Program-made: the position numbers and the translations under genes | The notes under the pieces: model-generated | What the model saw: the letters and a program-made list of their open reading frames with translations, nothing else | Told to the model about the DNA's origin: nothing | Databases searched by the model: none | Part shown: positions 1 through 26,606 of the stretch, one piece after another | How positions within the stretch are numbered: the stretch's first letter is position 1 | Layout: each line of letters begins with the position of its first letter | IMG/VR virus record: IMGVR_UViG_3300034062_005176 | Coordinates: 1 to 26,606 of that record | Strand: one strand, 5' to 3' | DNA length: 26,606 bases | Origin: a virus

Positions 1-137
1 GCCCAATCATCGCCGCTCTTCTTCCCCATCGCGGAGGGTTCGGCAAACATCAGGTGATGCGCCTGCGACCACCGCTGGCATATCAGACAGCCCTGTGTCC
101 GGACCCAGGCAAGACGCTTGTTGTCCTTGCTTCTCAC
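1..137 (-). CDS. HNH-like phage endonuclease, N-terminal part (runs off the left edge)
   Basis: Reading the minus strand from a GTG at 137-135 gives about 45 residues with the pattern RLAWVR-x3-CLIC-x5-AHHL-x-FAEP-x-AMGKKSGDDW. A Cys pair followed by HH and the G-x-K-x-x-D-x-W stretch is typical of small phage HNH/DUF968-like zinc nucleases, whose second half (PLC...HH) would lie beyond the edge. The start is supported by GGGAG seven bases upstream. An in-frame TAG lies farther upstream, so the gene cannot extend much. It is the most downstream gene seen of the minus-strand operon, after the SSB-like gene. The family role would be DNA cleavage in packaging or recombination, but only the first half is visible and the active-site half is missing, so activity is not shown. 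Confidence 0.72.
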   Translation of the reverse strand, partial: MRSKDNKRLAWVRTQGCLICQRWSQAHHLMFAEPSAMGKKSGDDW

Positions 138-216
138 CAAGCGTCTCCCTGTTCCTCTCAAGCCATTCGACAAGATCTATCTGTCGAGGATCAGTGCGGT
201 ATGTGTATTCCACCAC
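7..216 (-). CDS. possible small overlapping ORF, unknown
   Basis: A GTG-started frame of 69 codons begins 13 bases after the SSB-like gene stop. Its first 28 or so residues look protein-like (for example DLVEWLERNRETL), and without it there would be an unusual 92-base gap in an otherwise gapless operon. From position 137 on it overlaps the HNH-like gene in another frame, and there its sequence becomes low-quality (Gly, Ala and Arg runs). Either a real small gene overlaps the HNH gene by about 130 bases, or only the N-terminal part was once coding. I do not recognise it. Confidence 0.3.
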   Translation of the reverse strand: MVEYTYRTDPRQIDLVEWLERNRETLGEKQGQQASCLGPDTGLSDMPAVVAGASPDVCRTLRDGEEERR

Positions 217-229
217 CGCACCTCACCGA

Positions 230-505
230 TCAGAAGGGAATGTCGTCGTCAAAGGCAGGCTTCGGCTTCGGCTTTTCCTGCTGCTTATTTTCGGAGAGCG
301 AGATCGAGTAGTACTTCCCGTTCTGACCCTCCCTGACCCAGCCAGCCATCCGCATCTTCAGCGGCTCGTTCTTCTTGGCAAGCTCGACCAGCGCCTTCAG
401 CGTCTCCATGTTGATCTCAACGTCTCCGCTGAGGTCAGGAGCCCTCTCGTTGGTCTTGTTGCGGTTGATGAAGAGACGCCCGCCGTAATACTTCTTAGTT
501 TCCAT
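230..505 (-). CDS. SSB-like single-stranded DNA-binding protein
   Basis: The 91-residue protein ends in FDDDIPF, the acidic-aromatic C-tail by which bacterial SSB proteins recruit partner enzymes. Before the tail is a Lys/Pro-rich linker (residues 76-84). The N-terminal part (KKYYGGRLFINRNK, then APDLSGDVEI, and GWVREGQNGKYYSISL at 55-70) fits a small beta-barrel such as the short phage SSB-like or DUF736-like proteins rather than a full-length SSB. It lies directly after the ERF recombinase gene, overlapping its stop by 11 bases, with GGAG upstream of the ATG. That pairing fits a role in coating single-stranded DNA during replication and annealing. The DNA-binding surface itself is inferred. 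Confidence 0.72.
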   Translation of the reverse strand: METKKYYGGRLFINRNKTNERAPDLSGDVEINMETLKALVELAKKNEPLKMRMAGWVREGQNGKYYSISLSENKQQEKPKPKPAFDDDIPF

Positions 506-1166
506 CAGACTTCTCCTTCTGTAATTCCGTGCGCCTCTTGGTGAAGGCGGCGGTGGCGCGCTTCAGCGCGTCGGGGTTGTGTTCCTTCAGAAGATTGCGG
601 CCACTGTAGTTATCGGACCAGCACTGCTTGAGGTCCTCTTCCGTCTTTGCCATCTCGGCTGCGGTGATGAGGGCCGCTTCAGTCTGTTCCGTCTCGACCT
701 TCGGGGCAGCATCCTTCTTCGGGGTGTCCGTGCCGATCCCGATGATGTCAGCCGGGTTCGTCTCGTCAGCGTCCCCGTCCTTCTCGCCCGTAGCGACGGA
801 GAACAACTGACGCATAAAAACCTTGTCCAGATAGGACATGGCAGAACCAACGGTCTGTGCCCCCTGGATCGGGTGGATGATCGTGAGGGTGGTGAAGTCC
901 TTGATGAAGTCACCCTTCACATGCATCAGAGACACGTTGTAGGTGGCCTTGATGATGCCGGTCTTGCCGACGTCAGGCATGATCTGGAAGTCGCTCTCAG
1001 ACGCGATCCAAGACAGGCCATTCTTGGCGGCAGCGACAGCCACCTTCTCGTAGTACGTATCAATAGATACGTACCTGTATCTGCCATGAGGGTTCATGGC
1101 AGACTTGCCAAGGCTACCGACTTGCTCGCGCGTGTCGATGATAGCCTTGATGGTTTCTGGCTTCAT
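495..1166 (-). CDS. erf: ERF-family single-strand annealing recombinase
   Basis: 223 residues from the ATG at 1166, chosen because AAGGAGAG lies just upstream; a longer frame to 1199 lacks a ribosome-binding site. Residues 26-54 (PHGRYRYVSIDTYYEKV...NGLSWI) and 101-134 (QGAQTVGSAMSYLDK, RQLFSVATGE, DGDAD) match the ERF superfamily core: the conserved G-S-A-x-S-Y segment and the acidic G-E-x-D-x-D-A-D end. The C-terminal half is charged and variable, as usual in this family. ERF proteins anneal complementary single strands and drive phage recombination or genome circularisation. The adjacent SSB-like gene and the Cas4-like nuclease upstream supply the usual partners. Confidence 0.85.
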   Translation of the reverse strand: MKPETIKAIIDTREQVGSLGKSAMNPHGRYRYVSIDTYYEKVAVAAAKNGLSWIASESDFQIMPDVGKTGIIKATYNVSLMHVKGDFIKDFTTLTIIHPIQGAQTVGSAMSYLDKVFMRQLFSVATGEKDGDADETNPADIIGIGTDTPKKDAAPKVETEQTEAALITAAEMAKTEEDLKQCWSDNYSGRNLLKEHNPDALKRATAAFTKRRTELQKEKSDGN

Positions 1167-1199
1167 GCTTCTCTCCTTCAGTGAGACTATCCTACCCAA

Positions 1200-1559
1200 T
1201 CAGAGGAGTTTGTCAAGCTGAGGAGGCGTCCATCCTTCCGGCTTGAGGATCTTTCCATCGGCGCGCTTTTTCACAAGCCCCGTCTCAGGATCCACCTTTG
1301 CCATATTAGACCGGATAACTTCCTTCCAGCCATCATCCATCGGGAACCCGGCAGAGTGTCCTGCCCCAATGCAAACAACGATGATGTCGAGAAGTGCGTC
1401 GAAACCAGCAACCTTGTCCTGGTTTTCGAGAGACTCGAAAAGCTCCTCAACCTCTTCGGCAATCAGATCAATGTAGAGCTTAAGCTGCTCATCGTTGTAC
1501 GTGCCAACCGTCTGGCCGCAGGCCAGCATGAACTTGGCTTGGTCGTCAAACACGCTCAT
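1200..1559 (-). CDS. MazG-like nucleotide pyrophosphohydrolase
   Basis: 119 residues. The all-alpha NTP pyrophosphatase signature is visible: EEVEELFESL at residues 35-44 (the E-E-x-x-E helix) and D-A-L-L-D at 54-58 followed by a hydrophobic helix, together the Mg-binding acidic residues. The C-terminus (VDPETGLVKKRADGKILKPEGW) is the tail usual in phage MazG/HisE-like proteins. Such enzymes cleave (d)NTPs or related nucleotides to monophosphate plus pyrophosphate. In phages they are thought to adjust nucleotide pools or lower the alarmone ppGpp; substrate here is unknown. It sits upstream of the ERF gene in the same operon, with the ERF ribosome-binding site in the gap between them. Confidence 0.8.
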   Translation of the reverse strand: MSVFDDQAKFMLACGQTVGTYNDEQLKLYIDLIAEEVEELFESLENQDKVAGFDALLDIIVVCIGAGHSAGFPMDDGWKEVIRSNMAKVDPETGLVKKRADGKILKPEGWTPPQLDKLL

Positions 1560-1563
1560 TGGT

Positions 1564-1788
1564 TCAGTCCTTCTTCTTGGTCAGCTTGCCCAGGATGATC
1601 TCTGCGCCCGGTCCCATCTTGATGTTCTGTGCCGACAGGACGTGGTTGGGCAGAAGAGCTTCGAGGTTCTGCATCTCGTGAGGCGGCAGGGTGAAGCTCC
1701 ACCGATCCCCGATCCTGCTGCCGAACTTCTTCCACTGCACTTCGTTGAAGTCAGCCACACACTCGGCTGTCTGATATGGCTCAGTCAT
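1564..1788 (-). CDS. small conserved-looking phage protein, unknown
   Basis: 74 residues from the ATG at 1788, which has AGGAG seven bases upstream and lies four bases after the stop of the preceding gene. A longer frame to 1911 would run deep into that gene and is not supported. The protein is soluble, with a conserved-looking centre (VQWKKFGSRIGDRWSFTLPPHE) and a basic end (KLTKKKD). No family recognised. It sits between a nuclease-fold candidate and the MazG-like gene. Confidence 0.65.
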   Translation of the reverse strand: MTEPYQTAECVADFNEVQWKKFGSRIGDRWSFTLPPHEMQNLEALLPNHVLSAQNIKMGPGAEIILGKLTKKKD

Positions 1789-1792
1789 TTGC

Positions 1793-2263
1793 TTACTCCT
1801 TCTTCCTGAGGGGGCGCAGCGCGCTCTGCGGCACGAACCACGCAGCCGGTCGGTCTCCGTGTGTCTTGAGCCACTCGTCCTTCCTGCCTTCTGCCCCACG
1901 AATCCAGCCATGAACTCGAAGGCGGGTCGGCGTACCCGTCACCAACACATAGACATCTTCGGGCTTGTCATCGTGCCGTATGATGAGGTCGTAGTCTGGC
2001 CTGCTGCGCGTGCGGACTTGCACCGAGTGACCGAGATCCGCCCGCTTGAAGCTGGCGACATCCCCGCCCCAATAGCGGTTCAGCACACGCGCCACAGCCA
2101 ACTCTCCCGCAGCACCAAGGACGTGGATGCTAAGAAGATCCGCGTCTGATTCCAGACCATGATTGGGCTTGCGCTTAAACTGAAGGCTCTCTGAGTGCCT
2201 GAGAGTTCCGACAGCCGCAGCCATAAGATACTCGCTCGGGCTCAGCGCGACATCATGATGCAT
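1793..2263 (-). CDS. unknown protein, possible restriction-endonuclease-like fold
   Basis: 156 residues from the ATG at 2263, whose first base overlaps the TGA of the gene before (TGATG); GGGAGGAGG lies upstream. Residues 49-60 (LGAAGELAVARV) contain Glu54, followed by GGDV, then A-D-L-G (Asp76) and VQVRT (81-85), then a strand with D-x-D-x-x-V-Y-V-L-V and a G-W-I-x-G-x-E segment. The helix Glu, then Asp, then Q-x-R order resembles a degenerate PD-(D/E)XK core of small phage nucleases. A Lys at the last position is missing (Arg84), so activity is uncertain. It may only be structurally related. Confidence 0.6.
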   Translation of the reverse strand: MHHDVALSPSEYLMAAAVGTLRHSESLQFKRKPNHGLESDADLLSIHVLGAAGELAVARVLNRYWGGDVASFKRADLGHSVQVRTRSRPDYDLIIRHDDKPEDVYVLVTGTPTRLRVHGWIRGAEGRKDEWLKTHGDRPAAWFVPQSALRPLRKKE

Positions 2264-2526
2264 CACGCCTCCTCCCTTCGCTTCGGGGCAGGAGTTTCCA
2301 CCGCTCTCATAGCTTTCATGACAGACCTGTAGTCGGCCATCGCCCTCTCTGCTGCCGCCTCAAGCTGCACTCTTGCCGCCTCAAAGCCAGCGCGCCAGCC
2401 CTCAGCAAAGTCGGTGGTGATGCGCTCGTTCTTCATCGGCAATCCCCAGGGTTTCGCACAGGGCCTGTCGCACTTGGCGTTGTCACCGTGCGGATCGCAC
2501 TCACAGTGATAGACGCCGTCAGTCAT
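2263..2526 (-). CDS. small protein with N-terminal Cys cluster, unknown
   Basis: 87 residues from the ATG at 2526 with GGAGGGGG upstream. The N-terminal 25 residues carry five cysteines and a histidine (Y-H-C-E-C-D-P-H-G-D-N-A-K-C-D-R-P-C), a possible metal-binding knuckle. After it comes a helical part (EGWRAGFEAARVQLEAAAE) ending in a basic tail. An internal Met at residue 31 could give a shorter helical product. It overlaps the previous gene by 8 bases and the next by one base. Function not recognised. Confidence 0.6.
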   Translation of the reverse strand: MTDGVYHCECDPHGDNAKCDRPCAKPWGLPMKNERITTDFAEGWRAGFEAARVQLEAAAERAMADYRSVMKAMRAVETPAPKRREEA

Positions 2527-2689
2527 CGTCCCCCTCCACCACTTGCCTTGCGGTGACGAGGCGGTCGATCATCTCGTCAACCAGCCTTGAGGCGTATGTC
2601 TCGCCCTTCACCTCAGCCTCGTCGGCCAGCGTCTTCAGAGCGCCCATCGCCTCATCGAACAGGCGGAAGAGCCGTTTATAGTCACTCAT
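2519..2689 (-). CDS. 56-residue acidic helical protein, unknown
   Basis: A short frame that completes the gene chain. The ATG at 2689 overlaps the stop of the preceding gene by 8 bases and its TGA at 2519-2521 overlaps the next gene start by 8 bases, the same spacing seen repeatedly in this operon. The product (MSDYKRLFRLFDEAM... ending VVEGDDD) is predicted all-helical and acidic at the end. No family recognised. The overlap pattern and clean coding sense are the evidence that it is real. Confidence 0.62.
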   Translation of the reverse strand: MSDYKRLFRLFDEAMGALKTLADEAEVKGETYASRLVDEMIDRLVTARQVVEGDDD

Positions 2690-3029
2690 TGTTCGTCCCC
2701 CTTACCTCTGCCCACAGCTTCCAGATGTCCTCCATATCCCTGAGATACTTATGTCTCAGGGCAGGATGAACATCTCTGATGTCGCCGTGCGTGTGGTAGT
2801 CGATCCTCACATACGCCTCAGCATCATCAAGCACACTCTCAACCAACTCGCGGCTGACAGTCACCTTGCCGTGCTGCTGGATGACAGCCTTGGCATGGAC
2901 CACCACAAAGCCCTGCGCGGCAAGCCGCTCGAAGGCTTCGGTCGCTAGCTTGTCTGCCTCGATGAAGCCGACGCTACGTTCCAGCATGTTGCAGATGATG
3001 GTGTATGGGCTCATGCCTTCGTCAGACAT
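2682..3029 (-). CDS. phage protein of unknown function
   Basis: 115 residues, soluble, mixed alpha/beta. It begins MSDEGMSP, with no strong ribosome-binding site (GAAGAAGAG about 9 bases upstream), and overlaps both neighbours by 8 bases, suggesting translational coupling. Residues 55-75 (KVTVSRELVESVLDDAEAYV) resemble the 'vtv...lv..ll..ae' segment of many small phage proteins paired with coiled-coil proteins. Function not recognised. Confidence 0.6.
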   Translation of the reverse strand: MSDEGMSPYTIICNMLERSVGFIEADKLATEAFERLAAQGFVVVHAKAVIQQHGKVTVSRELVESVLDDAEAYVRIDYHTHGDIRDVHPALRHKYLRDMEDIWKLWAEVRGTNNE

Positions 3030-3264
3030 GGCTGCTCTTCTTCAGTTCCATGATGGCATCCATCATCTCTTGGTCGCGGTTCATGATCTCATGAAACGTG
3101 AGGCCGTCTTCATTCACAGGCCGGTCTGCAATGACAGCCCATGCGTCTTCAAGAGCCTGAACCCTTACGTCCATGATCAGCCTGCTGATGGCAAACGCCT
3201 GCTCGGCATTCACCACCATGCCGGTGGCTTCGTAAACCTTGTCAGCCCATTCTTCTGCGGTCAT
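3022..3264 (-). CDS. small helical phage protein, unknown
   Basis: 80 residues from the ATG at 3264, chosen because it overlaps the upstream TGA as ATGA, the coupling used throughout the operon; a longer GTG form to 3285 is possible. Residues 3-12 (AEEWADKVYE), 21-40 (EQAFAISRLIMDVRVQALED) and the end predict three helices. Basic C-terminus (KKSSHV). Function not recognised. Confidence 0.6.
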   Translation of the reverse strand: MTAEEWADKVYEATGMVVNAEQAFAISRLIMDVRVQALEDAWAVIADRPVNEDGLTFHEIMNRDQEMMDAIMELKKSSHV

Positions 3265-3428
3265 TGCCGCACCGCCAGGGCGCAAGCCACGCTGTCAGGG
3301 TTCACGCATGCCGCCCGTCGCAGTTCGGCTTGGTGCTGGTTGTAGTCGTAGATGAGCAAGCCACCGCCAATGACGAGCATGGCGATAACGCCAACAACAC
3401 CCAACCACACCTTCGTTTCGTCGCCCAT
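3261..3428 (-). CDS. small single-span membrane protein
   Basis: 55 residues. Residues 8-27 (WLGVVGVIAMLVIGGGLLIY) form one clear membrane segment, preceded by a short charged N-terminus (MGDETKV) and followed by a polar tail with two cysteines. The ATG at 3428 shares a base with the upstream TGA (TGATG), and its own TGA overlaps the next ATG by four bases. The tail after the membrane span (Q-H-Q-A-E-L-R-R) would lie outside or inside depending on topology, which cannot be told. It could be an anchor or an accessory lysis protein, but it is far from any recognisable lysis gene. Confidence 0.6.
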   Translation of the reverse strand: MGDETKVWLGVVGVIAMLVIGGGLLIYDYNQHQAELRRAACVNPDSVACALAVRQ

Positions 3429-3775
3429 CACTCGTCACCCTTCAGAGCATCGCGCGCGATCAGCACGGCGATCTCATGCCCATCCCGACAGTAGCCAATG
3501 TCCTTGCCCGGCATGCCGATGCGACGAAGCGCGTCGGTGTGCCTCTCGTACTCGGCATTGAGCCAGCCCACGTTATCAATCCAGGGCAGGATTGCCTTGT
3601 GAGCCTCAGACAGATCCGTCGAAAGCCTGTCTCGTTCTGCCCAAGCCATACCTCGTTCGTGCTGGATCTTCTCCATTTCAGACACCAGCCTAGACAGGTC
3701 CATCGCCGTCACTGTGCCGCCGTCCTTGACGTGCATGAACAGCCTGCGCGCCAGCGCTACACCTTCGTCAGCCAT
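3428..3775 (-). CDS. coiled-coil phage protein, unknown
   Basis: 115 residues from the ATG at 3775, supported by GGAGGG upstream and by the 8-base overlap with the preceding stop; the longer frame to 3829 is not needed. Residues 29-60 (DLSRLVSEMEKIQHERGMAWAERDRL) form a charged coiled coil of the kind shared by several small proteins here. The C-terminal half (RIGMPGKDIGYCRDGHEIAVLIARDAL) is globular. Function not recognised. Confidence 0.62.
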   Translation of the reverse strand: MADEGVALARRLFMHVKDGGTVTAMDLSRLVSEMEKIQHERGMAWAERDRLSTDLSEAHKAILPWIDNVGWLNAEYERHTDALRRIGMPGKDIGYCRDGHEIAVLIARDALKGDE

Positions 3776-4040
3776 TGCATCCCTCCAGCGTCGCAAGTGC
3801 GATGTCGATAGCCTGCTGGTGTCTGTCACCGTCAGGGTTGATGATCGTGTCGTAGTCTGCGCTGTGTGCGATCTTCTCTAAGGCGGAGCGCAGCCGAGCG
3901 ATTTCTCGCTCAGCCTCAGCCACAGCCTTGATCTGGAAAACCCCAGGCTTCACCTCGATGAGAAAGCTCTCGCCCGGAATGCTGCGCCCACCCCTTTCGA
4001 CGTGGGCGCTACGCTCAGCGGCTGCGTCGTTCTGCCCCAT
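3768..4040 (-). CDS. small protein with 'E-I-x-R-L-R-x-A-L' coil, unknown
   Basis: 90 residues. The ATG at 4040 overlaps the previous TGA by one base. Residues 27-39 hold a short beta-like stretch (FLIEVKPGVFQIK). Residues 42-60 (AEREIARLRSALEKIAHSA) are a coiled-coil motif that recurs in genes at 11550, 11859 and 12083. The end (DRHQQAIDIALATLEG) is helical. Proteins with this coil are common fillers in phage early regions; their function is unknown. Confidence 0.6.
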   Translation of the reverse strand: MGQNDAAAERSAHVERGGRSIPGESFLIEVKPGVFQIKAVAEAEREIARLRSALEKIAHSADYDTIINPDGDRHQQAIDIALATLEGCNG

Positions 4041-4540
4041 CACGCAGCCTTCTTCTGGTGCTGGTTCAGGATCTTGCTGCGGAGGATAGCGACCTCGCTG
4101 AGCGTGACCCTTCCCACGTTCGGCATGAACCTAATCTTCTCCGCGCGAGCAGAGATGAACGAGTTGCGATCAAGCAGATTGACCCGACGAACCAGCCTCC
4201 ACGCCCGGTTGGTCATCTTGTGATAACCAAACATCTCCATCTGCTCAGGCGTGAGGTTGGGAATAGACTCAAAGGCAAACTTCATCTGCCTCTTGGGAGC
4301 CAAGTTCATCGAAGCATACTTATCCCAGACAGGGTTCTGCCCATCATTGCGCCTCACAGGCTGAGGCTTCTCCTGCTGCGACACTTCCGTATGTTGGATG
4401 AACTTGCGCGAATAGCCATTGATCTGCTTCAGCGCATGGCGAAGCACATCAAGCTCGTCGGCTGCGTCATTGATGACGGTGGCGTGCGACATGCCAACAA
4501 CGTTGGCGATGCGACGCAGGGCGTGAACATTATCAGACAT
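4040..4540 (-). CDS. protein with RNA-polymerase alpha-CTD-like helix-hairpin-helix end
   Basis: 166 residues from the ATG at 4540 (TGATG overlap with the HTH gene before it). The C-terminal 60 residues read R-V-N-L-L-D-R-N-S-F-I-S-A-R-A-E-K-I, then F-M-P-N-V-G-R-V-T-L-S-E-V. The N-V-G-R-x-(S/T)-L-x-E stretch is the helix-hairpin-helix signature of the RNA polymerase alpha C-terminal domain, which binds DNA and regulators. The N-terminal 35 residues (LRRIANVVGMSHATVINDAADEL) could be an HTH or simply the helical leader common in phage small proteins. The middle is Gln/Pro-rich. Role inferred: DNA or RNA polymerase binding; not shown. Confidence 0.55.
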   Translation of the reverse strand: MSDNVHALRRIANVVGMSHATVINDAADELDVLRHALKQINGYSRKFIQHTEVSQQEKPQPVRRNDGQNPVWDKYASMNLAPKRQMKFAFESIPNLTPEQMEMFGYHKMTNRAWRLVRRVNLLDRNSFISARAEKIRFMPNVGRVTLSEVAILRSKILNQHQKKAA

Positions 4541-4767
4541 CACTCTTCTCCCTTCTTGGTGGACTTAACTCGGTATCGGACAACACGAACCAGACCCAGC
4601 GCATCGAGGATGGACTGGCCCGGTTCACGACGCGCGTTCAGCACGTCGCAGACGTAGGCGGCAGACAGGCCGTGCTTCTCAGCGAACGCCTTCTGACTGC
4701 CTGCGTTTTTGCAGGCGGCGGAAAGGCGACGACACACTTCGACGGAGTCGAGATAAAGGTCGGCCAT
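4540..4767 (-). CDS. small helix-turn-helix protein (Cro/CI-like)
   Basis: 75 residues from the ATG at 4767, which shares a base with the upstream TGA. The region from residue 22 to 52 (AGSQKAFAEKHGLSAAYVCD, then VLNARREPGQSILDALGL) fits a lambda-repressor-like HTH: a helix carrying QKAFAEKHG, the turn LSAAY, a recognition helix VCDVLN, then the conserved P-G-x-x-I-L-x-A-L-G-L. The remainder is a short basic strand (VRVVRYRVKSTKKGEE). It could repress or activate phage promoters or bind as a Cro-like factor. No target is visible here. Confidence 0.72.
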   Translation of the reverse strand: MADLYLDSVEVCRRLSAACKNAGSQKAFAEKHGLSAAYVCDVLNARREPGQSILDALGLVRVVRYRVKSTKKGEE

Positions 4768-4934
4768 CACCACCACCCAAAGATAACGCCGGTCCCATGC
4801 ACAATGCCGACCGGGAAGAACACGAGGCCAGCGATGAGCATCGCGGCCCAATTGGTTGCCACGCACGCGATGACATGCGCGACCATCGCGACGATGCACC
4901 ACAGCAAGACAAGCGGGGGAACGATATCAGACAT
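4767..4934 (-). CDS. small two-span membrane protein
   Basis: 55 residues from the ATG at 4934 (overlaps the preceding stop by 8 bases). Two hydrophobic segments, about residues 7-27 and 31-52, separated by a short turn with Thr-Asn-Trp, give a hairpin in the membrane with almost no soluble part. Nothing resembles a known holin family closely enough to name, and it lies in an early operon. Possibly a membrane anchor or superinfection-related protein; that is guesswork. Confidence 0.6.
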   Translation of the reverse strand: MSDIVPPLVLLWCIVAMVAHVIACVATNWAAMLIAGLVFFPVGIVHGTGVIFGWW

Positions 4935-5790
4935 TCTTTTCTTTCCTCTCTGCGGCCAACCGTTCAAGCTCGTATTCATCTGGCTGAATGCGGCAGCGCA
5001 ATCCATTCCAAGTGAAGTCGGTCGTGCCCCTCATGTGGCGACGAACCCACGCGAGAGACTCGCCGTCCATTTCAGAGTGACGCTTGCGCGCGTGTGCAGA
5101 AACCCAATGCCGCAGCGCCGCACGACGATCCCTGCCGGGCGGGATGTCTCGCAGCCTGAACACTTCGCGGGCTCCAAGCGGGTCCGTCAGAAAGCGAAGG
5201 CGAGGGCCGCTGTTGTGGCCGATCCACACGCTCCACTCATATCGGAAGGCAAGGGCAGCACCGAGTGCGACAGGGATGGCGCGATCCCTTGGCGCACCTT
5301 CGATGGTTCGCGGTGCAGCGTTGACCCACTTGCCATTCACCATCGCCATCGGGGCGCGCGCAGACATCGCCGTGCCATCGGGCTTTGCAAACGCAACCTC
5401 GTCCATGATCATAAGGGGCGAGAAGATGGAAGCGCCGAGCTTTCGTGCGTCTTTCGTCTGGATCGAGCGGACGCGCGAGAATTGCATCGTGCCTTCCGGC
5501 CACCGATCTGTTGGCGGACCCATGTTGACGTTCGCGTCTTGGACCATTCGCACATCGACGGGCCACAGCGCAGGCCGTCCATCATTGATGGGGACCAGGA
5601 ACTCCGGCGATGCACTGGACCTTGCGTTGCTTAACGCCATCGGCACAGCGCCATCCATAGAAGCGAGCGGCACATAGAGACGGTGCCCTTTGTCCTCATC
5701 CTCACAGAGATGCAGGAATGTCAGGAGACGCTCAGCCGCCTCTTCGATATTGCATTCGACGTTGTCGTCCTCGATGTCTGGTTTAGACAT
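4927..5790 (-). CDS. large unknown protein of the early operon
   Basis: 287 residues from the ATG at 5790 (GGAGAG upstream). It begins with an acidic 35-residue segment rich in Asp and Glu. The C-terminal 100 residues (for example LRFLTDPLGAREVFRLRDIP, then RAALRHWVSAHARKRHSEMD, DFTWNGLRCRI) form a distinct Arg/His-rich module that I associate with phage and prophage proteins of alphaproteobacteria, but I cannot name it. No catalytic motif is evident. It overlaps both neighbours by 8 bases. A DNA-binding or virion role would fit the basic end, but that is inference. Confidence 0.62.
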   Translation of the reverse strand: MSKPDIEDDNVECNIEEAAERLLTFLHLCEDEDKGHRLYVPLASMDGAVPMALSNARSSASPEFLVPINDGRPALWPVDVRMVQDANVNMGPPTDRWPEGTMQFSRVRSIQTKDARKLGASIFSPLMIMDEVAFAKPDGTAMSARAPMAMVNGKWVNAAPRTIEGAPRDRAIPVALGAALAFRYEWSVWIGHNSGPRLRFLTDPLGAREVFRLRDIPPGRDRRAALRHWVSAHARKRHSEMDGESLAWVRRHMRGTTDFTWNGLRCRIQPDEYELERLAAERKEKNV

Positions 5791-6001
5791 TCTTCTCTCT
5801 CCTCTCAGCTTTGCGATGCGACCTCGCATCCTGAAGCGCCAGCTTCTTCCCGACCTTGTCGCCGCCCGCCGCGTGTTGCAGCGCATCGGCAATAGCCAAG
5901 GATCTCATGGCGCGATTTAGCTTTCCCTGTTCAGCCAGACGCCTCGCGTTCTCAGACAGGGCAACCGAAAGCCTAGCCAACATAAACGCTCGTTCGATCA
6001 C
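5783..6001 (-). CDS. small helical basic-ended protein, unknown
   Basis: 72 residues from a GTG at 6001 that overlaps the previous TGA as GTGA; a longer frame to 6040 would overlap more and lacks a better site. Long amphipathic helix (ARLSVALSENARRLAEQGKL), then A-M-R-S-L-A-I-A-D, ending in a Lys/Arg-rich tail (HRKAERREKNV). The start codon choice is the least certain part. Function not recognised. Confidence 0.55.
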   Translation of the reverse strand: MIERAFMLARLSVALSENARRLAEQGKLNRAMRSLAIADALQHAAGGDKVGKKLALQDARSHRKAERREKNV

Positions 6002-6420
6002 GCCGCTTTCCCCGAGATCTGGATCATGGGGCATGCCCAATGGGGCAGCTTCACCACGAGCCAGCCATCAACCACCTCCCACGCAACATCCTGAGCGGGC
6101 TTCTTGGTGGGTAGCTTCACGTCATCGAGCGGCACGCCAACCGAACAGCCGCCATCCTTCCACGCAATGTGTCTGCATTCATGACGGGGCGTTCCATTCG
6201 GAGCGACGCTCATGCGGATCTTGCCAGCCATACGGTCGCGCTCAACGACAACGCGCTGAACGGGAGAGCCCTTCTCGTTCTTGGTAAGGCCAAGGCGCTG
6301 ACAGACAGACTTGCTCAACGACACTGCGAGAGCGGGCGTTGCTCGCCCACCAGGGATGCGCCACGAAACAGTGACGCTGTCGCCCCTGCCAAGCTGAGTT
6401 TGGATACGTTCCCAGGTCAT
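5998..6420 (-). CDS. beta-rich unknown protein
   Basis: 140 residues, ATG at 6420 overlapping the upstream TGA as ATGA. Sequence alternates short strands (DSVTVSWRIP, VVVERDRMAGKIRMSV, WEVVDGWLVVKLPHW) with two Cys-containing loops (RHECRHIAWKDGGCSVGVPL). It may be a small metal- or nucleic-acid-binding fold, but no family motif is clear. It sits between the HicA-like gene and a small helical protein in the same operon. Confidence 0.6.
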   Translation of the reverse strand: MTWERIQTQLGRGDSVTVSWRIPGGRATPALAVSLSKSVCQRLGLTKNEKGSPVQRVVVERDRMAGKIRMSVAPNGTPRHECRHIAWKDGGCSVGVPLDDVKLPTKKPAQDVAWEVVDGWLVVKLPHWACPMIQISGKAA

Positions 6421-6644
6421 GCTGCCCCACGACGAATAGAGTTACGAACTTGGCTGCGAAGGTTGAGTGCGGAGCGCACGTCGGACGGGCTGTTGGAAAC
6501 CGTCATGCCGAACTCTCTACCCCCAACAAAATAGACAAGGCGGAAGTGCTTGCCCCCAGCTTCAAGTTCCCAGGGAATGCCCGCCTCATCTAACTCCTTC
6601 ACCGCCAAACCAATGTGATCCCTGACTTGCTTGGTGATCTTCAT
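6417..6644 (-). CDS. HicA-like small protein
   Basis: 75 residues. The pattern L-x-E-A-G-I-P-W-E-L-E-A-G-G-K-H-F-R-L, then V-S-N-S-P-S-D-x-R-S-A-L-N, ending in Arg residues, matches the HicA-like fold (double-stranded RNA-binding-like alpha-beta-beta-beta-alpha): a 'GGKHxxL' strand containing the catalytic His, then the S-x-S-D-x-R-x-x-x-N helix start. HicA toxins are mRNA interferases. Here no HicB-like antitoxin is adjacent, and phage homologs of this kind are widespread without a partner, so it may be a harmless RNA- or DNA-binding protein. Confidence 0.6.
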   Translation of the reverse strand: MKITKQVRDHIGLAVKELDEAGIPWELEAGGKHFRLVYFVGGREFGMTVSNSPSDVRSALNLRSQVRNSIRRGAA

Positions 6645-6850
6645 TGGAAGAGCCAGCGGATAATCACGCCAGCAGCCAAGCTGCCGGAGAAACCACCAAG
6701 GAAGATCAGGAGCAGAGCAACAGTGGCGGCTCCCCAGTCACGCCTTGCTTGACTTGTGCTGCTCGCACCAAGGCGCGACCTGACAGTATTTTTCGCATCG
6801 GAGATTCTCTCCAGGACGCTCTTCAACGCGCCCCTTGTTTTCTCTCGCAT
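6641..6850 (-). CDS. small membrane protein with basic N-terminal half
   Basis: 69 residues from the ATG at 6850 (a TTG at 6883 is the alternative start). The first 38 residues are basic and helical (REKTRGALKSVLERISDAKN), then one membrane segment at about 39-66 (TVALLLIFLGGFSGSLAAGV). Its first 113 bases overlap the end of the Cas4-like nuclease gene in another frame, which is unusual in length for this operon and lowers confidence. The TGA overlaps the next ATG by four bases, as elsewhere. Confidence 0.48.
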   Translation of the reverse strand: MREKTRGALKSVLERISDAKNTVRSRLGASSTSQARRDWGAATVALLLIFLGGFSGSLAAGVIIRWLFQ

Positions 6851-7622
6851 AGGCTTCGGCCTCTTCTCTCTCGTTGGTTTCAAAAAGCTTGAGGGCTTTG
6901 ACGCGCCCTTCTTTCATGACCGCCAGCTTGCCGGGTCGGAACCAGCGTTCCTCGTCGGTGCAGTCGGGCATGGCATCGCCCCAATCGAAGTTGCGTTCCG
7001 CGTCTTGGTGGATACGGATACGCTCAGTGACGTATGTCTGTCTTGCCTGCGGGCTCCAGAGTGTTTGGGGCAGAACTGCAAACGGGATTTGCGGATAGTC
7101 CGGACGACGCTCTGCCTCGTGCCGGTTCCAGTCGCGGATGATGGCGTTGATCGTCAGGCCTGTGACGGTCCAGCCGCGCGTCGCTTCGATGAGGTAGGCG
7201 TAGCAGTTAAGCTGCCGCTCCCAATCCTCCTTCTCGTTCATCACCGCCCAGGCTGTTGTCATCTTGTAATCAGACAGGGCGACCTCTCGCCCGCCGTCAG
7301 TGTCGTTGCCAAGGATCTGGAGGTCGATGCCACCGGACAGACGCCAACCGCTGACCATAGCGAACAGCCGCTCCTCAGCGATGTGCTCGCTGTCCGCGCC
7401 CTGCTCAACGACCGTGTGCATGGCCCGGCCCATCAGAGACCAGAGCATGTCCGACACATCGACCACGATGTCGTCCCGCTTCTCGTGCTTGAGGATGCGG
7501 ATCTTGGGCGAGCCGATAAGCTCGGTCACAGATATGTGTGCGTTGCCCCGACTATAGGTGTCCCGCATAGCGAGATTGACCAACGTCTGGGGGAGGTTGT
7601 GAATGTTAGTGATCTTCGGCAT
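6738..7622 (-). CDS. Cas4-like PD-(D/E)XK nuclease with Fe-S cluster cysteines
   Basis: 294 residues. Motifs in order: G-R-A-M-H (His69), E-E-R-L (Glu83-84), G-G-I-D (Asp100), S-D-Y-K (Asp118, Lys120) and W-E-R-Q-L-N-C-Y (Gln137, Tyr141). This is the RecB/Cas4-type nuclease order. Cys221 followed by Cys276, Cys280 and Cys286 (C-E-K-Y-C-Q-V-A-P-W-C) gives the four ligands of a [4Fe-4S] cluster, as in Cas4 and AddB. Such phage proteins are exonucleases that make single-stranded ends for annealing. Here that would feed ERF and the SSB-like protein. It is the first gene of the minus-strand operon, with no strong ribosome-binding site and a promoter-like -10 very close to the ATG. Confidence 0.85.
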   Translation of the reverse strand: MPKITNIHNLPQTLVNLAMRDTYSRGNAHISVTELIGSPKIRILKHEKRDDIVVDVSDMLWSLMGRAMHTVVEQGADSEHIAEERLFAMVSGWRLSGGIDLQILGNDTDGGREVALSDYKMTTAWAVMNEKEDWERQLNCYAYLIEATRGWTVTGLTINAIIRDWNRHEAERRPDYPQIPFAVLPQTLWSPQARQTYVTERIRIHQDAERNFDWGDAMPDCTDEERWFRPGKLAVMKEGRVKALKLFETNEREEAEAYARENKGRVEERPGENLRCEKYCQVAPWCEQHKSSKA

Positions 7623-7643
7623 GGCGTGAACATATCACGATGC

Positions 7644-7649
7644 ATCATA
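7644..7649 (-). promoter_or_regulatory. candidate -10 element for the leftward operon
   Basis: On the minus strand TATGAT lies here, 22 bases before the nuclease ATG; only a weak -35 (TTCGCC) is placed 16 bases upstream. Transcription would start about 15 bases before the gene, consistent with its lack of a good ribosome-binding site. A GATGCATC palindrome (7639-7646) overlaps it and could be a protein site. The 7623-7728 gap is the divergent region between leftward and rightward genes. Confidence 0.35.
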
Positions 7650-7728
7650 AGCGCAATAGCTGAGTGGCGAATATCGTGGAAAAAAATGCAGGCTTGCCCG
7701 GCCACTGCATGTTGTGCATGGTCCGTCT

Positions 7729-8136
7729 ATGAAGCCAGTATATCTAGTGGTCTATGGCGAGCCAGCCAGCAAGGCGAACAGCCGCAAGCTGGTCCTCTTC
7801 GGTAACCGGCCCGCGTCGATCAAGTCGGACAAGGCCAGGGGCTACGCTCGGGACTTCGTCCTTCAGGTGCGGGCGCTCGATCCCTTGATGGAGGGCGAGC
7901 TACGCATGGATCTCTGGATCTACTACGCCAGCCAGCGCCCCGATCTGGACGAGAGCCTCATCCTCGATCTGCTCCAGGACAAAGTCTATAAGAACGACCG
8001 TCAGGTCAGGGAGCGGCATGTCTATCACATGCTAGACAAGGCAAGCCCCCGCGTGGAGATCCTCATCCAGCCGCGCGACGTTGACGCTGGGGCAGAAGAA
8101 CTAGCCCGAGTGCGCGCCATGTATGGGAAGAAGTAG
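7729..8136 (+). CDS. rusA: RusA-like Holliday junction resolvase
   Basis: 135 residues from the ATG at 7729; an upstream in-frame GTG at 7714 is possible, and neither has a clear ribosome-binding site. The pattern Y-G-E-P-A-S-K-A-N-S-R near the N-terminus, R-P-D-L-D-E-S-L-I-L-D-L-L-Q at 70-83, K-N-D-R-Q-V at 88-93, and S-P-R-V-E-I-L-I at 106-113 is the RusA signature, including the acidic residues that bind metal (Asp72, Asp74, Asp80, Asp90). RusA cuts four-way junctions formed in recombination and replication. First gene of the rightward replication cluster; followed directly by a large hairpin-rich non-coding region. Confidence 0.88.
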   Translation: MKPVYLVVYGEPASKANSRKLVLFGNRPASIKSDKARGYARDFVLQVRALDPLMEGELRMDLWIYYASQRPDLDESLILDLLQDKVYKNDRQVRERHVYHMLDKASPRVEILIQPRDVDAGAEELARVRAMYGKK

Positions 8137-8805
8137 GCCAAGGTCCACGTCTCACCTTGGCTGCCTGGGATTGCGAGGCGGGGGAAGAACCTACCCAGGG
8201 CATGAGGTGCAAGTTGTCTGCACGGAGCCCTGACTATATGCAGGGTATCGCTGAGCAGATCAATACAAAATCTAGGCTGGCACACTCACACTGTAAGATG
8301 CCGATAACCTAGCGGCCTGTCGGCCAGGGGAAACCTCTTGCCTTTGCCCGGCTGATCTGGATATACCGAAAGGCGAAGGGGCCGCCCGGCAAGGCAGCCC
8401 CTTCAAACGACACCCTGCTGCTACAGGGTGGGCATAGACGCCATGTGCGATCTATCTCCCGCTTCCCCCTGGTGCGTCAAGGTGTTTCTGGCGGCAGCGC
8501 AAGCTGTCTTCGGGGGCTGCTACCGTTGCTCTCCCCTGCCACGAACAGACGCAACTCACGTCTGCGGCTCTTCGCTAAAGAGCCGAACAAAAATCCGGGT
8601 TCAGGTGGGCCATTCCTTCCCGGAGCCTATACGGTCGGCGGGGCAGCACCCCGCAGGAGGTACGGAACTACCTAGCTGTCCAGCCGGGAGTGACTCCCTG
8701 GACCTGAAGCTAGGTAGGCAGACGCCTAAAAATGTCTGCGGCGGGGCTGGGTTGGCATCCTAGCTTTGAAGGGAACCGAGTACGCGGCTGGGCCTAGGCC
8801 CGGCC
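8137..8805 (+). ncRNA. candidate large structured RNA (ornate, about 670 nt)
   Basis: No convincing gene lies in 8137-8888; reading frames there are rich in Cys and Pro. Instead the + strand holds a dense series of perfect or near-perfect helices: 8137-8144/8154-8161 (8 bp), 8162-8169/8194-8202, 8207-8211/8219-8223, 8228-8232/8241-8245, 8272-8276/8308-8312, 8340-8345/8369-8374, 8376-8382/8397-8403, 8411-8417/8424-8430, 8493-8498/8503-8508 closed by a GCAA tetraloop, 8546-8551/8559-8564, 8566-8572/8578-8584, 8638-8643/8649-8654, 8668-8677/8708-8717 (10 bp) enclosing 8678-8683/8698-8703, 8718-8723/8734-8739, and 8786-8793/8798-8805. The GNRA loop favours the + strand. Size and location in a phage recall ornate phage RNAs such as GOLLD or ROOL, but identity is not shown. 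A short CCCCT/AGGGG hairpin follows before the next gene. Confidence 0.5.
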
Positions 8806-8888
8806 CCCCCTAGTCAGGGGCTTCCAAAGTCTCCCCCAGGGGCAGACCGGAAGGCGGAAAGGCAGAGAGCTATGCTCGGAGGGGAACG

Positions 8889-9140
8889 ATGAAGCCGATC
8901 AAAGATCCTGAGTTGAAGCGTTGGTTTGCGGCGAACGCCGAAGCCCTATCGTCTGTCGGAGGCAAGGCCAAGGCCCAGGCGGTCAGGTGGGCTGCCTCCA
9001 ATAAGGAGGCGGTTGTCGAGCCGACAAAGGCGAAGGAGTATAAGCCGAACAGCAAGGCGTTCTGGCAGGGCCAGAGTTTCGGCCCGGCGTCTCCCGTCCG
9101 CAAGATTGACCCGGCAACATACAAGCCAACCAAAGATTAG
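8889..9140 (+). CDS. small basic protein, unknown
   Basis: 83 residues with GGAGGGG ideally placed before the ATG. Lys-rich throughout: KPIKDPELKRWFAANAEALS, then a helix (GGKAKAQAVRWAAS), then a proline- and Lys-rich tail ending PATYKPTKD. No family recognised; the charge suggests nucleic-acid contact. It lies between the structured non-coding region and the primase-helicase gene. A GTGTCT/AGACAC hairpin (9140-9145/9158-9163) follows its stop. Confidence 0.68.
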   Translation: MKPIKDPELKRWFAANAEALSSVGGKAKAQAVRWAASNKEAVVEPTKAKEYKPNSKAFWQGQSFGPASPVRKIDPATYKPTKD

Positions 9141-9239
9141 TGTCTAGGTCTATCGCAAGACACAACATCTAGTTCATCTAAAATCTATTGCTTGGGTGGC
9201 TGGTTGTGTGTAGTCTTCTCGTCCTTCTGGGGGAAGGTT

Positions 9240-10955
9240 ATGCAAGCCATTGAGAAAGAATACATCCTGGCAAGAGCCAAGGATGGTCAGACTAGGGTAG
9301 CCTGTCCTGCGTGTGGTCCTGACCGTAAGGCTAAGAACGACCCGACCCTCTCCATCAAGCAGGATGCGGCTGGCATTCTCTGGAATTGCCATCACTGCGG
9401 CGTCAACGGTTCGATGGGGAGAGGCGGTAAGGTGAGTGCGGTTATTCCGATCAAGACCTACACGGCTGATGAGGTGGACTTCTCCGGCCTGGACTACCTG
9501 TCGGATCGTGGCATCTCAGAAGAGACGGCCAAGTCCCTTGGCGTTTGCTCGGGGCAGAAGTTCTTCAAGAAGAGCGGCAAGGAATTGGAAGCGGTCGGCT
9601 TCCCCTATCTGCACCAGGGCCGGGTCACTGCGATCAAGTGGCGGTCGCTCTCGACCAAGGAGTTCACGCAGGACGGCTCGGCACAGACGCTGTTCCTGGC
9701 TGACCGGATCCAGCCTGGGCAAGATGTCGTTATCACCGAAGGCGAGATCGACGCGCTGTCTTTTTGGCAGGCCGGTATCCCTGCTGTCTCGATCCCTTCG
9801 GGCGCTCTGTCGGAAGGCACGGCTGACGAGACTGCCCGGCTGAAGTGGCTGTCGCATCACGACGACCTCATCAAGAAGGCAGAGAACGTCTTCCTTGCGG
9901 TGGACATGGATGGCCCTGGTCAGACCACCGCCAACGAACTGGCCCGCCGCATCGGCAAGCTGAAGTGCTGGCGCATCTCCTTCCCTGGTAGCTGCAAGGA
10001 CGCGAACGACACGCTCGTTAGTCTTGGGGCAGAATCCCTTGCCGAGTGCAAGGCGAAGGCAGCACGCTGGCCTGTCGAGGGATTGGCCTCTCCCTCTGAC
10101 TTCATGGACAAGGTCCAGACGCTCTATCGCGAGGGGCTGCCGCGTGGCGCATCGACGGGCTGGCCTTCGGTGGATGAGGTGTTCACCCTCAACCCTGGCA
10201 GCCTCGTCATCGTGACCGGCACGCCCGGCTCGGGCAAGTCTCAGATCATCGACAACATCGTGATCAACGCCATGAAGCAGCACAACATGAGCGCTGCTTA
10301 TGCGTCCTTCGAGAACCCGCCGGAACTGCACCTCGCCAAGCTGATCTCTCTCAAGACCGGCAAGCCTTTCGGTGATGGGCCGACGCCTCGCATCAGCGAG
10401 GATGAGATGATGGAGGCACTGGCCTGGGTCAATGAACGTCTGACGTTCCTGACCAACGACGGCGTGATGCCTACGGTGGAGAGCCTCATCGAAAGGTTTG
10501 AGGCTGCGGTGCGGCGCTCAGGTGTGAAGCTGATAGTCGTTGACCCCTTCAACTTCATCAAGCTGAGCCAGAAGAAGGAAGGCGGCGTGGACACTGAGAG
10601 CATCAATGAGATGCTGGCTCAGTTCAAGACGTTCGCCATGCGTGCGGAGGTCACGTTCTTCCTCATCGCTCATCCCGCCAAACCTATGAACGTGGGCAAC
10701 GATTGGGTGCCGACCGGCTACTCCATCAGCGGCTCGGCCCACTTCTATAACCGTGCGGACTTCGGCCTCACCATCCAGCGCAAGCTGGACCAGACTGTCT
10801 TCCATGTCTGGAAGTGCCGCTTCCCCTGGCAGGGCCAGCTTGGTGAGGCCACCCTTCACTATGACAAGGCGACCGGCCTGTTCAACGAGGGGCAGAATGA
10901 GGATCCGGAGGACCGTCTGTTCCTCAAGGGCTTTGACGAGCAGTTCAATTACTAG
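9240..10955 (+). CDS. primase-helicase (T7 gp4/Twinkle-like)
   Basis: 571 residues from the ATG at 9240 (GGGGGAAGG upstream). Zinc ribbon Cys22-x2-Cys25 and Cys50-x2-Cys53; Toprim domain with T-E-G-E-I-D-A (Glu168) and V-D-M-D (Asp222, Asp224); RecA-like helicase with Walker A G-T-P-G-S-G-K-S (327-334), S-F-E-N (catalytic Glu358), Walker B L-I-V-V-D (Asp435) and L-I-A-H-P-A-K-P near 475. It makes RNA primers and unwinds the fork as a hexamer. Length and order match phage T7 gp4-like enzymes. No DNA polymerase gene is in this window. The gene ends 10 bases before a strong terminator hairpin. Confidence 0.93.
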   Translation: MQAIEKEYILARAKDGQTRVACPACGPDRKAKNDPTLSIKQDAAGILWNCHHCGVNGSMGRGGKVSAVIPIKTYTADEVDFSGLDYLSDRGISEETAKSLGVCSGQKFFKKSGKELEAVGFPYLHQGRVTAIKWRSLSTKEFTQDGSAQTLFLADRIQPGQDVVITEGEIDALSFWQAGIPAVSIPSGALSEGTADETARLKWLSHHDDLIKKAENVFLAVDMDGPGQTTANELARRIGKLKCWRISFPGSCKDANDTLVSLGAESLAECKAKAARWPVEGLASPSDFMDKVQTLYREGLPRGASTGWPSVDEVFTLNPGSLVIVTGTPGSGKSQIIDNIVINAMKQHNMSAAYASFENPPELHLAKLISLKTGKPFGDGPTPRISEDEMMEALAWVNERLTFLTNDGVMPTVESLIERFEAAVRRSGVKLIVVDPFNFIKLSQKKEGGVDTESINEMLAQFKTFAMRAEVTFFLIAHPAKPMNVGNDWVPTGYSISGSAHFYNRADFGLTIQRKLDQTVFHVWKCRFPWQGQLGEATLHYDKATGLFNEGQNEDPEDRLFLKGFDEQFNY

Positions 10956-10965
10956 GGAACGCAAA

Positions 10966-10987
10966 GGGCGGGGCACTGGCCCCGCCC
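10966..10987. terminator. hairpin between convergent operons
   Basis: GGGCGGGG (10966-10973), loop CACTGG, CCCCGCCC (10980-10987): an 8-bp GC-only stem just after the primase-helicase stop and about 25 bases after the last minus-strand stop (11012). There is no long U-run on either strand, so it is either a weak intrinsic or a bidirectional/Rho-assisted terminator. Confidence 0.6.
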
Positions 10988-11011
10988 CTATGTAAGTTTG
11001 AGCTTTAAGGT

Positions 11012-11356
11012 TTACGCAAGCGCGATCCATGCGATAATAGACAGGGCAGCAAAGATCCAGGCTGCGACCAGGGCTTTGGGGATATCCGTCTTCCCCGTGT
11101 ACCGCTTGGTCTTGGCATCGAAGCGGGGCACCACGATCATCCCTCCCTTCCGCTTGCGGGTCCACACTCCACTGCTGCCCTCGATGTAGCGGAATCCGTT
11201 GAACTCCAGCCACTTCGACGCAGCGCGGCTGTCTGAAAAGGCGCTGACCGGGTTACCCTGGAGGTCGTCTATCTCAATGAACAGATCGTTCTTCGGGAAG
11301 TTCTGCGTCAGCTTGTGGTGAACCACCACATCGACGGCATCGGTCGTCATCATCAT
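11012..11356 (-). CDS. C-terminally anchored membrane protein, unknown
   Basis: 114 residues; three ATGs in a row (11356, 11353, 11350) make the start ambiguous, GGGAG lies upstream, and the ATG overlaps the previous stop. A soluble part (residues 1-93, with a W-x-x-x-x-G-F-R-Y-I-E-G-S-S-G-V-W-T-R-K stretch suggestive of a small beta fold) ends in a membrane segment (ALVAAWIFAALSIIAWIALA) at the very C-terminus. Last gene of the leftward operon from 18096. Function not recognised. Confidence 0.62.
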   Translation of the reverse strand: MMMTTDAVDVVVHHKLTQNFPKNDLFIEIDDLQGNPVSAFSDSRAASKWLEFNGFRYIEGSSGVWTRKRKGGMIVVPRFDAKTKRYTGKTDIPKALVAAWIFAALSIIAWIALA

Positions 11357-11553
11357 AGCTTGTTTCTCCCTAGCGTTGGGTTCGTCTGTATTCCTACGTC
11401 CTTGTTCTGCCAGGACCAGCACTCGCTCGTGTCGTCTTGGAAGCAGACCCATACGAGATGATGTTCCATCCCGTAATCAATCAGCACATGGGCCATTGCC
11501 TTCCCCTTCGGAGTAATGACGGGGATGGGTGGGTTCAGTTGCAGCAGGTTCAT
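11353..11553 (-). CDS. small phage protein, unknown conserved pattern
   Basis: 66 residues from the ATG at 11553, which overlaps the previous TGA as ATGA. The pattern P-x-x-T-P-K-G-x-A-x-A-H-V-L-I-D-Y-G-x-E-H-x-L-x-W-V, then D-D-x-S-E, N-x-D-V, ending T-L-G-R, is one I associate with small proteins in many phages, of unknown role; it looks like a compact beta sandwich. Longer forms to 11616 run into the coiled-coil gene and are not supported. Confidence 0.62.
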   Translation of the reverse strand: MNLLQLNPPIPVITPKGKAMAHVLIDYGMEHHLVWVCFQDDTSECWSWQNKDVGIQTNPTLGRNKL

Positions 11554-11768
11554 GCTTCTTTGTCCCCCTTGAGTGCGGCCTCTGCCCGTTCGCTCATCCA
11601 GCCACACGCCTCCCACGCTCCATCATTGAACGCTTCGGACGGCGGGTATTCTATCTCTTGCAGAGCCTTCTTCATCCGGTCACGCTCGGCCTCGACGCGC
11701 GCAAGACGCACGGCTTGTGCTGCCAAGATTTCCAGAAGTTCAGCCCTGGTCGCGTTGTCTTCGTTCAT
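11550..11768 (-). CDS. small coiled-coil protein
   Basis: 72 residues with GGAGAACG before the ATG. Residues 10-43 (ELLEILAAQAVRLARVEAER, then DRMKKALQEI) are a coiled coil of the 'A-E-x-E-R-D-R' type shared with the genes at 11859 and 12083; a short Cys-containing tail (DGAWEACGWMSERAEAAL) follows. Probable paralog set within this operon. Function unknown. Confidence 0.6.
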   Translation of the reverse strand: MNEDNATRAELLEILAAQAVRLARVEAERDRMKKALQEIEYPPSEAFNDGAWEACGWMSERAEAALKGDKEA

Positions 11769-11781
11769 TGATCGTTCTCCT

Positions 11782-11862
11782 TCATCGCCTCATCGTCCAC
11801 ACCATAAAGGCGATGCAGGCAAAGACACCAACAAGCGCAAACGCCTGGGGCCATGTCGTCAT
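11782..11862 (-). CDS. 26-residue membrane micro-protein
   Basis: An ATG at 11862 with AAGGAG upstream overlaps the previous TGA by four bases, the operon's normal coupling. The product is one hydrophobic segment (FALVGVFACIAFMVW) with a short polar start (MTTWPQA) and a basic end (TMRR), which fits a positive-inside single-span peptide. Its stop is followed by GGAGAACG of the next gene. Short, but the coupling and ribosome-binding site argue for translation. Confidence 0.5.
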   Translation of the reverse strand: MTTWPQAFALVGVFACIAFMVWTMRR

Positions 11863-12086
11863 TGGTCGTTCTCCTTGAGTGCCAGCAAACGCAGCCGCAT
11901 GGGCACAAGCCCAGCATCGTGCGGCTCTGTGTCTAGTATCGCTGCCCTAAGCTGGTCGCGCTCGGCTCTTAGTCGTTCGATCTCGTTCGCTGCCATCAGC
12001 GCCACCGGACTAACCATGATGCCGTCAATGTCCATCGGTGCGTTGAACACATCGAAGGATCGCAGTCGCTTCACGATGTCTGTCAT
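11859..12086 (-). CDS. small coiled-coil protein
   Basis: 75 residues from the ATG at 12086, overlapping the upstream TGA as ATGA. Begins MTDIVKRLRSFD; residues 33-48 (ALMAANEIERLRAERDQLR) are the same 'E-I-E-R-L-R-A-E-R-D' coil as neighbours, followed by a Leu-rich helix. Typical of small phage early proteins of unknown role. A longer form to 12137 is not supported. Confidence 0.6.
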   Translation of the reverse strand: MTDIVKRLRSFDVFNAPMDIDGIMVSPVALMAANEIERLRAERDQLRAAILDTEPHDAGLVPMRLRLLALKENDQ

Positions 12087-12301
12087 GCCGCTTCCATCCC
12101 AACAACACGGCGAGCATGAGCGATGGCGTTGATGCAATCCTGCCCATCGCCAGCATCGTCAGCGCTCAGCCACATAAGCAGTGCTTCCTTCAGCCTGTCG
12201 CGCTCGGCCTCAGCGTGCATGGCTCGGGCTAACAGGCCGTTCATCATGGCGATGCGCGCAATGCGCTCGATCTCTTTGTCTTCGTCGGTGGTGTCTGTCA
12301 T
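12083..12301 (-). CDS. small coiled-coil protein
   Basis: 72 residues with ATGA coupling at both ends. Acidic start (MTDTTDEDKEIERIARIAMM), then A-E-A-E-R-D-R-L-K-E-A-L-L and a compact end with Cys (GQDCINAIAHARRVVG). Related in its coil to the products of 11550 and 11859. Function unknown. Confidence 0.6.
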   Translation of the reverse strand: MTDTTDEDKEIERIARIAMMNGLLARAMHAEAERDRLKEALLMWLSADDAGDGQDCINAIAHARRVVGMEAA

Positions 12302-12594
12302 TGCACGCTGCCTCTGGCCTTGGCTTCCTCAGCCTCAGCCATCGCGTCACCCTGCTGCTCTTCCATCAGATCTCGATGCATCACCCGGATGCCACTGATC
12401 GCTGTCTCAATCGCGTCCTCTTGCTGGCCCGGCTTGGAATGCTTGAAGCTCAGTTCAGTCAGGGTCAGGGCGACAGCAGCAACAAGGACACGAGGGTTGG
12501 CGTTGTTCTTGATTGCCATGAACTCAGCGAAGTCCTCGAAAGCCCCCGACATATGTCGGACAAGGCCAACGGTGCGCTCGTCTAACTCTTCCAT
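12298..12594 (-). CDS. paralog A of a tandem pair, unknown
   Basis: 98 residues from the ATG at 12594 (AAGGAG at six bases; a GTG at 12609 is the alternative). From residue 34 on it aligns with the next gene upstream: L-x-A-A-x-x-x-x-x-x-E-L, H-x-K-P-G, I-x-G-I-R-x-M-H-x-D-L-M-E, A-E-A-x-E-A-x-x-R-G-S-(V/I)-Q. All-helical, no catalytic residues evident. Its ATGA coupling to the downstream gene supports it. Confidence 0.66.
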   Translation of the reverse strand: MEELDERTVGLVRHMSGAFEDFAEFMAIKNNANPRVLVAAVALTLTELSFKHSKPGQQEDAIETAISGIRVMHRDLMEEQQGDAMAEAEEAKARGSVQ

Positions 12595-12605
12595 GTTGAT
12601 CTCCT

Positions 12606-12914
12606 TCACTGGATGCTGCCCCGCTCACGCGCCTCATTTGCTTCGGCAATGTCCTGCGCTGCCCTCGCCTCCATCAAGTCGGCGTGCATGGCGCGGATGC
12701 CGTCGATCATCTGCTCAAGGGACCACTCCTCGTGGCCGGGCTTGGTGTGGTCGAGGTTCAGTTCAGCAGACGCCACCACGAGCGCAGCCAGCATGCGAGA
12801 CGGCTTGGCCCCGCTGACAACAGCGAGACCGACAACCGCAGCCTTGATCTGCTCACTCAACTCAATGATCTCAGCCATGTCGTTGTCGCTGATCATCTCT
12901 TTGTCTTCGGACAT
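12606..12914 (-). CDS. paralog B of a tandem pair, unknown
   Basis: 102 residues, GGGAGAG before the ATG. The C-terminal two-thirds matches the gene at 12298: A-A-L-V-V-A-S-A-E-L-N-L-D-H-T-K-P-G, then I-D-G-I-R-A-M-H-A-D-L-M-E, A-E-A-N-E-A-R-E-R-G-S-I-Q. The N-terminus differs. The two lie 11 bases apart with the same operon orientation, so they most likely arose by tandem duplication and divergence. Helical, soluble. Function unknown. Confidence 0.66.
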   Translation of the reverse strand: MSEDKEMISDNDMAEIIELSEQIKAAVVGLAVVSGAKPSRMLAALVVASAELNLDHTKPGHEEWSLEQMIDGIRAMHADLMEARAAQDIAEANEARERGSIQ

Positions 12915-12926
12915 TGGTCTCTCCCT

Positions 12927-12992
12927 TCAGATAAACATGAGGATGAAGAAGGCGACCGCACCAAGCGCGGCCAGCCTATCGGTGGTGTCCAT
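12927..12992 (-). CDS. 21-residue hydrophobic micro-ORF
   Basis: ATG at 12992, stop at 12927-12929, with GGAGGAG about 10 bases upstream and located between two well-supported genes. The peptide is a short membrane-like segment (LAALGAVAFFILMFI) after a polar start (MDTTDR). Similar in design to the micro-protein at 11782. It may be real or may only be a leader; evidence is the ribosome-binding site and position. Confidence 0.35.
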   Translation of the reverse strand: MDTTDRLAALGAVAFFILMFI

Positions 12993-12994
12993 GT

Positions 12995-13306
12995 CTAGTA
13001 CTCCTCCGGCAGCAGGATGGTGGTGTGGCTGCGGTCTGCTTCGGTGATGATCCACAGATCGCAACGCTCATTGGGCTTGGCTCGCACGCGATAGGCAGCG
13101 AACACGCGGCTCCCTCCCTCCATCGCAGCGCGGAGGTTGGCCGCTGCGTCCTCCTCGTCCATGTCGGACCAGTCGAGTTCCATGTGCCGCTTCACAGCCC
13201 GGCCAATTTCGCTGGGCCTGAACTCCCTTATGACCCCTTCGGTGACCGCGACCGGCAGGCTGCCGATCTCTGCGGCGAACTCGTTTGGTGCTGGCTTGTT
13301 CGTCAT
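12995..13306 (-). CDS. phage/plasmid accessory protein, unknown
   Basis: 103 residues with GGGAG before the ATG. The pattern H-M-E-L-D-W-S-D-M-D-E-E-D, then N-L-R-A-A-M-E-G-G-S-R-V-F-A-A-Y, then W-I-I-T-E-A-D-R-S-x-T-T-I-L-L-P-E-E-Y is a family I have seen on plasmids and phages with no settled function (often mislabelled as a restriction subunit). Compact beta-rich end suggests a small binding protein. Followed on the minus strand by the 21-residue micro-ORF. Confidence 0.62.
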   Translation of the reverse strand: MTNKPAPNEFAAEIGSLPVAVTEGVIREFRPSEIGRAVKRHMELDWSDMDEEDAAANLRAAMEGGSRVFAAYRVRAKPNERCDLWIITEADRSHTTILLPEEY

Positions 13307-13325
13307 TGGTCTCCCTTTCCAGACA

Positions 13326-13340
13326 GAAGGCCGGGCCTTC
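13326..13340. repeat. GAAGGC/GCCTTC hairpin
   Basis: A 6-bp perfect stem with a 3-base loop lies between the stop of the gene at 13342 and the ribosome-binding site of the next gene. The same 15-base word recurs at 13584-13598, as part of a larger repeat. Probable intercistronic mRNA element. Confidence 0.5.
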
Positions 13341-13341
13341 C

Positions 13342-13563
13342 TTATGCGTCGCAGTGAAACTCTCGACTGTAGGTGATGCCGTCCTTGCCGCTCATGTCGC
13401 GGTCAATGACCGGCGACCCAGGCAGCACGCCAGCCCAGAGGTTGGTCGCATCCTCGATGTCCATGCCGATCTTCTCGGCCATCTCATCCAGGGACGAACC
13501 CGTCACATCCCAAAGAATGCCGCCGGTTTCTTCGTCGCGCTCGGTGTACCTGTACGTCGTCAT
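13342..13563 (-). CDS. small protein, unknown
   Basis: 73 residues with GGGAG upstream. Begins with strands (TTYRYTERDEETGGILWDVT), then a helix (SLDEMAEKIGMDIEDATNLW), then G-V-L-P-G-S-P-V-I. It is flanked on both sides by the hairpin repeats, suggesting these punctuate its message. Not recognised. Confidence 0.58.
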   Translation of the reverse strand: MTTYRYTERDEETGGILWDVTGSSLDEMAEKIGMDIEDATNLWAGVLPGSPVIDRDMSGKDGITYSREFHCDA

Positions 13564-13583
13564 CTTTCTCTCCCTTCGATGCA

Positions 13584-13634
13584 GAAGGCCGGGCCTTCCC
13601 TACGCGCCACCCCGAAGGGTGACGCGGGTGTGAT
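13584..13634 (-). repeat. intercistronic repeat element, copy 1
   Basis: Between the MarR-like gene and the next gene. Minus-strand stem CGCGTCACCC/GGGTGGCGCG (13626-13617 and 13612-13603) closes on a UUCG loop, followed by the GAAGGC/GCCTTC hairpin (13584-13598). It matches copy 2 (16799-16841) over about 40 bases with changes at paired positions that stay pairable as G-U on the minus strand but would be mismatches on the plus strand. So it acts, if at all, in minus-strand RNA. No U-run, hence not a classic terminator. Confidence 0.62.
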
Positions 13635-13644
13635 GGTCTGTCCC

Positions 13645-13947
13645 TTACTTGCGGCGTCCCTTCTTGGGGCCGGGCCAAAGCTGAACGAGACGCCGGTCGG
13701 CGTATTCGGCCTTCCGGTGGACAAGATCCCACTCGCTGAGCTTGTCGGCGGCTCGCGTCACAGCAGGCTTCGGCACGTTCATGACGTGGGCGATGGCACC
13801 AACGGTGCAGCCAGGGTTGTGTTCGATCATTCGCAGGATCGCAGCCTGCCTGCATGTCAGTTGGTCGGCGTGCGCCCATCGCAGGAGGGGCAGAACATCT
13901 TCTGGGATGGTGATCTTGGCAGACTGTTCGATGGTGGGCTTGGTCAT
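13645..13947 (-). CDS. MarR-like winged-helix regulator
   Basis: 100 residues. The stretch CRQAAILRMIEHNPG, then T-V-G-A-I-A-H-V-M-N-V-P-K-P-A-V-T-R-A-A-D-K-L and W-D-L-V-H-R-K-A-E-Y-A-D-R-R-L-V-Q-L forms the winged HTH: recognition helix at about 56-70, wing with the D-R-R segment. Many phages carry this single-domain MarR-like protein; target unknown. Probably a DNA-binding dimer regulating phage or host promoters. Ribosome-binding site GGAG about 12 bases away. Confidence 0.78.
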   Translation of the reverse strand: MTKPTIEQSAKITIPEDVLPLLRWAHADQLTCRQAAILRMIEHNPGCTVGAIAHVMNVPKPAVTRAADKLSEWDLVHRKAEYADRRLVQLWPGPKKGRRK

Positions 13948-13979
13948 GGGTGCGTCTCTCCTTCGCTCTATCAGCGAGC

Positions 13980-14390
13980 CTATACTGGCCCGCTCAGTTG
14001 ATCGGTGTCAAGCGTGCAATGGTTGGGGTTCGCAATCTGGGCGACGATTGCGGGCATGGGCACCGGCTTGCCCATCCTGTGCTTCGCTGATGCCACCATC
14101 GTGTCAATGGCGGCGAGGTCGTCCGCTGTCGGGATGTGTGCGTCCATGAGGGTGGCAACCGGCACGTCCTCCCTGTCTTCTATGTCAACGCTCGGCGCGT
14201 AGCCTGGGCGTCCGCTGCGGTGGCAGTCTATGAGGTAGGATTCCAGCGTCGCGGAGGCAGCGCGGGGCGAGGCGGCATCCACCACCAAGCCGTGCCGCTT
14301 GCGTTCACCCTTCACTATGTCGGCCTGCTGTTCTGCCAGGGTGGTACGGATGGGGCGGCGTGGATCATCGAGGGGGCAGAAGAAAAGCAT
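13980..14390 (-). CDS. unknown protein
   Basis: 136 residues; ATG at 14390 with AGGAA nine bases upstream. Starts MLFFCPLDDPRRPIRTTLAE, has a region with Lys/Arg (VKGERKRHGLVVDAAS), then helical (TADDLAAIDTMVASAKHRMG) and a Pro-rich end (PVPMPAIVAQIA). No catalytic pattern visible. It lies downstream of the MoxR/partner pair and may belong to that module, but that is only position. Confidence 0.6.
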   Translation of the reverse strand: MLFFCPLDDPRRPIRTTLAEQQADIVKGERKRHGLVVDAASPRAASATLESYLIDCHRSGRPGYAPSVDIEDREDVPVATLMDAHIPTADDLAAIDTMVASAKHRMGKPVPMPAIVAQIANPNHCTLDTDQLSGPV

Positions 14391-14432
14391 CTGTTTGGTT
14401 CCTGTCTAGTTGTCTGGTTGTTCCGCGAGAGA

Positions 14433-14447
14433 GGGGGCTACGCCCCC
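14433..14447. terminator. GC-rich hairpin after the MoxR-partner gene
   Basis: GGGGGC, loop TAC, GCCCCC, lying between the stop at 14454 and the next ATG at 14390. A strong short stem with no U-run. Flanked by two TGTCTAGT words (14403-14410, 14451-14458). Could be an attenuator or a processing hairpin between the pair and the downstream genes. Confidence 0.42.
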
Positions 14448-14453
14448 CCCTGT

Positions 14454-15377
14454 CTAGTCTTCCAAGCCAGGGCATCCCTGGTTCTTGAGGTGCTTGACCA
14501 CATAGTCGAAGGCCTTGAGCGGATCGCTGCCGCAGTTTGCCTCGACCCCCTTGTTGCTCGGCATGGTGTAGGTGCCGGGCGGTCGCTCTGCCTTGTCGAA
14601 GTCAGAGGCATAGCCCTGTCCGTAGATTGTCGCGCTCCTCATGTCCGGGTGCATGGAGCAGATGGCGAAGGACAGGCGGCGCAGGGCAGAAGGGTGACCC
14701 AGGCCGAAGGCGATGCGGGCAAGATCCAGGCTATCCTCCGGAGCCTTGATCCGGGCGAAGGTCTCAGCGACGTGCCCCTTCTCGCCGTCCGTATTGCTTG
14801 AGCAGCGCCGACCAGCGATAATCTCGACGCGGAACCCTGCCTCTTCCAGCCTGTCGCATATGGCGGCAGCCGCGACAGCGGAACACTCGAACACCTTCGC
14901 GCTGACGTAGGCTGGCGTTGACCAGTTAGACACGATGGTCACCACCGGCTGGCGGTTGCTGACGCTGAGGCGCTGCGTCTTCATGTGCATGGGGTTGCCC
15001 GCAAGGTAGCGAGGCACAGAGGGCACCGCCCCAGCCACATCCCAGCGGCTGAGCGTCTTCCTGACAGGCCGGGCTGTCTTGATCTTGTCCATGAGGGGGC
15101 GGGCTCGCTCGGCCCCCTCCTCCCAGCCATCCCGCGCAAGCTTCAGTGCCTGCGTCATGTTCTTGGTCAGGGCGAAGGCGGCAGTGCCATCACTCTGCTC
15201 CCAAGCTCCGCCGCAGTGGCGGTCACCTTTGGGGTCACGCTCGGGCACCACCGCAGCCAGGGCTGCCATGTTGTCGAAGTGCAGCCGCGCCACGCTCTTC
15301 GCGTCGGTCGCCAGGGCTGGGAGGTAGGGCGCGAACTGCGCGCCCCGCTCGTCGGTCGGTATCTCTCTCAGGTTCAT
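14454..15377 (-). CDS. partner protein of the MoxR ATPase (DUF7192-like)
   Basis: 307 residues from the ATG at 15377 (GGAG eight bases upstream). The order S-V-A-R-L-H-F-D-N-M, W-E-E-G-A-E-R-A-R, R-K-T-L-S-R-W-D-V-A-G-A-V-P-S-V-P-R-Y-L-A-G-N-P-M-H-M, and A-I-C-D-R-L-E-E-A-G-F-R-V-E-I-I-A is a family I know beside phage MoxR-like ATPases (DUF7192; exact name from memory). The last part resembles a von Willebrand A-like Rossmann core without a clear D-x-S-x-S metal site. In bacteria, MoxR proteins act with vWA proteins to remodel targets; here the gene overlaps no others and follows the ATPase by 5 bases. Confidence 0.6.
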   Translation of the reverse strand: MNLREIPTDERGAQFAPYLPALATDAKSVARLHFDNMAALAAVVPERDPKGDRHCGGAWEQSDGTAAFALTKNMTQALKLARDGWEEGAERARPLMDKIKTARPVRKTLSRWDVAGAVPSVPRYLAGNPMHMKTQRLSVSNRQPVVTIVSNWSTPAYVSAKVFECSAVAAAAICDRLEEAGFRVEIIAGRRCSSNTDGEKGHVAETFARIKAPEDSLDLARIAFGLGHPSALRRLSFAICSMHPDMRSATIYGQGYASDFDKAERPPGTYTMPSNKGVEANCGSDPLKAFDYVVKHLKNQGCPGLED

Positions 15378-15382
15378 GTCTG

Positions 15383-16756
15383 TCACTCCGCTGCGATCAT
15401 GATGGTCGGGGCCTGCGCGCGGCGGGCCACGCTGTCAGGGATGTCCTTGGTGATGCGGGCGCGCTGGTCGGCGTCGAGACCCTTCCAGAGCGCGCACTCA
15501 GTCACGAGGTCGAAGGCCAGACCGGCGCGGCGCAGGGTGGCACCGGCCATGCTGGCGCGGGGGCTGATGATGTGGCGAACCTTGAGGTCGAAGGCTGCCT
15601 TGCGTGCGGCCTGCACGTAAGACACCCAGGCGTCATCACCCGCAAGGGTGCGCTCAAGTGCCTCGTCATACTCCCAATTGAGGGTGACGAAGCGGTCGGT
15701 GGTGCTGCCATCCAACTGGTTGGCACCCACATAGATGCGATCCGCGCCGCGTCCGTAGGTGTTGGCCGCGATCATGGGCACGAAGTCAGGGTGTGCCCGC
15801 ACGGGCTCAACCTTGTCCGGAAAGGTCATGAACTTGTTGGCGATGGCGCTGTTCAGCGTGATGGGCACGCTCGCGTCCGACCGATCGGCCTCGTCCATGA
15901 GATAGACACCGCCATGCTCGAAGGCCTGCCGGAAGGCGGTGCTGTGGTAGCGGCCCGGCCCGTCTTCGTAGCCGGTCAGCTTGTGTTCGCCGGTCAGTGC
16001 GCCGTCCGAGTAGAAGGGCAGGCCCAGCGCCTCTGCGACATGCTCGCACGCGGTCGTCTTGCCGCCACCGGCAGGCCCGACCAGCATCACCGGCATGCCG
16101 CCCTTCTCGCGACCGCAGACGGTCATGGTCAGCAGCACGTCGAAGCTATGATGGCGGGGAGCAGGGGGCAGTTCGCGCACGCGGCCCTTGATCTCGATCC
16201 GCAGGGTGCGAGGCGCGCCGTTCACGATGGCGCGGGCTTCCTCGACCACGTTCTCCAGTTCCAGGCGCGTCTTGTCCTGGATGTCTGCAACCGCGCCGGA
16301 GATGGCCCCGCTCAGGTGGCGGCGCATGATGTCCAGCACCTGGGTCTCGTCCAGGGCGGGCGCATCCGGCTTGAGGATGTCCATCAGAGCCTTGAGCTTG
16401 GCTTCATGATCGGTCGGCATGGTGTCGCTCTCCTTGACAGGGGAAGGGATGGGGTTGGGGGTGATGACGGGGGCAGGGGTGACAGGGGCGGGGGTGACAG
16501 GGGCGGGGGCAGGCTGGCCCTTGAGCCGGGCCAGGATCGCGCCGCTGGTGTCGTGCCAAGCCATGCCCATCGCAGCGACAGACATGGTCACCACCATTTC
16601 AGACGGGACGCCGCAGGCGGTCAGCCAGGAGCGGATGAGGCCGCGATGGCCTCCCATACCTGACCGGATGGGCAAGCCCGACCCGCGAGGCGGGGCACCC
16701 TTAGACAGCGCCCAGCGCTCTGCGGCTTCGGGCGTAAACACAGACTTGCGCGGCAT
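15383..16756 (-). CDS. MoxR-type AAA+ ATPase
   Basis: 457 residues, AAGGAGG before the ATG. N-terminal 75-residue part with a W-L-T-A-C-G-V-P-S region, then a Pro-rich linker with an A-P-V-T-P repeat (83-105), a coil (155-180), then the ATPase: Walker A G-P-A-G-G-G-K-T (227-234), Walker B Y-L-M-D-E-A-D (285-291), sensor I A-A-N-T (330-333), and S-T-T-D-R-F with candidate arginine finger Arg355. This order fits the MoxR/CbbQ branch. Such ATPases form rings that activate or remodel a partner; the next gene is the likely partner. Target unknown; in phages the pair is not understood. Confidence 0.85.
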   Translation of the reverse strand: MPRKSVFTPEAAERWALSKGAPPRGSGLPIRSGMGGHRGLIRSWLTACGVPSEMVVTMSVAAMGMAWHDTSGAILARLKGQPAPAPVTPAPVTPAPVITPNPIPSPVKESDTMPTDHEAKLKALMDILKPDAPALDETQVLDIMRRHLSGAISGAVADIQDKTRLELENVVEEARAIVNGAPRTLRIEIKGRVRELPPAPRHHSFDVLLTMTVCGREKGGMPVMLVGPAGGGKTTACEHVAEALGLPFYSDGALTGEHKLTGYEDGPGRYHSTAFRQAFEHGGVYLMDEADRSDASVPITLNSAIANKFMTFPDKVEPVRAHPDFVPMIAANTYGRGADRIYVGANQLDGSTTDRFVTLNWEYDEALERTLAGDDAWVSYVQAARKAAFDLKVRHIISPRASMAGATLRRAGLAFDLVTECALWKGLDADQRARITKDIPDSVARRAQAPTIMIAAE

Positions 16757-16798
16757 GCTGTGCCTCCTTGGTTGGCTGGTTGTTCATATCGAAAGACT

Positions 16799-16841
16799 GG
16801 CCTTCGCTACGCGCCACCCGTCAGGATGGCGCGGGTGCGAG
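16799..16841 (-). repeat. intercistronic repeat element, copy 2
   Basis: Between the gene at 16844 and the MoxR start. Minus-strand stem CGCGCCATCC/GGGTGGCGCG (16833-16824 and 16819-16810), loop TGAC, 10 bp including one G-U. It shares GGCCTTC, CTACGCGCCACCC and GCGGGTG with copy 1 at 13584-13634, and stem changes are compatible. The same likely function in two places of one operon: punctuating or stabilising the message. Confidence 0.62.
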
Positions 16842-16843
16842 TG

Positions 16844-17098
16844 TCAGTCGATCATGCTGGGCAGTTGACCATAGGCGCGATGGGCATAGTCATGGTCGGG
16901 CACCCATGCGTTGCGGCTGGTCAGTTCATCCTCTGCCAGTTCCACGATCTCGTTGAGGTGCGCCCAAAGGTTCCCCCTGCCGTTGCCTGTCGTTATCCCG
17001 ACAGACGCGATGCGTGCAGCCTTTATCAGCACCAGTAGCTCGCGAACGTCCTCGTTGCGGGCGAGGGCGAGGTTGAATTTCTTCGTCTTGCGGTTCAT
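16844..17098 (-). CDS. small helical protein, unknown
   Basis: 84 residues from the ATG at 17098 (GGAAGGG upstream); the longer frame to 17215 would overlap the previous gene and is not supported. Starts MNRKTKKFNLALARNEDVRE, then LLVLIKAARIASVG, then an NGRGNLW stretch and H-L-N-E-I-V-E-L-A-E-D-E. Mostly helical and soluble. Precedes the intercistronic repeat. Function not recognised. Confidence 0.6.
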   Translation of the reverse strand: MNRKTKKFNLALARNEDVRELLVLIKAARIASVGITTGNGRGNLWAHLNEIVELAEDELTSRNAWVPDHDYAHRAYGQLPSMID

Positions 17099-17154
17099 GT
17101 CTTTATCCCTTCCGTTGTCTCGTTGTTCCAGGCGCACCAGCCTCTGGCTGGCAG

Positions 17155-17403
17155 TTACTTGGCCTTGTGCATGTCCTTCATGGAGGCTTCGCAAGCCTTC
17201 ATGGCGGGTGCCCATACGTTCCGCATCTCCGTCACGCCGGGCTGTTCCTCTGGCATGAAGTGAGATGCCAGGGCGGCGTATTGTGCGGCCAGGGACAGCC
17301 GCTGGAGCAGGATGTCGTCCTGCCCGTTTTTCATCGCCTGCCGCGCTTCGCGCAGGCAGCGTTGAGCGTGGCGGATGTCATTCAAGATGCCCTTGCGGTT
17401 CAT
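17155..17403 (-). CDS. small helical protein, first gene after the long leader
   Basis: 82 residues from the ATG at 17403 (GAGGA at eight bases); a GTG-type extension to 17529 would read through the structured leader and is not supported. Helices with Arg/Ala (RHAQRCLREARQAMKNGQDD), then L-S-L-A-A-Q-Y-A-A-L-A, then E-E-Q-P-G-V. No family recognised. It is the first gene of the leftward transcript that starts at about 18062. Confidence 0.6.
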   Translation of the reverse strand: MNRKGILNDIRHAQRCLREARQAMKNGQDDILLQRLSLAAQYAALASHFMPEEQPGVTEMRNVWAPAMKACEASMKDMHKAK

Positions 17404-18062
17404 CGTCTCGATCCTCTGTACCAGCAGCGCGCCGCGTGATGCGGCAGGCTGCCGGTGCAGGCGGGGCGAACCCCGCCAGACCGTGCCGCCGGGCCTAAGC
17501 CCGGCAGCGTCGTACTCACCCAGCCCCAACCACCCGGCGCAGCGCTGCCCTCGACCGGCTCAACGCCCATGCGGGCGGCGCTCTTACGTCGAAGGCTGCT
17601 CAATTGCTCCCCACTACCCAGGCGACTGGCATCTCTCGATCTTGTGTCGCTGCACTTACGTCGGCCCCTGGGCTGGGGTGGTTGGGATCACTCTACTGCT
17701 CCACTCCAGGGCTGGAACGCCCAGCCTGTGTGGAGGATCGCGCTGCTTCTGACCGATAGCGCTATCCGGTGGTACAGGGTGAAGTGTCACGCGCCTCTCT
17801 GACGCAGCGTGTCCTAGTTAGCAGCCCTTTCGCTGACCCTCCCACGCGAGGCCCCTCTTTCAAGGGGCCTATCGGCCAGCATCTCCGTTTCTAGCGTTTC
17901 CATTTCCGGGGCATACCGGGCGGCTTTCGCCTTTAGTACCGGCTTAGATGCGATCCACGCTGCGCCGTCCTAGCGCCATCACCCTGTCAGATGCACAGTC
18001 TTAAAGAGCGGTGGTTGGCTGCGCCGGGGTGTCTCTCAGAGACACACCAAACACATCAACCG
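17404..18062 (-). ncRNA. candidate large structured leader RNA (about 660 nt)
   Basis: There is no gene here, but the minus-strand RNA from the promoter at 18069-18096 would fold extensively. Stems (plus coordinates): 17460-17466/17471-17477 (loop reads UUCG on minus), 17489-17494/17499-17504, 17564-17568/17573-17577, 17704-17708/17731-17735 enclosing 17710-17715/17721-17726, 17752-17770 (near-perfect dyad), 17849-17857/17862-17870 (GAAA tetraloop on minus, with one pair that is G-U only on minus). A long-range 11-bp helix joins 17525-17535 with 17676-17686. The same strand can pair instead with 18010-18018 (9 bp), a possible switch. Strand signs (GAAA, UUCG, wobble) all favour the minus strand. 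Function unknown; could be a riboregulator or an independent RNA. Confidence 0.5.
18029..18045. promoter_or_regulatory. 17-bp dyad just downstream of the promoter
   Basis: GTGTCTC, TCA, GAGACAC: a 7-bp perfect inverted repeat with a 3-base centre, about 17-33 bases downstream of the predicted start. It could be an operator for a dimeric repressor or the first hairpin of the leader RNA. Confidence 0.45.
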
Positions 18063-18068
18063 ACGCAC

Positions 18069-18096
18069 AACATAATGGTTCGTCTTTCGGTGTCAA
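18069..18096 (-). promoter_or_regulatory. sigma70-like promoter for the leftward operon
   Basis: On the minus strand TTGACA (18096-18091) is a perfect -35; 16 bases on is TATGTT (18074-18069), a four-of-six -10. Start would fall near 18062. It drives the structured leader and then the genes from 17403 leftward. An AT-rich stretch (18104-18119) lies just upstream. Confidence 0.62.
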
Positions 18097-18157
18097 CAGG
18101 CAATGTCTAATATTTTTTTGTCCTGTGTCTTCAATGGGTTACGGCATGGGTGCGCTC

Positions 18158-18194
18158 ATCCTGTCAGGATCGGGATGGCCCAGCCTGTCAGGAT
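18158..18194. repeat. two dyads 24 bp apart
   Basis: ATCCTG-T-CAGGAT (18158-18170) is a perfect 13-bp dyad. A copy with the same core CCTGTCAGGAT lies at 18184-18194, 24 bases later. Such spacing, about two helical turns, suits repressor binding in the leader of the terminase operon. The leader (18097-18309) otherwise holds no clear promoter for the rightward genes. Confidence 0.42.
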
Positions 18195-18309
18195 TGGATG
18201 CGTCCATCTATGCGGTGGCGGAATGACCGCCCTGGCGGTATGCTGCCCACAGGGAGCAGGGGCGTTGTGCCTTTGTTCCAAGGGCAACCGCGAAGCGGAC
18301 AAGACGGCG

Positions 18310-18873
18310 ATGGATCACAAGAACCCCAGAGCGAAGCGAACAGGTACCAAGTCCACCAAGGGGAAGAAGCCAGCCCTTCGTGTTGTGGCAGAACAGCCTG
18401 GAGAGGTGGTCCCCCTCATCAGAGGCCAGGGGCGAACCCCTGACGGGATCACCGCCAAGCAGGAAGCGTTCGCAGCCCAGGTCGCCAGCGGTGCCACGTT
18501 GGCTGCCTCGTACCGTGCGGCATATGACGCAGGCAGCATGTCAGCGGCAGCCATCCACAACGAAGCCAGCAGGCTCATGGATCACCCTGGCATCGCCCAG
18601 AGGGTCAATGCGCTGCTGAGGCAAAGGCAGGCTGTGGAACAGCATGACGCAGCCCGGATCAGGAGGCACGTCATCGAAAGGCTGCACCAGGAGAGCATTG
18701 ACCCCGACAGCAGCCCCGCAGCTCGCGTCAGGGCCTTGGAGCTGCTCGGCAAGCTGGACGTGGTGTCGGCCTTCACCGCCAAGACGCAGCCCGACGATGC
18801 AGCGCCAGCCCAGGCTGATCTCGCTGCAATGCTGGAGGCCCGGCTCAAGGCACTGCTGGCCAAGGCAGGGTAG
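18310..18873 (+). CDS. terS: terminase small subunit
   Basis: 187 residues from the ATG at 18310; a longer form from 18223 or 18103 is possible but the added part is Cys-rich and looks non-coding, and no start has a good ribosome-binding site. After a basic Lys/Arg head (30 residues) comes T-A-K-Q-E-A-F-A-x-Q-V-A-S-G-A-T-L-A-A-S-Y-R-A-A-Y-D, then A-A-I-H-N-E-A-S-R-L-M-D-H-P-x-I-A-x-R-V, the small terminase HTH-type fold, then an oligomerisation part. It recognises phage DNA for packaging and recruits the large subunit, encoded 1 kb downstream. Ends in TAG directly joined to a CAGA repeat. Confidence 0.8.
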   Translation: MDHKNPRAKRTGTKSTKGKKPALRVVAEQPGEVVPLIRGQGRTPDGITAKQEAFAAQVASGATLAASYRAAYDAGSMSAAAIHNEASRLMDHPGIAQRVNALLRQRQAVEQHDAARIRRHVIERLHQESIDPDSSPAARVRALELLGKLDVVSAFTAKTQPDDAAPAQADLAAMLEARLKALLAKAG

Positions 18874-18892
18874 CAGACAGACAGACAGACAG
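18874..18892 (+). repeat. CAGA tetranucleotide repeat
   Basis: Nearly five tandem CAGA units start at the base after the terminase small subunit stop. The last CAGACAGC (18886-18893) is complementary to GCTGTCTG at 18942-18949, giving an 8-bp stem. Could be slippage-prone or part of the packaging site. Confidence 0.6.
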
Positions 18893-19207
18893 CATGGCGG
18901 CTGGTGGCTAAGCTATTGATATTGCTTGGTTCTGGCTGCTGGCTGTCTGGCTGGGGGTGGACGGCGTCGAGAAGGGGGCTTGGCGACCCCCACCCAGGCG
19001 GGGGCACCCCTAAGCGCAGGCACGCGCACCCGCGCCTATACATACTATTCCCCATCAACGACCCCGTAGCTTTGATAGACCCCCTCCCCCTACCTTTTTC
19101 CAGCCCCAAACCCCCCACCCCTCTCTCTACAGGAACCCACCCCCTTCTCTTTCTAGGTACCATCTAGCCCCCATACCCCCTCCAAACTGGCTGTTTTCCA
19201 CTACCAG
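18893..19207. other. non-coding, pyrimidine-rich tract near terminase genes
   Basis: No credible gene: the frames are Pro/Leu/His-rich from the biased bases. 18950-19015 has interchangeable GGGGG/CCCCC stems. From about 19060 to 19200 the + strand is almost pure C/T with C-runs; the minus strand has G-runs (for example GGGGTGGGGGG, then GGGG, GGGGG, GGGGG within about 55 bases) able to form a G-quadruplex. Lying between small and large terminase genes, it is a reasonable place for the packaging initiation site (pac or cos), which cannot be proven here. Confidence 0.42.
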
Positions 19208-19540
19208 TTGGCTTTTGCCGGGTTTTTGGCCCATCTGAACCCGGTCAATTCAACCAACGCGCGTGATGACTGGGGCAGGATTGCTATTTGTGGGGCGTTT
19301 GGCTACGATTTGTTCCATGATCCTGGGGAGATCGACGTGGAACTGCCGGAGGTTTGGCGTTTGATCGCTGAGGCTGACTCGGATCATGGCTTGATGCGCT
19401 GGTACACGATAGCTGGAGCCCAGATCACTGTCTCTGAAGCCAGAAAGCTCCACGAAGAGGGGCTGATTCTCATGGCTCAGCAGCGTCTGCCGTCCGGAAG
19501 GATGGGCTTGATGATCAAGCTGGCGAAGAAGGCTCGTTGA
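19208..19540 (+). CDS. unknown protein, start uncertain
   Basis: 110 residues if started at TTG 19208; there is no ATG until late in the frame and no ribosome-binding site before the TTG, so the true start is uncertain (it could be TTG at 19226 or a non-standard start). From about residue 20 the sequence is convincing: D-D-W-G-R-I-A-I-C-G-A-F, then E-L-P-E-V-W-R-L-I-A-E-A-D-S, then a helix and a basic end. Fits coding style of the later gene at 19555, 14 bases downstream. Not recognised. Confidence 0.5.
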   Translation: MAFAGFLAHLNPVNSTNARDDWGRIAICGAFGYDLFHDPGEIDVELPEVWRLIAEADSDHGLMRWYTIAGAQITVSEARKLHEEGLILMAQQRLPSGRMGLMIKLAKKAR

Positions 19541-19554
19541 GGGAGGGTTGTGAG

Positions 19555-19788
19555 ATGAGGAACGGGATGGCTTCTGGGCGTCTTGGCGTGACTCGACGGC
19601 AGAACGCCGTCCTGGAGTTTATCGCCAAGTACTGTGCGGAGCATGGGCATTCGCCCTCGTACCAGGAGATCGCTGACGCGGTCGGCATTGCCTCCAAGTC
19701 GGGTGTGAAGCGGCTGATCGACGGCCTTGTGGAGCGTGGTCGTCTGGAAATGCTACCTCGCCGGGCTCGTTCGATGGTGGTCGCATGA
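19555..19788 (+). CDS. LexA-type DNA-binding domain protein (no peptidase)
   Basis: 77 residues from the ATG at 19555 (GGAGG at eight bases). V-T-R-R-Q-N-A-V-L-E-F-I-A-K-Y-C-A-E-H-G-H-S-P-S-Y-x-E-I-A matches the winged-helix domain of LexA; A-V-G-I-A-S-K-S-G-V-K-R-L-I-D-G-L, with R-G-x-L and a final R-R-A-R-S, completes it. LexA normally continues with an S24 Ser-Lys protease; here the protein stops, so it cannot self-cleave. It might bind LexA-like operators and uncouple phage or host SOS control. Confidence 0.78.
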   Translation: MRNGMASGRLGVTRRQNAVLEFIAKYCAEHGHSPSYQEIADAVGIASKSGVKRLIDGLVERGRLEMLPRRARSMVVA

Positions 19789-19873
19789 ACTCCTTGACTG
19801 TTGGGGCAGAATTGGTTGAGATGGGCTCGTCTCTCCAAGACGCAGTGTTGGCTTCTCTCTTCGGACGAAACTT

Positions 19874-19900
19874 GACCCCCAGCGATGGGGGTCTTTTTTT
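19874..19900 (+). terminator. strong intrinsic terminator touching the large terminase start
   Basis: GACCCCC (19874-19880), AGCGAT, GGGGGTC (19887-19893), then seven T (19894-19900), immediately followed by the ATG of the next gene at 19901. It ends the small-gene unit. The only purine-rich ribosome-binding candidate for the next gene (GGGGG) lies inside the stem. Confidence 0.88.
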
Positions 19901-21409
19901 ATGAACCTCGAAGACATTCTGCCCAAAATCAGAGAGCTTCCCGAGTCTGAGCAGATGGAACTGCTCCGTCTGATAGAGAAGCTTGAGCAGTCCAAGAAGA
20001 TCGAAGCTGCTAGACAGAAGTTTCTGCCCTTCGTGGGAGAGACGTGGCCTGGGTTTATTCATGGCCGTCACCACGAGATCATGGGTGAGGCGTTCGAGCG
20101 GGTGCTGTTTGGAGACAGCAAGCGTCTGATTATCAACATGCCGCCCCGACATACTAAGTCGGAGTTCGCCTCTTACTTGCTGCCCGCTTGGTTTATGGGG
20201 AACTTTCCAGACAAGAAGATCATTCAAGCCACCCACACGGCTGAGTTGGCTGTGAACTTCGGTCGGAAGGTTAGGAACCTCATCGACAGTGAGGACTTCC
20301 AGAAGATCTTCCCTGGCGTGAAGCTACAGTCGGACTCGAAGGCGTCTGGTCGCTGGGCGACCGACAAGGGTGGAGAGTACTTCGCCGTAGGCGTCGGCGG
20401 GGCTATCGCCGGTAAGGGTGCGGACCTGTTCATTATTGATGACCCGCACACTGAGCAGGAGGCGATTCTCGCCGCCCATGACCCGACGATCTATGACAAG
20501 GCCTTTGACTGGTACACGTCCGGTCCCAGACAGCGTCTCCAGCCGGATGCCCGCATTGTGATCGTGATGACCCGATGGGGTAAGCGGGATCTGACGGGCC
20601 GTCTAATCCAGACATCTATGGAACGTGGAGACGGAGAGAGCGAGTGGGAGGTAATTGAGCTTCCTGCCATTCTGCCCTCCGGAAGCTCTCTGTGGCCTCA
20701 GTTCTGGAAGATCGAAGCGCTCGAAGCGCTCAAGGCTGAGCTTCCGGCACATAAGTGGAACGCGCAGTACCAGCAGCAGCCGACCAACGCCGAAGGTGCG
20801 ATCCTCAAGAGGGAGTGGTGGAAGCGCTGGCCGCAGTCTCGCCCGCCCGAGTGCGAGTATATTATTATCTCTGCCGACACCGCCTTCACCAAGAACAACC
20901 GCTCGGACTACAGCGCCTTCACGACCTGGGGCGTCTTTGACAAGCCCAACGACAACGGGATCGTGGGGCAGAATCTAATTCTCCTGGACGCCTTCAAGGA
21001 GCGGATGGAATTCCCCGATCTGAAGCAGAGAGCCCTTGAGGTCTATAAGGAGTGGCAGCCAGATACCCTGATGATCGAAGGCAAAGCCTCCGGCTTGCCT
21101 TTGATTCATGAGCTTCGGCAGCTTGGGATCCCTGTTTCCGAATTCACCCCGACCAGGGCTTCGGGCGACAAGATCATGCGGGCAAATAGTGTTAGCGATA
21201 TGTTTGCCTCTGGTATAGTCTGGGCTCCCGAAACCCGATGGGCCGATGAGGTCATCGAGGAATGTGCCTCCTTCCCAAATGGGGCTCACGACGACTATGT
21301 TGACGCGGTGATTATGGCTCTGATGCGATACCGACAGGGTGGGTTTGTGCGCCTGCCTTCGGACTACGACGATGAGCCTGATCTTCCGCGTCGCGCAGAG
21401 TACTACTGA
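19901..21409 (+). CDS. terL: terminase large subunit
   Basis: 502 residues. ATPase: adenine-binding region, deviant Walker A P-P-R-H-T-K-S (81-87), Walker B L-F-I-I-D-D (176-181) and coupling T-R-W (224-226). Nuclease: I-I-I-S-A-D-T-A-F (Asp326), L-M-I-E-G-K (Glu393) and H-D-D-Y-V-D-A (464-469). This is the motor and headful/cos cutting enzyme of packaging. Start at 19901 is taken for fit with family length, although its ribosome-binding site is hidden in the preceding terminator; Met19 at 19955 is the alternative. Ends 11 bases before the portal gene. Confidence 0.93.
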   Translation: MNLEDILPKIRELPESEQMELLRLIEKLEQSKKIEAARQKFLPFVGETWPGFIHGRHHEIMGEAFERVLFGDSKRLIINMPPRHTKSEFASYLLPAWFMGNFPDKKIIQATHTAELAVNFGRKVRNLIDSEDFQKIFPGVKLQSDSKASGRWATDKGGEYFAVGVGGAIAGKGADLFIIDDPHTEQEAILAAHDPTIYDKAFDWYTSGPRQRLQPDARIVIVMTRWGKRDLTGRLIQTSMERGDGESEWEVIELPAILPSGSSLWPQFWKIEALEALKAELPAHKWNAQYQQQPTNAEGAILKREWWKRWPQSRPPECEYIIISADTAFTKNNRSDYSAFTTWGVFDKPNDNGIVGQNLILLDAFKERMEFPDLKQRALEVYKEWQPDTLMIEGKASGLPLIHELRQLGIPVSEFTPTRASGDKIMRANSVSDMFASGIVWAPETRWADEVIEECASFPNGAHDDYVDAVIMALMRYRQGGFVRLPSDYDDEPDLPRRAEYY

Positions 21410-21420
21410 GGGGATTGGCT

Positions 21421-23856
21421 GTGGCTATCGACAAAGCGATGAACCCGCTGGGCAACCCCGCCGACGAGGACGTTGAGATTGAGATCGTGAATCCAGACGC
21501 TGTCTCGATTGAGACGGAGGACGGCGGGGCTATCATCATCCTTGGTCCTGAGATGTCCCAGGATCTGATGCCGGGTTTCAATGCCAATCTTGCTGAACAC
21601 ATGGACGAGAGCGATCTTGGGGCTATCGGCCATGACCTGTTGGATGATTTTGAATCTGACAGCCGCTCCCGCGAAGATTGGGAGCAGACTTACAAGAAGG
21701 GACTCGACCTCCTTGGACTGAAGATCGAGGACCGCTCTAGCCCCTGGCCTGGGGCCTGCGGCGTGTTTCACCCGATCCTGTCTGAAGCTGCGGTTCGCTT
21801 CCAGTCTCAGGCAATCATGGAGACCTTCCCTGCGGGCGGTCCCGTAAAGACCAAGATCGTTGGTCGTATTACTCCTGAGCGCGAGCGGCAGGCTCAGCGG
21901 GTCAAGGAAGACCTAAACTACATCCTGACTGAGAAGATGTCCGAGTACAGGAATGAGCATGAGCGCATGCTCTTCGCTCTCCCTCTTGCTGGGGCAGCAT
22001 TCAAGAAAGTGTACTTCGACCCGACCCTTGGTCGGCCTGCTTCGATCTATATCCCCGCTGAAGACTTTGTTGCCCCTTATGGGGCATCGGATCTCCAGAC
22101 CGCACCCCGATACACGCACATTATGCGGAAGCACCCGAACGAGATTCGGAAGCTTCAGGTCATGGGCTTCTATCGGGACGTTGATCTGTCCGAGCCCGTT
22201 CCTGACAGGAACGAGATCCAGCGCACCAAGGATAAGCTTGCGGGCGAAGAGCAGATCGACACGGACGACCGGCATCAGTTGCTGGAAGTTCACGTTGATC
22301 TGGATCTGCCGGGCTACGAGGATGTAGGCAAGGACGGCGAACCGACTGGGATCGCCCTCCCCTATGTCGTGACGGTCGAGCGTTCGACGGGCGTGGTCCT
22401 GTCTATTTACCGGAACTGGAAGCAGGGCGACGAACTCAAGCTGAAGCGTCAGCACTTTGTTCAGTATGGGTACATCCCTGGTTTCGGTTTCTACCCCTTC
22501 GGCCTGATCCACCTGATCGGTGGTATCGCCAAGTCTGCGACTTCGATCCTGCGTCAGCTTGTGGATGCGGGTACGCTGGCTAACCTTCCCGCCGGTCTGA
22601 AGGCTCGTGGCCTTCGTATCAAGGGCGACAGCACGCCCCTGATGCCGGGCGAGTTCCGGGACGTTGATGTCCCCTCTGGGGCCATCAAGGACAGCATTAC
22701 CTTCCTGCCCTACAAGGAACCGTCTCAGGTTCTTGCTGGTCTCCTTGGCACGCTCGTTGAGGAGGGCCGTCGCTTCGCGTCGATTGCCGATCTTCAGATT
22801 GGTGATGCCAACCAGAGTGCCCCGGTAGGCACGACCCTGGCTCTCATGGAGCGGGCGATGAAGGTGATGTCTGCGGTGCAGGCTCGTCTTCATGCCTCGA
22901 TGAAGCAGGAACTGGACCTCCTGGTTGAGATTATCCAGGAGAACATGAAGGGCGACTACGACTACGAGACGGATCTCGGGGCCACTCGAACCGCTGACTA
23001 TGATGGCAGAATCGACGTGATTCCGGTCACTGACCCGAATGCTGCCTCCCTGTCTCAGCGCGTTGTCCAGTACCAAGCCGCGCTTCAGTTGGCCCAGCAG
23101 GCTCCGCAGATGTACGATCTGCCGGAGCTTCACCGGCAGATGCTGACGGTCCTGGGCATTCAGGATCCTGGCAAGATCATCCCCAACACGGATGAGAAGA
23201 AGCCTATGGATCCCGTGTCTGAGAACATGGCGATCCTGTCTGGTAAGCCAGTGAAGGCGTTCCTCTACCAAGATCATGAGGCCCACATTAAGGTCCACAT
23301 GACGGCGATGCAGGATCCCAAGATCCTTGCTCTGGTCGGTCAGTCTCCCCAGGCCAGCATGATCCAGGCTGCGGCGATGGCTCACATCGCTGAGCATATC
23401 GGCTTCCAGTATCGTCGGGAGATCGAGAACCAGCTTGGCGTGGAACTGCCGCCTCCTGACGCTCCCCTGCCGGAAGACATCGAGGTGGCCCTGTCTAAGC
23501 TGGTTGCAGACGCGGCAGGCAAGCTGCTTCAGAAGGACCAAGCTGAGGCGCAGCAGCAGGAAATCCAGCAGAAGATGCAGGATCCCGTTGTCATGGCCCA
23601 GATGCAGGACGCCCAGAACAAGCAGGCTGAGATCCAGCGCAAAATGGCGAAGGACCAAGCCGATCAGATGTCGCGTGAGCGTCAGCAGCAGATCGAGGTC
23701 GAGCGGATTCGCTCTCAGGAGCGCATCGCTGGGATGAATGCTGGGATCAAGTCTATGTCTCAGCAGCAGGAGTTTGAGCAGAAGCGCGACTACGACATCG
23801 CCAAGCTGAAGCTTGATGCGATCCGGGCTGGCGCTGATCTGGCTAGGGGCAAGTGA
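21421..23856 (+). CDS. portal protein
   Basis: 811 residues from a GTG at 21421 (AGGGG seven bases upstream; an in-frame TTG at 21415 is less likely). Reads as a large portal: acidic N-terminal region, L-D-D-F-E-S-D-S-R-S-R-E-D-W-E, then the W-P-G-A-C-G-V-F-H-P-I-L-S-E-A patch, P-A-E-D-F-V-A-P-Y, and a long C-terminal coiled coil rich in Gln (last 150 residues). Forms the 12-mer channel for DNA. Overlaps the next gene (TGATG). Matches the portals of marine alphaproteobacterial phages as I remember them. Confidence 0.88.
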   Translation: MAIDKAMNPLGNPADEDVEIEIVNPDAVSIETEDGGAIIILGPEMSQDLMPGFNANLAEHMDESDLGAIGHDLLDDFESDSRSREDWEQTYKKGLDLLGLKIEDRSSPWPGACGVFHPILSEAAVRFQSQAIMETFPAGGPVKTKIVGRITPERERQAQRVKEDLNYILTEKMSEYRNEHERMLFALPLAGAAFKKVYFDPTLGRPASIYIPAEDFVAPYGASDLQTAPRYTHIMRKHPNEIRKLQVMGFYRDVDLSEPVPDRNEIQRTKDKLAGEEQIDTDDRHQLLEVHVDLDLPGYEDVGKDGEPTGIALPYVVTVERSTGVVLSIYRNWKQGDELKLKRQHFVQYGYIPGFGFYPFGLIHLIGGIAKSATSILRQLVDAGTLANLPAGLKARGLRIKGDSTPLMPGEFRDVDVPSGAIKDSITFLPYKEPSQVLAGLLGTLVEEGRRFASIADLQIGDANQSAPVGTTLALMERAMKVMSAVQARLHASMKQELDLLVEIIQENMKGDYDYETDLGATRTADYDGRIDVIPVTDPNAASLSQRVVQYQAALQLAQQAPQMYDLPELHRQMLTVLGIQDPGKIIPNTDEKKPMDPVSENMAILSGKPVKAFLYQDHEAHIKVHMTAMQDPKILALVGQSPQASMIQAAAMAHIAEHIGFQYRREIENQLGVELPPPDAPLPEDIEVALSKLVADAAGKLLQKDQAEAQQQEIQQKMQDPVVMAQMQDAQNKQAEIQRKMAKDQADQMSRERQQQIEVERIRSQERIAGMNAGIKSMSQQQEFEQKRDYDIAKLKLDAIRAGADLARGK

Positions 23857-24053
23857 TGGTCTCTGACGACAGCGTCCTGGAGTATCTTCGCAAGAAGATT
23901 CGGGACATGATGAACGAACACGCTGACTTCGTGGCTACCGGCGCGGCTCAGGATTGGGCAGAATACCGTCACCACGTCGGCGTGATTGAAGGTTTGGCGA
24001 AAGCCGAAAGGGAATTGCTGGATTTGGAAGAACGTCTTCGCCAGCATGACTAA
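23856..24053 (+). CDS. small coiled protein between portal and co-chaperonin
   Basis: 65 residues from the ATG at 23856, sharing its first base with the portal TGA; AGGGGC upstream. Helical with a strongly charged end (GLAKAERELLDLEERLRQHD) and a D-W-A-E-Y-R-H-H-V-G-V-I-E-G core. Position and size match small head proteins that often follow portal genes in this type of cassette. Exact role unknown; maybe a portal or scaffold cofactor. Confidence 0.65.
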   Translation: MVSDDSVLEYLRKKIRDMMNEHADFVATGAAQDWAEYRHHVGVIEGLAKAERELLDLEERLRQHD

Positions 24054-24054
24054 C

Positions 24055-24069
24055 CACCCATCATGGGTG
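24055..24069 (+). repeat. short hairpin after the portal-adjacent gene
   Basis: CACCCA, loop TCA, TGGGTG, directly after the stop at 24053 and followed by AGGGT/ACCCT pairing; no U-run. May slow decay or adjust translation of the following co-chaperonin gene, which has its own AAAGGA site. Confidence 0.42.
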
Positions 24070-24111
24070 CAGGGTATCGCACGACCCTAACAGTGCGCTT
24101 AAAGGACTACT

Positions 24112-24489
24112 ATGCTTAACGTTGATATCAAGATGCCGGATGAAGAGGCTCGGGGCGCAACCCAGCTTCCAGAACCTTCCGGTTTCAGGCTTCTGATCGC
24201 CCTTCCGGAGCTTGAAGAGAAGACCGACTCTGGCATTTACTTGCCGGAACAGGTGCGTGAGAAAGAATCCCTTGCAACGGTTGTTGGCTTCGTCCTAAAG
24301 ATGGGGTCGCTCGCCTATAAGGATCCCAACAAGTTCCCTGACGGGGCTTGGTGCAAGGAGGGAGACTGGGTTTTGTTCCGTGCGTACAGCGGCACTCGTA
24401 TCAAGATTCATGGTCGGGAGTTCCGGATCATTAATGACGATACGGTCGAGGGCGTTGTCGAGGATCCCAGGGGGATTGCACGGGCATGA
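24112..24489 (+). CDS. GroES-like co-chaperonin
   Basis: 125 residues with AAAGGA before the ATG. Residues 20-45 (PSGFRLLIALPELEEKTDSG, then IYLPEQ) match the GroES start with mobile loop (here E-K-T-D-S-G-I-Y-L-P, hydrophobic I-Y-L like the GroEL-binding I-V-L). Next: A-T-V-V-G-F-V-L-K-M-G, K-E-G-D-W-V-L-F, and the end I-I-N-D-D-T-V-E-G-V-V. A GroES-like dome insert is short. Such phage proteins replace host GroES so GroEL can fold a large capsid protein, as gp31 does in T4. Sits before the scaffold gene. Confidence 0.82.
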   Translation: MLNVDIKMPDEEARGATQLPEPSGFRLLIALPELEEKTDSGIYLPEQVREKESLATVVGFVLKMGSLAYKDPNKFPDGAWCKEGDWVLFRAYSGTRIKIHGREFRIINDDTVEGVVEDPRGIARA

Positions 24490-25400
24490 GCGCTACACGA
24501 AAGGCCGAAGAGGCCGACGACGACTTCGAGATCGAGATCGTTGATGACGCGGCTGATGAAGATCGTGGTCGTCCTCTAGCCCCAGAGGTTACGGACAACG
24601 ACGACGACATCACCGTCAGTGATGACGAGGTCTCCAATTACAGCGCGAGTGTGAAGAAGCGCCTGAAGGAACTCTCCTTCAAGACGCACTCTGAGCGCCG
24701 TGCGAAGGAGTACGCCGCCAAGGAGCGTGACGAGGCCATTCGTTTGGCTGAGCGCCTTGCGGAAGAGAACAAGAAGTATCGCGAGCTTGCTGGCAACACT
24801 GAGCAGTTTGCGGCCAATCAAGCCAAGGCTCGCGCCGAAGGTGACATCGCCGCCACCAAGCGGGCGATGAAGGAAGCCTTCGAGTCTGGCGATACGGAGA
24901 AGTTCCTGGATTACCAGGAGCAGCTTCAGCGCTTCGTGAACGAACACGAGCGCTACGCTAACTACAGGCCCGCTCCGGTTCCTGAACCGACCTATGAGAT
25001 TCCGAAGCCCCGCCCTCAGCCCGATACGAAGGTTGTGGACTGGGCTAATAAGAATCCCTGGTTCGAGGGGCAGAACGAGCTTGAGAAAGAGATGACGGGT
25101 TATGCCTACGCGGTCAGCGACATGCTGATTCGTGACAGCAAGATCGACCCGCGTAGCGATAAGTACTTTGAGGAACTTAACAAGCGCATCGAGCGCCGGT
25201 TCCCCGAGTACTTCCAGAAGTCTGAGCCGGAAATTGACGCGACGGCAAAGGCATCTCCGGTGGTGGCCGCTGCAACCAGAACGGCCAAGACCACCCGCAC
25301 AGTGCGTCTAACCCCGACCCAGGTCTCCGTCGCACGTAGGCTCGGTCTCACGCCTGAGCAGTACTACGCTCAGTATAAGAAGGATTACGGTCATGGCTGA
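24486..25400 (+). CDS. scaffold-like protein
   Basis: 304 residues, ATGA overlap with the co-chaperonin gene. Very acidic start (D-D-D-F-E-I-E-I-V-D-D-A-A-D-E-D, then T-D-N-D-D-D-I-T-V-S-D-D-E-V), long coiled helix (KKRLKELSFK through A-E-E-N-K-K-Y-R-E-L), Pro-rich hinge (about 160-180) and a basic C-terminus (about 265-304; R-L-T-P-T-Q-V-S-V-A-R-R-L-G-L-T-P-E-Q-Y-Y-A) typical of the capsid-binding end of scaffolds. Chaperones capsid assembly and is expelled. Overlaps the next gene by 8 bases. Confidence 0.72.
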   Translation: MSATRKAEEADDDFEIEIVDDAADEDRGRPLAPEVTDNDDDITVSDDEVSNYSASVKKRLKELSFKTHSERRAKEYAAKERDEAIRLAERLAEENKKYRELAGNTEQFAANQAKARAEGDIAATKRAMKEAFESGDTEKFLDYQEQLQRFVNEHERYANYRPAPVPEPTYEIPKPRPQPDTKVVDWANKNPWFEGQNELEKEMTGYAYAVSDMLIRDSKIDPRSDKYFEELNKRIERRFPEYFQKSEPEIDATAKASPVVAAATRTAKTTRTVRLTPTQVSVARRLGLTPEQYYAQYKKDYGHG

Positions 25401-25848
25401 CCGCACCCCCCGCGACCTTGAAACGCGCGAGCAGCAGGCTCGCCCGACTTCTTGGCGTCCTCCTTCTTTGCTGCCCGACCCGAAGCCGGAACCGGGCTAT
25501 GTCTTCCGCTGGGTCCGCACCAGCATGATGAATGCTGCGGACAACACCAACGTCAGCAAGCAGCTTCGCGAGGGCTACGTGCCCGTTCGTGCAGATGACC
25601 ATCCTGAGCTTATGCTGGCAGCCGACCCCAATAGTCGCTTCAAGGGCAACATTGAGGTTGGCGGTCTCCTTCTGTGTAAGATTCCGGAGGAGGTCGCGCG
25701 TCAGCGTGACGCCTACTACCGGAATATGGCGCATCAGCAGATGGAAAGCGTGGACAACAACCTTATGCGCGAGAGTGATCCTCGCATGCCCGTCCTCCGC
25801 CCGGAGCGGTCATCGAAGACCACGTTCGGTCGTGGCCCCAGGGAATGA
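25393..25848 (+). CDS. unknown head-cassette protein
   Basis: 151 residues, overlaps the scaffold gene by 8 bases. Soluble; starts with a Pro/Arg-rich tract (TSWRPPSLLPDPKPEPGYVF), then R-W-V-R-T-S, K-Q-L-R-E-G-Y-V-P-V-R-A-D-D-H-P-E-L, G-N-I-E-V-G-G-L-L-L-C-K-I-P-E-E-V, ending in a basic tail. The arrangement (scaffold, this gene, decoration, capsid) recurs in marine phage genomes as I recall; role not known. Confidence 0.66.
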   Translation: MADRTPRDLETREQQARPTSWRPPSLLPDPKPEPGYVFRWVRTSMMNAADNTNVSKQLREGYVPVRADDHPELMLAADPNSRFKGNIEVGGLLLCKIPEEVARQRDAYYRNMAHQQMESVDNNLMRESDPRMPVLRPERSSKTTFGRGPRE

Positions 25849-25894
25849 TCTCTTGGGCCGTAAATCCCCAATCTCAGAAGAAAGGTAACGGAAA

Positions 25895-26533
25895 GTGGCA
25901 TCGACCTCTTCCCCGTACGGGCTTCGCCCGCTGAACCTTCTGGGTGGTCAGTCGTACGCTGGTTCGACTCGCGAGTACGCGATTCCTGCCAGCTACGGCA
26001 CGAGCATCCAGTACGGTGACCCGGTGATCATCACGAACACCGGCTCGACTCGTGGTACACTGGCTCGCTTCAACGCGACCACGACCGCTGCGACCATCAC
26101 CTCGACGGGTGGCGGCTTCGGCTTCGTGGGCGTGTTCGTGGGCTGCACGTTCACCGACCCGACCTACGGTACGGTGTTCCGCCAGAACTACACGTCTGGC
26201 AACGCGGCGACGGACATCATGGCTTATGTCGTGGATGACCCGGACGCTCTGTTCCAGGTGCAGGCTGACGACACCCTTGGTCAGACGGCTCTGGGCTGCA
26301 ACGCGGCTCTGATCCAGACGGTTGCTGGCAACAGCGGCGCGAACATCAACTCTGGCGTTGGCCTCGATGCCTCCAGCATCGCGACGACCAACACCCTTCC
26401 GGTTCGTATTGTTGACTTCGTCAACAGCACGACCAGCCAGATTGGTGATGCGTACACCGACGTGATCGTGCGTATCAACACGCACTTCCACCGCACCGGC
26501 AATACCGGCTCTGCCGGTACGGCTGCCAGCTAA
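25895..26533 (+). CDS. decoration-like head protein
   Basis: 212 residues started at GTG 25895 (AAAGG upstream). Begins M-A-S-T-S-S-P-Y-G-L-R-P-L-N-L-L-G-G, rich in Gly, Ser, Thr and Asn; no charged helices; reads as beta-strand, jelly-roll-like or Ig-like. Its place right before the capsid gene and its Gly/Ser content suggest a capsid-stabilising decoration protein. No catalytic residues. Confidence 0.65.
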   Translation: MASTSSPYGLRPLNLLGGQSYAGSTREYAIPASYGTSIQYGDPVIITNTGSTRGTLARFNATTTAATITSTGGGFGFVGVFVGCTFTDPTYGTVFRQNYTSGNAATDIMAYVVDDPDALFQVQADDTLGQTALGCNAALIQTVAGNSGANINSGVGLDASSIATTNTLPVRIVDFVNSTTSQIGDAYTDVIVRINTHFHRTGNTGSAGTAAS

Positions 26534-26547
26534 GGAGGCTGTGAAAG

Positions 26548-26606
26548 ATGGCTATTTCACGCGCACAGCTTCTCAAGGAACTGCTTCCGGGTCTGAACGC
26601 TCTGTT
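26548..26606 (+). CDS. major capsid protein, N-terminus only (cut by the right edge)
   Basis: AAGGAGG precedes an ATG at 26548. The 19 visible residues, MAISRAQLLKELLPGLNAL, match the start of the major capsid proteins of pelagiphage-like and related alphaproteobacterial phages (A-I-S-R-A-Q-L-x-K-E-L-x-P-G-L-N-A-L) as I remember them. The gene continues beyond the window. Confidence 0.62.
   Translation, partial: MAISRAQLLKELLPGLNAL

Follow-up and report, generated by a model that had tools for sequence, protein, structure and literature searches.

The resolvase–primase locus and its noncoding gap

The sequence analysed here, which we call the window, is a genome fragment (26.6 kb) of an uncultured podovirus that is distantly related to Planktothrix phage Pag-Yong1 (40% identity in the primase and 46% in the portal protein) and to Pelagibacter phage HTVC023P (39% in the portal protein). 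On its plus strand, a gene for a RusA-like Holliday junction resolvase (7741-8136; PHROG 140, E 1.7e-9; Pfam RusA, E 2.3e-6) is followed by a long gap, then by ORF83 (8889-9140), which encodes a short orphan protein and is preceded by the Shine-Dalgarno sequence GGAGGGG, and then by a DNA primase/helicase gene (9240-10955; PHROG 239, E 2.4e-92). We found no credible gene across 8137-8888, in agreement with a preliminary description that had reported none from 8137 to 8805. ORF83 is lysine-rich, and its codon-position GC resembles that of the neighbouring genes; it was found only in the window virus, and none of our searches, a GTDB scan included, returned a relative. An assembly error at the gap is unlikely, because a second contig (3300042516_003435), which is 99.84% identical to the window across 8.7 kb, carries the gap unchanged. 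In most of the distant phages that we examined the order is exonuclease, RusA and primase, with about 35-260 nt between the latter two, so that the long noncoding block upstream of the primase gene looks like an acquisition by the clade comprising the window phage and its sisters.

The preliminary description had proposed that 8137-8805 is a single giant RNA, principally from its density of stems. The stems that it named are present: its extended 10+6 bp hairpin corresponds to 8670-8715 (P5, below), and its GCAA-closed hairpin, GGCAGC-GCAA-GCTGTC, lies at 8493-8508, where it spans a junction near 8498 and falls outside the conserved core of the RNA described below. In addition, 8137-8888 folds better than dinucleotide-shuffled sequence, with z-scores of -2.9 on the plus strand and -3.2 on the minus strand. 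The density itself, however, was not beyond that of ordinary sequence in this phage. Counting hairpins of at least 6 Watson-Crick pairs with loops of at most 14 nt, we observed 10 in the gap, as compared with 6.6 +/- 2.1 (maximum 12) in equal-size tiles from the rest of this GC-rich genome; likewise, z-scores of -2.5 or lower were given by 11 of 116 background tiles of 220 nt from the rest of the window. Neither hairpin density nor fold energy alone is proof of an RNA in such a genome, and, the tile statistics being unexceptional, a comparison with relatives was needed. As described below, that comparison distinguishes RNA genes from coding sequence in GC-rich phages where hairpin density and folding z-scores fail to do so; the statistical argument of the preliminary description thus fails, while its conclusion mostly holds.

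The gap consists of three parts, 8137-8327, 8328-8498 and approximately 8524-8888, and the region first delimited is therefore composite. The first part, a hairpin behind RusA plus a spacer, is unremarkable; its 8-bp hairpin, located 3' of the RusA stop codon (8137-8161; strand not assigned), recurs behind RusA in two of the sister phages introduced below, L003 and L006. The second part stands apart from the third and has hairpins that are more compatible with the minus strand, which removes the 5' half of the gap from any single giant RNA. The third part is a plus-strand RNA that extends beyond 8805, the end first proposed. A structured RNA is thus present, as indicated by compensatory changes relative to a second phage, but it is about 365 nt long and not 670 nt.

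Conserved structure in the 8524-8888 segment

We designate this third element W-RNA (8524-8888, both ends approximate; core 8565-8855; plus strand). When a 16-mer from the window was used to scan 2.9 million viral contigs, we recovered, in addition to the window's own virus and chance hits in coding sequence, contig 3300037470_000209 (L089), and a second scan with an independent motif again returned only these two viruses besides chance hits. W-RNA is accordingly known from two sequences, and its homolog in L089 occupies 546-910. Two colinear matches between them were detected by blastn, and three in a later five-record search (E 6e-5, 1e-4 and 5e-4). The two phages have in common a series of motifs, CCGAAC, CCATTCC, GCCTATACGGT, GAAGGGAACCGAGTACGCG, GTCAGGGGCT, ACCGGMAGGCGGAAAGG and GAGCTATG; measured from CCATTCC in the window and in L089, respectively, CCGAAC is at -27/-30 and later motifs are at +161/+169, +203/+206, +243/+244 and +257/+257. 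We found no single reading frame shared by the two phages: the short matches were scattered over several frames, as against a single match of 112 residues in a coding control. Searches of GenBank phages and plasmids with the gap by blastn gave no real match; Brevundimonas phage Kikimora was rejected as a carrier, as its match covers 23 nt and the other motifs are absent, and an Acetobacter plasmid match proved to be a single GC-rich hairpin (E 0.06).

The L089 terminase is 48-49% identical to terminases of HTVC010P-type pelagiphages. The L089 RNA lies downstream of a small ORF and upstream of a methyltransferase-like gene, the terminase gene and the portal gene (the terminase was named from searches, the others from translations and position). 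Location inside a replication operon, as first described, is therefore correct for the window phage but not characteristic of the RNA, the L089 copy of which precedes packaging genes.

Several tests indicated conserved structure. On a sequence-only MAFFT alignment of the two RNAs, RNAalifold gave z-scores, relative to class-preserving column shuffles, of -7.4 on the plus strand and -7.8 on the minus strand; coding controls (40 segments of 400 columns, 44-54% identity) gave -1.0 +/- 1.3, with a minimum of -3.6. When the structure was predicted from the window only, 36 of 69 changed pairs were kept in L089, as compared with a mean of 26 and a maximum of 35 among 1000 nulls. Helices matched by hand (13 segments) comprised 35 unchanged pairs, 5 with one-sided and 28 with two-sided changes, and 1 broken pair, such that 33 of the 34 altered pairs could still form in this structure-aware comparison. 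The hand alignment is biased toward structure, and these counts are to be read jointly with the unbiased tests.

Alifold did not discriminate between the strands. We assigned W-RNA to the plus strand from three observations: the ratio of G-U to A-C cells in the hand-matched helices is 6:0, the MFE structure of the window is conserved on the plus strand (p 0.009) and not on the minus strand (p 0.6), and window 8499-8888 folds with z -2.9 on the plus strand versus -1.3 on the minus. The main point against this assignment is that the L089 RNA, taken alone, folds better relative to shuffles on the minus strand (z -2.4) than on the plus strand, where it is unremarkable (z -0.9). Also, in the converse test the L089 MFE structure was not kept in the window on the plus strand (p 0.65) and was weakly kept on the minus strand (p 0.03). 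In the aggregate, we have high confidence in 8524-8888 as a conserved structured RNA. A phage of a different lineage retains its predicted fold while retaining little of its sequence, and on this comparative evidence W-RNA is probably a functional phage RNA.

The modelled architecture is a domain closed by helix P1 that encloses hairpins P4 to P10, with hairpins P2 and P3 before it and an invariant GAAGGGAACCGAGUACGCG stretch. All of the following elements are on the plus strand. P2 (8565-8585; CGGCTCT/AGAGCCG) has 6 pairs identical in L089 and 1 changed on one side, from T-A to T-G. P3 (8594-8624) consists of P3a, TCCGGG/CCCGGA, and an inner P3b, AGG/CCT; 4 of its pairs are changed on both sides and 0 are broken, and its apical loop carries a conserved CCATT. 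P1 is formed by GCCU-AUA-CGGU (8625-8635) with ACCG-GA-AGGC (8846-8855) and closes the central multibranch domain; because it is invariant in the two phages (GCCU-AUA-CGGU with ACCG-GM-AGGC), it is supported by its position and not by covariation. P4 (8638-8654; GCGGGG/CCCCGC) has 2 two-sided changes, and its outermost pair is broken in L089. In the extended hairpin P5 (8670-8715), the outer helix ACCTAGCT/AGCTAGGT is replaced in L089 by GATGCGGT/ACCGCATC, with two-sided changes in 6 of the 8 outer pairs. P6 (8718-8739; GCAGAC/GTCTGC) is changed on both sides in 4 of 6 pairs, and its loop, GCCTAAAAAT in the window and GCCCAAGAAA in L089, is kept in length. P7 (8746-8764; GCTGGG/CCTAGC) and P8 (8788-8803; CTGGG/CCCGG) each show 4 two-sided changes and 1 one-sided change; between them lies GAAGGGAACCGAGTACGCG (8768-8786), a stretch of 19 nt that is identical in L089. 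P9 (8807-8820; CCCCT-AGTC-AGGGG) has 1 one-sided change, from C-G to T-G, and P10 (8831-8845; CT,CCC/GGG,AG, with one C-C mismatch) has 4 two-sided changes.

Sister phages, the 8328-8498 element and K-RNA

Among the sister phages that we compared from IMG/VR, the primase of L002 is 98% identical to that of the window phage, and those of L003/L004/L005 and L006 are 84% identical. The window and L002 are 96% identical in primase DNA and 88% identical across window 8137-8488. In the L003-type phages, 8328-8488 is retained upstream of primase, and the hairpin-bearing stretch 8137-8197 is retained behind RusA. RusA itself is located elsewhere in these genomes, because the segment comprising the noncoding block and primase has the opposite orientation to the sequence on either side of it. 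This inversion (window 8328-10955; L003 3303-5716), judged against RusA/exonuclease and ORF146, separates the window/L002 lineage from the L003/L006 lineage. In L002 we also observed 83 extra bases behind RusA (3092-3174), containing a GCGACCC/GGGTCGC hairpin and bounded by a 12-bp direct repeat, GAAGTAGGCCAA.

The second part of the gap (8328-8498), here termed block 1, is a structured element conserved in four phages. Its alifold z-scores were -6.6 and -7.1 on the two strands, whereas primase coding segments gave -3.4 to +1.1 in the same test. The minus-strand fold was better than the plus-strand fold by 4-10 kcal/mol in all four phages, and stem mismatches were mostly A-C on the plus strand, that is, G-U on the minus strand. 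Its stem of 12-13 bp (8375-8404) is followed on the minus strand by CCTTTCGG, in place of which L002 and L003 have CTTTTCGG; a second hairpin, at 8411-8430, likewise fits that strand better. Possibly, block 1 is a terminator-like element (an antisense terminator) or a small RNA of the minus strand. Motif scans from block 1, and from its junction with the adjoining sister RNA, returned only the sister clade and chance coding hits.

Similarity between the window and all of the sisters ends abruptly at 8488 and returns at about 9175, some 60 nt before the primase start. Within the block so delimited (8489-9175, right edge approximate), the window has W-RNA and ORF83, in place of which the sisters have another noncoding element of about 430 nt upstream of primase, which we designate K-RNA (L002, 3525-3960; L003, 3465-3900; L006, 3465-3900; plus strand). 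In the K-RNA alignment, 19 pairs were altered on both sides, as compared with 6.6 in shuffles (none of 500 as high) and 0-6 in slid controls; as L003 and L006 share about 96% identity, the alignment is effectively one of two sequences. The 5' half gave alifold z-scores of -6.3 on the plus strand versus -3.0 on the minus strand. In one hairpin, TGCC-GCAA-GGCA versus GGGG-GAGA-CCCC, the stem pairs are altered on both sides and the GNRA loop is kept. The sister loci had no Rfam match at gathering or permissive thresholds, and a K-RNA motif scan of GTDB gave no match.

From these sequences, the presence of K-RNA at the W-RNA site appears to be the result of a cassette exchange. It could be argued instead that the two RNAs are one fast-evolving family and that no exchange occurred. 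They are similar in size and position, a K-RNA model (R3) weakly matches window 8588-8770 (E 0.006), and by eye the two share, loosely, the succession hairpin, GAACT, extended hairpin, GAWGGGAACC. Yet, over 17 kb of the window, R3 scores as well or better at two other places, and the register of its match is at odds with that of GGGAACC. Sequence similarity between W-RNA and K-RNA is not above that of shuffles, nhmmer gave no cross-match, and similarity to L002 ends within a few bases despite 96% identity in the primase DNA. We therefore regard a single family as unlikely, and homology of K-RNA to W-RNA as unsupported. With an exchange, the substitution of one structured RNA for another beside a primase that is 98% identical would constitute a natural experiment on the role of such RNAs.

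A further candidate relative was considered in Pag-Yong1, which has an unannotated gap of 748 nt immediately 5' of its primase gene (L065, 5199-5946). This gap has a fold z-score of -2.2, equalled by 1 of 20 shuffles; it gave no Rfam, model or nhmmer match, is without similarity to W-RNA or K-RNA, and was rejected.

Relation to known RNAs and possible modes of action

GOLLD and ROOL RNAs assemble as homo-oligomeric, RNA-only complexes, and they are frequently, though not obligatorily, found close to tRNA genes. The preliminary description had suggested that the gap might encode one of these or another catalogued giant RNA, or else a new class. With cmscan, none of the 4227 models of Rfam 15 (GOLLD, ROOL, OLE, HEARO and raiA included) matched the window at gathering score and none was significant with permissive filters, and L089 had no match at a permissive threshold; these results speak for the second suggestion. 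Group I and group II introns were also rejected, as there was no Rfam intron match and the element lies between complete genes. ARAGORN found no tRNA in the window, which is a fragment only. GOLLD exceeds 800 nt in many members and ROOL is about 660 nt; both often occur near tRNA islands, and they belong to the larger phage RNAs without an assigned function (PMC12286853). Like GOLLD and ROOL, which occur in phages and prophages, W-RNA is large and structured; with GOLLD it shares a division into a conserved and a variable region, and with ROOL its many hairpins and the lack of a known protein partner. In contrast to both, it has no covariance-model match and no tRNA in its window, and it differs from ROOL in sequence and in its length of about 365 nt. 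K-RNA, also uncatalogued, is similar to W-RNA in genomic site, size and covarying plus-strand structure, but has other helices and no sequence similarity to it. As far as tested, then, W-RNA is best regarded as a candidate for a new RNA family within a broad kind already known, and is not GOLLD, ROOL or OLE; by analogy, it may work as GOLLD and ROOL do. Large structured RNAs of phages are a small group so far; W-RNA, uncatalogued and supported by covariation, enlarges it and is short enough for chemical probing and cryo-EM.

We slightly favour a W-RNA that acts in trans over one that is a leader, and consider trans action about evenly balanced against all other possibilities. In this proposal, W-RNA would be made within the transcript of the replication region, would fold on its own and would function in trans; its invariant single-stranded segments would most likely bind a partner, either protein or RNA, and W-RNA might serve as a scaffold, decoy or regulator. 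Trans action is favoured by the different neighbours of the RNA in L089 and by its exchange with K-RNA. We looked for a promoter for W-RNA and found none. We also considered the invariant TTGACG (minus strand of TGCGTCAAGG) as part of a promoter on the minus strand and do not claim it, as its -10 element is poor and would overlap a hairpin. More tentatively, and at well below even confidence, W-RNA may found a class of large trans-acting phage RNAs that move as cassettes between unrelated phages, the site upstream of primase being one at which W-RNA and K-RNA are swapped and do an equivalent job in infection.

A cis-acting 5' leader has to be taken seriously, and we would put its likelihood at about one third. 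Here, a helix P0 would pair the pyrimidine-rich 5' end of the RNA with the GGAGGGG of ORF83, and a change of fold or a ligand would switch translation. As in riboswitch-type and other long 5' leaders, the Shine-Dalgarno sequence lies in the predicted closing helix with a gene directly downstream: the independent MFE folds of the window and L089 RNAs both close at the predicted P0, with the Shine-Dalgarno sequence covered, and the 3' end of the RNA is Shine-Dalgarno-like in both phages, with an ATG immediately after it. This ATG begins ORF83 in the window; in L089 it begins an ORF of 11 codons, and 2 nt separate the end of that ORF from the start ATG of the following gene. However, no relative of ORF83 lies downstream of the L089 RNA or anywhere searched, and the downstream genes are apparently unrelated; W-RNA is much larger than common leaders and has no Rfam riboswitch match, and P0 pairs poorly in the alignment, with at most one two-sided change. 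The 11-codon ORF of L089 (MCRHRNGAGEG; within 900-950), itself preceded by a Shine-Dalgarno-like sequence, is possibly a leader peptide.

That the hairpins work as DNA, in a replication origin or protein-binding region beside the primase gene, appears very improbable to us. The block does adjoin primase and moves with it in the L003 inversion, and fold strength is alike on the two strands; yet the gap has no iteron-like repeat family beyond chance pairs and no AT-rich stretch (its GC content is about 60%), the L089 element is far from a replication context, and a G-U to A-C ratio of 6:0 is unexpected for DNA hairpins. Chance, in the form of a GC-rich spacer with ordinary hairpins, is scarcely credible: the hairpin count and single-sequence z-scores are inside the range of the genome's coding tiles, but this reading is already contradicted by the structure conserved with L089 (z -7.4 versus the coding controls) and by the constant spacing of the motifs.

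One further structure was observed downstream of the exchanged block. A small hairpin, CCTTC..GAAGG, covers the primase Shine-Dalgarno sequence at window 9219-9240, with equivalents in L002, L003 and L006 (4 of 4 phages), and possibly serves in translational control of primase.
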